Below, in pieces: positions 1 through 64,000 of a DNA stretch of 64,000 bases; the first letter of the stretch is position 1, and every line of letters begins with the position of its first letter. The stretch covers positions 62,001-126,000 of the forward strand of contig JALFVN010000035.1 in the NCBI GenBank assembly GCA_022787565.1. Reading direction: 5' to 3'. The notes under the pieces are model-generated. The model was given only the letters and a program-made list of their open reading frames with translations. It did not search any database and was not told the DNA's origin. The position numbers and the translations under genes are program-made. This stretch comes from Clostridiales bacterium. Lineage in GTDB: Bacteria > Bacillota > Clostridia > Oscillospirales > Oscillospiraceae.

Positions 1-1
1 G

Positions 2-817
2 TGCGACGCCCTGGCCGGTCTGGAGGCAGTGCGCCTGAACCGGCCCTATATCTATCTCTGCCACTGCGGCATCGTAGACGTGGCGGTGCCGGTGATGGTG
101 GGGGAAAAATATCTGGGCGCGGTGATGTTCGGCCAGGTGCGTATCCCCAACGACGATACCGATGCCAAGGTGGAGCGACTGGTCAGCGAGATCAGCTCCT
201 TTCAGGCCGAGGAGGAGACCACCCGCCGGGACCTGCTTGAAAAGTACGAGAAGATCCCGGAAATGGAGTATAAACGCATTGTGGAGATCGCCGGGCTGAT
301 CGACGCCGCCGTGCAGTACATCGTCCACCGGGCATTGGAGACAAGGAATCAGTTTTTGACCTATGAGTGGATGCTGCGCACCGCCTCCGCCGGCGTGGAG
401 GAGAGCCGCCTGCCCTCTCTGCCGCCGGACATCGGGAAAATGGTGGAAGGCAGCGGGAACGAAGACAGCCGGGAGAACAGCATTGTGCCCAAAAGCAGCC
501 CGGTCTATCCGGCCATCGCCTATGTGGAGGAGCACCGCAGCGAAATGGTCACCATGCGGGACATGGCAAATCTCTGCCATCTCAGCCCCAGCTATTTCAG
601 CAAGATCTTCCCCCGGGAGGCCGGAGAGAACTTTACAGATTATGTAAACCGCCGCAAGGTGGAATGGGCCACGCAGAGGCTGCGACAGAGCGCCGAAAGC
701 ATCTCCGCCATCGCCTTTTCGCTGGGCTATGTGGACACCAGCTATTTCATCAAGGTGTTCAAGAAGTTTGAGGGCATCACTCCCCTGGTCTACCGCCAGC
801 AAAAATATAAATCATAA
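2..817 (+). CDS. PocR-domain AraC-family transcriptional regulator, 5' end missing
   Basis: The open frame enters from the left edge in frame 2; 271 residues are visible and the start codon lies outside. The N-terminal part resembles a PocR ligand-sensing domain (motif YLCHCGIVDVAVPV near residue 18, then a glycine-rich GEKYLGAVMFGQ segment). A linker of about 60 residues precedes a C-terminal AraC double helix-turn-helix (MRDMANLCHLSPSYFSKIF, then AIAFSLGYVDTSYFIKVFKK). PocR regulators sense small metabolites, often in diol or cobalamin pathways, but the ligand cannot be told here because the upstream neighbours are absent. The gene converges on the radical SAM gene and both stop at a shared terminator. 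Family assignment is firm, ligand unknown. Confidence 0.85.
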   Translation, partial: CDALAGLEAVRLNRPYIYLCHCGIVDVAVPVMVGEKYLGAVMFGQVRIPNDDTDAKVERLVSEISSFQAEEETTRRDLLEKYEKIPEMEYKRIVEIAGLIDAAVQYIVHRALETRNQFLTYEWMLRTASAGVEESRLPSLPPDIGKMVEGSGNEDSRENSIVPKSSPVYPAIAYVEEHRSEMVTMRDMANLCHLSPSYFSKIFPREAGENFTDYVNRRKVEWATQRLRQSAESISAIAFSLGYVDTSYFIKVFKKFEGITPLVYRQQKYKS

Positions 818-829
818 AAATCACCTCAT

Positions 830-869
830 AAAAATCAGCTGCCGGATTTTTGTCCGGCAGCTGATTTTT
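830..869. terminator. Bidirectional intrinsic terminator
   Basis: A 17-bp perfect stem (830-846 with 853-869) and 6-nt loop carries A-rich and T-rich ends, so it can stop transcription from both converging genes. The stop codon of the minus-strand gene lies in its right arm. Confidence 0.9.
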
Positions 870-1974
870 ATTGTTGATTATTTATTTCTTCTTTTTCCAG
901 CAGCCGCAGCGATTCCTCCGCAAAGCGGCACATATATTCCGGCAGGCCGTCGTAGCTCCCGGTCTCCAGCAGGGCGCTGGCCGCACAGGTACGGCACAGG
1001 GTCCGCAGACGGCAGACGGCGCATTTTTCATTCAGCAGGATCTCCGCCGTCCGGGCAGAGACCTCCGCCCAGGCTGCAGCAAAGCCCCGTTCAAACACCG
1101 GGACCGACGGCTCCGCCAGCACCACGCAGGAGCGCAGCTCCCCCTGCCAGTTGACGGTGAAGGAGCAGTTGCCCCCCATGCACGTCACCTTCCGGGAGGA
1201 GGTCTCCCCCGCTCTGACCCGGCGCAGACTCTCCGTTACATACTTTTCCCAGAGCTCCGGCCCCATCTCCTGCCGCAGGGCGGTGATCCTGGCTCCGGCG
1301 GCCTGCTCCGGCAGCAGGCGGGATTGTTCATTGAAGGGCCTTCCCCGCTCCCGCACGGCAGGCATCATATAGCTGTCCATCCGCACCGGCACGTCCAGCT
1401 CCCGGCCGATCGCCAGGATACGCTCCAGATCAGGCAGATTGCTCCGGGTGACGCTTCCGCCGATCTTCACGTCCACGCCCCGCTCCCGCAGCAGACGGAC
1501 AGCGTTGACGGCCTTTTCGAAGCCCCCGGGATAATGGCACAGCTCCTCATAGGCCCGGTCGTCGCCGCCATACAGGGTGATGTTCACCCGGCGGGGCTTG
1601 TGGCGGCCGAAGAAATCCGCCCACTCCTCGTCGATCAGGGTGCCGTTGGTATTAATGGTCAGGATCATACCCATAGCTTTCAGGGCCAGATACAATTCCT
1701 TAAAATCCGGGTACAGCAGGGGCTCTCCCCCGGTGAGCAGGAGAAACAGAACACCGGCATCCGCCATCTGACGGCCCAGCGCCGTCCACTCCTCCAGCGT
1801 GCGGAGCCTGCCCAGCCGCGCCATCTCCTCCCGGCTCATACGGACGTAGCACATGTCGCAGTTCATGTTGCACAGGGGCAGCAGCTCAATGCTGCCGTTC
1901 ACCGGCTCTTTTTGCTCTCTGGCCCTGGCAATGAGCGCCCGCTCCACGCCGTTCATGGCCTCCATTGTATCCAC
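868..1974 (-). CDS. Radical SAM/SPASM domain protein
   Basis: 368 residues. An N-terminal CNMNCDMC motif (Cys35, Cys39, Cys42, CX3CX2C) binds the radical-SAM [4Fe-4S] cluster; a TGGEPLL motif follows for SAM binding. The C-terminal third holds further cysteines in a SPASM-like pattern (CMGGNC, KCAVCRLRTLCRTC, YMC), which in this family carry one or two auxiliary clusters. SPASM proteins usually modify ribosomally made peptides or mature enzymes. No short precursor peptide is evident on either side, so the substrate is unknown. The start is a GTG preceded by GGAGGG at about 8 nt. Confidence 0.85.
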   Translation of the reverse strand: MDTMEAMNGVERALIARAREQKEPVNGSIELLPLCNMNCDMCYVRMSREEMARLGRLRTLEEWTALGRQMADAGVLFLLLTGGEPLLYPDFKELYLALKAMGMILTINTNGTLIDEEWADFFGRHKPRRVNITLYGGDDRAYEELCHYPGGFEKAVNAVRLLRERGVDVKIGGSVTRSNLPDLERILAIGRELDVPVRMDSYMMPAVRERGRPFNEQSRLLPEQAAGARITALRQEMGPELWEKYVTESLRRVRAGETSSRKVTCMGGNCSFTVNWQGELRSCVVLAEPSVPVFERGFAAAWAEVSARTAEILLNEKCAVCRLRTLCRTCAASALLETGSYDGLPEYMCRFAEESLRLLEKEEINNQQ

Positions 1975-2083
1975 AGGTCGATCCCTCCCGGATTTTGGTT
2001 ATTCTGCGCGCTTCTTTCCCGGGCCGCTTTTTTGGGCCTCTGTCCGTGGCCAACATGGGCCGTCGGAGACGCCGGGCCCTGCG

Positions 2084-2193
2084 GAGGAAGTAATAGGTAA
2101 TAGTGAAAAGTGAATAAGTGTGGTGTCGCCTGAGGCGACACATTCAAATCAGGCCGCTTCGCGGCCACCTTAATTCTTCACTCTTCACTCTCC
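2084..2193. repeat. Dispersed hairpin repeat with AGTGAAGAGTGAA-type terminal inverted repeats, copy 1
   Basis: The left arm (AGTGAAAAGTGAATAAG at 2102-2118, preceded by GGAAGTAATAGG) is an imperfect inverted repeat of the right arm (TTCTTCACTCTTCACTCTCC at 2174-2193). Between them sit two perfect hairpins, TGTCGCCTGAGGCGACA (2124-2140) and GGCCGCTTCGCGGCC (2152-2166). A related left arm recurs at 4026-4059. The right arm encodes the last residues and stop of the HAD gene. It looks like a small non-coding palindromic element; no transposase is present. Confidence 0.65.
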
Positions 2194-2861
2194 TGGCTCC
2201 CCTGTGTAAGGGGAGCTGGCAAGCCCAGCAAAAAAGCTTCCAGTGCAGGGATATCCGCAACGATATAGTCCGCGCCGGCCTCTTCCAGTTCACCGGGGGC
2301 AGCGTAGCCATAGCGGACGCCTACGCAGGCGATTCCCACCTTGTGGGCCCCGGCCACGTCGTATTTGGTGTCGCCCACCAGGATGGTGCTTTCCTTTTCC
2401 GCGCCGCACAGCTGCATGGCCCGTTCCACCACCTGCCACTTGGCGCTGTCATTGCCGTTGGGGAGGCTGCCACAGATTACGGGGAACAGCCCGAGCATGC
2501 CCTCCCGGCGCAGCAGCTCCTCCGCCATCTCCTGGGGTTTGGAGGTGGCAATCCCCACGGTCTTGCCCACGGCGTGCAGCTTTTCCAGCAGCTCCCTGAT
2601 CCCGGGAAAAACACGGCACTCGTTTATGCCGATGGGCCTGTAGCGCTCCCGGTAATCGGCAACGGCCTGCTCGGCGGCGGCCCGGTCAAAGCCATAGACC
2701 TCCATGAACTTGTCCGCCAGAGGAGGCCCGGCAAAGCAGCGCAGGCTCTCCAGCTCCGCGTCCAGGCCCACCTTGTTCAGCGCGTAGCGCACGGACTTGG
2801 TAATGCCCTCCACGGTATCGAACACCGTGCCGTCAAAATCAAAAAGAATACAGTTAAACAT
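2178..2861 (-). CDS. HAD-superfamily hydrolase, phosphoglycolate phosphatase-like
   Basis: 227 residues, cytoplasmic. Motif I is FDFDGTVFD with the nucleophilic aspartate; a conserved ATSKPQE segment follows as motif II/III region, and motif IV is VGDTKYDVAGA. A helical cap lies between motifs I and II, as in Gph/PpaX phosphatases that act on small phosphate esters. The ATG at 2861 is preceded by AGGAAAG; longer upstream starts add residues lacking homology to the family. The last dozen or so residues (LPAPLTQGSQESEE) are encoded by two dispersed repeats, a GGCTCCCC/GGGGAGC hairpin and the right arm of the 2084-2193 element, so the native C-terminus was probably replaced. The exact substrate is not determinable. 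Confidence 0.85.
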   Translation of the reverse strand: MFNCILFDFDGTVFDTVEGITKSVRYALNKVGLDAELESLRCFAGPPLADKFMEVYGFDRAAAEQAVADYRERYRPIGINECRVFPGIRELLEKLHAVGKTVGIATSKPQEMAEELLRREGMLGLFPVICGSLPNGNDSAKWQVVERAMQLCGAEKESTILVGDTKYDVAGAHKVGIACVGVRYGYAAPGELEEAGADYIVADIPALEAFLLGLPAPLTQGSQESEE

Positions 2862-2971
2862 GTCTTTCCTCGCTTTCCGTGTCTTTAAACAGTATAACAT
2901 GGGAAATAATAATGTCAATCGACAAAGCAGGCGCATAAATTGGTTTATCTCAGGGAAACGAGGTGTAGAGC

Positions 2972-4054
2972 ATGGAAATCAGTTATTTTCTGGGCGCAAA
3001 CAGCAGAGACGGCTTTTCCTCCCTGTACAGCGGCTTTGCCGCCGGGGAGGGCGACCGGCTGCACATCATCAAGGGTGGACCCGGCACGGGGAAATCCGGC
3101 TTTATGCGCAAAATCGGCGCGGCGGCGGAAAAGCGTGGGCTGGACGTGGAATACGTCCTCTGCTCCGGGGACCCGGACTCTCTGGACGGGGTGTATATCC
3201 CAGCGCTGAAGCAGGGCTGGGTGGACGGCACGGCCCCCCATGCGGCGGAGCCCCGCTGCTTTGGCGCGGATGATGATTATGTTAACCTTGGCGGCTTTTG
3301 CCGTCTGCCCCTCAGCAGCAGCGACGCCGGGGAGATCCGCCGTCTGAACCGGGCGTATAAGGCTCTCTATGATCGGGCCTACGCCTGGCTGAAAGCCACG
3401 GCGGCGGTAAGGCAGGGATATCTGCCCCAAATTGACGACAGCGCCATCCTTGAAGCGGCGAAAAACCGGGTCAGCGGCATTCTGCGGCGGCACAGCCGGA
3501 AAAAAGATAGCCCGGGCCGGGTGAGCAGACGCTACTTCAGCGCCATAAGCTGTCGGGGAGAATTGCTGCTCAGCGGCGAGATAAAAAAGTTATGTAAACT
3601 TATCTATCAGCTGGACGACGGCATGGGCCTGGCCGGGCCGGCCCTGGACGCGGCGGTTCGGGAGGGGCTTTCCCGTGGCTTGGAGCTGATCCTCTGCCCC
3701 TCCCCGCTCTGCCCGGAGGAGACAGAAATGCTCCTGATCCCCGAAGCGTCCCTGGCCCTGATCCGGGGTTGCCAGGCTGTGGAGGGGGCGCGGCACGTCC
3801 GGCTGGACGCCCTGGTGCCCGGTCAGCGGCAAAAGGAGCTGCGCGGCGATCTCCGCGCCGGACGGCGGCTGGAAAAGGAATGCATGGCGGCAGCTCTGGA
3901 GCAGCTGACAAAGGCCAAGGCTCTCCACGACCGGCTGGAGGCAGTGTACCGGCCCTATATGGATTTTGAAGCCCTGACCGAATTCACCGACCGGGAGATC
4001 TGCCGGATTTTTTCCGCCCCTACAGGGGAAGTAATAAGTAAGCATGAAGAGTGA
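2972..4054 (+). CDS. P-loop ATPase of the PRK06851 type, function unknown
   Basis: 360 residues. The protein starts MEISYFLGANSRDGF and has a Walker A motif KGGPGTGKS at residues 34-42. Its layout (N-terminal P-loop, middle region with CSGDPDSLDGVY, second similar half) fits a conserved but uncharacterised firmicute ATPase family, often spore-former associated. The start ATG follows GAGGTG at 7 nt. The last eight codons plus the TGA stop (EVISKHEE) are encoded by a copy of the AGTGAAGAGTGAATAAG repeat, which suggests that repeat insertion redefined the C-terminus. No partner gene points to a role. Confidence 0.75.
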   Translation: MEISYFLGANSRDGFSSLYSGFAAGEGDRLHIIKGGPGTGKSGFMRKIGAAAEKRGLDVEYVLCSGDPDSLDGVYIPALKQGWVDGTAPHAAEPRCFGADDDYVNLGGFCRLPLSSSDAGEIRRLNRAYKALYDRAYAWLKATAAVRQGYLPQIDDSAILEAAKNRVSGILRRHSRKKDSPGRVSRRYFSAISCRGELLLSGEIKKLCKLIYQLDDGMGLAGPALDAAVREGLSRGLELILCPSPLCPEETEMLLIPEASLALIRGCQAVEGARHVRLDALVPGQRQKELRGDLRAGRRLEKECMAAALEQLTKAKALHDRLEAVYRPYMDFEALTEFTDREICRIFSAPTGEVISKHEE

Positions 4055-4059
4055 ATAAG
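4026..4059. repeat. AGTGAAGAGTGAATAAG repeat, copy 2 (left arm only)
   Basis: GGAAGTAATAAGTAAGC followed by ATGAAGAGTGAATAAG closely matches the left arm of the element at 2084-2118. It overlaps the 3' end and stop codon of the ATPase gene. Confidence 0.6.
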
Positions 4060-4079
4060 TTACGTCTTTGTTTCAGGAT

Positions 4080-4175
4080 GCCTGTAGGGGCGGCCCCTAC
4101 AAGACGCAGCCCGGTACTGCGCAAAGTTTCAGGGGAGCTGTCGAGCGAAACGAGACTGAAGGGTTGCCGCCGCAG
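4080..4175. repeat. GC-rich palindromic repeats (GTAGGGGCGGCCCCTAC and GGGGAGCTGTCG...GAGACTGAAGGG)
   Basis: The palindrome at 4084-4101 shares its core with 7619-7690. The GGGGAGCTGTC/GACTGAAGGGT segment at 4133-4165 contains a hairpin (TCGAGCGAAACGAGA) and resembles the GGGGAGC-containing segment near 2195-2217. No open frame with protein-like composition is present. Confidence 0.5.
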
Positions 4176-4204
4176 TTTTGGTTTCCGACCGGGTTCGACA
4201 CGGA

Positions 4205-4334
4205 GACGTGAAATATTCCGCTTTGCGGAACGTGAAAGGAAATAAATCCCTTCACGCCCGCAGGCATTTCACACGCCGCAGGCGTATTTCACGCACGAAG
4301 CGCATTTCACAAATCCCGCAGGGGATTTATTTCG
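4205..4334. repeat. Array of short hairpins separated by ATTTCAC, enclosed by a 12-bp inverted repeat
   Basis: GAAATAAATCCC (4239-4250) pairs with GGGATTTATTTC (4322-4333). Inside and just before it lie small palindromes (TTCCGCTTTGCGGAA, GCCCGCAGGC, ACGCCGCAGGCGT, GCACGAAGCGC), three of them followed by ATTTCAC with a period of about 23 nt. The arrangement is regular, non-coding and different from the neighbouring repeats. Confidence 0.65.
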
Positions 4335-4339
4335 TTGAA

Positions 4340-4363
4340 AAAAGCACCCTTTCGGGTGCTTTT
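4340..4363. terminator. Intrinsic terminator, both strands
   Basis: AAAAGCACCC (4340-4349) and GGGTGCTTTT (4354-4363) form a 10-bp stem with a TTTC loop. It directly abuts the stop codon of the minus-strand DnaJ gene. Confidence 0.85.
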
Positions 4364-5016
4364 CAGCAGCAGCAGATGCGCCAGCCGCACATGGGGCCAA
4401 GACACATATTTGCCGCGCAAAGGGTCAGAATCAGCTTGTCCGGGGAGATGCCCTGCTGATAGTGGACCGTATAGTTATCATAGAAATCGCCGCCGCTTTG
4501 CAGCTGCTCAAGAAGCCGCCGGTATTCCTCGTTCCCCGGCTCGATCTCACAGGCTTTTCTGGCCGCATCCAGAGCGGCGATCTTGTTGCCCATATACATG
4601 TTGGCCCCGGCGCAGAGGTAATACCACTTGCCGTCCCGCTCGGGGATGGGCACGCCGTTGAGGGCGTTGAGCGCCTCCCGGTACAGGCCGTTGCGGATAT
4701 AGTTTTTTGCGGCGGTGTATTCGCTGCGCTCGTACTGCTGCTGTTGCTGCTGGCCGCCCCACTGGCTCCAGCTGCCCCAGCCGTAGGCGCTCTGCCCGCC
4801 GTAGGGGTTATATCCCCCGTAGGTATTCTGCTGGGCTGTGCCGTTTTTGATCTGGTCATAGGCGGCGTTGATCTCGTTCATTTTCTTCGCCGCCTCAGGG
4901 TTGTCCGGGTTGCGGTCGGGGTGATACTTCTTCGCAAGATCGCGGTATGCTTTTTTGATCTCCTCGTCGCTGGCGTCCGGCGAGACGCCCAGGACTTTAT
5001 ACGGATCCTGTACCAT
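4363..5016 (-). CDS. DnaJ-domain protein with TPR-like region and cysteine-rich tail
   Basis: 217 residues. An N-terminal J domain (residues 3-70) carries the HPD tripeptide at 32-34 that activates DnaK/Hsp70 ATPase. A Tyr/Gly/Gln-rich linker follows, then a helical tetratricopeptide-like stretch ([18 protein letters not shown]... [15 protein letters not shown]). The last residues, [14 protein letters not shown], form an unusual cysteine cluster and could bind a metal or be lipidated. There is no canonical DnaJ zinc-finger domain, so this is a class III J protein. It overlaps the DUF5685 gene upstream by 20 bp, so the two are translationally linked and probably act together. Confidence 0.88.
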
Positions 5017-5848
5017 CGGAGGGTCCTTTCTTCTTTTTCAAGCTGTATTTCTTTTCAAACTCTGTCCACAGTCCCACACAGAGAATGTTTTTCAGGATAT
5101 CCGCGTCCTGCACCAGAGGCAGCCGGTCAAAGGCCCTGACACAGTCGCCCAGAAGCATTTTCAGAATTTCCCGGAAGCGCTGCTCGTTGTCCAGACCGTA
5201 ATACCGGCGGAAGGGATTGTAGCGGTTAAAGAGGGTGTCGCTCTCCAGATCCATGCAGGCGTCCATCACATAGATGAAGCGGCCCAGGCTCTGACCGGTG
5301 CAGCGCAGGGCGGTGCTCCAGTAATCCTCCCGGGGAACGAAGATCTCCCCCATCAGCATGGCAAAGCAGTCCGCTGCCCGGTCCGGGGATTCGTCCCCGG
5401 CCTGCTCCAGGCTGTGCAGCTGACGGAGGGACAGGTCCATGGCCTCGCACTGGCGGGGATAGCGGGCGCTGATCTTTTCATAGGCCCTTTTCAGCACGCC
5501 GGCCTCGGCCAGAGCGATGGGGTTGGAATCGTCCTGCCAGTTGTCCAGGCATTTGAGATAGGCCAGGGCCACATTCATGTCCGCCGCGTAGTCGGTAAAT
5601 TCCGTGCGCCACCAGGGTCTGGGCTCTATCGGGTGGGCAATGCATTTTTCTCTTTCCCGCTGCTCCCCCGGCTCGTACAGGGAGCCCAGAAGCAGAACCA
5701 GAAAGGTCATGTCGAAGTTCAGCGTCATGCGGCTGAGCTGGCCGTGACGCTCCTTCAGACTGCGGCAGAGGCCGCAGTAGCAGGCTTTGTATCTCAGCTG
5801 CTGCTCCTCGTCCAGCAGCTCGGTGTTTGCCACCAGGTAACCGAACAT
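4997..5848 (-). CDS. DUF5685 family protein
   Basis: 283 residues, predicted soluble and mostly helical. The start [12 protein letters not shown] and the [12 protein letters not shown] motif (Cys23, Cys25, Cys28) fit the DUF5685 family of unknown function, whose members usually begin with MFGY and carry this CxCxxC-type motif; another conserved Asp-rich helix ([12 protein letters not shown]) lies near residue 200. The pattern recalls all-helical fold proteins with a metal site, but no activity is established. It lies between a J protein (20-bp overlap) and a zinc-ribbon membrane protein (1-nt gap), forming a three-gene unit. Confidence 0.75.
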
Positions 5849-5849
5849 C

Positions 5850-6254
5850 TCAGGATTTCCCCGTAAAGGAGCAGCCGCACTTACGGCAGACGATCTTGAT
5901 CTTGCCGTGGCCCCTGGGAACGCGCAGCGTGGTGCGGCAGGAGGGGCAGGTGAAGAACTTATAGTCCTTGCGCTGCACCCAGCGCTCGTGCCTGACCCTG
6001 AGCCAGGCGGACACCCTGTATTTTATGCGCATGAATTTTCCGTTTTCCTCCCGCCTGCGGTACAGGTTGCGGGAGAACATGCGGAAATAGATACACACCA
6101 AAAGCAGCAGAACAAGAATATAGATAATCGCCCCTGCCTTTCCCCCTGCGATCGTGCCCGCAAACACCAGGATAATATCGATCACGAGCAGGAAAACGTT
6201 GAGCTGATCGTTCCCGTTTCTGCCTGCCATAAATTGTGCCAGACGCTGTCTCAT
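5850..6254 (-). CDS. Small membrane protein with C-terminal zinc ribbon
   Basis: 134 residues from the ATG at 6254, which is preceded by AGGTGAG at a good distance. Two hydrophobic segments (about residues 19-35 and 42-58) form a membrane hairpin. A basic linker leads to a zinc ribbon with CPSC (103-106) and CRKC (123-126). It is the first gene of the cassette with DUF5685 and the J protein. No named family is recognised; a role in membrane-localised RNA or protein binding is only a guess. An in-frame TTG at 6281 is possible but lacks a ribosome site. Confidence 0.7.
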   Translation of the reverse strand: MRQRLAQFMAGRNGNDQLNVFLLVIDIILVFAGTIAGGKAGAIIYILVLLLLVCIYFRMFSRNLYRRREENGKFMRIKYRVSAWLRVRHERWVQRKDYKFFTCPSCRTTLRVPRGHGKIKIVCRKCGCSFTGKS

Positions 6255-6325
6255 ACTCTCACCTGAATGGATTAATTTCAACTATTGATTGTATCACAAC
6301 GCCCGGGCAATACATCAAAAAATTG

Positions 6326-7396
6326 TTAACAACGCTCTTTTTTTCTCTCTTCCAGAGACAGCAGAACAATTTTTTCGCAGAGTTGGGCGTAGCTCAGACC
6401 CTCCACGGCGGCGGCCTTGGGGATCAGGCTGGCCGGGGTCATTCCGGGCAGATTGTTGACCTCCAGACACCAGGCGCGGCCCTCCCGGTCCAGAATGAAG
6501 TCGGTCCGGGAGTAGACGGACAGGCCCAAAGCCTTATGGAGCTTCAGCGCAGCCTCCCCCACCAGCTTGTGCTCCTCCTCCGTAATGGGGGCGGGGCAGA
6601 GCTCCCGGGCGGCCAGAGCGCCGCTCTGGTATTTGGCCACATAGTCAAAGGTCATGCCCTCCGGGGGGACAATTTCGATGGTGCTGAGATAGCGGTCTCC
6701 CAGCACAGGCTGGGTCAGCTCCCGGCCCTGGATTTTTTCCTCCACAATGACCCGGCTGCCGTATTGCAGGATGTCCCGCAGGGCCGCTTCCAGCTCCTCC
6801 CGGGTATCGGGCAGGGCCACGCCGATGGAGGAGCCGCCGCCCACCACCTTTACGGCGCAGGGGACAGGCAGACTGTCTCTCAGGGCGGGGATATCCGCCT
6901 CGGTATAGCTGATCTCGCTCCATTTGGGGGTCAGCACCCCGCAGGACTCCATAATGCGCTTGGACACGGCCTTATCGGAGGCCATGGCACTGCTCAGACA
7001 GTCGGACCCGGTATAGGGCACGCCCAGCAGGTCCAGGGCGGCCTGAATTTTGCCGTCCTCCCCGTCGGCCCCGTGGAGGCCCAGAAAAACGCAGTCGGCC
7101 AGAGCGCAGATCTCCAGTACGTTTTTGCCCAGGCGGCTGGGGCTCTGATCCTTGCGGGAGGCTTTCACCGCCGCCAAGTCCGGGGCCTCCTTTTCGATGG
7201 CCACGCTGCCGCAGAAGCCGTCCGGGGCCTCAAAGGCCGCTTCCAGCGGGCCGGCATAGTCCTCCAGCCCCAGAAACATATCCACAAATATTGCCTTGTG
7301 CCCCAGAGAGCGGAGAGCCCTGCACACCGAAGTGCCGGACACAAGGGAGACATGGCGTTCGGTACTGATACCGCCGCCCAGAACAACGATTTTCAT
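6326..7396 (-). CDS. ddl: D-alanine--D-alanine ligase family protein
   Basis: 356 residues. The N-terminal GGGISTERHVSLVSG matches the first substrate loop of Ddl enzymes. An ATP-grasp core follows (VVGGGSSIGVAL; DYVAKYQSG with the Lys-Tyr pair of the omega loop retained; EVNNLPGMTPASLIP near the end). These enzymes join two D-Ala residues for peptidoglycan precursors in the cytoplasm. The ATG at 7396 has AAAGGA 9 nt upstream; an alternative GTG lies two codons earlier. The Asn in EVNNLPG, where many Ddl proteins have Thr, is a mild deviation. D-Ala rather than D-Lac or D-Ser specificity is favoured but not proven. Confidence 0.85.
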   Translation of the reverse strand: MKIVVLGGGISTERHVSLVSGTSVCRALRSLGHKAIFVDMFLGLEDYAGPLEAAFEAPDGFCGSVAIEKEAPDLAAVKASRKDQSPSRLGKNVLEICALADCVFLGLHGADGEDGKIQAALDLLGVPYTGSDCLSSAMASDKAVSKRIMESCGVLTPKWSEISYTEADIPALRDSLPVPCAVKVVGGGSSIGVALPDTREELEAALRDILQYGSRVIVEEKIQGRELTQPVLGDRYLSTIEIVPPEGMTFDYVAKYQSGALAARELCPAPITEEEHKLVGEAALKLHKALGLSVYSRTDFILDREGRAWCLEVNNLPGMTPASLIPKAAAVEGLSYAQLCEKIVLLSLEERKKERC

Positions 7397-7514
7397 AAGC
7401 ACAGATCCTTTCGCTTGCTATTGCCTTAGCATACCACCAGCGGGGCCAAAGCACAAGAAAAAAGATGAAAAAATTCCGGCCCTTATGCCGGAAAGAGCTT
7501 GCGTCTCTGAAAGG

Positions 7515-7606
7515 CTGTCATCCTGCGCGCAGCGAAGGAGCCCGTATGCTTACGCGGTCTGTCCTCCTCACGGGATTCTTCGTCGCTGCGCTCCTCAGAA
7601 TGACAG
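7515..7606. repeat. TGTCATTCTGAG-type inverted repeat, copy 1
   Basis: CTGTCATCCTG...AAGGAGCCCGT (7515-7545) is an imperfect inverted repeat of ACGGGATTC...AGAATGACAG (7570-7606). Together they can fold into a hairpin of more than 25 bp. A second copy is at 40659-40750. The same sequence type is frequent in intergenic DNA of related bacteria, to my knowledge. Confidence 0.75.
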
Positions 7607-7618
7607 GTGGACGAAAAC

Positions 7619-7690
7619 GGGCCGCCACGCAGGGCGGCCCCTACAGTATCCCCAAATGAAAGCCGTAGGGGCGGCCCTTGCGGTCGCCCT
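7619..7690. repeat. GTAGGGGC(C/G)GCC inverted repeat pair
   Basis: GGGCCGCCACGCAGGGCG continuing to CCCCTAC (7619-7644) faces GTAGGGGCGGCCCTTGCGG continuing to CGCCC (7665-7690) as an imperfect inverted repeat; the core also occurs at 4084-4101. Nothing coding is visible in 7397-7802 apart from these repeats and the terminator that follows. Confidence 0.6.
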
Positions 7691-7741
7691 TGCTGGCTGC
7701 GGTCGGAAGACGAAAAAAGGACAGTATTGAAGCTTGGAAAA

Positions 7742-7766
7742 AGGCTCCCCCTACGCAGGGGAGCCT
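7742..7766 (-). terminator. Intrinsic terminator for the LCP gene
   Basis: AGGCTCCCC and GGGGAGCCT form a 9-bp stem. Read on the minus strand it is followed by TTTTTCC, about 40 nt after the LCP stop codon. Confidence 0.7.
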
Positions 7767-7802
7767 GTCTTTGCCCCGAAAAAAAACATTCGGTTGCTTT
7801 TC

Positions 7803-8828
7803 TCAGGAATTTTCTCCGTAAAGGAACTCCCTGAGGATCTGGGAATTGGTCTCGAAGTCCACGGCGAACAGGCCTCGGCCCTGGAGACCGGTCATTCCGC
7901 CGTAGGTTCCCTCCACCGGGATGGTCATCTGCTCAAACTGTACGCCCAGGAAGTTTGGCAGCTGGGCCATGAGGCGCAGAATCTCCAGTTTGGTGAAATT
8001 GGTCTGTACATAAGGCAAAATAGCGTCGCAGAGGGAGTTGAGGGTCTTCACATCCGCGCCTTTGATGCTGTTCATACAGGCCTGGATCACGGTCCGCTGG
8101 CGCTTGATGCGGGTCCAGTCGCTGTCGATGGCGCGGAGACGGGCATAGGCCAGAGCTGTCTCTCCGTTCAGGTGATTCACGCCCTCTCTCAGACCAAGGC
8201 CGGCACTGTTGAGGTAGCTTGCCTCCTTATAGCTCAGCTCCACATCGATGCCGCCCAGCAGGTCCACAATGGTCTTCACCGAGGTGAAATTCAGCCGCAC
8301 ATAGTGTCTCACGTCCACGTTGAAGCAGGTCTGCACCTCCTTGAGCATCAGGGAAGCGCCGCCGTAGCGGAAGCAGTGGGTCAGCCAGTCGTACTCGCCC
8401 TCATATTCACCCTCTAAAATGGGCACGCCCATGCCGCGCTCCAAACTGACCAGCCTGGCGCTGTGGTCCTTCAGATTCAGGCTGAGCAGAATGATGGAGT
8501 CCGCCCGGGCGGCGGAAAATTCTGTTGTACGCTCGTCTGTACCCAGAATGAGAACATTGAGCACATCCCCGTCAGAAGCGGTCTCACCCTGGGGCATCGG
8601 TGAAGGCTCCCGCTCCTCCAGCGCGGAAATATCCACGCTGATTTCCTCTTCCTGGGGGATCTCCTCCGGCAGGGCAGGGCTTTCGATGCTGCCGTCGCTG
8701 TAGTCGATCAGGCTCAGCTTGCTGTTGACAAACAGGGCAGCGCCCCCCGCAAGGAGCAAAAATAAAATCAATACGCTGAGCAGGGCAAAGAGCCAGCCCC
8801 GGCCTTTCTTTTTCGGTTTGCTGTGCAT
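7803..8828 (-). CDS. LytR-CpsA-Psr (LCP) family cell-wall glycopolymer ligase
   Basis: 341 residues. A basic N-terminus precedes one membrane helix (about 12-33), an acidic low-complexity linker (34-88) and an extracellular LCP domain starting LNVLILGTDER. Conserved LCP features are the ARADSIILLSL segment, LVSLERGMGVPI and YARLRAIDSDWTRIKRQR, which supply the arginines and aspartates that bind the polyprenyl pyrophosphate. LCP proteins attach teichoic-acid-like or capsular polymers to peptidoglycan. The divergent neighbour is a nucleotide-sugar dehydratase, which fits a shared role in envelope polysaccharide. Confidence 0.88.
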   Translation of the reverse strand: MHSKPKKKGRGWLFALLSVLILFLLLAGGAALFVNSKLSLIDYSDGSIESPALPEEIPQEEEISVDISALEEREPSPMPQGETASDGDVLNVLILGTDERTTEFSAARADSIILLSLNLKDHSARLVSLERGMGVPILEGEYEGEYDWLTHCFRYGGASLMLKEVQTCFNVDVRHYVRLNFTSVKTIVDLLGGIDVELSYKEASYLNSAGLGLREGVNHLNGETALAYARLRAIDSDWTRIKRQRTVIQACMNSIKGADVKTLNSLCDAILPYVQTNFTKLEILRLMAQLPNFLGVQFEQMTIPVEGTYGGMTGLQGRGLFAVDFETNSQILREFLYGENS

Positions 8829-9038
8829 GCTGTTTCCCCCTTCGGCAAAGGTTTTTTACCCATTCATTATATAACTTCCCGGTTTGAAACGCAATACGCG
8901 GATATAAAAGTCCATTTTTGGCATTATTTTTGTCCATTTCTGCTGTGTACTTTTTCCAAAACATATGGTATACTGCAAGATGATAAAAAATGGATATTGC
9001 GGCTTTTTTCGTCGCCGCAATTTTCGGGAGAAGAAATC

Positions 9039-10946
9039 GTGGGTATTTCGAAGAGAATTAACACAAAAAAATTGGTTCGCGTCGTGGCTCTGATTCTGGG
9101 CGACCTTGTTCTGGTCAACCTGGCCCAGTTTCTGGCGCTTTATGTACGCTTTGAGTTTTCCATGTCCACTCTGCGGGAAAGCGGCTTTCTGGACAGCATT
9201 GTTCGCTTTGCCCCGGCATATTCCCTGATGTGCATCCTCATTTTTGCCCTTTTTGGGCTGTACAACAGCCTCTGGGCCTATGTGAGCCTGAAGGAAGCCG
9301 TCCATACGGGGGAAGCCTCCGCTCTGGCCGGACTGCTCCAGTATATCTTCATGTCCATGCTGAAGCTCCCCCTGCCCAGGAGCTTTCCGGCCATGAACAT
9401 TCTGCTGCTGGCCTTTTTCATCGTGGTGGAGCGCTTTGCCTACCGGCTGATCCGCACGATACAGCAGGAGTACGGCTACGAACGGCGGGTACGCACCATG
9501 CTTATCGGCGCGGGCGCTGCGGGAGACATGGTGATCCGCGAGCTGTCCACCAGCCCCCAATCCCATAACCGCATCGTCTGCATCATCGATGACGATCGGA
9601 AAAAGCACGGGATGCACCTGGCCGGTGTGCCCGTGGTTGGCGGAAGGGACAGAATCGCCGAGGCCGCGGCCCAATTCCGGGTCAGCGAGATCATTTTTGC
9701 CATTCCTTCCTGCACCCATTCCCAGCGCAGGGAGATCCTGACCCTCTGCCAGCGCACCGGCTGCCTCATCAAGACCCTGCCCGGTCTGGTGGATATCGCC
9801 AACGGAAGGGTGACCGTGCAGAAGCTGAGAAAGGTGGACATCGAGGACCTGTTGGGCCGGGACAGCGTCAGCGTAAACTCCGGGGAGATCGGGGAGCATA
9901 TCCAGGACAAAACCGTTCTGGTGACCGGAGGCGGCGGCAGCATCGGCAGCGAGCTTTGCCGTCAGGTGGCCAAAAACCGGCCCGGAAAGCTCATCATCTT
10001 TGATATTTACGAAAACAACGCCTACGCCATACAGCAGGAGCTTCTGCGCACCTGCCCCGGGCTTGACCTGGCGGTGCTTATCGGCTCTGTGCGGGATAAG
10101 CAGCGCGTGCGGCAGATTTTTGAGACCTACCGGCCGCAGATCGTCTACCATGCGGCGGCCCACAAGCATGTGCCGCTGATGGAGGACAGCCCCAACGAGG
10201 CCGTGAAAAACAACGTTTTCGGCACCTTCAATGTGGCACAGGCCGCCATGGACTACGGCGTGGAGACCTTTGTGCTGATCTCCTCGGACAAGGCAGTGAA
10301 CCCCACCAACGTGATGGGGGCCACAAAGCGCATCTGCGAGATGATCATCCAGATGTTTGCCCGCCGTGCGGAAAAGACCCGCTTTGTGGGGGTACGCTTT
10401 GGAAACGTCCTGGGCAGCAACGGCAGCGTGATCCCGCTGTTCCGCCGCCAGATTGAGACCGGCGGCCCCGTCACTGTGACCCACCGGGACATTATCCGCT
10501 ATTTTATGACCATCCCGGAGGCGGTGTCTCTGGTGATGCAGGCAGGGGTCTATGCCAAAGGCGGAGAGATTTTTGTTCTGGATATGGGTGACCCGGTGCG
10601 GATCGACGATCTGGCCCGGAAGATGATTCGTCTCTCCGGTCTGGAACCGGATGTGGACATTCAGATCGTTTATACCGGCCTGCGCCCCGGCGAGAAGCTG
10701 TATGAGGAGCTGCTGATGAGCGAGGAGGGGCTGGAGAAAACCGCCAACAACCTGATCTTCGTGGGCCACCCCAACGGTTTTTCCGACGAGGAGCTGGAAA
10801 AGGCGCTGGACAGGCTCTACGCCCTGTGCCAGGACAACGCCCCGGATATTGCCGATGAGATCGCCGCCATCGTAAAGACCTACCACCGGGAAGCTGCCCC
10901 TCTCCCCGAACACAGCGGGGAGGAGAAAGTCCTGATACACAATTAA
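9039..10946 (+). CDS. FlaA1/WbpM/CapD-type nucleoside-diphosphate-sugar 4,6-dehydratase, membrane-anchored
   Basis: 635 residues from the GTG at 9039, which has GGGAG 8 nt upstream; the longer upstream frame has no homology-like sequence. Four hydrophobic helices occupy the first 130 residues, then a CoA-binding-like Rossmann domain (MLIGAGAAGDMVI), then the SDR catalytic domain with GGGGSIGSE for NAD(P), YHAAAHKHVPLME and SSDKAVNPTNVMGATKR. The usual catalytic Tyr is Met (Ser-Met-Lys), as known for WbpM-type long dehydratases. They typically convert UDP-GlcNAc to the 4-keto-6-deoxy sugar for surface glycans. A -10-like TATACT at 8969-8974 lies upstream. Confidence 0.9.
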   Translation: MGISKRINTKKLVRVVALILGDLVLVNLAQFLALYVRFEFSMSTLRESGFLDSIVRFAPAYSLMCILIFALFGLYNSLWAYVSLKEAVHTGEASALAGLLQYIFMSMLKLPLPRSFPAMNILLLAFFIVVERFAYRLIRTIQQEYGYERRVRTMLIGAGAAGDMVIRELSTSPQSHNRIVCIIDDDRKKHGMHLAGVPVVGGRDRIAEAAAQFRVSEIIFAIPSCTHSQRREILTLCQRTGCLIKTLPGLVDIANGRVTVQKLRKVDIEDLLGRDSVSVNSGEIGEHIQDKTVLVTGGGGSIGSELCRQVAKNRPGKLIIFDIYENNAYAIQQELLRTCPGLDLAVLIGSVRDKQRVRQIFETYRPQIVYHAAAHKHVPLMEDSPNEAVKNNVFGTFNVAQAAMDYGVETFVLISSDKAVNPTNVMGATKRICEMIIQMFARRAEKTRFVGVRFGNVLGSNGSVIPLFRRQIETGGPVTVTHRDIIRYFMTIPEAVSLVMQAGVYAKGGEIFVLDMGDPVRIDDLARKMIRLSGLEPDVDIQIVYTGLRPGEKLYEELLMSEEGLEKTANNLIFVGHPNGFSDEELEKALDRLYALCQDNAPDIADEIAAIVKTYHREAAPLPEHSGEEKVLIHN

Positions 10947-10952
10947 TAGAAA

Positions 10953-10970
10953 AGCACCCGGAAGGGTGCT
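10953..10970 (-). terminator. Intrinsic terminator read on the minus strand
   Basis: AGCACCC/GGGTGCT stem with a short loop; the minus-strand exit is TTTTCTATT, while the plus-strand exit lacks T residues. It could end transcripts from the M20 peptidase gene. Confidence 0.5.
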
Positions 10971-11134
10971 CAGACTGTAGACATAGCTATCAGCAGTGTA
11001 TAGAAATGCCTGGGATGAGTGCTGAGAGGGGACGGGAGTCCCCTTTCTGCGTTCAATCTCTGCTTATTCAAGGCGCCGTACTTTGTCGACGTTTTGAAGC
11101 CCCCGCAAGGTTGTTTGTTCCGGATCATAGACTT

Positions 11135-11171
11135 CAGCCGGGCTGCCGTAAAGGCAGCCCGGCTGATTTTT
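11135..11171 (+). terminator. Strong intrinsic terminator
   Basis: Perfect 13-bp stem CAGCCGGGCTGCC / GGCAGCCCGGCTG with loop GTAAA, followed by ATTTTT. It lies 190 nt past the dehydratase stop. Confidence 0.8.
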
Positions 11172-11193
11172 GCCGGAAAGCCGGAACAAAGCT

Positions 11194-12576
11194 TCAGAAA
11201 TCCACCTTCTGCAGCTCGATCAGGGCAACGATATAGACCTTCAGCGCCTCAATGAACCAGGCTTTGCAGGCGGCCTCGTCCACGCCGTGGATGGGACCGG
11301 CAAAATCCGGTGCGGGGCGTTCGGGGTGCTCCGGGCCGAAGGAGACGGCGTTGGGGAAATGCCGGGCATAGGTGCCGCCGCCGATGGTATAGGGCTCCGC
11401 GCTCTCGCCGGTGACATCGTTATAGGCCCGGATGCAGACCTGGACCTCCGGCTTGTCGGTGCTGACATAGAAGGGGGCCGCGTCGCTGTCCACGGTGACC
11501 TCCGCCGCGCCGCCGATCTTTTCGGCGATGATGGCGGCGATCTTCTCCCCGCTCATGGTGGTGGGATAGCGGCTGTCCAGCGTCTGGAACATGCGGCCGT
11601 TTTCCACGCCGATAACGCCGCCCACAATGGTCAGGGGCTTGAACAGTCCGTCGTCCGCCTGGACCCCAAGGCCCCGGCCGTCGTAATGCTCGTTGAGCAT
11701 GGACACAGCCTTCAGGAAGCGGGACTCCTGCTCCCCGGCGATGCCGCAGTCCAGAATGTAGTTCACCAGCACGCCGATGGCGTTCACAGTATCCTCCGGC
11801 AGGGAGGCGTGGCCGCCCGCGCCCACGGCGGTCAGGTGCCAGAGCCCCTCTCCCGCAGGCTCGGCCGTGACCCGCTCCGTATTCTCCGGGGTTCTTTCAC
11901 TTCTGACCCAAGCCTCCGCCTTGTCCGGCACTGCGTTGGGGGCAAAGCCGCCCTTGATATCCACAATGTTCTCCATGGGCACATTGGCAAGCATGCGGCC
12001 GTGGTAGATGCCCTTTTCCCCGTTGCACAGAGGGAAATTTGCGTCCGGGCTGAAGCAGAAGAGGGGCGCTTTGTAATGCTCCAGATAATACTCCACATCC
12101 TGCATCCCCGTCTCCTCGCTGACGCCCAGCAGGGCGCGGACCGGGTAGCGCAGGGGAACACCCTTGTCCTTCAGGTATTTCAACGCGTAAAGGCAGAGCA
12201 CGCTGGGCCCCTTGTCATCCATCACACCCCGGCCGATGATGTAGCCATCTTTCTCCCGCATGGTAAAGGGGTCGCTGCTCCAGCCGTCGCCGGTGGGCAC
12301 CACATCCAGATGGGTGATGGTAGCAAGATAGTCCTCCCCTTCCCCAATCCGGGCATAGCCGATCATATCCTCGCAGTTGACGGTATCCAGCCCCAGCTCC
12401 TGTGCGATGGTCAGGCCCTCTTTCAGTGCTCTGGCAGGACCCTCGCCAAAGGGGGCGCCGGGCATTGCCTCCGTCTCCACACTGTTGATAGCTACCAGTC
12501 TGGCGATATTTCTGAAAATGTCTTCTTCGTTCTCCGCAATGAATTTATCAATATCGCGGCTCAGTTCTGCATCCAT
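11194..12576 (-). CDS. M20 family dipeptidase, PepV/Sapep-like
   Basis: 460 residues from the ATG at 12576, which follows AAAGGAG. Metal-site motifs are THLDVVPTGDGWSSDP (first His/Asp), GRGVMDDKGP (bridging Asp), and SEETGMQDVEYY (catalytic Glu-Glu). The segment FSPDANFPLCNGEKG is typical of the PepV subfamily of di-zinc aminoacyl peptidases with a large lid domain. Such enzymes split dipeptides in the cytoplasm, usually with broad specificity. The neighbour fbp gene is co-directional 113 nt upstream, probably by chance. The family is firm, the substrate range inferred. Confidence 0.88.
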   Translation of the reverse strand: MDAELSRDIDKFIAENEEDIFRNIARLVAINSVETEAMPGAPFGEGPARALKEGLTIAQELGLDTVNCEDMIGYARIGEGEDYLATITHLDVVPTGDGWSSDPFTMREKDGYIIGRGVMDDKGPSVLCLYALKYLKDKGVPLRYPVRALLGVSEETGMQDVEYYLEHYKAPLFCFSPDANFPLCNGEKGIYHGRMLANVPMENIVDIKGGFAPNAVPDKAEAWVRSERTPENTERVTAEPAGEGLWHLTAVGAGGHASLPEDTVNAIGVLVNYILDCGIAGEQESRFLKAVSMLNEHYDGRGLGVQADDGLFKPLTIVGGVIGVENGRMFQTLDSRYPTTMSGEKIAAIIAEKIGGAAEVTVDSDAAPFYVSTDKPEVQVCIRAYNDVTGESAEPYTIGGGTYARHFPNAVSFGPEHPERPAPDFAGPIHGVDEAACKAWFIEALKVYIVALIELQKVDF

Positions 12577-12689
12577 ACTGCCGCTCCTTTCCATAAATAT
12601 TATTGTAAGGAAGAATATACACCGAAAGCCGCTCCCGGTCAAGGGATGAGCTGCACTTTGCCCGGGCGGAGGCTGACGGAAACGCGGCA

Positions 12690-14570
12690 TTATTTCTCAT
12701 GCAGTTCACCGCTGCGGAAGGCCGCCAGCAGAGCCTCCAGCGCATCGATGCGGCGGCGGAGCAGCGCGCCGCTGTCGGTGTCCGCAATGTAGCGGCGGCG
12801 GGCAAAGCTCTCCACCTGCACGGAGTCGGACTCCATGTCCTCATTGTTGCTCAGGACCCTGGCCACGCCGTTGAAGGGCCGGTGGGACTTGAGCCGCAGG
12901 CCGTGGGAGTTGTAGATCAGGGTATAGCCCGCAATGCCTGTGGTGGCCTGATAAGCCTTGCAGAAGCCGCCGTCGATGACAAACAGCTTTCCGTTGGCCT
13001 TTACCGGACTTTCGCCCTTTCTGGCCTTCACCGGGGTATGCCCGTTGATGATGTGGCCGCTGTCCGGGTCCAGGCCGAATTCCTTCAGGATCATGCGGGC
13101 GGTATCCTCGTCGTTCCAGAAACGGAAATAGGAGTTCTTCGGCTCCTCCCAGGTGCTTTTGTCGTCCACCACAGCCCGCTCGAAGGTGTGGAATACCCGG
13201 CCGGAGAAGGGGCTGTCGTTGCCGCACCAGAGATACCACATCATATCCAGCGCCGATTCGTCGTGGTTTGCCCAGGCGCTCTTCACCACGATGTCCGCGT
13301 AGTCCAGCAGAGACTTGCCGGAATACCACTTGCCGCCGTGGCGGACTCTGGCAAACTGGCCGTCCCCGGTCATGGGGATGCAGCCGTGGTAGAGCAGGTT
13401 GCCGTTGCAGCAGAGATAAGTGCTGCCGTTTTTATAAATGAAGTCGATATGCCGGCGCAGGGCCTGACTTTCCCGAAAAGCGGAGACATATTCCTCCACC
13501 AGCGCCTCTTCCTCCGCCGTGAGCCGGTAGGGGTCGGCAGGGTCGATGGTGGGCCAGAGCTCGGTATTCAGGGGGTACACGCCCTCGTCCAGACGGACGG
13601 TGTTGTTTGCAAAATCGATGCGCTCCAGCATCAGCCGGGAATCCATGCCGTAGCCCGGATGACGCTTGATGATCTGCCCCTCCAGCTTGAAGCCCAGGGT
13701 GTTCAGGGCATGGTGCAGCATTTTTCCTGAGGCGCTGCCGTATACCTTCCGGGAAAACTCCGTCAGCGGTCGCAGGGAGATGCCGTAGCGCCGCTCCAGC
13801 AGATTGGTGTTTCCGTAATCCACGGAGATGCGCAGCACCGTGAAGATGCAGGCGGGGCTGCCTGCCGCGGCGCCCAGCCAAAGAATGTCGTGGTTGCCCC
13901 ACTGGATGTCGATGTTGGGGTGTTCCATCAGTGTGTCCAGAAGCCGGGCAGGTTCGCTGCCCCGGTCAAAGATATCGCCCACGATATGCAGCCGTTCCAC
14001 AGCCAGCCGTTTGATCAGCTCTGACATGGCCACGATCACATCCTCCGCCGCGCCGGTCTCCACGATGGCGTCCAGCAGGGTGTCGTGGTAGCGGAGCTGA
14101 TTCTCCTCCTCATCCCGCTGGACGTGCAGCAGCTCGTCCAGCACAAAGCTCCAGTCTGCGGGCATCTGCTTTCTCACATAACTGCGGGTGTATTTTCCGG
14201 AGAGCATTTCCGCCAGGGTACGCAGCCGCTCCAGCACATCCCGGAGAGCTCTGTCGCTCAGCCTTTCCTGCTCGCGCAGGCAGTTCAGCTCCTCCCTGGG
14301 ATAGTAGATCAGCGAGCAGAGGGCGCGGCAGCGCTCCTCCCCGATCTCCTGCTCAAACAGGCGGCGCACCTTTTCCAGAATAACGCCGGAGCAGTTATTC
14401 AGAATGTGCCGCACCGCGCCGTATTCGCCGTGCAGGTCGCTGATGAAATGTTCCGTGCCCTTGGGCAGGGAGAGTATGGCCCTGAGATTGACGATCTCCG
14501 AGCACACGGAAGCCCTGTTGGGGTATTTCTCCGCCAGCAATTCAAGATATTCCCGGGAGTAGTATGCCAT
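12690..14570 (-). CDS. fbp: Fructose-1,6-bisphosphatase, class III
   Basis: 626 residues, the length expected for the firmicute class III enzyme. It has a calcineurin-like metal core: HFISDLHGEYGA, GDIFDRGSEPARLLD and WGNHDILWLGA, and a distal NGHTPVKARKGESP. It hydrolyses fructose 1,6-bisphosphate to fructose 6-phosphate in gluconeogenesis. The start MAYYSREYLELLAEKYPNR matches the family; GGAGGCGG lies upstream. A promoter with TATAAT at 14600-14605 (minus strand) precedes it. Few alternative identities are plausible. Confidence 0.96.
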   Translation of the reverse strand: MAYYSREYLELLAEKYPNRASVCSEIVNLRAILSLPKGTEHFISDLHGEYGAVRHILNNCSGVILEKVRRLFEQEIGEERCRALCSLIYYPREELNCLREQERLSDRALRDVLERLRTLAEMLSGKYTRSYVRKQMPADWSFVLDELLHVQRDEEENQLRYHDTLLDAIVETGAAEDVIVAMSELIKRLAVERLHIVGDIFDRGSEPARLLDTLMEHPNIDIQWGNHDILWLGAAAGSPACIFTVLRISVDYGNTNLLERRYGISLRPLTEFSRKVYGSASGKMLHHALNTLGFKLEGQIIKRHPGYGMDSRLMLERIDFANNTVRLDEGVYPLNTELWPTIDPADPYRLTAEEEALVEEYVSAFRESQALRRHIDFIYKNGSTYLCCNGNLLYHGCIPMTGDGQFARVRHGGKWYSGKSLLDYADIVVKSAWANHDESALDMMWYLWCGNDSPFSGRVFHTFERAVVDDKSTWEEPKNSYFRFWNDEDTARMILKEFGLDPDSGHIINGHTPVKARKGESPVKANGKLFVIDGGFCKAYQATTGIAGYTLIYNSHGLRLKSHRPFNGVARVLSNNEDMESDSVQVESFARRRYIADTDSGALLRRRIDALEALLAAFRSGELHEK

Positions 14571-14599
14571 TTTACCGCCTCCAGTGATTTTTTGTCTTC

Positions 14600-14628
14600 A
14601 TTATATCATCTCTTTCCGCCGCTTACAA
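14600..14628 (-). promoter_or_regulatory. Sigma-A promoter of fbp
   Basis: Minus strand: TTGTAA (14623-14628), 17-nt spacer, TATAAT (14600-14605), about 30 nt before the fbp start. Confidence 0.7.
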
Positions 14629-14822
14629 TCAAATCCATATCATATCCGCTGAAAGTTTTTCCCGGGAAACTTTCCGGCGCGAAAGGCGTCTCATTCCGCG
14701 GGGGGATTATTTCCATACACATTCTCTTCATTTCTTAAACGTTCTTAACCTTTCAAGAATCCTCTTCCTTTTTCCCTTTATCCGTCGTATAATGTACCCA
14801 GGTCTTTCATAAGGAGGACAAA

Positions 14823-15605
14823 ATGAAAAAACAGACAAGAATTCTTTTGACCATTCTGTGTATCGTATTTCTGTGCGTGTTCGCGTTCAGCGGATACAAG
14901 CTTTACTCCATCATCCATGAATACAACGCCGCCAAGCGGATGTACAACGGACTCAGCGGGGAGTACGTCACCCAGGCAGACAAGGACCAGGCCCCTGTGC
15001 AGACTCAGGCCCCGGAAGATGAAACGCCCATTGAGGTATCCCCCATCAGCGTTGATTTCGACGCGCTGCTTGCGCAGAGCAAGGATGTTGTGGGCTGGCT
15101 TTACTGCGCCGACACCGTGATCAATTATCCGGTTGTCCAGGGCGAGGATAACGACTTTTATCTTTACCGCTTTATTGACGGCACCTATAACGGCAGCGGC
15201 TCCCTGTTTGTGGACTACCGCTGCACTGGCGACTTCTCCGGAGAGCTTTCCGTTATCTACGGGCACCACATGCAAAACGGGACCATGCTTGCTTCCATCT
15301 GCAATTACGGCAAGCAGGAATATTACGACGCCCACCCGGTCCTGTACCTGAACACTCCCACCCAGAACTACCGCGTGGAGGTTTTCAGCGGCTTTATCAC
15401 CGCCGCCGATTCCAGCGCATACACCTGGGACTTTACCAGCGACGCGGAATACGCCGCCTATCTGGAAAAAATGAAGGGCTTTTCCGATTTTGACTGCGAT
15501 GTGGAGGTGGGCACCGAGGATCATATCATCATGCTCTCCACCTGCACCTATGAATACGACAACGCCAGATATGTGCTGTACGGCAAGCTGATCCCCATCA
15601 GCTGA
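14823..15605 (+). CDS. srtB: Class B sortase
   Basis: 260 residues. A short cytoplasmic N-terminus and one membrane helix (about 7-28) anchor the enzyme with its domain outside. Catalytic elements are visible: His in VIYGHHMQNGTM, Cys in MLSTCTYE, Arg in NARYVLYGKL. The class B hallmark is the extended fold with a helix before the TLSTC-type motif. Sortases cut LPXTG-like or NPQTN-like signals and link proteins to the wall. The start follows AAGGAGG at 8 nt, with TATAAT at 14788-14793 upstream. The next gene encodes a large surface protein with a degenerate sorting signal and is the obvious substrate candidate. Confidence 0.92.
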   Translation: MKKQTRILLTILCIVFLCVFAFSGYKLYSIIHEYNAAKRMYNGLSGEYVTQADKDQAPVQTQAPEDETPIEVSPISVDFDALLAQSKDVVGWLYCADTVINYPVVQGEDNDFYLYRFIDGTYNGSGSLFVDYRCTGDFSGELSVIYGHHMQNGTMLASICNYGKQEYYDAHPVLYLNTPTQNYRVEVFSGFITAADSSAYTWDFTSDAEYAAYLEKMKGFSDFDCDVEVGTEDHIIMLSTCTYEYDNARYVLYGKLIPIS

Positions 15606-15680
15606 GCGGCAGGATTTGTCGTAAATTGTTGCAGCCTGAAAATATTATGTAATCTTAAGAAATTATTTTACAATTCTCTC

Positions 15681-15709
15681 TTGCATTTTTTCCGGGGTTT
15701 CGCTATAAT
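15681..15709 (+). promoter_or_regulatory. Sigma-A promoter of the YDG/MBG surface protein gene
   Basis: TTGCAT (15681-15686), 17-nt spacer, TATAAT (15704-15709). The 5' UTR is about 100 nt and holds a hairpin, ACTTGCG/CGCAAGT, near 15758-15775. Confidence 0.75.
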
Positions 15710-15816
15710 GCCCTTGAAGAAAGTTACAATGCGGTAAAAATTTATGACAAGTTTCGACTTGCGTTTTCCGCAAGTGACATTTACATATATACAATATTAC
15801 TCTTGAGGTGATTTAT

Positions 15817-18657
15817 ATGAAAAGAACAGCAAAGATACTCCTGAGCGCCATGCTGGTTCTGATGTTCGTGTTCTCCTTCGCGGGCGCCGTGCCCGCGGCG
15901 TGGGCCGACTATACCGAGACAGGCGCCATCACTTCCGATAACGCCGTCTTTCTCTGGAATGAGGAGACAGAGGCCTATGACAGCTACACCGGCGAAGTAG
16001 CCATAGACTTCGGAAAGGACAGCGATAATCATCCCATTTCCTACATCTCTTCCATAAAGGAATACGGCATTTCCTTCCTCGTTCCCGACGGCCTCTATGT
16101 GGAGAAAGTCACCCTGGAAGCACAGGGCCAGCTGGAGGGGGAGAAGGTCCTCGACCTGAGCAAGTACGCCGTTCTCGACGGCAGCGCCCTGAAGATCCCC
16201 GCAAGCGCCTTTGAAAATAAGGCCGACGGCAGCAACATTCTGGATGTTCTGGGCGGGAGCAGGACCTATGTGTTCTCCGTTTTCTTCCGCAGCGTCGATC
16301 CTGACGCCCAGGTGGAAGTCACCTACACCGACGGCAGCCTGGAGGGCGTTCTGGGTACCCTGGTGGAGGGCGGCAACACTTTCCAGTCTGACAAGGAAGG
16401 TCACACCGTTCTCCCTCTCAGCGACAGCGTCACCCCCATCAAGAGCTATCATAAGGAGTTCGCCGGCTGGAAGCTGGTCTATGAAAACGGGATCAGCACC
16501 GAGGTCTCCGTGGGCAGCGTCATTCACCCCTACGCAGACGCCGAGCTGGTAGCACAGTGGGAGGACATCATTGTTGTTATTGCCTCTCAGGATGGTGACA
16601 TAGTCTATGACGGTACTGCTCATAAAGCCACTGTCGAAGTAAACGGCGTTCCTGTTTCCGACGAGAGCAATAAGGCCACCGTTACCCTGAATGGCAGCAG
16701 CGTCACAGTCGAAATCACGGATTATGACACCGACAACAGCAGCATCACAAACTATGTTAAAGACGGCAAAGTATACACGCCTGAAGTTAGCGCTACCTAC
16801 GAAGACAACACCCCTGTTGACAGCAGCAAAATCCGTATCTTCCCCGTCACCCTGACCATCGAGCCGGTTGAGATTCAAATCAGCTCCGCCTCTGATAAGA
16901 AGGACTATGACGGCACGCCGCTGACCGCTGCTACACCTGAAGTTTGGGTCGGCGGAATAAAGCAGACTCCCGTATTGTCCGGCGATAATAAGCAGGAGGT
17001 CGCATTGGTCGGAGAGGATAAGCTGACCATCACCGTCAGTGGAACCATCACCGATGTAAAGAGAGATCCTGACACAAAAGAAGTTCTTTCCGTTGAGAAC
17101 ACCGTTGATTACACCCTGTCCAGAAATCAGGACAATTATCATATCAGCGTCACCAAGGGTACGCTGACAGTCAACCCGCGTCCCCTGACCCTCACCACCG
17201 CAAGCGCTGCCGCCGATTACACCGGCACCCCGCTGACCAAGAACGGCGAGGACGACTATACGGTGGAAGGACTCCTTGAAAGACACAAGGCGACCGTCAC
17301 CATCACCGGCTCCCAGACTGTCCCCGACAGCTCTTCCAACACGGCTGATATCGTCATCAAGGACGCAGAGGATCATGACGTTACCGGCAACTACGCCATT
17401 AAAGAGAAGTTCGGAACCCTGACCGTGAATTCCCTTTCCGGGGACAATCTGGTCGCTCTGACCATCGCCCCCAAGGCCGCCACCAAGGAGTACGACGGCA
17501 CCGAGCTGACCGCTTCCGAGTATGAGCTCAAGTCCGGCGCCCTGCTCCCCGGCGACGTACTCAACGTCACCTACGACGGCTCCCGCACTGAGGCCGGCTC
17601 CGGCGAAAGCAGCATCAAGTCCGTCACTGTAACCCACGACGGCGTGGACGTCACCGAAAACTACAACATCGACTACTCCGCAAAGGGTACGCTGGAAGTC
17701 AAGGCCCGCGTCATCACTGTCACCGCTGACTCCGCCACCAAGGAGTATGACACCAAGCCCCTGACCAAGGACACCGCTTCCGTCACCTCCGGCTCTCTGG
17801 TCGAGGGACACAAGCTGGCAGCCGTTGAGGTCGTCGGCAGCCAGACCGAGGTGGGCACCTCCAAGAACACCATCAAGGAAAACTCCGTCAAGATCACCGA
17901 CGCAAGTAGCAACGACGTTACCAGAAACTACGCCATCACCCTGAAGGACGGCACACTGGAAGTCACCGGAAAGGCCGTTACCGATATTACGGTCACCGCC
18001 GGCGCCACCAAGGTATACGACGGCACTGCCCTGACCCTTACCGCAGCCGACATCAAGGTCACCCCCGCACTCCCCACCGGCTATACCATCAGCGCCACCT
18101 TCTCCGCCAGCTCCAGAACGGACGCGGGCAAGGATGATGTCACGCTGACCGGCATCACCATCAAGGACGCCTCCGGCGCAAACGTCACCTCCAAGTACAA
18201 TATCAAGGTGGAAAAGGGCACCCTGGAAGTCACCAAGCGTCCCCTGACCATCACCACCGGCGACAAGACCAAGGTATATGACGGCAAGCCCCTCACCGAC
18301 AAGACCCGTCCCACCATCGATGGTCTTCTCAAGGCCCACAACATGAGGCTGGAGTTCACCAACTCCCAGACCAAGGTGGGCAGCTCTGATAACAGCGTAA
18401 AGGTTCTCTCCATCTACGACAAGGAGACCAACGCAGACGTGACCAAGAACTACGAGATCACCTACAAGTTCGGTAAGCTCACCGTCACCTCCGCCACCGG
18501 CACCGGTACCGGCAACAATACCAGCGGCGCTGTACAGAGCGGTGACAACAATAACATCTGGATCTGGGTCATCCTGATGGTCGTGGCAGCAGGCGCTGCA
18601 GTGGCCGTTATCCTCATCGTCCGCAAGAACAAAAAGAACGGCGATGAACAGACCTGA
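15817..18657 (+). CDS. Surface protein with YDG/MBG-type repeats and C-terminal membrane anchor
   Basis: 946 residues. A signal peptide (KRTAKILLSAMLVLMFVFSF, cut near AWA-DY) is followed by a distinct region of about 220 residues including a WKLVYENG InlB-like (B-repeat) segment. Then come seven tandem domains of about 75-110 residues, each beginning with K(E/V)YDG(T)-(P/E/A)LT-like motifs, as in YDG/MBG repeat proteins. The end is VQSGDNNNIW, a hydrophobic helix and RKNKKNGDEQT. That layout copies a wall-sorting signal, but the Pro and Thr of LPXTG are not present. The ATG at 15817 follows TTGAGGTGA. It sits 211 nt after the sortase gene with its own promoter. Likely an adhesive or structural stalk protein. 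Confidence 0.85.
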   Translation: MKRTAKILLSAMLVLMFVFSFAGAVPAAWADYTETGAITSDNAVFLWNEETEAYDSYTGEVAIDFGKDSDNHPISYISSIKEYGISFLVPDGLYVEKVTLEAQGQLEGEKVLDLSKYAVLDGSALKIPASAFENKADGSNILDVLGGSRTYVFSVFFRSVDPDAQVEVTYTDGSLEGVLGTLVEGGNTFQSDKEGHTVLPLSDSVTPIKSYHKEFAGWKLVYENGISTEVSVGSVIHPYADAELVAQWEDIIVVIASQDGDIVYDGTAHKATVEVNGVPVSDESNKATVTLNGSSVTVEITDYDTDNSSITNYVKDGKVYTPEVSATYEDNTPVDSSKIRIFPVTLTIEPVEIQISSASDKKDYDGTPLTAATPEVWVGGIKQTPVLSGDNKQEVALVGEDKLTITVSGTITDVKRDPDTKEVLSVENTVDYTLSRNQDNYHISVTKGTLTVNPRPLTLTTASAAADYTGTPLTKNGEDDYTVEGLLERHKATVTITGSQTVPDSSSNTADIVIKDAEDHDVTGNYAIKEKFGTLTVNSLSGDNLVALTIAPKAATKEYDGTELTASEYELKSGALLPGDVLNVTYDGSRTEAGSGESSIKSVTVTHDGVDVTENYNIDYSAKGTLEVKARVITVTADSATKEYDTKPLTKDTASVTSGSLVEGHKLAAVEVVGSQTEVGTSKNTIKENSVKITDASSNDVTRNYAITLKDGTLEVTGKAVTDITVTAGATKVYDGTALTLTAADIKVTPALPTGYTISATFSASSRTDAGKDDVTLTGITIKDASGANVTSKYNIKVEKGTLEVTKRPLTITTGDKTKVYDGKPLTDKTRPTIDGLLKAHNMRLEFTNSQTKVGSSDNSVKVLSIYDKETNADVTKNYEITYKFGKLTVTSATGTGTGNNTSGAVQSGDNNNIWIWVILMVVAAGAAVAVILIVRKNKKNGDEQT

Positions 18658-18678
18658 TAACGAAATACAATAAACCCA

Positions 18679-18709
18679 AAAAGACGCATCCCAAACGGAT
18701 GCGTCTTTT
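18679..18709 (+). terminator. Intrinsic terminator
   Basis: 13-bp perfect stem AAAAGACGCATCC / GGATGCGTCTTTT, 21 nt after the surface protein stop codon, followed by ATTTTG. Confidence 0.9.
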
Positions 18710-18714
18710 ATTTT

Positions 18715-18896
18715 GCAGACAAAGTCTTTTTGACTTTGTCTGCGAGAGAGGATGCACTGCACTCGATGCCTCAATGTGCGCCTGCGGCCCACATTTCGAC
18801 ACTCGTTTCGTGAGAGGTGTTTTCTGCGACGCACATGTCGCCGCAGAAAACCTACTATATTTATTTTTTCGCTGCGGCGAAAAAACTCTGCGAGGC
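18715..18896. repeat. Long dispersed structured repeat, copy A
   Basis: About 182 bp beginning with GACAAAGTC...GACTTTGTC and ending with ACTCTGCGAGGC. The reverse complement of 53428-53611 matches it over nearly its full length with scattered differences. It contains nested hairpins: the ends' GCAGACAAAGTC stem, CGACACTCG/CGTGAGAGGTG, GTTTTCTGCG/CGCAGAAAAC and TTTTTCGC/GCGAAAAAA. Compensatory-looking changes between copies suggest a structured element. No convincing open frame. Confidence 0.8.
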
Positions 18897-18936
18897 TTTG
18901 TCTGCACGCTGAAAGACACATCCAGAGATAGAACAA

Positions 18937-18960
18937 AGGCAGCACCTTCCGGTGCTGCCT
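18937..18960 (-). terminator. Intrinsic terminator of rpsU
   Basis: AGGCAGCACC/GGTGCTGCCT stem; on the minus strand it exits into TTTGTTCT, 10 nt after the rpsU stop. Confidence 0.85.
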
Positions 18961-18970
18961 TAGGTTTTGA

Positions 18971-19156
18971 TTAGTAGTAACGCTTGTTCTTGTTCTTGCG
19001 GGCTGCCTCAGACTTTTTGCGGCGCTTTACGCTGGGGCTCTGATAGTACTCTTTCTTTCTCAGATCAGCCAGAACGCCGGACTTGGCGCAGCTGCGCTTG
19101 AATCTTTTCAGAGCGTTATCCAGAGACTCGTTTTCCTTAACGTAGATTTCAGACAT
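18971..19156 (-). CDS. rpsU: 30S ribosomal protein S21
   Basis: 61 residues, in the normal size range. [20 protein letters not shown] is the conserved S21 start, and the lysine/arginine-rich tail ends [10 protein letters not shown]21 binds the 30S platform and helps initiation. The ATG at 19156 follows GGAGGGAGGG; an upstream ATG at 19195 adds 13 residues outside the family. It has its own promoter just after leuS and a terminator downstream, so it is a single-gene unit. Confidence 0.96.
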
Positions 19157-19224
19157 GTATTTCCCTCCCTCCAAATACGCCTTGCGGCGCTTCAAGGGCC
19201 AATGAATTGGCTTTTAACATTGAT

Positions 19225-19253
19225 ATTATACCGATTATCGCGGCAAATGTCAA
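19225..19253 (-). promoter_or_regulatory. Consensus sigma-A promoter of rpsU
   Basis: Minus strand: TTGACA (19248-19253), 17-nt spacer, TATAAT (19225-19230). Both boxes are perfect. It starts 4 nt below the leuS stop. Confidence 0.88.
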
Positions 19254-19256
19254 TAA

Positions 19257-21683
19257 TTACTTTGCCGGTTTAAGAATCAGGTTGATCAGCTTATTTTTGA
19301 CAACAATGGTCTTGACCAGCTGCATGCCCTCCATCTGGCGCTTGATCTTCTCGTCGGCACAGGCGGCGTCGATCACGGTCTGATCGTCGGCGTCGGCCGG
19401 GACGACGATGGTGGAGCGGAGCTTGCCGTTGACCTGAACCGCCATCTCATGGTGGGAGGCCACAGTCTTACCCTCGTCATACCGGGGCCAATCCATCTGC
19501 ATGGCCATCTTGCCATATTTGGCGGCAAAGCCGGTCAGCTCCCACATCTCCTCGGTGATATGGGGGGCGAAGGGGCTGAGCAGCAGCATCAGCTGCTCCA
19601 GGTCGCCGCGGGTCAAACCGTTGGCATAGAACTCGTTCACCATGGCCATCAAAGCCGCGATGGCCGTGTTCATCTTCAGGCTGTCGATATCCTCAGTGAC
19701 CTTCTTGATGGTCTTGTGGATGACGGCCTCGTTCTTTTCGGAGATGCTCAGGTCGTCCTTTGCCATGTCCATCAGGTTCCAGCAGCGGTCCAGGAAACGC
19801 TTGGAGCCCTTGACCGCCTCGTTGGACCAGGTGACGGCCTTCTCAAAATCGCCGATGAACATGATGTGCAGGCGCATGGTGTCCGCGCCGTACTGGTTGA
19901 CGATATCGTTGGGGTTGACCACGTTGCCGCGGGACTTGGACATCTTCTCGCCGCCCTCGCCCAGAATCATGCCGTGGGAGGTGCGTTTGGCGTAGGGTTC
20001 GGGCGTATGGACAACGCCGATATCATACAGGAACTTGTGCCAGAAGCGGCTGTACAGCAGGTGCAGCGTGGTGTGCTCCATGCCGCCGTTGTACCAGTCC
20101 ACAGGGCCCCAGTACTCCTCTGCTTCTTTGGAGACCAGCTCATTGTCGTTGTGGGGATCCATATAGCGCAGGAAATACCAGCTGGAACCGGCCCACTGGG
20201 GCATGGTGTCGGTCTCGCGCTTGGCGGGGCCGCCGCAGCAGGGGCAGGTGGTGTTGACCCAGTCGGTCATCTTGGACAGGGGGGATTCGCCGTCGTCGGT
20301 CAGCTCATAGGAGTCCACCTGAGGCAGAACCAGGGGCAGCTCGCTCTCCGGCAGGGGAACCCAGCCGCACTTCTCGCACTTGACCAGGGGGATCGGCTCG
20401 CCCCAGTAGCGCTGGCGGGAGAATACCCAGTCGCGCAGCTTGTAGTTGACCTTCTCCTGGCCCCAGCCCTGATCCACAACGTACTTTTTCATGGCGGGGA
20501 TGGCCTCTCTGACGGTCATACCGTTGAGGAAGCCGGAGTTGACCATGACGGCGCTGTCGTCCTTGGCCACAAAGGCCTCCTTGGTGATGTCGCCGCCGCT
20601 GACCACCTCGATGATGGGCAGTCCGAACTTGTTGGCAAACTCCCAGTCGCGCTGGTCATGGCCGGGCACGCCCATGACGATGCCGGTGCCGTAGCCCATG
20701 AGGACATAGTCGGAGACGAACATGGGGACGGTCCTGCCAGTGGCGGGGTTGACGACCTCAATGCCCTCCAGGCGGACGCCGGTCTTGTCCTTGTTCAGCT
20801 CGCCGCGCTCAAAGTCGGACTTGTGGGCGGCGGCGTCCTGATAGGCGGCGACCTCATCCCAGTTCTTGATCCTCCCCTGCCACTTATTGAGGAGCGGATG
20901 CTCCGGGGAGATGACCATGTAGGTAACGCCAAACAGCGTATCGGGACGGGTGGTGTACACCGTCACTCTGTCTTCGGTGTTGGTATCAAAGGTCAGCTCC
21001 GCGCCGGTGGAGCGGCCGATCCAGTTTTTCTGCTGGATCTTTACGCGCTCGATGTAATCCAGGTCGTCCAGATCGTCGATCAGGCGCTGGGCGTACTTGG
21101 TGATGCCCAGCATCCACTGGCTCTTTTCCTTGCGGATGACCTCGCTGCCGCAGCGCTCGCACACGCCCTCCACCACTTCTTCGTTGGCCAGGACGCACTT
21201 GCAGCTGGTACACCAGTTGACAGGCATGGTGGTCTTGTAGGCCAGGCCCTTCTTGAACATCTGCAGGAAGATCCACTGGGTCCACTTGTAGTACTTGGGG
21301 TCGGTGGTGTCCACGCAGCGGTCCCAGTCAAAGCCGTAGCCCAGCATTTTCAGCTGGTTGGTAAAGTTTGCAATATTCTTTTTGGTGACCACAGCCGGAT
21401 GGATGTGGTTCTTGATGGCATAGTTCTCCGTAGGCAGACCGAACGCGTCGAAGCCGATGGGGAAAAGGACGTTGTAGCCCTCCATTCTTTTCTTGCGGGT
21501 GACGATATCCATGGCGGTGAAGGGTCTGGGGTGTCCCACATGCAGACCCTGTCCGGAGGGATAGGGGAACTCTATCAGGCCATAGAACTTGGGCTTGCTG
21601 CTGCCGGTCTCCGCGGCGTAGGGCTTGCTCTCTTCCCATCTGTTCTGCCACTTCTTCTCTATGGCCGCAAAATCATATTTCAT
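19257..21683 (-). CDS. leuS: Leucyl-tRNA synthetase
   Basis: 808 residues, normal bacterial length. It charges tRNA-Leu with leucine in the cytoplasm. The class I signatures are HVGH at residues 48-51 and EKMSKSRGN near 570. A zinc-ribbon insert (CTSCKC...CERC) and the CP1 editing domain are present, as is [18 protein letters not shown]. The ATG at 21683 follows AGAAGGAGAG; the longer upstream frame overlaps rsfS and is not conserved. Only 55 nt separate it from rsfS and no T-box leader fits there, so it is likely read from the upstream operon. Confidence 0.97.
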
Positions 21684-21738
21684 GACGATCAACTCTCCTT
21701 CTGTAATTTCTGTCTCTCTGTTCCGTACGCCCCTGTAA

Positions 21739-22098
21739 TCAGGGGCTGGGAAGGGATGAGACATCCACCACCTCAGCGTCGCTCCAGAGGCGTTCAATAT
21801 CATAGAACTTTCTTGCCTCGTCGGTGAACACATGGACGATGACGCAGCCAAAGTCCATCAGCACCCAGATATCGGAGCGCAGGCCCTCCCGGCGGATGGG
21901 CGGCTCGCCCGCTTCGGAAAGCTGCTTGTCCACCTCGTCAACCAGAGCCTTGATGTGTGTGGAGGAGGTGCCGTTGCAGATGACAAAATAATCTGCCAGA
22001 ACGGTCTGTTCCTCGGTTCGCAGGACCTTGACGTCCTTTGCCTTTTTGTCCGACAGCGCCTTTGCGGCGATGGCGGCTATCTGAGCGGAAGTAAGCAT
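21739..22098 (-). CDS. rsfS: Ribosome silencing factor RsfS
   Basis: 119 residues. Characteristic RsfS segments are [48 protein letters not shown] and FYDIERLW. RsfS binds ribosomal protein L14 (uL14) and blocks subunit joining when nutrients fall. The ATG at 22098 follows AAGGAGG. The position after nadD-yqeK is the classical firmicute arrangement. Confidence 0.95.
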
Positions 22099-22121
22099 AT
22101 TGTGTTTTGCCTCCTTGTTTT

Positions 22122-23288
22122 TTATCCTGTGCTGCGGCTGTACCATTCACAGGCCTCCACCGTGTCCTTGTATGGCTCCTCGCCGTAGCTTCGGATGTCT
22201 GCAAGACTCATGGAAAGGCCCAGGGCCATGGCGGCGTCGATATCCTCATAGCAGAGTTCCCGCAGCTTTTCCACGCCGGGGAAATCCCTGGTAGGTTCGA
22301 TATAATCGGCCAGATAGATGATCTTCTCCAGCAGCGTCATATCCGGCTTGCCGGTGGTGTGCCAGCGGATGGCATTATATACCCTGTCGCTGACGCCGAA
22401 CAGGTCTCTTGCCAGCGCGGCGCCGGTCTTGGCGTGGAGCAGCTTTGGACTGCCCAGCTCCAAATTGTCGTTTATAATACCATATTTGCCGCACAATATC
22501 AACTGTTCCTCAAAATTTAGTTTTTTGGTGATATCGTGCAGAATGCCCGCCTCGGCGGCGGTCTCCGGATCCTCGCCCCAGCGCATGGCCAGCTTCACCG
22601 CCTCGCTCTCGCAGCCGGCAACATGGGCGATGCGTTTGGGCTTCAACCAGGCGTAAGCCTTTTCCCGGAGCCAGGGCAGCTCCGGCTGGGCACTGTAATA
22701 CCGGCGGCGGATCACCTCGGAATAAACCCCATCGTTCAGAAGCGCAGAGCCGAGACGCATCCGAAGCCGCTCCCGGATGTCGCTGGAGCTCATCTCCAGC
22801 GGCACATGGGGCAGAATCAGGATCCTTGCGCCGTACTCCCGCTCCATATACCCGGCGTGGGTGCGAATGGCGTCCCCGTCCTCTTCCGCGCGGGACAGCG
22901 CGGCAAGCGTACAGTTTTCCAGCAGATAGCGGAAGCGGTACCAGCTCTCAAAGCTCAGAAGCATGTCGGTACCCATCACAAGAATCAGCTCATCCTCCGG
23001 GTAAAGCTCCCTGAGCCTTCCCACCGTTTCGGCGGTATAGCTTTTTCCCTCGCGCCGGATCTCCATATCGGAGATCTCCGCACCGGGAATTTCGGCAAAA
23101 GCCAGTGCGCACAGCTCCATCCGCTGCTCCGGCGTGGGGCTGTCCTCTTCCATCTCCTTATGGGGCGGCAGATAATCGGGGATGATGAGAAATTTATCCG
23201 GGCGCAGGGCTTCGGCCACGGTTCTGGCCGCCGCTGCATGGCCCAGATGCGGCGGGTTGAAGCTCCCGCCGTAGACGGCGATCTTCAT
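22122..23288 (-). CDS. nadD: Fused nicotinate-nucleotide adenylyltransferase (NadD) and YqeK HD phosphohydrolase
   Basis: 388 residues, twice the NadD length. Residues 1-195 are NadD: GGSFNPPHLGH with the nucleotide-binding HxGH at 14-17, and SSSDIRERL near 170. It adenylylates nicotinate mononucleotide in NAD synthesis. Residues about 205-388 are an HD domain of the YqeK type (H...GILHDITKK, HAKTGA, RWHTTG, DYIEPTRDF), a family known for symmetrical Ap4A hydrolysis. In Bacillus the two are adjacent separate genes. The stop overlaps no neighbour; the start overlaps yhbY by 4 bp. Confidence 0.93.
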   Translation of the reverse strand: MKIAVYGGSFNPPHLGHAAAARTVAEALRPDKFLIIPDYLPPHKEMEEDSPTPEQRMELCALAFAEIPGAEISDMEIRREGKSYTAETVGRLRELYPEDELILVMGTDMLLSFESWYRFRYLLENCTLAALSRAEEDGDAIRTHAGYMEREYGARILILPHVPLEMSSSDIRERLRMRLGSALLNDGVYSEVIRRRYYSAQPELPWLREKAYAWLKPKRIAHVAGCESEAVKLAMRWGEDPETAAEAGILHDITKKLNFEEQLILCGKYGIINDNLELGSPKLLHAKTGAALARDLFGVSDRVYNAIRWHTTGKPDMTLLEKIIYLADYIEPTRDFPGVEKLRELCYEDIDAAMALGLSMSLADIRSYGEEPYKDTVEACEWYSRSTG

Positions 23289-23596
23289 GTCTTCTTTTTG
23301 TCCTTTACCAGAACAATTTTCGGCTCCTTGGGGTTCCTTTTATACAGCACAAATTTTGTGCCGATGACCTGCACCTGCTCGGCGCCGCAGGCCTCGGACA
23401 GGGCATCGCAGGCTTCTCTGGCAGTGAGCATGGAGTTTTCCAGAACCCTGCCCTTGACCAGCTCCCTTGCCCGGAGCGCGTCGTTGACCGAAGCCACAAG
23501 CGCCTCGTTGATTCCGCCCTTGCCCACCTGAATGATGGTGTCCTCCCCTGCCGCGATGCCGCGGAGCTGGGAGCGCTGTTTGCTTGTCAGTGCCAT
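23285..23596 (-). CDS. yhbY: YhbY family RNA-binding (CRM domain) protein
   Basis: 103 residues. MALTSKQRSQLRGIAAGED and VGKGGINEALVASVNDALRARELVKGRV match the CRM domain, including the GxxG loop region. These small proteins bind pre-50S ribosomal RNA. The ATG at 23596 follows AAGGAGAAG. It starts 10 nt after ftsY and overlaps nadD by 4 bp, so the three are co-translated. Confidence 0.92.
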   Translation of the reverse strand: MALTSKQRSQLRGIAAGEDTIIQVGKGGINEALVASVNDALRARELVKGRVLENSMLTAREACDALSEACGAEQVQVIGTKFVLYKRNPKEPKIVLVKDKKKT

Positions 23597-23606
23597 TTTC
23601 TTCTCC

Positions 23607-24512
23607 TTATTTAAACAGTGCTTCAACAAAATTGGTGGCGTCAAAGGGGATCAGATCGTCCATTCCCTCGCCCACGCCTACATATTTTACGGGCAGCTTC
23701 AGGTCGTTTGCAATGGCAAAAACGATGCCGCCCTTGGCCGTGCCGTCCAGCTTTGTCAGTACAATGCCGGTAAGGCCGGAGGTTTCCAGAAACTGCTTTG
23801 CCTGAATCAGACCGTTCTGGCCGGTGGTGGCGTCCAGGACCATCAGGGTCTCCACATCCGCCTCCGGCAGCTCCCGGTCAACGATGCGGCGGATCTTGTT
23901 CAGCTCGTTCATCAGATTCTGCTTGTTGTGGAGCCGTCCCGCCGTGTCGATGATGACCACGTCCGCTTTTCTGGCCTTGGCGGCGCAGATGCTGTCATAC
24001 ACCACGGCAGCCGGGTCGCTGCCCTCCTCGTGGCGGACGATATCCGCCCCGGAGCGCTCCGCCCAGATGCCCAACTGCTCGGCTGCCGCCGCGCGGAAGG
24101 TGTCCCCGGCGCAGAGAAGGACCTTCTTTCCCTCTCCCTTGAGCTGGTTTGCCAGCTTGCCGATAGTGGTGGTCTTGCCCACGCCGTTTACGCCCACCAT
24201 CAAAATCACGGAAGGCTTGGTGTCCAGCTTCAGGCCGGTGTTGCCCACGTTCAAAAGCTTTGTCAGCAGCTCCACAAGGCCGGCTCTGGCCTCGTCTCCC
24301 CGGCGGAAGCGGCGCTCCCAGGTCATCTTTTTCAGACCCTTCACCACGTTTTCCGCCGTGGAAGCCCCCACGTCAGACATGACCAGAAGCTCTTCCAGCT
24401 CCTCGTAAAAATCCTCGTTGTCGGGAGCGTAATCCCGGAAGATCTCCTCAAGCTCCTCCAGGTTTCTTCTTGTTTTTGTCAGTCCGGAAAAAATTTTATC
24501 AAAAAAGCCCAT
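23607..24512 (-). CDS. ftsY: Signal recognition particle receptor FtsY
   Basis: 301 residues. An N domain (helical, 1-90) is followed by the SRP-type GTPase domain: GVNGVGKTTTIGKLA (P-loop), DTFRAAAAEQL, DTAGRLHNKQNLM, TKLDGTAKGG and GVGEGMDDLIPF. It has no long acidic A domain, as is common in Gram-positives. It docks the SRP-ribosome complex at the membrane. It lies 17 nt after smc, the usual firmicute order. Confidence 0.96.
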   Translation of the reverse strand: MGFFDKIFSGLTKTRRNLEELEEIFRDYAPDNEDFYEELEELLVMSDVGASTAENVVKGLKKMTWERRFRRGDEARAGLVELLTKLLNVGNTGLKLDTKPSVILMVGVNGVGKTTTIGKLANQLKGEGKKVLLCAGDTFRAAAAEQLGIWAERSGADIVRHEEGSDPAAVVYDSICAAKARKADVVIIDTAGRLHNKQNLMNELNKIRRIVDRELPEADVETLMVLDATTGQNGLIQAKQFLETSGLTGIVLTKLDGTAKGGIVFAIANDLKLPVKYVGVGEGMDDLIPFDATNFVEALFK

Positions 24513-24529
24513 GATTGATTCCCCTAATT

Positions 24530-27500
24530 TTATTCTTCTATGGTCTTTTGCGCGCTTTCCAGGTCAAGTTCGATCACCGTGGAGACGCCCTTTTCCTGCA
24601 TGGTGACGCCGTAGAGCATATCCGCCTCTTCCATGGTGCCGCGGCGGTGGGTAATGACCAGAAACTGGGTCTTTTCGGCCATGCGGCGCATGTACTGGGC
24701 GTAGCGGGTAACATTTGCCTCGTCCAGGGCCGCGTCAATCTCGTCCATGACACAGAAGGGCGTGGGCCGCACCTTCAGAATGGCAAAGTACAGGGCAATG
24801 GCCACAAAGGCCATCTCTCCGCCGGAAAGCAGGCTGATGTTGGACAGGACCTTTCCGGGAGGCTGCACCTTGATCTCGATGCCGCACTCCAGCACATTGC
24901 TCTCGTCCTCCAGCACCAGCGCCGCCTTGCCGCCGCCGAAAAGTTCCAGGAAGGTCTGGCGGAAGCTCTCGTCAATGGCTCTGAACTGGCGGAGGAATAC
25001 CTCCTTCATCTCGCCGGTGATCTCCTTTATGATATCCACAAGCTCGGTCTTTGCCTTATCCACATCGTCCCGCTGTCCGGTCAAAAACTCATATCTGGTG
25101 TTGACCCGCTCGTATTCGTCAATGGCGCCCAGGTTGGGATTGCCCAGCGCGCTGATCTGGCGGCGCAGCTCACCCATCTCCCGGTTGGCCTTCTGCAGAT
25201 TCTCCACCGGGCGGCGCAGCTCCTCCGCCGCGCTGTGACTCAGCTCATAGTTATCCCAGAGCTTGTCCAGCAGCTGCTTTTCCTCCATTTCGGCTGCCAG
25301 CTTTTTCTGTTCGGTTTTGGCGGCCCGGCGCTCAAGCTCGATAATGTCGGCGTTTCGCTGCTGGGCTTCCTTTTCCGCGAAAGTGCGCTTCTTTTCCAGT
25401 TCCAGCTTTTGGTCGCTGATCCGGGCGATCTCCTGCCGGATACCGCCGATCACGCCATTGATTTCCTCCAGGCGCTCACCCTTTTCGGCAAGACGCTCTT
25501 TCAGCTTTTCGATCTCCTGCTCTGCGCTCTCCACGGCCAGACGCCGCTTCTCACTGTCGCCGGAGAGGCTGTCCAGCAGGACCTCCAGCTGCTTAACGGC
25601 GTTTTCCGTGGCCCGGCGCTCCGCCTCGAAGGAGGAGCTCCTGCTCTTCAGCTCCGCCTGATCCTCCAGGGCCATGTCCAGCTGATAGCGGATGCCGGAG
25701 AGATTGGTCCGGGCCCGCTCCAGTTCAACGCTGCTGTCCTTTTCCTTTTCCGCCAGCTTTACCCGCTGCTTTTTCAGCTTTTCCAGCTCATTTGCCCGGG
25801 AGAGAATGCCGCTGCCTTTGGCGGTGCTGCCGCCGGTCATGGAGCCGCCGGCATTGATGAGCTGGCCGTCCAGCGTGACGATGCGCAGCCGGTTTCCGTT
25901 GGCCTTTGACATACGCACCGCGTCGCCCAGGGTCTCGGCAACCACGGTTCTGCCCAGGAGATTGGCAAAAATGTCTTTATATTGGGGAGCAAATTTTACC
26001 AGATCGTAGGCCACGCCCACAAAGCCCGGGTCGTTTACCGGCGCGTCGCGCATAACGCTGCCCCGGATGGTGTCCACCGGCAGGAAGGTGGCCCGGCCGG
26101 CGTCCCGGCGCTTCAGCAGTTCGATGGCACTGCGGCCGTCGTTCTGGGTGTCGGTGACAATATTCTGGGCTGCCGCGCCCAGAGCGGTCTCGATGGCAAG
26201 GGCGCACTCCTCGTCCGCCTTCACCAGATTGGCTACCGGCCCGTGGATGCCCTTGAGGGTCCCCCGCTCAGCCTCCCGCATGACGGTCTTTACAGCCTTG
26301 GAATAGCCCTCGAAGTCCTTTTCCATCTCGGTGAGCATACGGATACGGGAGTCCATGCTCCTGCCGTCCACCGAAAGCTGGCTCAGCTTTTCCGCAAGCT
26401 GATTGACCATATCCTCCCGGCTTTTCAGCTTCATCCGGCAGCCATCCAGCACATTGTTGTTCTGTTTTGTCTGCTCCTCCAGGGCTTCCAGCTCCTGCCC
26501 GATCTGGGCAATGCGCTTATTCCCCTCGTCCATGCGGCCCCGGACCTCGGCAGCCCGGCTCTCCTGCTGGGCAATGTCGCTGAGCATACGCTGCATACTC
26601 TCCGTGCTGCTTTTCACATTGGCCCGCAGCACGGCGGCGGCGGACTCGCACTCGGCAGCGGCAGATTCGGCGGCAGAGAGGCGTTCTCTGGCCTGCTCGG
26701 TCTCCACATCCTTCTGGTGCATCCGCTCGCTGATGCTGCCGGAGGAGGCGTAAAGCGCTTTCAGCTCCTCCCTGGCCTTTTCCAGAGCGTCGCTGGTCTG
26801 GCTGTATTCCAGGGCAATGGCCTCAGACTGGGAGCGAAGCTTGTCCAGCGTCTCCATCCAGACGGAGATCTCCTTCACGCGCAGCTCGTCTCTCAGCACC
26901 AGGTAGCGCTTGGCCGTCTCGGCCTGTTTTTTCAGGGGGCCCACCTGCATTTCCAGCTCTTCAATTTTATCGTTGATGCGCAGCAGGTTCTCCTCGGTCT
27001 TTTCCAGCTTCCGCTCGGCCTCTTCCTTGCGGTAGCGGAAACGGGAGATGCCCGCGGCCTCCTCAAAGACCTCCCGCCGGTCGGTGCTTTTGGTGGAGAC
27101 GATCTCCGCGATCCTGCCCTGACCGATGATGGAATAGCCGTCACGGCCCAGGCCGGTGTCCATCAGCAGGCTGTTGATGTCCTTGAGCCGGACGGACTCC
27201 CGGTTGATATAGTATTCGCTCTCCCCGCTGCGGTAGTAGCGGCGGGTGAGCATGATCTCGCTGCTGTCGGAGTCAAAGATGTGGGCGGAGTTGTCGATGA
27301 TCAGCGACACCTGGGCAAAGCCCAGCTTGCCCCGCTTCTCCGTGCCGCCGAAGATCACGTCCTCCATCTTCGTCCCCCGCAGGGCCTTGCTGCGCTGCTC
27401 GCCCATGACCCAGAGGATGGCGTCGGATATATTGGATTTGCCGGAGCCGTTGGGGCCCACAATGGCGGTGATATCCTTTTCAAAGGTGAGCCGGGTCTTG

Positions 27501-27547
27501 TCCGGGAAGGACTTGAAGCCCTGTATCTCCAATGCTTTTAAGTACAA
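24530..27547 (-). CDS. smc: Chromosome segregation protein SMC, short-armed
   Basis: 1005 residues. The head motifs are Walker A GPNGSGKS (31-38), signature LLSGGEMAF (906-913) and Walker B CVMDEIDAALDEANV (932-946). The hinge spans about 432-570 (GIHGPVANLV ... GSMTGG). Coiled-coil arms run about 170-430 and 580-855. Bacterial SMC proteins are normally about 1170-1190 residues, so each arm is roughly 70-90 residues short, and both are shortened about equally. SMC dimers with ScpAB organise and segregate the chromosome. The signature has Met-Ala-Phe where Arg-Ala-Leu is usual. No frameshift or stop is seen. Confidence 0.95.
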   Translation of the reverse strand: MYLKALEIQGFKSFPDKTRLTFEKDITAIVGPNGSGKSNISDAILWVMGEQRSKALRGTKMEDVIFGGTEKRGKLGFAQVSLIIDNSAHIFDSDSSEIMLTRRYYRSGESEYYINRESVRLKDINSLLMDTGLGRDGYSIIGQGRIAEIVSTKSTDRREVFEEAAGISRFRYRKEEAERKLEKTEENLLRINDKIEELEMQVGPLKKQAETAKRYLVLRDELRVKEISVWMETLDKLRSQSEAIALEYSQTSDALEKAREELKALYASSGSISERMHQKDVETEQARERLSAAESAAAECESAAAVLRANVKSSTESMQRMLSDIAQQESRAAEVRGRMDEGNKRIAQIGQELEALEEQTKQNNNVLDGCRMKLKSREDMVNQLAEKLSQLSVDGRSMDSRIRMLTEMEKDFEGYSKAVKTVMREAERGTLKGIHGPVANLVKADEECALAIETALGAAAQNIVTDTQNDGRSAIELLKRRDAGRATFLPVDTIRGSVMRDAPVNDPGFVGVAYDLVKFAPQYKDIFANLLGRTVVAETLGDAVRMSKANGNRLRIVTLDGQLINAGGSMTGGSTAKGSGILSRANELEKLKKQRVKLAEKEKDSSVELERARTNLSGIRYQLDMALEDQAELKSRSSSFEAERRATENAVKQLEVLLDSLSGDSEKRRLAVESAEQEIEKLKERLAEKGERLEEINGVIGGIRQEIARISDQKLELEKKRTFAEKEAQQRNADIIELERRAAKTEQKKLAAEMEEKQLLDKLWDNYELSHSAAEELRRPVENLQKANREMGELRRQISALGNPNLGAIDEYERVNTRYEFLTGQRDDVDKAKTELVDIIKEITGEMKEVFLRQFRAIDESFRQTFLELFGGGKAALVLEDESNVLECGIEIKVQPPGKVLSNISLLSGGEMAFVAIALYFAILKVRPTPFCVMDEIDAALDEANVTRYAQYMRRMAEKTQFLVITHRRGTMEEADMLYGVTMQEKGVSTVIELDLESAQKTIEE

Positions 27548-27588
27548 ATGTATAACCTCAATTTTGAAAAATTAACTGAATTATTATA

Positions 27589-28617
27589 TTATACTTTTTT
27601 CCGCATTTCAACGGAAACTATTTCGATCTCATGGTTTTTCAGCTGTTTCCCCATAACTTTCAGGCTGCTCAGGCCGAATTCGGTGCAAAGACGCTCAATA
27701 TTCTGCCTGTGCTGCCCCACCATCTGGGAAATTCTCCTTGGGTCAACGGCCAAAACCACCGCGCTGCCGGGCGCGGTGCCCTGCAAAAGCTGTCTGGCTT
27801 TTTCCAGCAGCACGCGGCTTTTCACCAGTTCCCCCAGGGCCGGATGGTAGGCCCCGCCCGCCGCGTCTCCGCCGGAGAGCTCGTCCGTGGGGTTCAGTCC
27901 CAGGCGGATCACCGGGATGCCCGCCTCTTCAAAGACCGGCAGCAGCTTTGCGCAGCAGCGCACCGCGTCCTCCACGGTATGCTCCGTATACCGGCCGGCG
28001 CGCCACAGATCGTAAAGGGCCGTGTCCCGCACGATGACCGTGGGGTAAATGCGCACGCCGTCCGGTTTCAGCGCCGTGATGCGCCGGGCGGTCTCCAGAC
28101 TGCGCTCGTCGCTGTCGCCGGGCAGGCCGGTCATCATCTGGAGAATGAGTCGGAAGCCCGCCGCCTTGATTTGGCGGGAGGCTGTTTCCACATCCTCCGC
28201 CCTGTGTCCACGGCCGGAGAGGAGCAAAACCTCGTCGTCCATGGACTGTGCGCCCAGCTCAACGGTCTCCACGCCGTAGTCCTTCAGCCGCTTTAACACG
28301 GCGGCGTCAATGGCGTCCGGCCGGGTGGACAGGCGGATGGAATCGATCTCTCCCCTGTCCAGCGCCTCCTTCGCTGCGGACAAAAGGGCGGTCTGCTCCG
28401 CTGCCGGGATGGCGGTGAAGCTGCCCCCATAAAACGCCAGTTGCCGCTTTGCCCCGTTCCGGGGCAAGGCGGCTGCCTGCTTGATCGCTTCTTTAACTGT
28501 CTGGGCGGTGGCGGGCTGCTGTGTCCCGGAAATGCGGCGCTGATTGCAGAAAACGCAGTCGTTGGGGCAGCCCAGATGGGGCACAAAAACCGGGATAATG
28601 CTCTCTCTGGCGCTCAT
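27589..28617 (-). CDS. Radical SAM protein of the Elp3-like class
   Basis: 342 residues. The cluster motif is GCPNDCVFCNQ (CX4CX2C spacing as in Elp3/COG1243-type proteins), followed by FYGGSFTAIP and STRPDAID, then ELGAQSMDDEVL and MTGLPGDSDERS. There is no N-acetyltransferase domain of true Elp3. It lies between rnc and smc, a position conserved in many Clostridia, and overlaps rnc by 4 bp. The function is unassigned; tRNA modification is a plausible guess from the family. Confidence 0.85.
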   Translation of the reverse strand: MSARESIIPVFVPHLGCPNDCVFCNQRRISGTQQPATAQTVKEAIKQAAALPRNGAKRQLAFYGGSFTAIPAAEQTALLSAAKEALDRGEIDSIRLSTRPDAIDAAVLKRLKDYGVETVELGAQSMDDEVLLLSGRGHRAEDVETASRQIKAAGFRLILQMMTGLPGDSDERSLETARRITALKPDGVRIYPTVIVRDTALYDLWRAGRYTEHTVEDAVRCCAKLLPVFEEAGIPVIRLGLNPTDELSGGDAAGGAYHPALGELVKSRVLLEKARQLLQGTAPGSAVVLAVDPRRISQMVGQHRQNIERLCTEFGLSSLKVMGKQLKNHEIEIVSVEMRKKV

Positions 28618-29291
28618 TTTTTCAGCGCCTCCAGCGCCATACAGGCGGCCATCTGCTCCGCCTCTTTTTTGGTGCGGCCGCTGCCCTCCCCCGCGGGCTG
28701 TCCGTTGATGGACACCCGGAAGGTAAAGACCTTGTTGTGGTCCGGGCCGGTCTGAGAGACCATCTCATAGCGGATCTGCTGTCCGCTCTTTTGCTGCACC
28801 AGCTCCTGCAGCTCGGTCTTATAGTCGGCGGAGCGGTGGCTCTCGCTGATCTCCACGTTATTGAGCACTCTGGTCAGGATAAACGTCCTGGCCCGGTCAA
28901 GGCCGCCGTCCAGATACATGGCGGCAATGATGGACTCCACCATATCCGCCAGGATGGAGGGCCGCTCCCGGCCGCCGGTGTGCTCCTCGCCCTTGCCAAG
29001 GCGCATATAGGAGCCAAGTCCCAGCTCCAGCGCCACCTTGTGCAAGCTGCTCTCGCAGACCAGTTCTGCCCGGAGCCGGGTCATCTTCCCCTCGGGGAGC
29101 CTGGGCTCGTGGTGGTAGAGGAAATCCGCCGTCACCAGGCCCAGGATGGAGTCCCCCAGAAACTCCAGCCGTTCATAGCTCTGGCAGCCGGGTTCATGGC
29201 GCTCGTTGGCATAGGAGCTGTGGGTAAGGGCCGTCTGGAGCAGGGCGCGGTTTTTGAAGCTGTATCCGATTTTCTGTTCAAGCTTCTCCAT
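28614..29291 (-). CDS. rnc: Ribonuclease III
   Basis: 225 residues. The signature ERLEFLGDSILGLV holds metal-binding acidic residues, and DMVESIIAAMYLDGG the second acidic pair. A C-terminal double-stranded-RNA-binding domain ends GRTKKEAEQMAACMALEAL. It cuts rRNA precursors and other duplex RNA. It overlaps plsX by 14 bp. The acyl carrier protein gene that often lies between plsX and rnc is absent here. Confidence 0.96.
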   Translation of the reverse strand: MEKLEQKIGYSFKNRALLQTALTHSSYANERHEPGCQSYERLEFLGDSILGLVTADFLYHHEPRLPEGKMTRLRAELVCESSLHKVALELGLGSYMRLGKGEEHTGGRERPSILADMVESIIAAMYLDGGLDRARTFILTRVLNNVEISESHRSADYKTELQELVQQKSGQQIRYEMVSQTGPDHNKVFTFRVSINGQPAGEGSGRTKKEAEQMAACMALEALKK

Positions 29292-30303
29292 TGCTTTCCG
29301 TGTTGATCCTCATGTAATCAATGTTGCTTTCAATATCGCCGATGATGCCGGAGTTGACAAAGGCCACCGCCTGCCGCACGGCGGCAAAGATGCTGTCCGC
29401 GTTGGAGGAACCGTGGGCCTTGATCACCGGCCTGCTGATGCCCACAAGGGCAGTGCCGCCCACTTCGTTCACGTCCATGGACTTTTTCATGATGCCCAGG
29501 TCCTTTTTCAGCACTGCGGCAGCCAGCTTGTTTTTGGTGTTCTTGTAAAACACGCCTTTCAGCTGCTTCATGATGTATTTGATGGTGCCCTCGGTGGCCT
29601 TGAGCATCACGTTCCCGGTGAAGCCGTCGGTCACCACCACGTCCGCCTTGCCGGCAAAGACGTCGGTGCCCTCCACGTTGCCGATAAAGTTGATCCTGCC
29701 CTCTTCGCCCGCCTTTTTCAGCAGGGCAAAGGCCTGATGCTGCAAAGTGCCGCCCTTGGTGTCCTCGGTGCCCACATTGAGCAGGCCCACCCGGGGGGAC
29801 TCGCAGCCCATGATCTTTTTGGCATAAAAGCTGCCCATATAGGCAAACTGCAGGAGGTATTCCGCCGTGCACTCCACATTTGCGCCGCAGTCGATGAGCA
29901 TGACCCCATGCTCTCCGGCAGGCAGAACGGGGGCCAGCGCCGCCCGGCGGATGCCCCGGATGCGCTTGACCGTAAGCGTTGCGCCGGTCAGCAGCGCGCC
30001 GGTGCTGCCGGCAGATACCACCGCGTCGCCCTTGCCCTCCTTGAGCAGGTTCAGGGCCACGGCCATGGAAGAGTCCTTTTTCCGCCGGGTGGCGGTGCTG
30101 GGGTCGTCCTCCATGGAAATGACCTCTCTGGCGTCCACAATGTCTATCCCGGTGCAGCCCTCGTTTTCCAGGCAGGCACGCACATCCTCCGCGCGGCCCA
30201 CCAGCGTGAGCTCCACGCCCAGGCGCTGCTTTGCCATTACCGCGCCCTTAACGATTTCTGCGGGGGCGTTGTCGCCGCCCATTGCGTCAATAATGATCCT
30301 CAA
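29278..30303 (-). CDS. plsX: Phosphate acyltransferase PlsX
   Basis: 341 residues from a TTG at 30303, which has GGGGAGG 9-10 nt upstream and gives the expected start (M)RIIIDAMGGDNAP. Other family segments are SAGSTGALL, GAGSTG-like LLDCGANVE region, DGFTGNVMLK and GVGGTALVGI-like sequence near the end. It makes acyl phosphate from acyl-ACP, the first step of phospholipid synthesis in most Gram-positives. The start lies inside the 3' end of trmFO (17-bp overlap). The TTG further upstream at 30324 precedes the ribosome site and is unlikely. Confidence 0.94.
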   Translation of the reverse strand: MRIIIDAMGGDNAPAEIVKGAVMAKQRLGVELTLVGRAEDVRACLENEGCTGIDIVDAREVISMEDDPSTATRRKKDSSMAVALNLLKEGKGDAVVSAGSTGALLTGATLTVKRIRGIRRAALAPVLPAGEHGVMLIDCGANVECTAEYLLQFAYMGSFYAKKIMGCESPRVGLLNVGTEDTKGGTLQHQAFALLKKAGEEGRINFIGNVEGTDVFAGKADVVVTDGFTGNVMLKATEGTIKYIMKQLKGVFYKNTKNKLAAAVLKKDLGIMKKSMDVNEVGGTALVGISRPVIKAHGSSNADSIFAAVRQAVAFVNSGIIGDIESNIDYMRINTESNGEA

Positions 30304-31612
30304 TTTGAAATACCTCCCCTTCAACGAGCCTGTCTATGATCTCCAGGGAACGGGCGGAGATCGCCGCGTTCTTGTTTCTCTTTCCTTTTACCCTGTGCTC
30401 CAGGGGCGTGATGATGCCGAAATTGATGTTCATGGGCTGGAAGTCCCCCACGCTGCCGCCGGAGATATACAGCCCCAGAGCGCCGATGGCCGTCTCCTGG
30501 GGGAAGTTCACCGGGGGCAGGCCCAGCACTCTCGCCGCGGTCTCGATGCCCACCAGCATACCGGAGGCGGCGGACTCCACATAGCCCTCCACGCCGGTCA
30601 TCTGGCCGGCAAAGCTGATCCTGGGCTCCGTGCGCAGCCGGTAATACCGGTCCAGCAGCTTGGGGCTGTTCAGATAAGTATTGCGGTGCATCACCCCGTA
30701 GCGCACAAACTCCGCGTTCCGCAGCGCAGGGATCATGGAAAACACCCGTTTCTGCTCGCCCCAGGTCAGATGGGTCTGGAAGCCCACCATATTGTAAATG
30801 GTGCCGTCCGCGTTGTCCCGCCGGAGCTGGACCACGGCGTAGTTTTCCTTTCCCGTTCTGGGGTCCTTCAGGCCCACGGGCTTCAATGGTCCATAGCGCA
30901 GGGTGTCCACCCCCCGGCGGGCCATGACCTCCACGGGCATACAGCCCTCGAACACGCCGCCGTCGTCAAAGCCGTGGATCTCCGCCTCTCTGGCGGAGAC
31001 AAGCTCCCTGACAAAGGCCAGATACTCCTCCTTGTCCATAGGGCAGTTTACATAATCCGCCGTCCCCTTGTCGTAGCGGGAGGCGAAAAAGGCGCTGTCC
31101 ATGTCCACGCTCTCCAGGGTGACGATGGGGGCCACCGCGTCGTAAAAGTGCAGGTCGCTGTCCGGGCATAGGGCGGCGATCTTTTCGGCAATGGCGTCGC
31201 TGCTCAGGGGGCCGGTGGCGATGACCACCTCCCCCTGGGGGATGTCGGTAGCCTCGGCCTCAACGGTCTCCACGTTGGGATGGTTTCTCAGCTTTTCGGT
31301 GATGTACCGGGAAAAGCCCTCCCGGTCCACCGCCAGGGCGCCGCCGGCGGCAACCCGGTTTTCATCGGCGCTGGCCATAATGAGGGAGCCCATCTTCCGC
31401 ATTTCCGCCTTCAGAAGGCCCACGGCGTTGGTCAGCTCGTCGCTTCTCAGGGAGTTGGAGCACACCAACTCCGCAAAAAGCGGGGAGTGGTGCGCCGGCG
31501 TCATTTTATTGGGCTTCATCTCCACAAGGCGTACCCTGACGCCCCGCCGGGCCAGCTGCCAGGCGCACTCGCTGCCGGCCAGTCCCGCGCCCAGTACCGT
31601 TACTGTTTTCAT
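30287..31612 (-). CDS. trmFO: Folate-dependent tRNA (uracil-54-C5) methyltransferase TrmFO
   Basis: 441 residues, family length. The FAD-binding start is VTVLGAGLAGSECAWQLA. Further signatures are LVCSNSLRSDELTNAVGLLK, the YDAVAPIV segment, ASRYDKGTADYVNCPMDKEEY, and GYVESAASG. It forms ribothymidine at tRNA position 54 with methylene-THF as carbon donor. It begins 3 nt after topA, the common topA-trmFO order. Confidence 0.96.
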   Translation of the reverse strand: MKTVTVLGAGLAGSECAWQLARRGVRVRLVEMKPNKMTPAHHSPLFAELVCSNSLRSDELTNAVGLLKAEMRKMGSLIMASADENRVAAGGALAVDREGFSRYITEKLRNHPNVETVEAEATDIPQGEVVIATGPLSSDAIAEKIAALCPDSDLHFYDAVAPIVTLESVDMDSAFFASRYDKGTADYVNCPMDKEEYLAFVRELVSAREAEIHGFDDGGVFEGCMPVEVMARRGVDTLRYGPLKPVGLKDPRTGKENYAVVQLRRDNADGTIYNMVGFQTHLTWGEQKRVFSMIPALRNAEFVRYGVMHRNTYLNSPKLLDRYYRLRTEPRISFAGQMTGVEGYVESAASGMLVGIETAARVLGLPPVNFPQETAIGALGLYISGGSVGDFQPMNINFGIITPLEHRVKGKRNKNAAISARSLEIIDRLVEGEVFQIEDHY

Positions 31613-31615
31613 GCT

Positions 31616-34003
31616 TTATTCCTTCACATCCGCCGTTTTTCTGGCGGCGGGCTTTTTCGCTGTTGTTTTCTTTGCTGTGGTGGTTTTCTTTGCCGCAGAC
31701 GGCTTCTTCTCCGCGGTGGTTTTCTTTGCCGCGGTGGTTTTCTTTGCCGTCGTAGTTTTCTTTGCCGTCGTAGTTTTCTTTGTCGTTGCCTTCTTCGTTG
31801 TACCTGTCTTTTTCGCGGCGGCGGTCTTCTTTTCTGCTTCCGCTTTCTTTGCGGCCTTCTTTGCCTCCGCTTCGGCCTTTTCCTCCGGGGTCTTTTTCTT
31901 ATAGACCCGTTTGTCCTCCGGTACAAAATTCGGGCAGCTCTCGTTGATGCAGAAGGACTTCAACGGCCCTCTGCCGCTGCGCTTGAACATGGTCTTGCCG
32001 CAGGCAGGACAGTAGTCCTTGGTGGGCACGTCCCAGGTGATGAAGCCGCAGTCCACGCCCCGCTCGCAGGCGTAGAACACATAGCCCTTCTTGGAGGTGC
32101 GCTTCAATATCCTGCCGCCGCACTTGGGGCATTTGCCGGGCATTTCGATGACGATGGGCTTGGTAAAGGTGCACTCCGGGAAACCGGGGCAGGCCAGGAA
32201 ATGGCCGAACTTGCCCTTTTTGACCACCATCTGGCGGCCGCAGACCTCGCAGTACTCGTCGCTGAGCACGTCGGGCACCTTCAGCTTCACGCCGTCCATG
32301 GCGGTCTCCGCCGCGGTCATCTCGTGATCGAAATCCTCGTAAAAGTCCGCCAGCACCTGCCGCCACTGGGCCCTGCCGTTTTCGATCTCGTCCAGCTCCG
32401 CCTCCATGTGGTTGGTGAATTTCAGATCCACGATGTCGGCAAAATGTTCCTTCATCAGGCCTGTCACCACCTCGCCCAGAGGCGTGGGGCGCAGATATTT
32501 GCCCTCCTTGATCACATAATCGTGGGAGGTGATGGTGGATATGGTGGGCGCGTAGGTGGAGGGGCGGCCGATGCCCTTCTCCTCCATGGCGCGGATCAGC
32601 GTGGCCTCGGTATAGCGTGCAGGGGGCTGGGTGAACTGCTGGTCCGGGATCATTTTCTCCAGCGTCAGCTTCTCCCCCTGGCTGAGAGAGGGCAGGGGGT
32701 TAGCCAGCTCGGCGCTCTCCTCGTCCTTGGCCTCTTCATACACGGCGGTATAGCCGGGGAATTTCATTTCGGAGTAATTGGCCCGGAAATTATAGCTGTT
32801 GGACACCACGTCCACTGCCACGCTGTCGTACACCGCGTTTGCCATCTGGCAGGCGGTGAAGCGGCCCCAGATCAGCCGGTACAGCCGGTACTGCTCCTGG
32901 GTCAGATCCTTTCTCACCAGCTCCGGGGTCAGAAAAACGTCGGTGGGGCGGATGGCCTCATGGGCGTCCTGCGCGCCTGCCTTGGTCTTGAAGCGGCGGG
33001 GCTGGCTGGGGATATACTGGCTGCCGTAGCGCTCGGTAATGAAAGCGCGGGCGGCGTTCAGGGCCTCGTCGGAGAGGCGGAGAGAGTCGGTTCTCATGTA
33101 GGTGATCAGACCGATACTGCCCCTGCCGCTGATCTCCACGCCTTCATAAAGCTGCTGGGCGATGGACATGGCGCGCCGGGGCGTCATGCTCAGGCGGCGG
33201 GAAGCCTCCTGCTGCAAAGTGGAGGTGATAAAGGGGGGCGCGGGGCTGCGCTGCTTCTCTCCCCGCTTCACGGTGTTGACGATAAAGGGCGCGTCCTTCA
33301 CCGCGTCAATGACGGTGTTGACCTCGTCCTCGCTGTGAAGCTCCTGCTTTTTGTCGTTTTGGCCGTAAAAACGGGCGGTAAAGCTGCCGGCGCCGTCGCC
33401 CCGGCTGAGACTTGCGTCCAGAAGCCAGTATTCCTCACTCTTGAAATTTTTGATCTCCTCTTCCCTGTCCACCACCATGCGGGTGGCGACAGACTGGACG
33501 CGGCCGGCGGAAAGGCCGGTCTTGATCTTTTTCCACAGCAGCGGCGAGAGCTTGTAGCCCACAATACGGTCAAGAATACGCCGTGCCTGCTGGGCGTCCA
33601 CCAGGTCCTGATCGATGGCTCTGGGGTTCCGGATACTCTCGGTGACCACCTTCTTGGTTATCTCGTTGAAGGTGACGCGCTTTACCTTGTCATCCGGCAG
33701 GTCCAGCAGCTCCTTCAGGTGCCAGGAAATGGCCTCTCCCTCACGGTCAGGGTCAGTGGCAAGATACACGGTTTTCGCGGACTTTGCTTCCTTTTTCAGC
33801 TCTGCGATCAATTCTTTCTTGTCCCGGACGGGGATATACTGAGGCTCGAAGCCGTGCTCGATATCCACGCCCATTTTGCTCTTGGGCAGATCCCGCAGGT
33901 GTCCCATGGAGGCTTTTACCGTATAGTCTCCGCCCAGATATTTTTCGATGGTCTTTGCCTTCGCCGGAGATTCGACGATGACAAGATCCTTTGCTTTTGC
34001 CAT
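31616..34003 (-). CDS. topA: DNA topoisomerase I with lysine/alanine-rich C-terminal tail
   Basis: 795 residues. A Toprim domain (VIVESPAKAKTIEKYLG; DPDREGEAISWH) is followed by the catalytic core with GLITYMRTDSLRLS (active Tyr) and three C-terminal cysteine fingers (CEVCG...CPGFPEC; CPKCG...C; CPACG...C). It relaxes negative supercoils. After the fingers comes a tail of about 90 residues made of KKTTTAK-type repeats, like histone H1 or mycobacterial TopA tails, probably for DNA binding. The tail DNA is a minisatellite. The ATG follows GTGAGGA. Confidence 0.96.
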   Translation of the reverse strand: MAKAKDLVIVESPAKAKTIEKYLGGDYTVKASMGHLRDLPKSKMGVDIEHGFEPQYIPVRDKKELIAELKKEAKSAKTVYLATDPDREGEAISWHLKELLDLPDDKVKRVTFNEITKKVVTESIRNPRAIDQDLVDAQQARRILDRIVGYKLSPLLWKKIKTGLSAGRVQSVATRMVVDREEEIKNFKSEEYWLLDASLSRGDGAGSFTARFYGQNDKKQELHSEDEVNTVIDAVKDAPFIVNTVKRGEKQRSPAPPFITSTLQQEASRRLSMTPRRAMSIAQQLYEGVEISGRGSIGLITYMRTDSLRLSDEALNAARAFITERYGSQYIPSQPRRFKTKAGAQDAHEAIRPTDVFLTPELVRKDLTQEQYRLYRLIWGRFTACQMANAVYDSVAVDVVSNSYNFRANYSEMKFPGYTAVYEEAKDEESAELANPLPSLSQGEKLTLEKMIPDQQFTQPPARYTEATLIRAMEEKGIGRPSTYAPTISTITSHDYVIKEGKYLRPTPLGEVVTGLMKEHFADIVDLKFTNHMEAELDEIENGRAQWRQVLADFYEDFDHEMTAAETAMDGVKLKVPDVLSDEYCEVCGRQMVVKKGKFGHFLACPGFPECTFTKPIVIEMPGKCPKCGGRILKRTSKKGYVFYACERGVDCGFITWDVPTKDYCPACGKTMFKRSGRGPLKSFCINESCPNFVPEDKRVYKKKTPEEKAEAEAKKAAKKAEAEKKTAAAKKTGTTKKATTKKTTTAKKTTTAKKTTAAKKTTAEKKPSAAKKTTTAKKTTAKKPAARKTADVKE
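31660..31800. repeat. 18-bp tandem repeat inside the 3' end of topA
   Basis: At least four near-identical 18-bp units (GTGGTTTTCTTTGCCGCG and variants) run in order at 31716-31787, with decayed units on both sides. Each unit encodes six residues (TAKKTT-type). Copy number is likely to vary between strains. Confidence 0.75.
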
Positions 34004-34012
34004 TATGCGTCC

Positions 34013-35212
34013 TCACTTTTTTGCTGTATTCAACGATATGCGCTTCCCGGGTTCGCGCCGGATAAAGCCCTTTATCTCAAGCACCGTAAGCTGGGCAAGT
34101 ACCTTCGGGGTGCTCAGCCCGGTGTTTTCAATCACATCGTCGATGTGACTTGCCCCCTTGTCGATGGCGCTGATGATCTTCAGCTGCTCCTCGCTGAGCC
34201 GGGCAAGCTGTTCTTTCAAGTCAATATATCCTCTGCTCTTTTCCTTGTCAATGCCTTTTTTTGCGCCCTCAGGCTCCTTCTCCCCGGTTTCGGCGTGATT
34301 TTTGCCGTTTTCCGGCATTTCGGCAATTTCCGCCTGCCGGAGCTTTCCGGGGAACAGATCGGCAAACTCGCACAGGATGTCCCAGCCTGTTCTCACCGGC
34401 TTCGCCCCTTCCTGCATAAGGGCGATGGTCCCGGCACTGTTGGGTGCGTCGGCGTTGCCGGGCACGGCAAAGATCTCCTTGCCCTGGTCGTTTGCCTCCG
34501 CCGCAAAAAGCAGGGCCCCGCTTTTCTCCGGCGCTTCCACCACGGTCACGCCCACAGAGAGCCCCGCGGAGATACGGTTTCTGTCGCGGAAATGGCTTCT
34601 CAGGGGCTGCGTCCCCGGCGGATACTCGCTGATCAGCGCGCCTTTTACGCACACATCCCGGGCAAGACTCCCCTTTTCCATGTCATGGGAGGTGCCCAGC
34701 ACGCCAATACATACGCCGTCTGCCAGCAGCGCGCCTCTGGCTGCCGCGGCATCTATACCGCTGGTCAGTCCGGAAATGACGATCCCGCCGCATCTGACGA
34801 TCTCGCCGGCCAGCCTGCTGCCCATTTTCAGGCCGTAAGGACTGGCTTTCCGTGTGCCGATAACGGCAATGGCTGCCTCGTCATCCAGCTCCGGCAGCTT
34901 TCCTTTAACATAGATTACCGCAGGCGGGGCAAAGATATTCCTGAGCCGTTCGGGATAATCCGCATCCTGCATGGTGACCGGGCGGATATCCAGCTGCCTG
35001 CATCCGGCAAGGATATCCTCCACCCGGGACATGTCCCGGCTTTCCAGAACAGCGGCGTCCCCGGCGGAAATGCCTTTGATCCGGCCAAACTCGCCGGCGG
35101 GCGCGAAAAATGCCGTCTCCGCGTCGCCGTAATGGCGCAAAAGCGCGGCTTTTGCGGCAGGACTGACCCCGGTCTGCGCTGAGAGCCAGACCCAGTATTT
35201 AATGGAAGCCAC
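34013..35212 (-). CDS. dprA: DNA processing protein DprA
   Basis: 399 residues. The Rossmann-like core shows AIAVIGTRKASPYG, GGIVISGLTSGIDAAAARGAL, IGVLGTSHD, ISEYPPGTQPLRSHFRDRNRI and FAVPGNADAPNSAGT. A charged linker (about 290-325) leads to a C-terminal winged helix (EEQLKIISAIDKGASHIDDV). DprA loads RecA on incoming single strands during transformation. The start is a GTG with AAAGG close upstream, so it could be a few codons off. It sits 9 nt before topA. Confidence 0.93.
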   Translation of the reverse strand: MASIKYWVWLSAQTGVSPAAKAALLRHYGDAETAFFAPAGEFGRIKGISAGDAAVLESRDMSRVEDILAGCRQLDIRPVTMQDADYPERLRNIFAPPAVIYVKGKLPELDDEAAIAVIGTRKASPYGLKMGSRLAGEIVRCGGIVISGLTSGIDAAAARGALLADGVCIGVLGTSHDMEKGSLARDVCVKGALISEYPPGTQPLRSHFRDRNRISAGLSVGVTVVEAPEKSGALLFAAEANDQGKEIFAVPGNADAPNSAGTIALMQEGAKPVRTGWDILCEFADLFPGKLRQAEIAEMPENGKNHAETGEKEPEGAKKGIDKEKSRGYIDLKEQLARLSEEQLKIISAIDKGASHIDDVIENTGLSTPKVLAQLTVLEIKGFIRREPGKRISLNTAKK

Positions 35213-35241
35213 TGCCTTTCACCACGCTTTCTCTCTTTTTC

Positions 35242-35991
35242 TTATCTTGCCATCTCCCACATCAGCACCGCGGCGGCTGCCGCGGCATTCAGCGACTCGC
35301 TGTCCGGCTGCATGGGGATGATGATCTGGCCGTCGCAGAGGGCAAGAAAGTCTTTGCTCAGACCCTGTCCCTCGCTGCCGATGGCCACGGCGGAGCAGCA
35401 CAGCGCCGTTTCCCGCACATCCCGGGCCTTATCGCTGAGAGCCGCGCCGTAGAGCGGCAGCTTGTTTTCCGAAAGGAAGGCTTTCAGCTGCCCCAGCTCC
35501 ATCTGTTCCACCCGCTGGCGGAAGATGGCGCCCATGGTGGAGCGCACGGTCTTGGGGTTATACAGATCCGCGCAGGCGCCCACCAGCAGCACCGCGCCGA
35601 TGCCGAAGGCGTTTGCCGTGCGGATGACAGTGCCCACATTGCCCGGATCCTGCACATTTTCCAGGATCACCGCGTTGGATACCGGCCCCTCCGCCTTTTT
35701 GCCCGGAATGTCTACGGCAAACAGTGGCCCGGGGCTGTTTTTCATGGTGGAGGCATAGTCAAAAAGCTCCGCCGGAAGGATATACTGCTCCCGGCAGTCA
35801 AGCCCTTCCACCTGCCGGGCCTGCTCCTTCCACAGCACCAGGCTTACCCTGGCGCCGAAGCACAGAGCCTCCCGGAGGGTCTTCATCCCGTCGCAGAGAT
35901 ACTGCCCCTTTTCCCGGCGGTAAGCCCCGTCGTTTGCCAGGGCGCGCACATGGCCGATGGTCGGATTTTTTCTTGAAGTTATTCTGTCCAT
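35242..35991 (-). CDS. TrmH/SpoU family RNA 2'-O-methyltransferase
   Basis: 249 residues from ATG 35991 (MDRITSRKNPTIGHVRALAND). The N-terminal substrate-binding domain and the C-terminal SPOUT knot (ILENVQDPGNVGTVIRTANAFG; AIGSEGQGLSKDFLALCD; IIPMQPDSESLNAAAAAAVLMWE) are complete. Members methylate ribose in rRNA or tRNA. The exact target nucleotide is not clear. No strong ribosome site precedes the ATG; the longer frame to 36150 is not family-like. Confidence 0.88.
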   Translation of the reverse strand: MDRITSRKNPTIGHVRALANDGAYRREKGQYLCDGMKTLREALCFGARVSLVLWKEQARQVEGLDCREQYILPAELFDYASTMKNSPGPLFAVDIPGKKAEGPVSNAVILENVQDPGNVGTVIRTANAFGIGAVLLVGACADLYNPKTVRSTMGAIFRQRVEQMELGQLKAFLSENKLPLYGAALSDKARDVRETALCCSAVAIGSEGQGLSKDFLALCDGQIIIPMQPDSESLNAAAAAAVLMWEMAR

Positions 35992-36178
35992 AAACAAATA
36001 AGAAGCAAATAAGCTGCGGCAGGGCGCTCCGTCCTTGTCACAGCATCGTCCGGTTTCTGAATTCGGTGACATTTTATCATATTTACCGGGTTTTTCAAGT
36101 GTTTTATTAAATAAGGTAGGAACTCCCGCCGGGGTTTTTGCCCTGTTCAAAAATTTTTAAGTTTTTCCCTTTTTGTTG

Positions 36179-36207
36179 TTGACACAGAGGAGGAATATTG
36201 CTAAAAT
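36179..36207 (+). promoter_or_regulatory. Strong sigma-A promoter of a structured RNA upstream of potABCD
   Basis: TTGACA (36179-36184), 17-nt spacer, TAAAAT (36202-36207). A transcript would start near 36213. No coding frame follows for 395 nt. Confidence 0.85.
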
Positions 36208-36212
36208 AAGTC

Positions 36213-36548
36213 GTCTCGATTGGATATGAGTTTATCCAGTACGCATTTTTGGATGATGTTCAGCTATGCGTATAAGCAAGATAGCGACCGCTGCACTGCA
36301 GCCAAGGCCACACGGACAGCCGGGTCGAATGCCGAAGAACCGCAGGAGCGGTGGCAACTTCTGTTGCCTTATTGATTGAGTTAAAAGCTCAAGTTTTATA
36401 AGTTGGTTACTATAAACCGGTGCTATTAAGAGCATACAAACTTGTGAAATGGTCAATAAGAGTAGTAAAAGTAATCTTTGCTATATAGACTCTAAAACCC
36501 ATTGGGATCATCGCAGCCGCCTTGGGCGGCCGCTTATTGTGATTTTTT
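36213..36548 (+). ncRNA. Candidate structured non-coding RNA of about 330 nt
   Basis: Starting after a strong promoter and ending at a GCCGCC/GGCGGC hairpin with a T6 tract (36516-36548), the stretch has no protein-like frame. It folds into many local stems: TGGAT/ATCCA (36221-36238), TACGCAT/ATGCGTA (36240-36272), GCTGC/GCAGC (36290-36302), ACCGC/GCGGT (36339-36352), GGCAAC/GTTGCC (36353-36368), TTGAG/CTCAA (36376-36392), TTATA/TATAA (36396-36415) and TGCT/AGCA (36421-36434). Composition is more AT-rich than the neighbours. It does not show RNase P, tmRNA, SRP or 6S signatures. It may be an independent RNA or the leader of potA; a member of the raiA-motif group is a weak possibility. Confidence 0.6.
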
Positions 36549-36552
36549 CAAG

Positions 36553-36588
36553 GTGATGTATGCGCATACGCATACGTCATCTTTTTTT
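36553..36588 (+). terminator. Second intrinsic terminator, directly before potA
   Basis: GATG-TATGCG (36555-36564) pairs with CGCATA-CGT-CATC (36569-36581), followed by TTTTTTT (36582-36588). It lies 20 nt upstream of the potA start and could act as an attenuator. Confidence 0.75.
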
Positions 36589-36607
36589 GTTTTATGGGGG
36601 TACGGGA

Positions 36608-37726
36608 ATGAAAAAGATCATTGAGCTGAAAAACATCACCAAGTCCTTTGACGGGGAGGTCGTGCTGGACCATATCGATCTGGACATTTACGACAACGAG
36701 TTTCTCACCCTGCTGGGTCCCTCCGGCTGCGGCAAAACCACCACACTTCGTCTGATCGGCGGCTTTGAGACGGCAGACGAGGGCGACATCATCTTCATGG
36801 GCGAGAACATCAACAACATGCCCCCCCACAAGCGCAACGTGAACACCGTGTTCCAGCGCTACGCCCTGTTTCCCCATCTGAACGTGTTTGAAAACGTGGC
36901 CTTCCCTCTCCGGGAAAAGCGGGTGCCCAAGGCGGAGGTGGAGCAGCGGGTAAAGGAAATGCTCACCATGGTGGCCCTCACCGGCTTTGAGCACCGCAGC
37001 GTCACCAGTCTGTCCGGCGGGCAGCAGCAGCGGGTGGCCATCGCCCGGGCCCTGATCAGCCGGCCCAAGGTGCTGCTTCTGGACGAGCCTCTGGCCGCGC
37101 TGGACCTGAAGCTGCGCAAGGACATGCAGCAGGAGCTGAAAAACATCCAGAAGGCCATGGGCATCACCTTCGTGTTCGTCACCCACGACCAGGAGGAGGC
37201 CCTGTCCATGTCCGACACCGTGGTGGTCATGTCCGAGGGGCGTATCCAGCAGATCGGCACCCCTATCGACATCTATAACGAGCCGAAAAACGCCTTTGTG
37301 GCGGACTTCATCGGCGAGAGCAACATTGTGGACGGCGTGATGCTGGAAGACCGGAAGGTGGCTTTCTCCGGCCATGTGTTCGACTGTGTGGACTTCGGCT
37401 TTGAACCGAAGGAGCCGGTGGACGTGGTGGTGCGGCCCGAGGACGTGGACATCGTTTCCGAGGACAAGGGGATGCTGAAGGGTGTGGTCACCTCTGTCAC
37501 CTTCCTGGGCGTACATTACGAGATCATTGTGGACATCAACGGCTTCAAATGGATGATCCAGACCACAGACTTTTTGGACGTGGACGAGCACATCGGTCTT
37601 TTCATCGAGCCGGAGGCCATCCACATCATGAAAAAGTCGGAATATTCCGGTATGTTCGGCGACTACTCCTCCTTCTCCAACGAGCTGGACGAGCTCAGCG
37701 ACGCGGAAAGCGAGAGTGAGGAATGA
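36608..37726 (+). CDS. potA: Spermidine/putrescine ABC transporter ATP-binding protein
   Basis: 372 residues from ATG 36608 ([20 protein letters not shown]), preceded by GGGGG. Motifs: Walker [11 protein letters not shown]-loop, signature [15 protein letters not shown], Walker [14 protein letters not shown]-loop VTHDQEEAL; the C-terminal 130 residues are a TOBE-type domain. It powers polyamine import with PotB, PotC and PotD. The gene follows the structured RNA and its terminators and overlaps potB by 4 bp. Confidence 0.94.
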
Positions 37727-38604
37727 GAAACGCTTCCGCCCCCGCAAGGCGGGGTCTTGTGTACAGAATGGTGCTGGCCCCCTATTCGGTCTGGGCCTTT
37801 CTGTTCATTCTGGTGCCCCTGATCTTTGTGGCCTACTATGCTTTTACCGACCAGAATTTTAATTTCACCCTTGACAACATCACCCGCTTTTTTACCGCCA
37901 CCTCCACGGTGAACGACGGCGCCGTGACCCGGGAGATTCACACCTATCTGGTGATCTTCGTCCGCTCGCTGAAGCTGGCGGTGATCTCCACGGCGATCTG
38001 CCTTATCATGGGCTATCCCATGGCCTATATCATCTCCCGCGCCTCCCAGCGCACCCAGAATGTGCTCATCACCCTGATCATGATCCCCATGTGGATGAAC
38101 TTCCTGATCCGCACCTACGCCTGGATGACCATCCTGCAGGACACCGGCATATTAAACGGCCTGCTTGCCAGAATCGGTCTTGGCCCGGTCCATATTATCG
38201 GCACAGAGGCCGCCGTCATCATCGGCATGGTCTACGACTACTTCCCCTATATGATCCTGCCCATCTACTCTGTTATGGCGAAAATGGACGTGAAGCTTCT
38301 GGAGGCCGCCCGGGATCTGGGCTGCAACAGCGCAGGCGTCCTGCGCCGGGTGATCTGGCCGCTGAGCCTTCCCGGCGTCATCTCCGGCGTCATCATGGTG
38401 CTTATTCCCTCCATCAGCACCTTCTACATCTCCCAGAAGCTGGGCAACGGCAAGTTTTACCTGATCGGTGACGCCATTGAGGGGCAATACGCCGCCAATA
38501 ACCTGCATTTTGCCGCCGCTATCGCCTTTATCCTGATGGTGATCCTGCTGGTCTGCATGGCGCTGATGCAGCGGGGTGCCAATAAAAAGGCCATGGTCAT
38601 GTGA
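37723..38604 (+). CDS. potB: Spermidine/putrescine ABC transporter permease PotB
   Basis: 293 residues, six predicted membrane helices. The EAA loop that contacts PotA is [27 protein letters not shown]. An N-terminal [19 protein letters not shown] helix fits PotB. It starts in a 4-bp overlap with potA, so the subunits are co-translated. Confidence 0.93.
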
Positions 38605-38617
38605 AAGGAGGAAGCGA

Positions 38618-39445
38618 ATGAAAACTTCATCTAAGATCTATACCGCGCTGATCATGCTCTTCCTTTTCGCCCCCATCGCCATTTTGCTGGTGTTTTCCTT
38701 CAATGAGTCCAAAAGTCTTTCCGTGTTTTCCAAGTTCTCTCTGTACTGGTATAAGGAGCTGATCCGGGATTCGGAAACGCTGAACGCGGTGAAAAACACC
38801 CTGCTGCTGGCCTTCTGCGCCGCAGCCATCTCCACGGTCATGGGCACTGCCGCCGCAGTGGGCATGAACAAGCTGAGAAACCGCTATGTCCGCGCCGTGA
38901 TGGACACCGCCACCAACATCCCCATGATCAACCCGGAGATCATCACCGGCATCTCCCTGATGCTGATGTTCGTCTTTGTAGGCCGGCTTTTCGGCGCGGC
39001 AACCAGTCTGAGCTTCTGGACCATGCTCATCGCCCATGTGACCTTCTGTCTGCCCTATGTAATTTTGCAGGTGCTGCCCAAGCTCCAGCAGATGGACAAG
39101 TCCCTGCCTGAGGCGGCCATGGATCTGGGCTGCACCCCGGTCCGGGCCTTTTTCAAGGTGGAAATCCCGGAGATCATGCCCGGCATCGTCACGGGACTCA
39201 TTATGGCCTTTACCCTGTCCCTGGATGACTTCGTCATCAGCTATTTCACTGCGGGCAACGGCTTCCAGACTCTGCCCATCCGTATCTTCAACATGACCAA
39301 GAAAACCGTCACGCCGAAGATGTATGCCCTTGCCACCATTACTTTCTTTGTTATCCTTGCTCTGCTGCTGATCTCCAACCTGTCCGACGGGGAAACCTAC
39401 CGGCAGATGAAGCTGGCAAAGCAAAAGAAAAAAGCAAAATCCTGA
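38618..39445 (+). CDS. potC: Spermidine/putrescine ABC transporter permease PotC
   Basis: 275 residues from ATG 38618, 8 nt after AAAGGAGG and 13 nt after potB. Six membrane helices; EAA loop LPEAAMDLGCTPVRAFFKVEIPEIMPG. The SLDDFVISYFTAG segment is typical of PotC. It pairs with PotB to form the channel. Confidence 0.93.
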   Translation: MKTSSKIYTALIMLFLFAPIAILLVFSFNESKSLSVFSKFSLYWYKELIRDSETLNAVKNTLLLAFCAAAISTVMGTAAAVGMNKLRNRYVRAVMDTATNIPMINPEIITGISLMLMFVFVGRLFGAATSLSFWTMLIAHVTFCLPYVILQVLPKLQQMDKSLPEAAMDLGCTPVRAFFKVEIPEIMPGIVTGLIMAFTLSLDDFVISYFTAGNGFQTLPIRIFNMTKKTVTPKMYALATITFFVILALLLISNLSDGETYRQMKLAKQKKKAKS

Positions 39446-39464
39446 TTCTCTGGAGGTACACAAA

Positions 39465-40580
39465 ATGAAAAAATTCCTATCCATCCTGCTGGCCGCCGCT
39501 ATGCTCTGCTGTCTGTCCGTCTCTCTGGCGGGCTGCGGCTCTTCCGACACGCTCATCCTGAACGTGTATAACTGGGGCGAGTATATCTCCGACGGCTCCG
39601 AGGGTTCCTTTGACACCATCCATGCCTTTGAAAGCTGGTATGAGGAGACCTACGGTCATAAGCTGAAGGTGAACTACGACACCTACGCCAGCAACGAGGA
39701 CATGTACAACAAGATCTCCAGCGGCGCTGTCAGCTATGACGTGATCGTCCCCTCCGACTATATGATCGCCCGCATGGCAGACGAGGGTATGCTCCTGCCG
39801 CTGAATTTTGACAATATTCCCAACTACCAGTACATTGAGGACAGCTTCCGCGGCCTGTATTACGACCCGGACGATCAGTACTCCGTGCCCTACACCTACG
39901 GCGTTGTTGGCATCATCTACAACGCAAACGCAGTGGATAAAGCCGATATCGGTGGCTGGGATCTGATGTGGAATGACAAATATGCCGGCCAGATTCTCCA
40001 GTTCAACAACTCCCGCGACGCCTTCGCCACCGCCCAGTACAAGCTGGGTCTGGATGTGAACGATACCGACAAGTCCTCCTGGGACGCTGCCCTGACCGAG
40101 CTGAAGACCCAGGCCCCCCTGGTGAAGAGCTATGTGATGGACGAGGTGTACAACATGATGGAATCCGGCGAAGCCGCCGTGGCTGCTTACTATGTGGGCG
40201 ACTACTTCACCATGGTGGATGCGCAGGCCGAAAGCGTGGATCTGCAGTGCTTTGTTCCTGAGGTGACCAACTATTTTGTGGATGCCATGTGCATCCCCTC
40301 CTGCTGCCAGAACAAGGAGCTTGCGGAGATCTTCATCAACTATATGCTCTCCGCCGAGCCTGCCATTGCCAATGCCGAGTATATCTATTACGCCTCCCCC
40401 AACTCTCTGGTCTATAACGACGCGGGCTATCAGGAAGAGCTGGGCGAGGAGGCCATGGCCATTCTTTACCCCGAAATCGGTGATTTCAGCCAGTACTACA
40501 ACAAGTATGCCTTCCGCAACCTGGACAGCGAGACGCTGGATTACCTGAACTCCCTTTGGGAAGCACTGAAAATTAGCTGA
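39465..40580 (+). CDS. potD: Spermidine/putrescine-binding lipoprotein PotD
   Basis: 371 residues. A lipoprotein signal peptide ends in LAGC (Cys near residue 24). The mature part begins with LNVYNWGEYI, the hallmark of PotD/PotF, and continues with a two-lobe binding fold. It captures polyamines outside the membrane and delivers them to PotBC. The ATG follows TGGAGG. A terminator follows the gene, ending the operon. Confidence 0.93.
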   Translation: MKKFLSILLAAAMLCCLSVSLAGCGSSDTLILNVYNWGEYISDGSEGSFDTIHAFESWYEETYGHKLKVNYDTYASNEDMYNKISSGAVSYDVIVPSDYMIARMADEGMLLPLNFDNIPNYQYIEDSFRGLYYDPDDQYSVPYTYGVVGIIYNANAVDKADIGGWDLMWNDKYAGQILQFNNSRDAFATAQYKLGLDVNDTDKSSWDAALTELKTQAPLVKSYVMDEVYNMMESGEAAVAAYYVGDYFTMVDAQAESVDLQCFVPEVTNYFVDAMCIPSCCQNKELAEIFINYMLSAEPAIANAEYIYYASPNSLVYNDAGYQEELGEEAMAILYPEIGDFSQYYNKYAFRNLDSETLDYLNSLWEALKIS

Positions 40581-40588
40581 CGCATTTG

Positions 40589-40621
40589 CCTGCCGCAAAA
40601 CATTGCGGCAGGCTCTTTTTT
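40589..40621 (+). terminator. Intrinsic terminator of the pot operon
   Basis: 11-bp perfect stem GCCTGCCGCAA / TTGCGGCAGGC with loop AACA and a T6 tract. Confidence 0.92.
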
Positions 40622-40658
40622 AGGGACGATTCACGAATGAGCCGCTTCTCCGCCCTTT

Positions 40659-40750
40659 TGTCATTCTGAGGAGCACAGCGACGAAGAATCCCGTGAACAG
40701 AACGCCGATGCCGCAGAATACGGGATCCTTCGCCGGCACTCAGGATGACA
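40659..40750. repeat. TGTCATTCTGAG-type inverted repeat, copy 2
   Basis: TGTCATTCTGAGGAGCACAG...CCCGT (40659-40694) pairs with ACGGGATCC...CAGGATGACA (40720-40750). It is clearly related to 7515-7606. The gap between pot and the amidohydrolase holds nothing else but a probable promoter near 40774-40800. Confidence 0.75.
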
Positions 40751-40836
40751 CAAACAACTCTGTTCACACAATATTGATGGAATCACGGGGGATAATATGC
40801 TATCATGGAAAAAAAACTATGATGGAGGAAAAATAA

Positions 40837-42063
40837 ATGAAGCCTGAGATACTGCTCTCCGAAGCGGAGAAAATCAGCGAAGTGATCGTAAAGGAAAGGC
40901 GCAGTCTTCACCAGATGCCCGGAACGGAGTTTGACATCGGTGATACCCTGACTTATGTGAAAAAAGAGCTGGAGGACATGGGTTATGAGCCCATGCCCTG
41001 CGGCCGGGCCGGTCTTGTGGCTCTGGCCGGCGGAAAAAAGCGGGGCAAGGTTTTCCTCCTGCGGGCCGACATGGACGGCCTGCCCATCCGCGAGGAGGCG
41101 GATCTGGACTTTGCCAGCAAAAACGGCCGGATGCACGCCTGCGGTCACGATATGCACACTGCCATGCTTCTGGGCGCGGCAAGGCTGCTGAAGGAGCATG
41201 AGGAGGAGATTGAGGGCAGCATCAAGCTGATGTTCCAGCCGGCAGAGGAAATTTTCGAAGGCTCCAGGGACATGATCGAAGCAGGGCTTCTGGAAAACCC
41301 CAGAGTGGACGCCGCGCTGATGATCCATGTGATGGCCAATATGCCCTTCCCCGCCGGGACCGTGGTGGTATCCGCCCCCGGGGTCAGCGCCCCGGCTGCA
41401 GATTACTTTGAGATCAAAATCCAGGGCAAGGGCTGCCACGGCTCCATGCCCAATACCGGCGTGGACCCGCTCACCGCCGCAGCCCATATCCTGATCTGTC
41501 TGCAGGAGATCCACGCCAGGGAGCTTGCCATGGGCGAAAAGGCCGTGCTCACCTTCGGCACCATGAATGCGGGCACCGCCTCCAATGTCATTCCCGACAC
41601 GGTGACCATGGGCGGCACCCTCCGCACCTTCGATGAGGAGAGCCGCAGCACCATCAAAAAGCGCATGACAGAGATCGCCCGGGGCGTGGCCCAGGCCTTC
41701 CGGGCAGAGGCCGAGGTCGTTTTTGGCAGCGGCTGCCCCACGTTGGTGAACGACAGGGACATGTCGCTTTGCTGCGAAAAGTATGTCAAGGAGCTTCTTG
41801 GCCCCGGCAAGGCCTTTTCCGTTACGGAGCTGAACGCCATGGGCGGCGGAAGCTCCTCCAGAACCGCCGGTTCCGAGGACTTTGCTTATGTGAGCCAGAA
41901 GGTTCCCTCCGTTATGCTGGCTCTGGCCAGCGGGCAGCCGGAAAAGGGCTACTGCTATCCCCAGCACCACCCCATGGTGAAATTCGACGAAAGTTCCCTG
42001 CCCGGAGGCAGTGCGGTATACGCCTATACGGCCGTGCGCTGGCTGGAAGAGCACAAAAAATGA
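40837..42063 (+). CDS. M20 family amidohydrolase (HipO/AmaA type)
   Basis: 408 residues. Metal-binding motifs are RADMDGLPIREE, ACGHDMHTAMLLGAA and FQPAEE, and a late GSEDFAYVSQ and HHPMVKFDE pattern. This is the aminoacylase/hippurate hydrolase group, which removes acyl groups from amino acids in the cytoplasm. It begins after GGAGGAAAAATAA. It stands alone between two terminators, so it is monocistronic. The natural substrate is unknown. Confidence 0.9.
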   Translation: MKPEILLSEAEKISEVIVKERRSLHQMPGTEFDIGDTLTYVKKELEDMGYEPMPCGRAGLVALAGGKKRGKVFLLRADMDGLPIREEADLDFASKNGRMHACGHDMHTAMLLGAARLLKEHEEEIEGSIKLMFQPAEEIFEGSRDMIEAGLLENPRVDAALMIHVMANMPFPAGTVVVSAPGVSAPAADYFEIKIQGKGCHGSMPNTGVDPLTAAAHILICLQEIHARELAMGEKAVLTFGTMNAGTASNVIPDTVTMGGTLRTFDEESRSTIKKRMTEIARGVAQAFRAEAEVVFGSGCPTLVNDRDMSLCCEKYVKELLGPGKAFSVTELNAMGGGSSSRTAGSEDFAYVSQKVPSVMLALASGQPEKGYCYPQHHPMVKFDESSLPGGSAVYAYTAVRWLEEHKK

Positions 42064-42070
42064 GCATGAT

Positions 42071-42102
42071 TTCCCGGAAAAGCAGTTTTTCCGGGAAGTT
42101 TT
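42071..42102 (+). terminator. Intrinsic terminator
   Basis: TTCCCGGAAAA / TTTTCCGGGAA stem followed by GTTTTTATTTT. Confidence 0.9.
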
Positions 42103-42151
42103 TATTTTCTCTGTTTTCGTCATTTTTTATGCAAAGAAAAGCAGTATAATA

Positions 42152-42180
42152 TTGACCTGAGGAGCATTTAATGCTATAAT
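42152..42180 (+). promoter_or_regulatory. Consensus promoter of the lipoprotein-apbE-rnf operon
   Basis: TTGACC (42152-42157), 17-nt spacer, TATAAT (42175-42180). Transcription would start near 42187, leaving a 200-nt leader. Confidence 0.9.
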
Positions 42181-42186
42181 GTTAAA

Positions 42187-42389
42187 AGAATCACAGAAGA
42201 GAAGACTATTCTCTTTCCTTTCTGTGATGGCTCCGTTCCTTCGGACGGGGCCGGCATCAACGGGTTTTGGATCGTCGTTTCGTGAAGGGGGAGCGGATTT
42301 CCGGCCCGGGGATGTGATCCCCGCAAAAAGCTCCGGCGTTTCAGGACAGCGCCGGGCAAAAAACAATTTTATGATCAGAGGAGTAAATC
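42187..42389 (+). promoter_or_regulatory. Structured 5' leader of the Rnf operon, possible riboswitch
   Basis: Stems seen: ATCACAGA/TCTGTGAT (42190-42228) with an inner AGAG/CTCT, GGCTCCGT/ACGGGGCC (42229-42252), CGGGGAT/ATCCCCG with a GTG loop (42307-42323) and CCGGCG/CGCCGG (42333-42355). GGAGC (42290-42294) can pair with GCTCC (42330-42334). It does not match FMN, cobalamin, TPP, glycine or c-di-GMP consensus as I know them. No T tract follows the last stem, so translational control is more likely than attenuation. AGAGGAG precedes the ATG. Confidence 0.55.
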
Positions 42390-43391
42390 ATGAAAAAATT
42401 TGTTGCTTTTCTTCTTCTCGCATGCATGATGCTCAGCCTTGCGGCCTGCGGCGCTTCCGCTTCCGCTGAATATAAGCTGGGCATGGGCGTAAGTCTCAGC
42501 ACCGATTCCTCCAAGGAAAACAATGCTCAGGTCGACGCCACCGTAGCCGCTGTCGTCACCGACAAGGACGGCAAGATCGTTGCCTGCCGCCTGGATGTGG
42601 CACAGAGCAAGATGGACGTCACCGGCGGCGCCGTTGACGCAGCAAAGACCTTCAAGACCAAGATGGAGCTTGGCGACGACTACGGCATGGTAGCCTACGG
42701 CAACGCCATCGCAGAGTGGTACGACCAGGCCAAGGCTTTCGAGAGCTATGTGGTTGGCAAGACCGCCGCTGAGGTGGAAGGACTTGAGACTGTCGTCAAC
42801 GACAGCGGCCACAACGTTTCCACCGACGAGGCTCTGCTGGCCGGCTGCACCATGGACATCACCGCCTTCAAGGCAGCTGTTGTCAAGGCCTGCAACGACG
42901 AGAAGGGCGCCACCTTCACCTCCGGCGCTGACTTCACACTGGGCGTAGCCGCCATCACCGCAGCTGACGAGTCCACTGCCGCCACCGACAGCGAGGATGC
43001 TCAGGTCAAGATGTACACCGAGTACGGCGCAGCCGTTGTGGATAAGGACGGCAAGATCCTGGCCGCTCTGACCGACGCCACCCAGCCCAAGATCGCCGTT
43101 GACAAGAACGGTCAGATCACCGGCGCTGACTTCAAGGGCACCAAGAGAGAGCTGGGCGCCGACTACGGCATGGTCGCTTACGGCAATGCCGTTGCCGAGT
43201 GGGACGCACAGGCCAAGGCTTTTGCCGACTACACCGTTGGCAAGACCGCCGCTGAGGTCGCCGGCCTTGAGACCGTTGTCAACGACAGTGGCCACAATGT
43301 CACCACCGATGAGGCCCTGCTGGCTTCCTGCACCATGGACATCAGCGGCATGATGGCCGTTATCGCTCTGGCTGCAAACTACGCAAGATAA
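42390..43391 (+). CDS. PplA-like lipoprotein with two FMN-binding-like repeats
   Basis: 333 residues. A lipoprotein signal ends in LAAC (Cys20). Two homologous halves of about 145 residues follow, both with a DKDGKI(V/L)A segment, a DYGMVAYGNA(I/V)AEW motif and GLETVVNDSGHNV(S/T)TDEALLA followed by GCTMD or SCTMD. The layout matches the pheromone cAD1-precursor/PplA lipoproteins, which in Listeria are flavinylated by an ApbE enzyme for electron transfer outside the membrane. Here apbE is the next gene, 17 nt on. The Thr in each CTMD is the likely attachment residue, inferred. Confidence 0.8.
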   Translation: MKKFVAFLLLACMMLSLAACGASASAEYKLGMGVSLSTDSSKENNAQVDATVAAVVTDKDGKIVACRLDVAQSKMDVTGGAVDAAKTFKTKMELGDDYGMVAYGNAIAEWYDQAKAFESYVVGKTAAEVEGLETVVNDSGHNVSTDEALLAGCTMDITAFKAAVVKACNDEKGATFTSGADFTLGVAAITAADESTAATDSEDAQVKMYTEYGAAVVDKDGKILAALTDATQPKIAVDKNGQITGADFKGTKRELGADYGMVAYGNAVAEWDAQAKAFADYTVGKTAAEVAGLETVVNDSGHNVTTDEALLASCTMDISGMMAVIALAANYAR

Positions 43392-43417
43392 ATAACTGAC
43401 CACTGGAGATGAAGGTA

Positions 43418-44473
43418 TTGAATCGAATAAAAAGCGTTTTGGCCCTGTGCCTTGCGTTGGTGCTGGCTCACCCCCTCGCCGGCTGCTCAGTCAAGCCGGA
43501 TAAGACAGAGCCCAAAGGCAAATCCTATTTCACATACTTCGATACCGTCTCCTATGTGTTCGACTATTCCGGAGATTCGGCAGAACGGTTTGACGACCGT
43601 TCTGCCGAAGTTTCAGGTATATTGGAGGAATATCACAAGCTCTTTGACATATACCATGAATACTCCGGCATCAACAATCTGTGTACCGTAAACAAGCAGG
43701 CCGGCGGGGATCCGGTCCCCGTGGACGAAAAGCTCATCACCTTTCTCAGCTACGCCAAAGAGCTGTACACCCAGACCGGCGGCGAGATGAACGTGATGAT
43801 GGGTTCTGTTCTCCGTATCTGGCATGACTGCCGCACAGCCGCAAGCGACGACCCTTCCGCCGCTCGTGTGCCCTCCGATCAGGAGCTTTCCGAGGCTGCA
43901 AAGCATACGGACATCTCCCTTCTGGAGATCGATACGGAAAACAACACCGTCAGGATCAGCGATCCGCAGGCTTCCATCGACGTGGGCGCTCTGGGCAAGG
44001 GCTATGCCACAGAGAGGGCGGCGGATTACCTTTTTGCTCAGGAGGCTTACGGCTATGTGCTGAACGTGGGCGGAAATATCCGCATCATCGGCGCCAAGCC
44101 CGACGGCTCCGGCTGGGTCACCGGCATAAAGGATCCCAACGATTCTGCCGGGAACTTTGCCCTGAGCCTGCTTTTGTCCGACACGGCCTGCGTTACCTCC
44201 GGAGTCTATGAAAGATTCTTCACGGTAAACGGTGTGCGTTATCACCACATCATCGACAAGGATACCCTGTTCCCGGCAGATTATTTTTCCTCTCTCACCG
44301 TGATCACGGAGGACAGCGCACTGGCCGACTGTCTTTCCACCGCGCTTTTCTGCATGTCTCAGGAGGACGGGCAGAAGCTGATTGACAAAATCGGCGGTGT
44401 GGAGGTGCTCTGGATCTATCCTGACGGGTCCATGGTCTATACCGATGGTCTGGCCGCTTTGATCACAGATTGA
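43418..44473 (+). CDS. apbE: FAD:protein FMN transferase (ApbE), lipoprotein
   Basis: 351 residues from TTG 43418, which has GGAG 9 nt upstream; an ATG at 43409 lies directly on that GGAG and is less likely. The lipoprotein signal ends in LAGC. ApbE motifs: FDTVSYVFDYSG, GALGKGYATERAADYL, VLNVGGNIRIIGAKPDGSGW, TSGVYERFFTVNGVRYHHI. It moves FMN from FAD onto threonines of flavoproteins such as RnfD, RnfG and the lipoprotein encoded before it. It is in one operon with them. Confidence 0.93.
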   Translation: MNRIKSVLALCLALVLAHPLAGCSVKPDKTEPKGKSYFTYFDTVSYVFDYSGDSAERFDDRSAEVSGILEEYHKLFDIYHEYSGINNLCTVNKQAGGDPVPVDEKLITFLSYAKELYTQTGGEMNVMMGSVLRIWHDCRTAASDDPSAARVPSDQELSEAAKHTDISLLEIDTENNTVRISDPQASIDVGALGKGYATERAADYLFAQEAYGYVLNVGGNIRIIGAKPDGSGWVTGIKDPNDSAGNFALSLLLSDTACVTSGVYERFFTVNGVRYHHIIDKDTLFPADYFSSLTVITEDSALADCLSTALFCMSQEDGQKLIDKIGGVEVLWIYPDGSMVYTDGLAALITD

Positions 44474-44505
44474 TCGTTTAAACGTAATATGGAGGTCATT
44501 ATCTG

Positions 44506-45864
44506 ATGAATTTCAGAAAGAAAATTTCCGCATTGAAAGTCCCCCATCATAAAAATACGGCGGGGATGCACTCTGTCCGCATTTCGCCGCCAAAGGAAGT
44601 TCTGCTCCCCATGTCCATGCACTCCGGCGCGCCGGCAGTCCCCGTTGTGGAGGTCGGCGACCATGTGCGCATCGGTCAGCTTATCGCCCGGGAGGACGGG
44701 AAAATCTCCTCCCCGGTCCATGCAACGATTTCAGGTACAGTCAAGGCTATTGAGACCTTCACTCCCAACGGCGGCAGACCCGGTCTTGCCATCCGCATTG
44801 AAAGCGACGGCAAGATGGAGAAGGACCCCAACATCGTCCCTCCTCAGATCCACGATCTGGACAGTTTCCTCGCTGCAGTGCAGGAAAGCGGCATTGTCGG
44901 CCTGGGCGGAGCAGCATTTCCTTTGTGGGCGAAGCTGGACGCGGTGCGCCGCAACCCGATCAAGACTGTTCTGGTCAACGGCGCGGAGTGCGAGCCCTAC
45001 ATCACCAGCGACAACCGCACCATGGTGGAAAACAGCGGCTATATCGTCAAGGGCGTGGAGCTGCTGCGGGAATACCTGAAGGCCGAGGAGTTCATCATCG
45101 GCATTGAGGAGAACAAGCCCGACGCCATTGAGGAAATGCGCCGCGTATTCTCCGGCGACAGCACCGTTAACGTCATGCCCCTGAAGAGCGTCTATCCCCA
45201 GGGTGCAAAGCAGGTGCTGCTCTATAACGCCACCGGCAAGGTGGTGGCCGAGGGCCAGCGTCTGGCAGAGCTGAACGTCATTATTATCAACATCACCTCC
45301 CTGGCCAAGATGGCCCAGTATATTGAGGACGGCATGCCTCTGGTGGAAAAGTGCATCACCGTGGACGGCTCTGCCATCAAGGAGCCCAAAAACCTGATCG
45401 TCCCCATCGGCACCTCCATCCGCTATCTGGTTGAGCAGGCCGGCGGACTGAAGAGCGAGCCGGGCAAGGTCATCTACGGCGGCCCCATGATGGGCAAAAC
45501 CGCCCGCTCCATGGACGAGCCGGTGATCAAGGCCACCAACGCCATCATCGTCATGGACCAGAAGGACGCGCAGAAGGCCGAGCCCAGCCCCTGCATCCAC
45601 TGCGGGCGCTGCGTGGCCACCTGCCCCCTGAGCCTGAATCCCACCGCCTTTGCCAAGGCCATGGATATGGAAGACGAGGACAAGCGCGCCGCCATTTTGA
45701 ACAAGGAAAAGGTGCAGCTTTGCATGGAGTGCGGCTGCTGCTCCTACGTCTGCCCCGCTCACCGTCCCCTTGCAGAGAACAACAGCGCGGCCCGGAGCTT
45801 TATCCGCAAATACAATAAGGCTGCCGCAGAAAAGGCCGCGGAAAACAAGGAAGGGGGAAAGTAA
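44506..45864 (+). CDS. rnfC: Rnf electron transport complex subunit C
   Basis: 452 residues. The N-terminal barrel and NADH-binding region contain GLGGAAFPLWAKLD and GAECEPYITSDNR. Two [4Fe-4S] motifs lie near the C-terminus: CIHCGRCVATCP (Cys363-373) and CMECGCCSYVCP (Cys406-416). RnfC docks NAD(H) on the cytoplasmic face. It follows apbE by 32 nt, after TATGGAGG. Confidence 0.95.
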   Translation: MNFRKKISALKVPHHKNTAGMHSVRISPPKEVLLPMSMHSGAPAVPVVEVGDHVRIGQLIAREDGKISSPVHATISGTVKAIETFTPNGGRPGLAIRIESDGKMEKDPNIVPPQIHDLDSFLAAVQESGIVGLGGAAFPLWAKLDAVRRNPIKTVLVNGAECEPYITSDNRTMVENSGYIVKGVELLREYLKAEEFIIGIEENKPDAIEEMRRVFSGDSTVNVMPLKSVYPQGAKQVLLYNATGKVVAEGQRLAELNVIIINITSLAKMAQYIEDGMPLVEKCITVDGSAIKEPKNLIVPIGTSIRYLVEQAGGLKSEPGKVIYGGPMMGKTARSMDEPVIKATNAIIVMDQKDAQKAEPSPCIHCGRCVATCPLSLNPTAFAKAMDMEDEDKRAAILNKEKVQLCMECGCCSYVCPAHRPLAENNSAARSFIRKYNKAAAEKAAENKEGGK

Positions 45865-45865
45865 A

Positions 45866-46798
45866 ATGGAAAAGCTTATCACTTCAGCCTCTCCGCATAT
45901 CCACAGCGGGGCTTCCACCCGCAGGATCATGCTGGACGTGATCATTGCCCTCCTTCCGGCTGCCGTTGCTTCGGCGGTCATCTTCGGAATGCGGGCCAAT
46001 GTGATCCTGCTTGCCTGCATTGTCAGCGCGGTTCTGGCGGAATTTCTGTTTAACCTGATCACCCGCCATGAGCAGACCGTGGGCGATCTGAGCGCTGTGG
46101 TCACCGGCCTTCTTCTGGGCCTGAACCTGAGCACCAATGTGCCCATCTGGCAGTGCGTGATCGGTTCCGTGTTTGCCGTTGTGGTGGTCAAGGGTCTCTT
46201 CGGCGGCCTTGGCCGCAACTTTGCCAACCCCGCCATCACCGCCCGCGTGTTTATGCTTATCGCCTTCTCCTCCGTAGCCGGCGGCGCAATGCCCGCGGTG
46301 GTTGAGCTGGAGGCCTCCGCAACGCCCCTGGAGCAGCTGGCCAACGGCGCTTCCCAGCTCCCCAGCCTGCCGGACATGTTCCTGGGCGTCTACGGCGGCG
46401 CAATCGGCGAGACCTGCACCCTTGCCCTGCTGCTGGGCTTTGTCTACCTGCTGGTCCGCAAGGTGATCCGCTGGCACATCCCCGTGGTCTTTATTGGCAC
46501 GGTGTTTGTCTGCTCCCTGATCGCCTCCGGCGACTTTGTGGCCGCTCTCTATCAGATTCTGGGCGGCGGTCTGTTCCTTGGTGCCATCTTCATGGCCACG
46601 GACTATGTGACCTCCCCCATTACCACCAAGGGTCGGGTAGTATTCGCCCTGGGCTGCGGTCTGATCACCTTCATCATCCGCTATTTCTGCGCCTACCCCG
46701 AGGGTGTATCCTTCTCCATTTTGATCATGAACCTTCTGGTCCCCTACATAGAGAGATTCACCGGAAATAAACCGTTGGGAGGGTCGAAAAATGCCTAA
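45866..46798 (+). CDS. rnfD: Rnf electron transport complex subunit D
   Basis: 310 residues from ATG 45866, after GAAGGGGG. It has about nine membrane helices (PHIHSGASTRRIMLDVIIAL start). ASATPLEQL holds Thr153, which fits the covalent FMN site of RnfD/NqrB. It carries electrons across the membrane and forms the ion path. It starts 1 nt after rnfC and overlaps rnfG by 8 bp. Confidence 0.94.
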   Translation: MEKLITSASPHIHSGASTRRIMLDVIIALLPAAVASAVIFGMRANVILLACIVSAVLAEFLFNLITRHEQTVGDLSAVVTGLLLGLNLSTNVPIWQCVIGSVFAVVVVKGLFGGLGRNFANPAITARVFMLIAFSSVAGGAMPAVVELEASATPLEQLANGASQLPSLPDMFLGVYGGAIGETCTLALLLGFVYLLVRKVIRWHIPVVFIGTVFVCSLIASGDFVAALYQILGGGLFLGAIFMATDYVTSPITTKGRVVFALGCGLITFIIRYFCAYPEGVSFSILIMNLLVPYIERFTGNKPLGGSKNA

Positions 46799-48107
46799 GA
46801 AAAAATCCGGCTTTGCCGCTTCGGCTCTGGTGCTGGTGCTTATTTTCGCCGTATTCGCCCTGGTGCTTTTCGGCATAAACATCTTCGCCGCCCCCCTGAT
46901 CGCGGCCAACGGCTCTGCCCAGCAGTTTGCCCCGCTGTACAGCGTCATGCCCGAGGCCAAGGGCTTTGAACTGATCTACGACGCCAATGACAGCGCCGCC
47001 TCCGCTCTGGTCGACGTACCGGAGACCGTGCAGGCCATCTACAGCGAGACCTCCGGCCTTGGCTACGCCATCCGCCTGTCCACCACCCAGGGCTACACCA
47101 AGGAGCCTATTGAGTTTACCATTGCCATCGACGCCGAGGGCAAGATCTCCGGCACAGAGCTTACCGCCTATCCGGAGACCAAGGACTTCGGTAAGGACAG
47201 CTATCCTCAGAGCTACATTGGTCAGGATTCCGCTCTGGCCGACGTCAGTCTGGTGGCCGGGGTGACCTTCTCCTCCTCCGCCTTTAAAAATGCAGTCAGC
47301 GACGGCTTTGCCGCCCTGATCGGCAACGGTCTTGTGGGCGCAGGCGTGAAGAGCGACGCCCAGATCCTTACCGAGCTCTCCGTTCAGGTCTTCACCGGTC
47401 TTGCCAACCGTGACGGTGTGGCCCAGGTGGAGGAGCCTGAGATCGCTGAGGGTCAGTTCAGCTACATTCAGAAGATCATGAAGGCCCTGAACGGCTCCGG
47501 CTTCGCCTTCGTCGCGAAAGACGGCGAGAGCAGCTATCTGCTCATCTGCAATGTCTCCAGCACTGTCCGCGTCTTCGACATTGAGGGCAATGATGTGACC
47601 GACACGGCCAATGCCGCCATGGTGGAGGAAGCCGCTGCATACGCCGCGGCAAACACGGTTTCCACTGCTGACGCAGAGCTGAAAAAGCTTCAGACCATGG
47701 TGTCTGAGGGCGCTGAATTTACCGCCGTTTCTCTTGGCGATACCTTTAACTCTGCCACCGGCGCATACCGTATCACCGACGGTGAGACCACCCTTTACGG
47801 CTTCTGCGTCCGGCCCTATGCTTACAGCAATCAGCCCATTGCCGTGTATTTCGTTCTGGATGAGAGCGGCGCCATCGTCTCTATGGCCTGCGATGATATC
47901 ATCCTCTTCGGTGAATATTTCACAAGCTATGAACTGGATGAGGCCAAGTACAAGGAAGGCTTTGCCGGACTGACTGCTGACAGCTTCACCGGCGAGCAGA
48001 CCCTGATCTCCGGCGCCACTGCCAGCACCAACGCCATGACGGTGGCCACTGAGGACGTATTTGCCGCATTCCAGGCCATTTCCGCAACAGAGGAGGGGAA
48101 TAACTGA
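46791..48107 (+). CDS. rnfG: Rnf electron transport complex subunit G, extended with a second FMN-binding domain
   Basis: 438 residues, about twice a usual RnfG. After one membrane helix the first FMN-binding domain has YPETKDFGKDSY and AGVTFSS (Thr159) where SGATxS is expected. A linker of about 100 residues leads to a second FMN-binding-like domain ending in SGATAST (Thr410 with Ser407, Gly408), the standard ApbE target. So two flavins outside the membrane are possible. The first domain keeps the threonine but lost the canonical Ser and Ala. It is coupled to rnfD and rnfE by overlaps. Confidence 0.9.
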   Translation: MPKKKSGFAASALVLVLIFAVFALVLFGINIFAAPLIAANGSAQQFAPLYSVMPEAKGFELIYDANDSAASALVDVPETVQAIYSETSGLGYAIRLSTTQGYTKEPIEFTIAIDAEGKISGTELTAYPETKDFGKDSYPQSYIGQDSALADVSLVAGVTFSSSAFKNAVSDGFAALIGNGLVGAGVKSDAQILTELSVQVFTGLANRDGVAQVEEPEIAEGQFSYIQKIMKALNGSGFAFVAKDGESSYLLICNVSSTVRVFDIEGNDVTDTANAAMVEEAAAYAAANTVSTADAELKKLQTMVSEGAEFTAVSLGDTFNSATGAYRITDGETTLYGFCVRPYAYSNQPIAVYFVLDESGAIVSMACDDIILFGEYFTSYELDEAKYKEGFAGLTADSFTGEQTLISGATASTNAMTVATEDVFAAFQAISATEEGNN

Positions 48108-48781
48108 TGAACGAAAACAAAAAATGCCCTCTTGCTTTCAGCGCCATCGCAAAAAATCCCGTTCTGGTTCTTTTCCTGGGCGCCTGCCCCGCCATGGCCC
48201 AGACGGGCAGCGTGATCTCCGCCCTGGGTATGGGCGTCGCCGTACTGCTGGTGATGCTGCTTTCCGCCATGCTCATCTCCGCCCTGCGCCGCCTGATCCC
48301 CGCGCAGGCAAAACTCCCTGCCTATGTGCTTATCGTGGCGGGCTTCGTGTCCATCGTTCAGCTTCTGATGAACGCTTTCCTGCCCAGTGTGTACCAGATG
48401 CTGGGCGTATATCTGGCCGTCGTTGCCGTTGACCTGGCCGTCTTTGCCAACGGGGAAGCCTCCGCATCCCGCGGATTCGGTGCCTCTGTTCTGGACAGTC
48501 TCTTAACCGGTCTGGGCTTTACGCTGGCCCTGTTCTGCATGGCCGCTGTCCGGGAGATCTTCGGAAACGGAAGCTTTGCTGGCCTGGCTATCCCCTTCCT
48601 GGGGAGCCACAGCATCCCCCTGCTTCTCAAAGCCCCCGGCGGATTTCTGGTCTTTGCCATTCTGATTGCGGTGATCCAGGCGCTGCGCCGCGATGACTGC
48701 GGCTGCGAAGCCGAAGGACTGGCCTGCGCGGCAGCCGGAACCTCTGCCGTGCCCGAAAATAACGAACAGGAGGGTGAATGA
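48107..48781 (+). CDS. rnfE: Rnf electron transport complex subunit E
   Basis: 224 residues, six membrane helices. PVLVLFLGACPAMAQTGSVISALGMG is the RnfE start region containing the cysteine for an intramembrane iron cluster. The C-terminus is longer than needed, with a CGCEAEGLACAAAG tail. RnfE and RnfA form a pseudo-symmetric pair. It shares 1 bp with rnfG and 4 bp with rnfA. Confidence 0.93.
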   Translation: MNENKKCPLAFSAIAKNPVLVLFLGACPAMAQTGSVISALGMGVAVLLVMLLSAMLISALRRLIPAQAKLPAYVLIVAGFVSIVQLLMNAFLPSVYQMLGVYLAVVAVDLAVFANGEASASRGFGASVLDSLLTGLGFTLALFCMAAVREIFGNGSFAGLAIPFLGSHSIPLLLKAPGGFLVFAILIAVIQALRRDDCGCEAEGLACAAAGTSAVPENNEQEGE

Positions 48782-49344
48782 GTATGACGGTTAAATCTCT
48801 GCTTCTGATCCTGCTTGGCGGCGTTCTGGCCAACAACTACGCGCTCCAGAAGTTTCTGGGCGTTACCCCCTTCCTGGGTTATTCCCGGGACGAGAGCCGC
48901 ATTGCCGGCATGGGCCTTGCGGTGACTGTGGTGATGCTCCTCACCGCCGCTGCCACCTGGCCGGTACAGCAATTTGTTCTGGCCAAGCTGGGTCTGGACT
49001 ATCTCCAGACGCTGGTATTCATCGCCCTGATCCTCATCGTTGTCTATCTGGTGGACCTGGTGGTGAAAAAGCTGCTGCACAAGTGCCTGGGGGTCTACTT
49101 CCCCCTGATCGCCCTGAACAGTGCGGTGCTGGGCCTTGCGGTGAACAATGTGACTGCAGGCTACAACTTCCTGGAGTCCCTTGTGGCCGCTCTGGGCGTG
49201 GGTCTGGGCTTTTTGCTGGCCATGTTCCTCTTTGCCGGTGTGCAGAGCCGGATCAATGAGAAGTACGTTCCCAAAGCCTTCCGGGGTCTGCCCGTCAGCC
49301 TGCTTGCCGCCTGCATCATCTCCCTGGCTCTGTTTGCCTTCTGA
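48778..49344 (+). CDS. rnfA: Rnf electron transport complex subunit A
   Basis: 188 residues, six membrane helices, with LGGVLANNYALQKFLGVTPFLG and CLGVYFPLIALNSAVLG. The start ATG shares an ATGA overlap with rnfE behind AGGAGG; the second ATG at 48784 is possible. In most Clostridia rnfB would come next; here a NusG-II gene does. Confidence 0.93.
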   Translation: MSMTVKSLLLILLGGVLANNYALQKFLGVTPFLGYSRDESRIAGMGLAVTVVMLLTAAATWPVQQFVLAKLGLDYLQTLVFIALILIVVYLVDLVVKKLLHKCLGVYFPLIALNSAVLGLAVNNVTAGYNFLESLVAALGVGLGFLLAMFLFAGVQSRINEKYVPKAFRGLPVSLLAACIISLALFAF

Positions 49345-49718
49345 TGAATAAGCATCCCGCAGGCAAAAAGCGCCTTGCCGACATCGGCATTATCGCGGGC
49401 CTGCTCATCCTCGCCGGGGTACTGTTCTTTCTGTACTTCAACAAAGGGGAGGCTGGCGCCGGGGTGATCGTCCGGGTGGACGGCGTGGAGACGGCAAGAT
49501 ATTCCCTGTCCGAAAGCGGCAGATATGAACTGAACGGCGGCACCAATATCCTTGTGATCGAGGATGGAGCGGCGTATATGCTTCAGGCCGACTGTCCCGA
49601 CCATATCTGCGTCAGCCAGGGCAAAATACGCTACACCGGGCAGTGCATCACCTGCCTGCCAAACAAGCTCACCGTCACCGTTTACGGAACGGACCAGGGC
49701 GTGGAGCTTGTCAGCTGA
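49344..49718 (+). CDS. NusG domain II (NusG_II) membrane-anchored protein
   Basis: 124 residues. One N-terminal helix (about 15-32) anchors an extracellular NusG-II beta domain with conserved cysteines (DCPDHICVSQGKI and GQCITCLPNKLTV). Such proteins often lie beside Rnf or ApbE systems and their role is not settled. It shares 1 bp with rnfA, so it belongs to the operon, and a terminator follows. Confidence 0.85.
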   Translation: MNKHPAGKKRLADIGIIAGLLILAGVLFFLYFNKGEAGAGVIVRVDGVETARYSLSESGRYELNGGTNILVIEDGAAYMLQADCPDHICVSQGKIRYTGQCITCLPNKLTVTVYGTDQGVELVS

Positions 49719-49725
49719 AAAAAAT

Positions 49726-49763
49726 AACAGCCTTGTCCGAATTTGGACAAGGCTGTTTGTTTG
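49726..49763 (+). terminator. Intrinsic terminator of the Rnf operon
   Basis: 13-bp perfect stem AACAGCCTTGTCC / GGACAAGGCTGTT with loop GAATTT, then TGTTTGTTTG. Confidence 0.92.
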
Positions 49764-49767
49764 TAAG

Positions 49768-49796
49768 TTGACAGGGGGACAAGATTCAAATAAAAT
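49768..49796 (+). promoter_or_regulatory. Sigma-A promoter of the flavodoxin-like gene
   Basis: TTGACA (49768-49773), 17-nt spacer, TAAAAT (49791-49796), about 40 nt before the start codon. Confidence 0.85.
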
Positions 49797-49838
49797 AATA
49801 ATATCAACACGGAAAAACTTTAACAGGAGGATACGAAA

Positions 49839-50342
49839 ATGCTGTCTGCCATCGTTTATCAATCCCTTACCGGCTCCTGCAAAAAATACGCGGAGCTGCT
49901 GTCCGCCGCGCTGCATATCCCCGCCTTCCCCATGGGTAAGGAGCACATCCGCGAGGACGGAAAGATCATCTTTATCGGCTGGGCCTTTGCCGGAAAGATC
50001 ATGGGTTACAAAAAAGCCGTCGAAAAATATGATGTGGCCGCCACTGTCCTTGTGGGTATGGGTGCGGTCAGCGAGGGAAGCGCAGGCTTTGTCCGGGAAA
50101 AGAACGCCATACCCGAATCGGTTCAGGTGTTCTGCCTCCAGGGCGCTTTCAATCTGAACAAGCTGCCCCTGCCCTTCAAGCTGATCATGAAGATCAAGTG
50201 CAAGGACATCGTCTCCCGCCTGGAGGCAAAGGGCGCCCTCAACGAGCAGGAAAAGGCTCTCTACACCATGGCCTCCACCGGCTCCGGACAGCCTGCCGAT
50301 TGGAACGTGGACGAGATCGTCCGCTGGGGCCAAACCTTATAA
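49839..50342 (+). CDS. Flavodoxin-like protein
   Basis: 167 residues. The start LSAIVYQSLTGSCKKYAELLSAAL resembles a flavodoxin FMN phosphate loop (S/T-x-T-G-x-T) with Thr-Gly-Ser here. Later segments (IIFIGWAFAGKIMGYKKAV; VLVGMGAVSEGS; VFCLQGAFNLNKLPLPFKLIMK) fit the menaquinone-dependent protoporphyrinogen oxidase HemG-like flavodoxins. An electron-carrier or oxidoreductase role is likely. It is monocistronic, after AGGAGG, right beside the Rnf operon. Confidence 0.75.
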   Translation: MLSAIVYQSLTGSCKKYAELLSAALHIPAFPMGKEHIREDGKIIFIGWAFAGKIMGYKKAVEKYDVAATVLVGMGAVSEGSAGFVREKNAIPESVQVFCLQGAFNLNKLPLPFKLIMKIKCKDIVSRLEAKGALNEQEKALYTMASTGSGQPADWNVDEIVRWGQTL

Positions 50343-50351
50343 GTTATAAGC

Positions 50352-50386
50352 AAACAATAACCCGGGCGCGGCCCGGGTTATTGTTT
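50352..50386. terminator. Bidirectional terminator
   Basis: 15-bp stem AAACAATAACCCGGG / CCCGGGTTATTGTTT. It serves both the flavodoxin-like gene and the converging CLC gene, whose stop is at its edge. Confidence 0.92.
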
Positions 50387-51641
50387 ATTTGGCGTGGATA
50401 TTGATATACTCGGCTTTCAGCTTGGAATACATGATCTTCTGCTCCACATACAGGCTGGCATATCCGGAGAGCATATAGGCAATAAAACTGGCCGCGGCAA
50501 AATAGGTCAGGCCCGCCGCGCCAAAAAGCTCCACGGACAGAAGCACCGTGGCCAGAGGGCAATTCACCGCGCCGCAGAACATGGCCGAAAGGCCGATGGC
50601 CGCGGAAAAGCCCGCCGGAAGGCCCAGCAGCGGCCCTGCCACACAGCCCAGCGTGGCCCCAATGAAAAAGGTGGGCACCACCTCGCCGCCCTTGAAGCCG
50701 CAGGACAGTGTGACGGCGGTAAAGAGGATTTTCAGCAAAAAGGCAAAGGGTTTGGCCTGTCCCCGCTCCAGTGCCTGAACAATAATGTCCATACCCGCGC
50801 CGTTATACTCCATACTGCCCACGGCAAAGGTCATGGCGATCAGGAGGGCGCTGCCTGCCAGAATGCGCAGATAGGCATTGGGGGCAAGCTTTTCCGCCAG
50901 GCGCTCCGACAGGTGCATGGTTTCGCAGAAGATGACGCTGACAAAGGCGCAGACAGCAGCCAGCACAGCCACCCGGACAAACATCCCCGGCTCTGCCGCA
51001 ATGGTCTCCACGGCGAAGCGGGCAGGCGCTATGCCGAAAAGCCGGGTGATCCCGTAGGCCACCAGGGCCGCCGTGCCGCAGGGCACCAGTCCGGAATAGT
51101 GAAACAGACCCACGCTGCTGACCTCAAGGGCAAAGACCGTGGCGGTCACCGGCGTTCCGAACAGGGCGGAAAACACCGCGCTCATGCCGCAGATGGTGGC
51201 CAGGGGCTCATCCTTTTCGCTGAGCTTCAGCAGCCTGCCGATGTTGCAGCCCAGGCCCCCGCCAATCTGCAGGGCGGCTCCCTCGCGGCCCGCGCTGCCG
51301 CCGCAGAGATGGGTCAGCACGGTGGAGATAAAGATCACCGGCACCAGCAAGATAGGCACATCCTTCCCAAAATGGATGGAACCAATCACCGCGTTGGTGC
51401 CCTTTCCCTCCGTCCCGGTGCGCTTATAGGCCCAGACAATAATCAGCCCCGCCAGGGGCAGCAGCCACAGCAGCCAGGGTTTTTGATTTCTCAGTCCTGT
51501 CGCAAAGTCCACGCTCAGATGAAAGGCGCTGCCGATCAGCCCGCCGATCAGACCCACCACCGCCGCGATGCCGACCCACTTGCCGAACGCGCCGATAAAC
51601 ACCCCGGCGCCGCGTATATAGGGGATAATTTTCTCTCTCAA
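50385..51641 (-). CDS. ClC-type anion antiporter, probably the fluoride-exporting CLC-F group
   Basis: 418 residues from TTG 51641, which has AGGAG 8 nt upstream. About ten membrane helices. Motifs are CGGSAGREGAALQIGGGLG and SCGFKGGEVVPTFFIGATLG; the GFKGGEV...FFIGAT form, without the GSGIP serine of chloride types, points to CLC-F fluoride/proton antiporters. No fluoride riboswitch consensus was found in the 150 nt upstream. Ion choice is inferred from motif memory only. Confidence 0.82.
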   Translation of the reverse strand: MREKIIPYIRGAGVFIGAFGKWVGIAAVVGLIGGLIGSAFHLSVDFATGLRNQKPWLLWLLPLAGLIIVWAYKRTGTEGKGTNAVIGSIHFGKDVPILLVPVIFISTVLTHLCGGSAGREGAALQIGGGLGCNIGRLLKLSEKDEPLATICGMSAVFSALFGTPVTATVFALEVSSVGLFHYSGLVPCGTAALVAYGITRLFGIAPARFAVETIAAEPGMFVRVAVLAAVCAFVSVIFCETMHLSERLAEKLAPNAYLRILAGSALLIAMTFAVGSMEYNGAGMDIIVQALERGQAKPFAFLLKILFTAVTLSCGFKGGEVVPTFFIGATLGCVAGPLLGLPAGFSAAIGLSAMFCGAVNCPLATVLLSVELFGAAGLTYFAAASFIAYMLSGYASLYVEQKIMYSKLKAEYINIHAK

Positions 51642-51716
51642 AACGCTCACTCCTGTCCAACGGAAAGAATATACTCCCCTTTTGCCGAAAAATCCAGTAT
51701 AATGTGAAAAAAACTC

Positions 51717-51745
51717 TTGCAATACAGCGCGTGCTATGCTACAAT
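51717..51745 (+). promoter_or_regulatory. Promoter of the glycine riboswitch-AGCS unit
   Basis: TTGCAA (51717-51722), 17-nt spacer, TACAAT (51740-51745). Confidence 0.75.
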
Positions 51746-51778
51746 CATTTCACAATTTAATGTGCAAAACCCAATGAT

Positions 51779-51893
51779 GCTTTCAGAATCGACAAGAGAC
51801 TGAAAGCGGAGGAGACTCTGGAGAATCCCGTTCAAACGGGTGCCGAAGGTGCAAGGCCGCAAGGCCGAATCTCTCAGGCAAAAGGACAGAGCA
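51779..51893 (+). promoter_or_regulatory. Glycine riboswitch, single aptamer with ghost stem
   Basis: The aptamer at about 51808-51893 shows the conserved blocks GGAGGAGACTCTGGAGAAT, GGGTGCCGAAGG, GCAAG and AATCTCTCAGGCAAAAGGAC. A small 8-bp hairpin in front (GCTTTCAG/CTGAAAGC, 51779-51807) is the ghost aptamer of singleton switches. Genes under this switch handle glycine breakdown or transport. Confidence 0.95.
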
Positions 51894-51939
51894 GGCAGCA
51901 TGTTATTCCTTGGTCTGTCTGCACAGGTCTTTATCCGGA

Positions 51940-51968
51940 GCCGCTGGTATTTTTACCGGCAGCTTTTT
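51940..51968 (+). terminator. Regulatory terminator of the glycine riboswitch
   Basis: GCCGCTGGTA / TACCGGCAGC stem with one mismatch, then TTTTT, 26 nt before the symporter start. GCAGGCAG (51891-51898) can also pair with CTGTCTGC (51915-51922), so aptamer-dependent refolding that relieves termination (ON switch) is likely. Confidence 0.75.
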
Positions 51969-51993
51969 CATTTTATTCAGGAGGAAAACCAAC

Positions 51994-53370
51994 ATGCAGA
52001 CAATCTTATCCATCGTTCAGAAAATCAACTTCTACCTGTCAGACTACATCCTGGTGCTGCTTCTGGTGGGAACAGGCATCTTCTTCACCATCAAAACCCG
52101 CTTTGTACAGATCCGATGCTTTGGCGAGGGTATGCGGCGCACCTTCAGTAAATTCACCATGCACGGCGGGAAGCGTGAGGGCGGACTCAGTTCCCTTCAG
52201 GCTCTGGCCACGGCCATTGCCGCACAGGTGGGAACGGGCAACATCGTAGGCGCCTGCGGCGCCATTCTGATCGGCGGCCCGGGAGCCATCTTCTGGATGT
52301 GGATCATCGCCTTTTTCGGTATGGCCACCATCTACGCCGAGGCTGTTCTGGCCCAGGAGACAAAGGTGACCGACAGCGAAGGCAATGTTCACGGCGGCCC
52401 GGTGTATTACATCAAAAAGGCCTTCCCCAACCGTTTCGGCAGCTTCCTTGCCGGTTTCTTTGCGGTGGCCATTATTCTGGCTCTGGGCTTTATGGGCTGC
52501 ATGGTCCAGTCCAACTCCATCGGTGAGACCTGCAGTACCGCTTTCGGTATTCCCTCCTGGGTCATCGGCGCGGTCATCACCCTGATCGCGGCAGTCATCT
52601 TCATCGGCGGCATCCAGCGTATCGCCTCCGTCACGGAAAAGCTGGTGCCGGTAATGGCCGTGCTCTATATTCTCGGCGGCCTTGTGGTGCTCTGTATGCG
52701 CATCAAATACATCCCCGAGACCTTCGGCATGATCTTCAAATATGCCTTTGTGCCCAACGCCATCATCGGCGGCGGCCTGGGCTACGCCCTCAAGACCGCC
52801 ATCAGTCAGGGCGTAAAGCGGGGTCTGTTCTCCAACGAGGCCGGTATGGGCTCCACGCCCCACGCCCACGCCATGGCCGATGTGAAAAATCCCCACGAAC
52901 AGGGCGTTGTGGCCATGATCGGCGTGTTTATCGACACCTTTGTGGTCCTCACCATGACCGCCCTGGTGGTCATCTCCACCCTCTACGCCGGCAACGGGAT
53001 CCTGGCCTCCGGTTCTGCCGAGGGCGTCAGCAAGGCCAACATGGCCCAACTGGCCTTTTCCGGCTGTTTCGGCAGCGGTCTGGGCTCCACCTTTGTGGCA
53101 ATCTGCCTGCTGTTCTTCGCCTTTTCCACCATTCTCAGCTGGAACTTCTTCGGCAAGATCAACGTAAACTACCTCTTTGGCAAAAAGGCGGTCACGGTTT
53201 ATTCCCTGCTGGCCCTGGTCTTCATTTTCCTGGGCTCCTGCCTGTCCAACGATCTGGTCTGGGAGCTTGCGGACATGTTCAACCAGCTGATGGTCATTCC
53301 CAACGCCATCGCCCTTGTGGCCCTGTCCTCCCTTGTGGCAGCCGCCGCGAAAAACACAAGCAAAAAATAA
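51994..53370 (+). CDS. AGCS family alanine/glycine:sodium symporter
   Basis: 458 residues from ATG 51994 after AGGAGG. About 11 membrane helices. Family motifs are ALATAIAAQVGTGNIVGACGAI, GGPGAIFWMW, GGPVYYIKKAF, and RGLFSNEAGMGSTPHAHAMA. It imports small neutral amino acids with sodium at the cytoplasmic membrane. The glycine riboswitch upstream shows that glycine is the physiological substrate or signal. Confidence 0.95.
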   Translation: MQTILSIVQKINFYLSDYILVLLLVGTGIFFTIKTRFVQIRCFGEGMRRTFSKFTMHGGKREGGLSSLQALATAIAAQVGTGNIVGACGAILIGGPGAIFWMWIIAFFGMATIYAEAVLAQETKVTDSEGNVHGGPVYYIKKAFPNRFGSFLAGFFAVAIILALGFMGCMVQSNSIGETCSTAFGIPSWVIGAVITLIAAVIFIGGIQRIASVTEKLVPVMAVLYILGGLVVLCMRIKYIPETFGMIFKYAFVPNAIIGGGLGYALKTAISQGVKRGLFSNEAGMGSTPHAHAMADVKNPHEQGVVAMIGVFIDTFVVLTMTALVVISTLYAGNGILASGSAEGVSKANMAQLAFSGCFGSGLGSTFVAICLLFFAFSTILSWNFFGKINVNYLFGKKAVTVYSLLALVFIFLGSCLSNDLVWELADMFNQLMVIPNAIALVALSSLVAAAAKNTSKK

Positions 53371-53376
53371 ATAAAC

Positions 53377-53418
53377 AAACAGAAACGGCATGGCTTGGTG
53401 GCCATGCCGTTTCTGTTT
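53377..53418. terminator. Terminator hairpin, inverted twin of 53614-53645
   Basis: 18-bp perfect stem AAACAGAAACGGCATGGC / GCCATGCCGTTTCTGTTT, loop TTGGTG. It follows the symporter gene. Confidence 0.9.
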
Positions 53419-53427
53419 GAAGAAATA

Positions 53428-53611
53428 GCCTCGCAGAGTTTTTTCGCCGAAGCGAAAAAAGATATTCAATCCGTTTTCTGCGGCGACATGTGCGTCGCAG
53501 AAAACACTTCTCACGAAACGAGTGTCGAAATGCGCGCCGTGGGCGCACATTGAGGCATGAGTGCAGTGCATTCTCCCTCGTTGACAAAGTCACTTTGACT
53601 TTGTCAACGAC
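53428..53611. repeat. Long dispersed structured repeat, copy B (inverted relative to copy A)
   Basis: Its reverse complement matches 18715-18896. It is flanked on both sides by the same GAAACGGCATGGC hairpin in opposite orientation (53377-53418 and 53614-53645), giving a long inverted-repeat structure from 53377 to 53645. No open frame of its own is convincing. Confidence 0.8.
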
Positions 53612-53613
53612 TT

Positions 53614-53650
53614 GAAACGGCATGGCCACCAAGCCATGCCGTTTCTGTTA
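53614..53650 (+). terminator. Terminator hairpin, inverted twin of 53377-53418
   Basis: 13-bp stem GAAACGGCATGGC / GCCATGCCGTTTC with loop CACCAA, the reverse complement of the first hairpin's loop. The plus-strand exit is TGTTATTTTT; the minus-strand gene ends at 53654. Confidence 0.75.
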
Positions 53651-53653
53651 TTT

Positions 53654-56600
53654 TTAGTGTTTACTTTTGGCTTTTGCTTTTTTCTTCTTTTTCACGACCA
53701 CCGCTGTGCCGGCAATACCGGCCGCAGCCAGCGCGCAGGCACCGCCAAGGATGAGCAGCGTCGCCGTATTACCGCCGTTCTCCACCGCGCAGAACACCAC
53801 CGTGTCGCCGTTGGCATCAAACACGGTGTAGCTGCCGCTGGACCTGACGGCTGCCCGGGTCCAGGTACTGCCGTTATAGGTGTAGATCTCCACCTTGCGG
53901 CTGCTCTTCTCCAGTTCAGGCGGCAGATAGTGGATCGCATATTCGCCGGTTCCTTCCTCAGCCCCGTCGATTCGCAGCACCCATTTTTCCAAAACTGTTC
54001 CGTCGGTCAATTCAGGGCCGCTGCCGCTGTATTCGTTCAGGATCACTTTGGCCCCGTCGGGGAAGGTGCCCTCCACCAGCGCAATGGACATAGGCGAGTC
54101 GTCCCGCCTGTTGTCCGCCGCCATTGCGGCCTGCTTTGAGGTGTAGACCGCTTCGATAGTGTCGCTGAAATACAGTGCGCTGTAATCGTACTCCGGCCAG
54201 CTGCCGCTGTACTCCTTCTTTTCCGGCACTGGAGGGACGTCATCCGGGCTCACTGAGCCGCCGTAGGTAAAGCCGATCTCCTTGATCACAACACCGTCGG
54301 CCACGAAAGTCAGCTTCAGCTGGCTGAAGGCCTCCGGCAGTCCTTCCGTCTTCAGCAGGCTTTCGTAGCTCACCGGTTCGGCCTTTCCGCTGTAGCTGAT
54401 GCCGTCCACCGCGCCCAGACTTTCATGGACAAAGCTGTTGCCCGTAACATTGTCCTCCACCGTCATGTCGGCCCATCCGGCAATGGCTCCGCCGCAGGCC
54501 GAAACCTGAGTTTCCATGCCCACAAGGGTTTTGCAGTTGCTGATGCGGGTGCCGTAGCCGGCGATACCGCCTACATACTCCCCGCCGTCAAGACTGCACA
54601 TGGCATAGCTGTCCCGCACAAGGGTATGGGAGTAGCCAACAATGCCGCCCACATAGCCGCCGTTTGTGCTTTCCACGCTGCCGTAGCCCTCGCTGGCAAT
54701 GATGGTGCCGATCTCGGTCAGACCGGAGATGCCGCCCACATTGTCTTTCTTCGCCACCACGCTGCCCCGGTTCACGCTCTGACGGACGACGCACTTGGTC
54801 TCATAGGTTTTGGAGAGGATCCCTCCTGCCCCCAGTCCGGCGGTAATATCGCCCTCCGCGTCGAACTCATATTCTATGCCCATGGCGCCCGCAATACCGC
54901 CTACGTCGATATCGGCGTCAACGGTGCCGTAGTTTGTACACCTGGCAACCTTGCCCTCGCGGTCATTTTCCAGGTCCTCATCGGACACGTCGTTCAGGAC
55001 GGTCACGTCCATCTCCCCGGTAATGGCATTGGCCAGCATGGTCATCACCTTGGTGAGCTGGTTGCTGACGTTGATCAGATCCCGGCTCAGCACATAGCTG
55101 GATTCATCCACCGCATCATTCAGCTCGCCCATGCCGCCCGCCATGCTGCCCAGATTGGAAAACAGCCGGTCGGAAGCGTCGTAATACTCGCTGCCGACGC
55201 CGGAAAACTGTACCTTCTCCAGTGAGGCCAGATAGGAATTCAGGGCGTCAAGCCCGTCGGTAGCCTGGGCCAGATATTCGGAAGTGGCAGTAAAATAATC
55301 TCTGGCTATGCTGCCCTCGTCCCGGGCGTGTTCCAGACGGCTCTGGTCGGGAACGCCGTCTCCGTCGGTGTCGTAGACGGGCGTGAGATAATAAGCGTCA
55401 AGGATCTCCAGGATCTTGCCGTTGGCCTTGGCCGCCTTGGCCCCGTCGGTGGCCAGATCGGAGGCCACCTTCAGCATAGCGTCTCTGAGCTTTGCCGCCG
55501 AGGCGTCCTCCATATGGTAGTCATAGCCGTACTCTTCTTCGATCTCCTGCCAGTTGTCCGGCCGCATGGCGTCCGTGTCCGTGCTGCCGTCGCCCTTCTT
55601 GTTGAAGTAGAGGGAGGACAGGTAAGCCAGGTAGTCCAGCTCCACGCTGATCCGCTTCATAGCGTCAGACAGATCGTGGACGCTTTGGCTGAACTCGTCA
55701 AAGGTCGCGTCGTCCATGGCAAGCTCGTCCATGGCCGCGTCCAGATGCACCATGCCCTGGGAAAAATTCTGGGCCGCCAGATTGAAGTTGTGGGTCACCG
55801 GCTGCATGGCCTTGATGGCGTAGTCCAGACGGGATAAAAGCTCGTTTGTGGTATCTACCGTCCTGTCCGCCGCATTGCCCACGGCGTTGGCCAGGTCGGA
55901 GGCGCTGCCAGCAGCGGAGCTTGCGCTGCCCTGTATCTTGTTCAGCGCCGCCGTAAGCTCGCCGGTCTGGTCGTTGCTGTTGGCCAGGGCGATGCAGATC
56001 AGCTGATCCAGCTCATTCAGCTCCTGGGCCAGGTTTTCGGAGATCTGAAGCTCCATATAGGGCTCCATCTGCCCCACAATGCCGCCCACGTCCTTGCGGC
56101 CAAAGACGCTGCCGTAGTTGCGGCAGCTGCTGATAAAACCGGACTGCCGTCCCGCGATGCCGCCCACATTATAGCCGTAATGCTGGTAGCCAATGGTCCC
56201 GTTGTTTACGCAGTCGACCACGGAGCCGGTGCTGCCGCCTGCAATGCCGCCGCTGTCGGAAACAGTGTCTGAATCCTGTGCCGCAGTCAGTTCAGTTGAC
56301 GTTATGTCAACCAAATTGAGCGTCTCCAGCTTCAGCTGGTTCTCGGAAATGCTGGTGTTCACGCTGGCATGGTTTTCGCAGCTGAGGATCATGCCGCTGT
56401 TAAAGCCGGCTATGCCGCCGGTATAGGTCTTGCCGCTGATCACCCCGCTGGCCTTGCTGTCTGTAATGGTGCCGTAGTTTTCCCCGGCAATGCCGCCCAC
56501 GTCATAGACGCCGGCCACCGAGCCCTCAAAGCTGCAGTTTTTCACCATGCCCCTGTTGGTGCCCACGATGCCGCCCACACAGGCGCCTTCGCCCTCAGGA

Positions 56601-56962
56601 GCCACGGTGCCCTGCAGATTCAGATCCACCACTGAGCCGCCCTCTTCGATATAGCGGAAAAAGCCCTGATGGGAGCCGTCCGTTGCCAGGGTAAAGTTGG
56701 ATATGCTGTGTCCTCCGCCCTGGAAGCTGCCCCGGAAAATGGGTATGGGAGTCAGAGGTTCTCCCTCAAGGTCAATGTCCTTATCCAGAACGACCGTGAC
56801 GTTCTGGGACCAGGTATCCAGCCGGCAGTTTTCCGCCAGTTTTTTCAGGTCCCCGGCATCCGCGATATGTACGGTGCTGTCATCGGCAAAAACCGTCGGA
56901 ATTGCCAGCCCTGCCAGCATCAGCAGGACCAGCAGGCATGCCATGGATCTTTTTGCTTTCAT
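53654..56962 (-). CDS. Large surface protein: GLUG repeats split by a helical domain, C-terminal membrane anchor
   Basis: 1102 residues. A signal peptide (MKAKRSMACLLVLLMLAGLA) leads into GLUG-type beta-solenoid repeats (GGIVGTNRGMVKNCSF; GGIAGENYGTITDS; GGIAGFNSGMILSC; about residues 80-300). A long helical stretch (about 310-660) interrupts them, with a calcium-loop-like YDTDGDGVPDQ. GLUG repeats then resume (about 670-850) and a beta-rich region follows. The end is a hydrophobic helix plus KKKKKAKAKSKH. It shares 4 bp with the MMPL transporter, so both are made together and probably work together. No sorting motif is visible before the helix. Function unknown. Confidence 0.82.
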   Translation of the reverse strand: MKAKRSMACLLVLLMLAGLAIPTVFADDSTVHIADAGDLKKLAENCRLDTWSQNVTVVLDKDIDLEGEPLTPIPIFRGSFQGGGHSISNFTLATDGSHQGFFRYIEEGGSVVDLNLQGTVAPEGEGACVGGIVGTNRGMVKNCSFEGSVAGVYDVGGIAGENYGTITDSKASGVISGKTYTGGIAGFNSGMILSCENHASVNTSISENQLKLETLNLVDITSTELTAAQDSDTVSDSGGIAGGSTGSVVDCVNNGTIGYQHYGYNVGGIAGRQSGFISSCRNYGSVFGRKDVGGIVGQMEPYMELQISENLAQELNELDQLICIALANSNDQTGELTAALNKIQGSASSAAGSASDLANAVGNAADRTVDTTNELLSRLDYAIKAMQPVTHNFNLAAQNFSQGMVHLDAAMDELAMDDATFDEFSQSVHDLSDAMKRISVELDYLAYLSSLYFNKKGDGSTDTDAMRPDNWQEIEEEYGYDYHMEDASAAKLRDAMLKVASDLATDGAKAAKANGKILEILDAYYLTPVYDTDGDGVPDQSRLEHARDEGSIARDYFTATSEYLAQATDGLDALNSYLASLEKVQFSGVGSEYYDASDRLFSNLGSMAGGMGELNDAVDESSYVLSRDLINVSNQLTKVMTMLANAITGEMDVTVLNDVSDEDLENDREGKVARCTNYGTVDADIDVGGIAGAMGIEYEFDAEGDITAGLGAGGILSKTYETKCVVRQSVNRGSVVAKKDNVGGISGLTEIGTIIASEGYGSVESTNGGYVGGIVGYSHTLVRDSYAMCSLDGGEYVGGIAGYGTRISNCKTLVGMETQVSACGGAIAGWADMTVEDNVTGNSFVHESLGAVDGISYSGKAEPVSYESLLKTEGLPEAFSQLKLTFVADGVVIKEIGFTYGGSVSPDDVPPVPEKKEYSGSWPEYDYSALYFSDTIEAVYTSKQAAMAADNRRDDSPMSIALVEGTFPDGAKVILNEYSGSGPELTDGTVLEKWVLRIDGAEEGTGEYAIHYLPPELEKSSRKVEIYTYNGSTWTRAAVRSSGSYTVFDANGDTVVFCAVENGGNTATLLILGGACALAAAGIAGTAVVVKKKKKAKAKSKH

Positions 56963-59418
56963 TGCTCTTCCCCTCCGTCATATTTCGGCTCAGGCAGGAG
57001 TTCCCCGTTGATCTCCTCCACACTGCCGACGTCAATTATTGCGTTAAGCGTTCCTCTGAATACGCCGTGTACTTCCGCATCGATCAGGCCGTCCAGCTGG
57101 CCTCTCACCCGGCCGTTTACCCGGATCAGGCCGGTCTTGTGGGTGACGGCCGCGCCTTTGCTGATGGAAAAACTGGTTTTTCTGATTATGATGTCGCCCA
57201 GCAGCAGGATCTGTGGCAGCACGCACATGACAAGGAAAATGGAGATCAGGGTGCCGGTGCCCAGATACATACCGATGGCGGAAATGGTCTCGTTGGAGGT
57301 CATAAAGCCGATAACGATACCGGCCGAGGCCAGCATGGTTCCGGAGGTGATGATGGTGGGAAAGGCCTGGTTCAGGGTCTCCACCATGGCCTCACGCAGG
57401 GGCATATGCTCCTTCAGCTCCATATAGCGGCTGGAGATAACGATAGCGTAGTCGATATTGGCGCCCATCTGAATGGCGCTGATGATCAGATAAGTAAGGA
57501 AAAACAGGTTGTTCCCCTTCAGATAGGGGAAGGAGAAGTTGCACCAGATACTGCCCTGAATGATCAGGATCAGCAGCACCGGCAGCCCGGCGGAATGGAA
57601 GGTGAAAATGAGGACGATAATGACAAACAAAACAGAAAGAATACTGATGAGCAGATTGTCGTTTTCGAAGGAGGCTTTCAGATCGCTGCAGCTTGTGGTG
57701 TCGCCCACCAGGTAATAGTCGTCGTAGTATCTGGCCACAATGCCGTGGAGGATGTCCAGATATTCAAAGCTCTCCTCCCCTTCGGTGGGCAGGTCCATCT
57801 CCAGCACGATACGGCTCCAGTTTTCGCTTTTCAGCTGGAGCTTGGCGTCGTTGAGCTGCTGCTTCAGCTCCTCCATGCTCTCCTCTGTCTCCTGGGGCAG
57901 GTCGATGGCGACCTCGTCCTTCTGGACGCAAAGATAGTCATACATATCCAGCAGAGGCACGCTGTAATTGTCCAGATTGGTGGCAATCTGTCCGTAGTCG
58001 TCCTGTTCCATGGCATAGCCGGAATACAGGACCTTCGCCACCTCAAAGTCCAGATCGGTCAGCTCGGCAAACTGCCTGGGCGTCAGCCGGGAGGTGAGAT
58101 AATAGCCGTCCACCGCCTCAATGTTGGCAAGGCCCGTAACGGACACCGTGCGGGGCAGCTCCTCGATATTTTCGATCATTCTGGCCTCCCGCTCATAGTC
58201 CCCGGCGGGGACGATAACGGCCATCTGATTGGTTTTGCCAAACAGGTCCTGGATCAGCATATCGGCGATCTGGGTGTCGTTATGCCGGATGGAGGACACG
58301 GAATACTGGGAATACACATAATTTGCCCTGCCGGAGAAGACAAAGGCCGCAGCGATAACGCAGGCAAACACCGGCGGGATCACATAGCGGGTGGTATAGG
58401 CGGCCTTGCCCAGAAAAGAGATCTTCGGCACAAAGTTTTTGTGATGGGTTTTGTCGATCAGCCGGGAGAAGGTCACCAGCAGGCCCGGCATCAGCAGAAA
58501 CACTGAGCACAGGCTGAGCAAAATGGCCTTGATCAGCACCACGCCGATATCGTAGCCCAGCTTGTACTGCATGAAGCTCAGGGCCAGAAGGCCGGAGACC
58601 GTGGTGAGGCTGCTGGCGGAGATCTCCGGTATGGCCTTGCTCAAAGCGGTGATGGCCGCCTCTCGTGCAGGCTTGTTTTCGTGCTCCTCCATATAGCGGT
58701 GGCAGAGAATAATGGCGTAGTCAATGGCCAGCGCCAGTTGGAGCACGATGGCGATGGAATTGGTCACAAAGGAGATCTCCCCCATCAGGTAATTGGTGCC
58801 CATGTTCAGAATGGCCGCCGCGCCGAAGGTGATGAGCAGCACGGGAATCTCCGCGTATGTTTTGGAGGTGAGCAGCAGCACAAGGATGATGATCACCACG
58901 GCAATAATGTCCACCACCAGCATCTCGCTGTCGATGATGGCTTTCAGCGGATTGCCCACAGAGCTGCTGACATAGAGATCGTAATCGGCGAGCTTTTCCT
59001 TCACCTGTTCCAGAGCGTCGATGCTCACCGGGTCGTTCTCCTCCCCGTCGAAGGTGACAGAAAACAGCGCGGAGGCCGCCGCATAATGGCTGCGGCTGTC
59101 GTCAAATTCCACGGATTTTACGCCCTCGGTGTTCTCTATCCTCCCGCAGAGCTCCTGGGCCTGTTCAAAGGTGATGTTCTGCACCATGATCTGGGCGGTG
59201 CCGAAGGTGGTGAATTCCTGCTCCATCAGCTCCAGACCCTGGCGGGTCTCGGTATCCTCCGGGAGATAATCGGTCAGGCTGTCGTTCACCTGCACCCAGT
59301 TTCTCGAAAAGGCGCAGAAAACCGCAGCAGCAAAAAAGGCCAGGAACATTATATTCCTTTTATCCACAATGAAGGCGGAAATGCGCTCCATCAGGCTCAT
59401 CTGTTTCTTTATTTCCAT
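56959..59418 (-). CDS. MMPL/RND-family membrane transporter
   Basis: 819 residues from ATG 59418 after AGGTGG. Two halves each have a leading helix, a large extracellular loop and five further helices. The proton-relay Asp-Tyr pairs are in LALAIDYAIILCHRYMEEHE and MGANIDYAIVISSRYMELKE. The cytoplasmic tail is a beta-rich domain (GQLDGLIDAEVHGVFRGTLN). MMPL proteins export or flip lipids and other large envelope molecules. The partner encoded downstream is the GLUG surface protein (4-bp overlap). The substrate is unknown; drug resistance should not be assumed. Confidence 0.88.
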   Translation of the reverse strand: MEIKKQMSLMERISAFIVDKRNIMFLAFFAAAVFCAFSRNWVQVNDSLTDYLPEDTETRQGLELMEQEFTTFGTAQIMVQNITFEQAQELCGRIENTEGVKSVEFDDSRSHYAAASALFSVTFDGEENDPVSIDALEQVKEKLADYDLYVSSSVGNPLKAIIDSEMLVVDIIAVVIIILVLLLTSKTYAEIPVLLITFGAAAILNMGTNYLMGEISFVTNSIAIVLQLALAIDYAIILCHRYMEEHENKPAREAAITALSKAIPEISASSLTTVSGLLALSFMQYKLGYDIGVVLIKAILLSLCSVFLLMPGLLVTFSRLIDKTHHKNFVPKISFLGKAAYTTRYVIPPVFACVIAAAFVFSGRANYVYSQYSVSSIRHNDTQIADMLIQDLFGKTNQMAVIVPAGDYEREARMIENIEELPRTVSVTGLANIEAVDGYYLTSRLTPRQFAELTDLDFEVAKVLYSGYAMEQDDYGQIATNLDNYSVPLLDMYDYLCVQKDEVAIDLPQETEESMEELKQQLNDAKLQLKSENWSRIVLEMDLPTEGEESFEYLDILHGIVARYYDDYYLVGDTTSCSDLKASFENDNLLISILSVLFVIIVLIFTFHSAGLPVLLILIIQGSIWCNFSFPYLKGNNLFFLTYLIISAIQMGANIDYAIVISSRYMELKEHMPLREAMVETLNQAFPTIITSGTMLASAGIVIGFMTSNETISAIGMYLGTGTLISIFLVMCVLPQILLLGDIIIRKTSFSISKGAAVTHKTGLIRVNGRVRGQLDGLIDAEVHGVFRGTLNAIIDVGSVEEINGELLPEPKYDGGEEQ

Positions 59419-59524
59419 AAGCACCACCTATCCATTATAAGCTTATCATACATCAAAACATTAAAAATTTACTTAGACAATCTGGATTTTTTGTATGGCA
59501 GAGAGTATTTTAACAATTTTTTTA

Positions 59525-59553
59525 TTGATATTTTTTCACTCTTATTATAATAT
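59525..59553 (+). promoter_or_regulatory. Probable promoter of the ParB-like/BMP gene
   Basis: TTGATA (59525-59530), 17-nt spacer, TAATAT (59548-59553), with an overlapping TATAAT at 59546-59551. Confidence 0.6.
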
Positions 59554-59583
59554 ACACTGCATCTCATGTCGAAGGAGACCGTT

Positions 59584-61530
59584 ATGAGCAGACAGGAAGC
59601 TCTTGAACAATATAATTATGCTTTGAAGCTGGGGCAGAAGTACTACAAATCCGCGGTGATCAACGGCGGATACCCCTATCTTCAGGCCCTGGACGAGGTA
59701 TTGGACGAATCCATGGTCGCGGGCCGGGTGGAGATGGGTCTGGTGAATATCCCCTCCGAGCAGATCGTCGGCGTAAAAAACGTGGGCCGGCGCACTGCTC
59801 TTGCCGGTAATTTCATGCCCCTGCTGGGTACCGACTCGGAATTTGCCTCCAAGTGGATCACCCTCTGTGACGCGCATTTAAGCGAAGAGGGCATCCGGGA
59901 CCCGGTTAAGTGCTGTGAATATATGGGCCGCTTCTATGTACAGGAGGGGAACAAACGGGTCAGTGTGCTGAAAAGCTACGGCGCCCCCACCATCCCCGGG
60001 ATAGTCACGCGGATCGTCCCCGCCTATTCCGAGGATCCGGCCGTGCAGATCTACTATGAATTCATGCACTTTTATCGGCTTGCCGGACTGTATCAGCTGA
60101 ACTTCACCCGGCCCGGCAGCTTTGCCAAGCTGCAGGCAGCCCTGGGCTTTGAGCCGAAGCATGTCTGGACCGACGCGGAGCGGCGCAGCTTTCTGGCCGG
60201 TTACCTCCATTTCAAATCCGCTTTCGACAAGCTGAACACGAAGAAGCTGAAGGTTACGGTTGCAGACGCGCTGCTTGTCTGGCTCCAGGTGTTTTCCTTC
60301 GGCGATATCAAAAACCAGGGCCCCCAGGAGCTGCAGAAGAATCTGAGCACCGTATGGCCCGACATTGAGATCATGGCCGAAGGCCAGCCCATTTCCGTCA
60401 GCGTCTGTCCCAAGGGGCAGACCAGAAAACTGATCTCCAAGCTTTTCAATGTTCACCCCGGGCGCCTGAACGCCGCGTTCATCTACGGCTTTGACCCGGC
60501 AAAGAGCGCCTGGACCCGGGCCCATGAGCACGGGCGGGAATACCTGGAAAAGCACATGGCAGACCGGGTGAGCACCCATGTCTATTTCGCCGACGGCAGA
60601 AATTACCTGGAGGCTATGGAAAAGGCTGTCAGCGACGGGGCTGACATCATTTTTGCCACCACGCCGCTGATGATCAGCGCCTGCCGGCGTATTGCCGCGC
60701 TCCACAGCGGTGTGCGGGTAATGAACTGCTCCCTCTCCCTGCCCTATACGGGTGTGCGCAGCTATTACAGCCGCATATACGAATGCAAATTTATCACCGG
60801 GGCCATTGCCGGAGCCATGGCAGAGCAGAACACCATCGGCTTTGTGGCAAACTACCCCATCTACGGCGTTCCCGCCGGGATAAACGCCTTTGCGCTGGGG
60901 GCTAAGCTGACCAATCCCCGGGCAAAGATCAAGCTGGTCTGGTCCTGCACCAAGGGAGACCCCCTCAAAGAGCTTACCGATCAGGGCGTCAGCGTCATCT
61001 CCAACAAGGAGGCCACCAACCCGGAAAACGAGCACTGGGCCATGGAGTGGGGCACCTACAAGCTCCAGCCGGACGGGTCCATGCTGCCTCTGGCCGTACC
61101 CTGCTGGAATTGGGGTCCCTTCTACGAAAAGGTCATGCTCTGCATTATGAGCGGTGAATTTGACAACAAGACCCCGGGACAGGCCATCAATTACTGGTGG
61201 GGGATGAACAGCGGCGTGATCGACGTGCAGCTCAGCGACGCGCTCCCCGACGGCGTGCGCAGTCTGGCGGAAATATTGAAAAACGGCATGATCAGCGGGT
61301 CCATTGACCCCTTCAAATGCCGTCTGGTGGATCAGCAGGGCACAGTCCGCAGCAGCGGGGACCGGGACCTGACGCCGGAGGAAATCATGTTCATGGATTG
61401 GCTCTGCGACAATGTGGAAGGCAGCATCCCGGAATTTGAGCAGCTTCTGCCCAGCTCCCAGGAGATGGTGCGTGTTCTGGGCGTGTACAGGGACAAAATA
61501 CCTCCTGAGACCGAGGAGGACAAACGATGA
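59584..61530 (+). CDS. Cytoplasmic fusion of a ParB/sulfiredoxin-like domain and a BMP (PnrA-like) ligand-binding domain
   Basis: 648 residues from ATG 59584, after AAGGAG. There is no signal peptide, so unlike normal BMP lipoproteins it stays in the cytoplasm. Residues about 50-150 have a ParB-like pattern: VNIPSEQIVGVKN, then YVQEGNKRVSVLKSYGAPTIPG, akin to the ParB box II nucleotide-binding region. A helical middle segment leads to a BMP domain from about residue 295 (AFIYGFDPAKSAWTRAHEHGREYLEK; ADIIFATTPLM; GAIAGAMAEQNTIGFVANYPI), which in PnrA binds nucleosides. The stop overlaps the phosphoesterase start by 4 bp. A nucleoside- or nucleotide-sensing role is inferred, not shown. Confidence 0.75.
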   Translation: MSRQEALEQYNYALKLGQKYYKSAVINGGYPYLQALDEVLDESMVAGRVEMGLVNIPSEQIVGVKNVGRRTALAGNFMPLLGTDSEFASKWITLCDAHLSEEGIRDPVKCCEYMGRFYVQEGNKRVSVLKSYGAPTIPGIVTRIVPAYSEDPAVQIYYEFMHFYRLAGLYQLNFTRPGSFAKLQAALGFEPKHVWTDAERRSFLAGYLHFKSAFDKLNTKKLKVTVADALLVWLQVFSFGDIKNQGPQELQKNLSTVWPDIEIMAEGQPISVSVCPKGQTRKLISKLFNVHPGRLNAAFIYGFDPAKSAWTRAHEHGREYLEKHMADRVSTHVYFADGRNYLEAMEKAVSDGADIIFATTPLMISACRRIAALHSGVRVMNCSLSLPYTGVRSYYSRIYECKFITGAIAGAMAEQNTIGFVANYPIYGVPAGINAFALGAKLTNPRAKIKLVWSCTKGDPLKELTDQGVSVISNKEATNPENEHWAMEWGTYKLQPDGSMLPLAVPCWNWGPFYEKVMLCIMSGEFDNKTPGQAINYWWGMNSGVIDVQLSDALPDGVRSLAEILKNGMISGSIDPFKCRLVDQQGTVRSSGDRDLTPEEIMFMDWLCDNVEGSIPEFEQLLPSSQEMVRVLGVYRDKIPPETEEDKR

Positions 61531-62126
61531 AGCTTTTGCTGATATCTGACGAGGAGAGCGCCTATCTCTGGGACTATTACCAGCCGGGTATGCTGAACGG
61601 GATAGACCTTATTCTTTCCTGCGGTGATCTGAAAGCAGATTATCTCAGCTTTCTTGTGACCATGGGCAGGGCTCCCCTGCTCTATGTCCACGGGAATCAT
61701 GATTATAATTATGTAAACCACCCGCCTGAAGGCTGCGACTGCATCGACGGCAATCTGGTGACCGTAAAGGGCCTGCGGATCATGGGGCTTGGCGGCAGCA
61801 TGATGTACAGCCGGGGCCCCCATCAGTATACGGAGCGGCAGATGGAAATGCGTATCCTGCGCATGAAGCTGAAGCTCATGCAGGCTGGCGGCGTGGATAT
61901 CCTTCTCACCCACGCCCCGGCAAGGGGCTTTGGGGATCAGGAGGACCTGGCCCACCGGGGCTTTGAGGCTTTTCTCCCTCTGCTGGACAGGTACCGCCCT
62001 AAATACCTGATTCACGGCCATGTGCATAAGCGCTACGGCAGCAAAATCGAGCGGGTGCTCCATTACGGGGACACCACCATTATCAATGCCTCCGGCCGCT
62101 ATATTCTTGACATTCCGGATAAATAA
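61527..62126 (+). CDS. Calcineurin-like metallophosphoesterase
   Basis: 199 residues. The metal motifs run LLISDEES, CGDLKADY, VHGNHDYNY, THAPARGFGD and HGHVHKRYG, the standard di-metal order (the first motif is degenerate, DEE for DxH). It is near UPF/YfcE-type small phosphodiesterases. It is co-translated with the ParB-like/BMP gene and a terminator follows, so the two form a closed unit. The substrate is unknown; a nucleotide ester would fit the partner. Confidence 0.85.
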   Translation: MKLLLISDEESAYLWDYYQPGMLNGIDLILSCGDLKADYLSFLVTMGRAPLLYVHGNHDYNYVNHPPEGCDCIDGNLVTVKGLRIMGLGGSMMYSRGPHQYTERQMEMRILRMKLKLMQAGGVDILLTHAPARGFGDQEDLAHRGFEAFLPLLDRYRPKYLIHGHVHKRYGSKIERVLHYGDTTIINASGRYILDIPDK

Positions 62127-62158
62127 AAGCTGACATCCAGCAGATGTCAGCTTTTTTT
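62126..62158 (+). terminator. Intrinsic terminator of the BMP-phosphoesterase unit
   Basis: 11-bp stem AAAGCTGACAT / ATGTCAGCTTT followed by a T7 tract. It overlaps the phosphoesterase stop codon by 1 nt. Confidence 0.92.
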
Positions 62159-62165
62159 ATCCGAA

Positions 62166-62315
62166 TTATCCGAATATGAACTTTTCCAGCCGGTCAAAGC
62201 CGCCGTGGGGCGCAAGTTTTTTGGCCAGCAGGCCGAAATAGTACTTTGTAAACTGTTCCTGATCCATAGGCAGCAATGTGCCGTCCAGATCGAACATAAT
62301 GGTTTTGATGCTCAT
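62166..62315 (-). pseudogene. Truncated HAD-family hydrolase, first 49 residues only
   Basis: An ATG at 62315 after GGACAGG opens a frame MSIKTIMFDLDGTLLPMDQE with intact HAD motif I, but a stop comes at residue 50 (after FDRLEKFIFG). The rest of the enzyme, normally more than 200 residues, is missing; the terminator of the plus-strand unit begins 8 nt beyond. It starts 10 nt after degV, so it was the second gene of that operon. Too short to be a working phosphatase. Confidence 0.75.
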
Positions 62316-62325
62316 TTACCTGTCC

Positions 62326-63189
62326 TCAGGTCCGGTAGATAATGCCGATCATATCCGGCCCGGTATTGATCCCGATGATGCAGCCTACGGGATATTCAAA
62401 CTCGGGGGGCTGATCCATCACCTGGCTCAGCGCTTCCCGGAGCTTTTCCCGCTGGAGCTGGTTGCTGCCGTAGACGATCTGATAGGGGCTTCCGGGCTTA
62501 CGCTCCTTCAGGCAGGTCTCCACCAGAGCCTTGATAGCCTTGGCCTCGCCTCTGGCCTTGGAGAGAATCCTGGCCTCGCCGTTTTCAAAGGTGATCAGGG
62601 GCTTGAGGCCCAGAGCGTCGCCCACAAAAGCGGCAGCCGGGGTGATCCGACCGGACTTTTTGACGCAGCGCAGGTTCAGGGGGACAAACATGGGCCTTGC
62701 ATGGGCGATCCACTCCTGAATATACTCCGTGATCTCTTCCGCGTCTTTCCCCTCTCTCACCATGCGTGCGGCGGCAATGACGGGCCAGCCGTAGCACATG
62801 CTGTAGGTCAGAGAGTCGATCAGGGTAATGCTGAAGTTCTTCTCCGCCTCAGGGTGTTCCTCAAAAAAGAAGCTTCTGGCCTGCACGGCGCTCTGGAAGG
62901 TGGAGGAACCCTTGGAATTGATGCTGGTGTGGATCAGGTGGGTATAACCCTGCTTCCAGGTCTCCTCATAAAGCTCCATAAACTGCACGGGCGTAGCCTG
63001 TGAGGAACTGGGCAGAACAACAGATTCGTCCAGAATCCTGTAAAACTCCTGGGGCGTCAGATCATAGCCGTCCCTATACTGTCTGTCCCCGTCCACAATG
63101 GTGAGCGGGACCACCTTGATATCCAGTTCCTCCCGTATTTCCCGGGGAATATCCGCGGTGGAGTCGGTGCTGATTTTTATCTTCTGCAT
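62326..63189 (-). CDS. DegV family fatty-acid-binding protein
   Basis: 287 residues from ATG 63189 after GAAAGGAAATAC. The start QKIKISTDSTADIP and the segments VVPLTIVDGDRQYRDG, LPSSSQATPVQFMELYEE and SKARGEAKAIKALVE fit DegV proteins (FakB-like), which bind a fatty acid for the FakA kinase. No fakA gene is in the window. The final residues GIIYRT end 10 nt before the truncated HAD start. Confidence 0.92.
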   Translation of the reverse strand: MQKIKISTDSTADIPREIREELDIKVVPLTIVDGDRQYRDGYDLTPQEFYRILDESVVLPSSSQATPVQFMELYEETWKQGYTHLIHTSINSKGSSTFQSAVQARSFFFEEHPEAEKNFSITLIDSLTYSMCYGWPVIAAARMVREGKDAEEITEYIQEWIAHARPMFVPLNLRCVKKSGRITPAAAFVGDALGLKPLITFENGEARILSKARGEAKAIKALVETCLKERKPGSPYQIVYGSNQLQREKLREALSQVMDQPPEFEYPVGCIIGINTGPDMIGIIYRT

Positions 63190-63345
63190 GGTATTTCCTT
63201 TCAAAAATGGCTGGCACAGTCCGCCTTGACGCGATGGCCCGGCGGAGATATAATACTTACAGGGATAAATTGCTTGAATATTTTGAAGTTTTTTGAGTAT
63301 ACAACATTTTCCCCTGCTATGTCAAGACACTGGGAGGTTTTTGCC

Positions 63346-64000
63346 ATGAACAACTTTTTCCCGGAAATCAGGAAAAATTTTGGCTTTGGCTGCATGAGAC
63401 TGCCGAAGCTGGAAGATCAGGTCGACCTGACCCGTTTTGCGCGGATGGCAGATCTGTTTATGGAGCGCGGCTTCAACTATTTTGACACGGCCAGACCCTA
63501 TCTGGGCGGCCAGAGCGAGACAGCGTTGAGAGAATGTCTCGTCTCCCGATACCCCCGGGAAAGCTTTGTACTGACCAACAAGCTCTCCTTCACTTTTTTT
63601 GATCAGGAAGCGGATATCCGCCCCCTCTTTGCCTCTCAGCTTGAGGCCTGCGGGGTGGAATACTTTGACTTTTACCTGATGCACGCCATGAGCGGTGCAA
63701 GGTACGATAAATATGTGAACTGCCGGGCCTTCGACATTGCCCGGGAGCTGAAGGCCGAGGGAAAGATCCGGCATATCGGCATGTCCTTCCACGACACGCC
63801 GGAGGTGCTGGACCGGATCCTCACCGAGCAGCCCTGCATCGAGGCGGTGCAGATCCAGTTCAACTACCTGGACGCATACAGTCCCTCCGTTCAGGGCATG
63901 GCCTGTCTGGAGGTCTGCCGCAGACACGGAAAGCCGGCCATCATCATGGAGCCGGTAAAGGGCGGCAATCTGATGAACCTGCCGGAGGAGGCCGCTGCCA
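63346..64000 (+). CDS. Aldo/keto reductase, 3' end beyond the window
   Basis: The frame opens at ATG 63346 after GGGAGG and runs off the right edge after 218 codons. FGFGCMRLP, FNYFDTARPYLGG (catalytic Asp and Tyr), LTNKLS (Lys) and DFYLMHAM (His) give the AKR tetrad. Later KIRHIGMSFHDTPEVL and QIQFNYLD are typical of the large-form anaerobic AKRs that end in an iron-sulphur motif, which would lie outside. Substrate unknown. Confidence 0.9.
   Translation, partial: MNNFFPEIRKNFGFGCMRLPKLEDQVDLTRFARMADLFMERGFNYFDTARPYLGGQSETALRECLVSRYPRESFVLTNKLSFTFFDQEADIRPLFASQLEACGVEYFDFYLMHAMSGARYDKYVNCRAFDIARELKAEGKIRHIGMSFHDTPEVLDRILTEQPCIEAVQIQFNYLDAYSPSVQGMACLEVCRRHGKPAIIMEPVKGGNLMNLPEEAAA

Follow-up and report, generated by a model that had tools for sequence, protein, structure and literature searches.

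The window analysed here is a 64,000-nucleotide (nt) stretch of DNA from a Clostridiales bacterium, and the features described below lie on its + strand unless stated otherwise. It contains potA (36608 to 37726), which encodes the ATPase of a spermidine/putrescine ABC transporter. The protein exceeded the cut-offs of two NCBIfam families for spermidine/putrescine or polyamine transport (NF043075.1, 566.8 bits with a cut-off of 550; TIGR01187.1, 375.1 bits with a cut-off of 355.6). The next genes are potB, potC, and potD (37723 to 40580), which in NCBIfam match spermidine/putrescine transporter subunits best, with scores short of the equivalog cut-offs. A gene for an RNA methyltransferase-like protein (35242 to 36150, - strand; match below the cut-offs) forms the other flank of the potA leader. 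The host genome gave no SpeD match and a single decarboxylase-family match, at 90 bits. Therefore, PotABCD import is probably the main spermidine supply of this host, and control of uptake makes sense in a bacterium that has no SpeD match.

The leader starts with a sigma-70-type promoter (36179 to 36207), TTGACA-17-TAAAAT, which matches at 11 of 12 positions and carries a TG before the -10 element, in agreement with the preliminary description of this locus. The leader RNA would run from 36213, the start that the promoter predicts, to the end of a U tract at 36588. At 144 of 174 related loci, a promoter-like pair precedes the core by no more than 190 nt, compared with 19 of 174 after mononucleotide shuffling. 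Two tandem terminators had been described before potA. The strong one is an intrinsic terminator at 36550 to 36588, with a 15-bp stem (36550 to 36583) and a T run (36582 to 36588); the stem ends 24 nt upstream of the potA ATG at 36608. The other, at 36516 to 36530, is only a GC hairpin followed by a weak tail, CGCTTATTGT, that lacks a proper U tract. The RNA from 36213 to 36548 folds at -110.6 kcal/mol (z = -4.70), and none of 100 shuffled sequences was as stable.

Comparison with related loci indicates a full RNA of about 280 nt with about ten helices, most of them with covariation. Near the 5' end is the hairpin P0 (GGAT/ATCC, 36222 to 36237), which was recognized by eye in relatives. An extra hairpin (TACGCAT/ATGCGTA, 36240 to 36272) lies between P0 and P1 and was absent, by eye, from the congeners inspected. 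One of its arms is complementary to the terminator (ATGCGTAT/ATACGCAT) and pairs with it in a constrained fold; it may add to the switch proposed below. Helices P1 to P3 form a 5' module (36285 to 36335), followed by the P4 hairpin (GGCAAC/GTTGCC, 36353 to 36368), in which all six pairs are changed on both sides among relatives, and by a 3' domain, P5 to P10 (36368 to 36493). In the 3' domain, helix P7 (TTATAAGTT/AACTTGTGAA, 36395 to 36448) surrounds P8 and P9 and has 6 of its 10 pairs changed on both sides. P9 is a hairpin (GTGCT/AGCAT, 36420 to 36435), and so is P10 (GAGT...ACTC, 36460 to 36492), which is retained even in the members seen that are reduced the most. The minimum free energy (MFE) structure of the window RNA contains P4 to P10 and lacks P2 and P3. 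It also pairs the 5' end of the leader (36213 to 36223) with the stretch after P10 (36494 to 36510), perhaps an outer closing helix in the genus.

The preliminary description could match the RNA to no known class and proposed a scan with Rfam covariance models, above all that of the raiA motif (RF03072), its weak candidate. We found that the 5' module is RF02440 (Streptococcus sRNA SpF59, also ldcC RNA), a class with no assigned function in the literature consulted. The match covers the whole 54-position model and scores 64.9 bits (E = 2.4e-11), above the gathering score of 37.2. RF02440 is the sole Rfam family matched in the leader; even at E values up to 10, no other family matched 36000 to 36700, so the 3' domain has no Rfam family and the earlier claim holds for that part. 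The raiA motif was rejected, because its model gave no match in the window at the gathering threshold or in 36000 to 36700 at E values up to 10. RF02440 covers only the small 5' module, and the RNA is about five times longer. We rejected the limits of RF02440 as those of the whole element, since the 3' domain still lies before potA in genomes that lack the RF02440 core. Elsewhere in the window, the Rfam scan picked out a Gut-1 RNA (RF01706, 4261 to 4337, - strand, 74.4 bits), a family filed in Rfam only as an sRNA gene, and a single glycine riboswitch aptamer (RF00504, 51808 to 51899, 64.2 bits).

RF02440 is not confined to Streptococcus, as its name would have it, and its core was found in many records from other genera. 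Matches were present in 41 of 391 genomes of the class, 90 of 101 genomes of the genus, and 18 of 398 genomes of the phylum. Every positive genome had one copy, which in our judgement is unusual for a widespread riboswitch. The exact core pattern occurred in at least 117 contigs. Clostridia, as assigned from the names, make up most of the 80 that were listed with a name; Bacillus, Neobacillus, Paenibacillus, Lactococcus, Acidaminococcus, Phascolarctobacterium, and one Synergistaceae metagenome-assembled genome are also among the named matches listed. In the contig binned as Synergistaceae (L137), the RNA lies before SpeD, by horizontal transfer or through a binning error. A viral origin was rejected, since viral contigs gave no match to the exact core pattern, the only pattern searched there.

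The gene downstream of the RNA is a polyamine gene on the same strand at 217 of 217 readable loci. These comprise 171 loci of a first set, 25 further RF02440 loci, 14 loci found only with the R1 model of the 3' domain (see below), and 7 congeners without the RF02440 core; they do not equal 217 genomes, because some records overlap (for example, L055 with L110 and L056 with L099). The first gene was taken as the longest open frame on the RNA strand with its start no more than 900 nt from the core, and only that strand was considered. The first set contained 177 loci, drawn from, among others, the RF02440 matches in class and genus genomes and the listed exact-core contigs. Shared motifs assigned 168 of its 171 readable loci: 72 PotA-like ABC ATPases, 39 Orn/Lys/Arg (OKR) decarboxylases, 34 SpeD proteins, and 23 carboxynorspermidine synthase-like dehydrogenases. 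Six loci end at a contig boundary, and three were left unclassified by motif. Two of these three encode a decarboxylase (L157) and a SpeD (L171), each in another frame, and the third (L050) looks PotB-like by eye. The further RF02440 loci are divergent or phylum-level; 25 of 26 were processed (L223 was left out), and all 25 carry the same kinds of gene, one of them (L191) as judged by eye.

The assignments were checked against protein families. Every one of the 72 ABC ATPases in the first set shares 50% or more identity with the window PotA, in three cases over a stretch shorter than 150 residues, and two distant ABC ATPases have spermidine/putrescine ATPases as their best NCBIfam match. The SpeD of L005 passes TIGR03331 (399 bits, cut-off 255.8). 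The SpeD proteins of L005 and L067 had no Pfam match at 1e-15, and the name SpeD is based on the NCBIfam result for L005 together with the shared motifs. For the L080 dehydrogenase, the one match at 1e-40 was to carboxynorspermidine synthase, with 422 bits against a cut-off of 800. The OKR_DC_1 and saccharopine dehydrogenase domains scored above their Pfam cut-offs. We also scanned four operons. Three of them (L065, L093, and L094) include an OKR decarboxylase, a spermidine synthase, and an arginase-family enzyme, and two of these three also have a saccharopine-dehydrogenase-like gene; in the fourth, L080, the second gene had no Pfam match at 1e-15. This result suggests that spermidine is the common product or cargo of all four gene types.

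The gene types bear on the signal that the RNA might sense. It might be a riboswitch for another compound of the pathway, such as S-adenosylmethionine (SAM) or decarboxylated SAM, agmatine, putrescine or cadaverine, or arginine or lysine, and from what is known of these families, OKR decarboxylases and SpeD do use or make such compounds. However, PotABCD imports polyamines and, again from family knowledge, has no role with SAM or amino acids, and PotA-type genes make up 72 of 171 loci. Spermidine would be the one compound that all four gene types share. We therefore consider a riboswitch for one of these other signals quite unlikely.

The preliminary description had also proposed aligning related loci for covariation. 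The first set included 169 whole-region loci, 160 of them distinct. Seventeen of the 177 loci were dropped because the anchor was missing, and the MAFFT alignment A1 holds 110 of 160 cropped regions, without near-duplicates and long ones. A1 supports P1 (GACC/GGUC), P2, P3 (GGC/GCC), P4, P5 (UUAUUGA/UCAAUAA), P6, P7 (UUAUAAGUU/AACUUGUGA), P8, and P10. Over 56 pairs, 95.1% of the cells are paired, compared with 28 to 49% when the partners are slid by one to three columns; the structure and the alignment derive from the same sequences. Cells changed on both sides number 324, against a shuffle mean of 89.5 and a maximum of 117 for slid structures. Covariation is thus present: on each of five measures, all 500 shuffles fell below the observed value. 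Pairs with a double change number 32, compared with 12.4 in shuffles and 16 to 26 in slid structures, so this count is not far above that of the slid structures.

The signal is concentrated in P2, P4, P6, P7, and P8. P1, P5, and the outer part of P10 are nearly invariant, and covariation therefore hardly tests them. P9 could not be aligned in columns and was judged locus by locus; a stem of at least 4 bp was present at 140 of 148 loci, in 69 distinct forms. An unguided fold with RNAalifold kept 28 pairs, 19 of them with double changes, added a covarying pair below P1 (columns 3 and 77, 62 sequences), and preferred a different P3, CGG/CCG. We prefer GGC/GCC, although the core is too conserved for certainty, because L023, L026, and L030 carry GCC/GGC and L192, L218, and L219 carry AGC/GCU, as seen by eye. 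These six divergent members thus show double changes in P3, and L030 and L219 also in P1. By eye, the pair below P1 and the first P2 pair (A1 columns 3, 8, 52, and 77) seem to depend on gene class. They are A-U in many OKR, SpeD, and dehydrogenase loci and G-C in PotA loci of the genus, which could reflect tuning to the ligand or shared descent.

The stretch had been described as having no protein-like frame, and it is indeed non-coding on its own strand. The length of P5 to P10 modulo 3 is spread over 67, 62, and 50 of 179 sequences, and no forward frame of the leader stays open in more than 13 of 149. Attenuation by a leader peptide or a stalled ribosome could draw on one frame in the genus, ATGGTCAATAAG..., that runs through P10. 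However, the free length and the closed frames argue against it, and we consider this mechanism extremely improbable. A protein-coding or leader-peptide function was rejected, since no open reading frame is conserved across the relatives.

The preliminary description took the CGGACAG segment for the conserved core. The segment is conserved, but it belongs to a module that can be absent. In the genus, 11 of 101 genomes had no RF02440 match; PotD is clear in eight of these and not in the other three. The region before potA was readable in seven of the eight, and the eighth ends at a contig boundary. All seven have a TTGACA-like element, a P0-like AATTGG, and the 3'-domain strand GGTCAATAAGAGTAGT, with PotA downstream, and all seven lack the CGGACAG core. 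P4 is kept in five and missing in L205 and L206, and L209 has a shortened P7 to P9 and a GACC stub.

To follow the 3' domain without the 5' module, we used R1, a covariance model of P5 to P10 only. R1 and A2 each used 42 of the 54 sequences kept, with the window included, so that the window score of 132.9 bits is high by construction. R1 matched 48 of 391 class genomes (41 for RF02440) and 25 of 398 phylum genomes (18 for RF02440). It missed one RF02440 genome of the class, at a contig end, and none of the 18 in the phylum. Fourteen genomes were matched by R1 only, and there the RNA lies before an OKR decarboxylase (6), SpeD (7), or PotA (1). These gene contexts are a test that is independent of how the model was built. 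At 17 loci outside RF02440, Rfam at gathering thresholds gave nothing of this kind and a single hit, a tRNA. As judged from the sequences, the RNA is thus an optional 5' module, P1 to P3, joined to a 3' core outside Rfam.

Intermediate and reduced forms were also seen. Some R1-only loci have remnants of the 5' module: L234 and L244 carry a degenerate ACGGACA, and L253 and L275 perhaps have worn copies. The SpeD loci L246 and L247 have only the P7 3' strand, a UCAAUAAG-like strand, and P10, and the P7 5' strand is missing; in L189 and L218, the P7 region is shortened. Genome G305 gave two R1 hits, apparently the halves of one RNA split by an insertion. The insertion (L277, about 508 to 905, reverse strand) is about 280 nt long, lies inside P9, and has inverted ends (GTTGAGCCGAACAGTAATAATCC / GGATTGTTACTGTTCGGCTGAC). 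It leaves both halves recognizable and resembles a small mobile element in a permissive loop. In the Lactococcus-type loci L120, L130, and L142, the 5' core and the UCAAUAAGAGU strand are kept and P6 to P9 are rebuilt, and L142 apparently has a nested insert in P2.

We then considered the region between P10 and the gene. A terminator-like hairpin was found there at 120 of 143 loci, compared with 15 of 143 dinucleotide-shuffled controls (an ad hoc finder, 143 of the 177 loci, one shuffle per locus). The scan detected none at 23 of the 143, including 9 of the 24 carboxynorspermidine-type loci. In the window, a putative antiterminator strand, GCATACAAACTTGTGAAA (36432 to 36449), comprises the 3' strands of P9 and P7 and is complementary to the 5' arm of the terminator. 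The stretch TTTTTTCAAGGTGATGTATGC (36543 to 36563) can pair with it through GTATGC:GCATAC and CAAG:CTTG. The P7 and P9 3' strands can pair either within the folded RNA or with the terminator arm, so that the fold and the antiterminator would compete for one strand. We propose the P7 3' strand as the switching strand.

Duplex energies support this choice. We slid 77 windows against the 5' side of the terminator at 111 loci with distinct arms, which are related by descent. The peak fell on the P7 3' strand, as three overlapping windows that contain this strand and the bases just before it (z of -15.1, -12.7, and -12.4). The neighbouring windows reached -5.1 and -3.2, and all others were weaker than -2.5, some of them in the opposite direction, up to +3.7. 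Values up to +3.7 indicate that the null spread is wide, and therefore the peak alone counts. When the window was widened into P9, the energies of the loci with their own arms summed to -1421.5, compared with -1274.3 (SD 20) after permutation within gene class, and none of 5,000 permutations was as low. The preference for the own arm is clear for the PotA, OKR, and SpeD classes; in the carboxynorspermidine class, own pairing was not better than permuted. The P9 3' strand pairs over at least 4 bases with the terminator arm at 86 of 103 loci, compared with 33.7 expected from mononucleotide-shuffled arms.

A terminator arm that fits the strands of its own RNA better than those of relatives argues against a trans-acting small RNA (SpF59, F59, srn235, or SN20) whose place before polyamine genes reflects only its promoter. 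The pneumococcal RNA is catalogued as an sRNA in the sources available, and termination before the gene would yield a free RNA, as that reading needs. However, every readable locus places the RNA before a polyamine gene on the same strand, and we consider a trans-acting small RNA very unlikely. A free RNA, the other option of the preliminary description, may still arise through premature termination.

Two properties of riboswitches can be compared with these results. The 5' leaders of genes from a single pathway share a conserved structured domain. Mutually exclusive states of the expression platform are present at the level of sequence, but the equilibrium energies in the window disfavour switching. 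The terminator state has an energy of -131.9 kcal/mol and the antiterminator state -120.8 kcal/mol, so that the terminator is better by 11 kcal/mol, and when the window transcript is truncated right after the terminator 5' arm, its fold lacks the antiterminator. Because the terminator state wins at equilibrium in the window, the choice would have to be kinetic and be made during transcription.

We suggest the following mechanism. The nascent leader would fold the optional P1 to P3, then P4, and then the junction domain P5 to P10. When this structure is closed, the 3' strands of P7 and P9 would be buried, the terminator (36550 to 36588) would form, and transcription would stop before potA. When it is open, these strands would pair with the terminator 5' arm, and potA would be transcribed. 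The most likely closing agent is a polyamine, above all spermidine, that binds the RNA directly. In this scenario, the RNA would switch off uptake in this host and synthesis in other bacteria. The off direction follows the usual logic of such leaders, since a ligand that closes P7 frees the terminator, and it fits both uptake and synthesis genes. The conserved structure, the gene association, the terminator, and the complementarity are all read from sequence; from them we infer that an antiterminator forms, that closing turns the genes off, that a ligand binds the RNA directly, and which ligand this is.

The same gene context and expression platform would also serve a cis attenuator that is sensed by a protein or another trans factor and whose RNA itself binds no polyamine, and the long invariant stretches could be a protein site. 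However, metabolic genes and no obvious regulator were seen in the small number of operons examined, and the size and junction architecture of the RNA are, in our judgement, typical of aptamers. We regard such a sensor as unlikely. The alternatives are not all mutually exclusive, nor do they all exclude the preferred explanation. That the RNA is a real, conserved, cis-placed attenuator of polyamine genes is highly probable. That it attenuates the potABCD mRNA in cis, closes on a polyamine, most likely spermidine, and shuts the genes off is probable to a lesser degree. As a candidate riboswitch for spermidine, its chances lie at or a little above even. The long polyamine-responsive attenuation leader offered as one option in the preliminary description therefore agrees in form with the gene context, conserved structure, terminator, and antiterminator found here.

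Polyamines bind RNA widely, and to our knowledge, convincing polyamine riboswitches were long missing. The RNA described here may be an unrecognized class of polyamine-sensing RNA, and it offers a concrete candidate, widely distributed, whose fold and expression platform have been mapped. If the proposal is true, it shows how many Firmicutes choose between importing and synthesizing spermidine. The Rfam alias ldcC RNA shows that the neighbouring gene had already been noticed, and novelty is therefore not proven. In the portions available of the open-licence PMC literature, the RNA was not found as a polyamine leader; a collection of 224 candidate RNAs (doi 10.1093/nar/gkx699) lies outside that scope. 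A word search for polyamine-gene or SpF59-type terms was negative in PMC6296669, PMC6212727, PMC11109978, and PMC6429828.

Several known RNAs invite comparison. The raiA motif is likewise a structured RNA of Gram-positive bacteria, but it differs from the leader, which its model does not match. RF02440 is typed as a Streptococcus sRNA gene, whereas the RNA here is cis-placed and found in Clostridia, Bacilli, and Negativicutes, by record name for 80 of at least 117 contigs. The pneumococcal gene SP0916 presumably encodes a lysine/arginine decarboxylase. According to the available parts of two reports, SpF59 came from pneumococcal sRNA screens, is also called F59, SN20, srn235, and Spd_sr49, and sits between SP0915 and SP0916; a 2025 table places it at 869478 to 869804 of TIGR4 (327 nt), and another gives 82 nt (PMC3395615, PMC12323649). 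A review table, as far as available, lists the pneumococcal RNA under lung, and the accessible pneumococcal sRNA literature that was consulted names no function for SpF59. If our proposal is true, this pneumococcal "sRNA" would be reclassified as a polyamine-operon leader.

Other leaders of polyamine genes are set apart from the RNA here by their descriptions, in the parts of the sources available. The ABC-leader of Haemophilus somnus and Pasteurella multocida is likewise an attenuation-type potABCD leader, in Gammaproteobacteria, and is likened to our leader by description (PMC2965389). The potE motif of Veillonella and the odc1 uORF motif of alpha-proteobacteria are candidates from other lineages and genes; the former reportedly lacks covariation support and an obvious expression platform, and the latter is a hairpin with a uORF (PMC8632094). 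The speF (PMC11477304) and potC (PMC2864571) motifs are also candidate leaders of polyamine genes in other lineages and before other genes.

A system that works alike in outline is the spermidine riboswitch that is a variant of SAM-I, the one polyamine riboswitch encountered in the literature consulted. In the text available, it lies before speE, speB, and ldcC and turns genes off by premature termination; its authors describe this class as narrowly distributed and state that further classes surely await discovery (PMC10853860). Our leader resembles it in its place before polyamine genes and in its proposed off-switching by premature termination, but the two differ in helix order, as far as the available description goes, and the SAM-I model matched neither the window at gathering thresholds nor 36000 to 36700 at E values up to 10. 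We are evenly divided on whether the RNA represents a widespread spermidine or general polyamine riboswitch class across Bacillota, one that would be structurally unrelated to the SAM-I variant and would attenuate uptake or synthesis genes through an optional 5' module and a 3' core outside Rfam.
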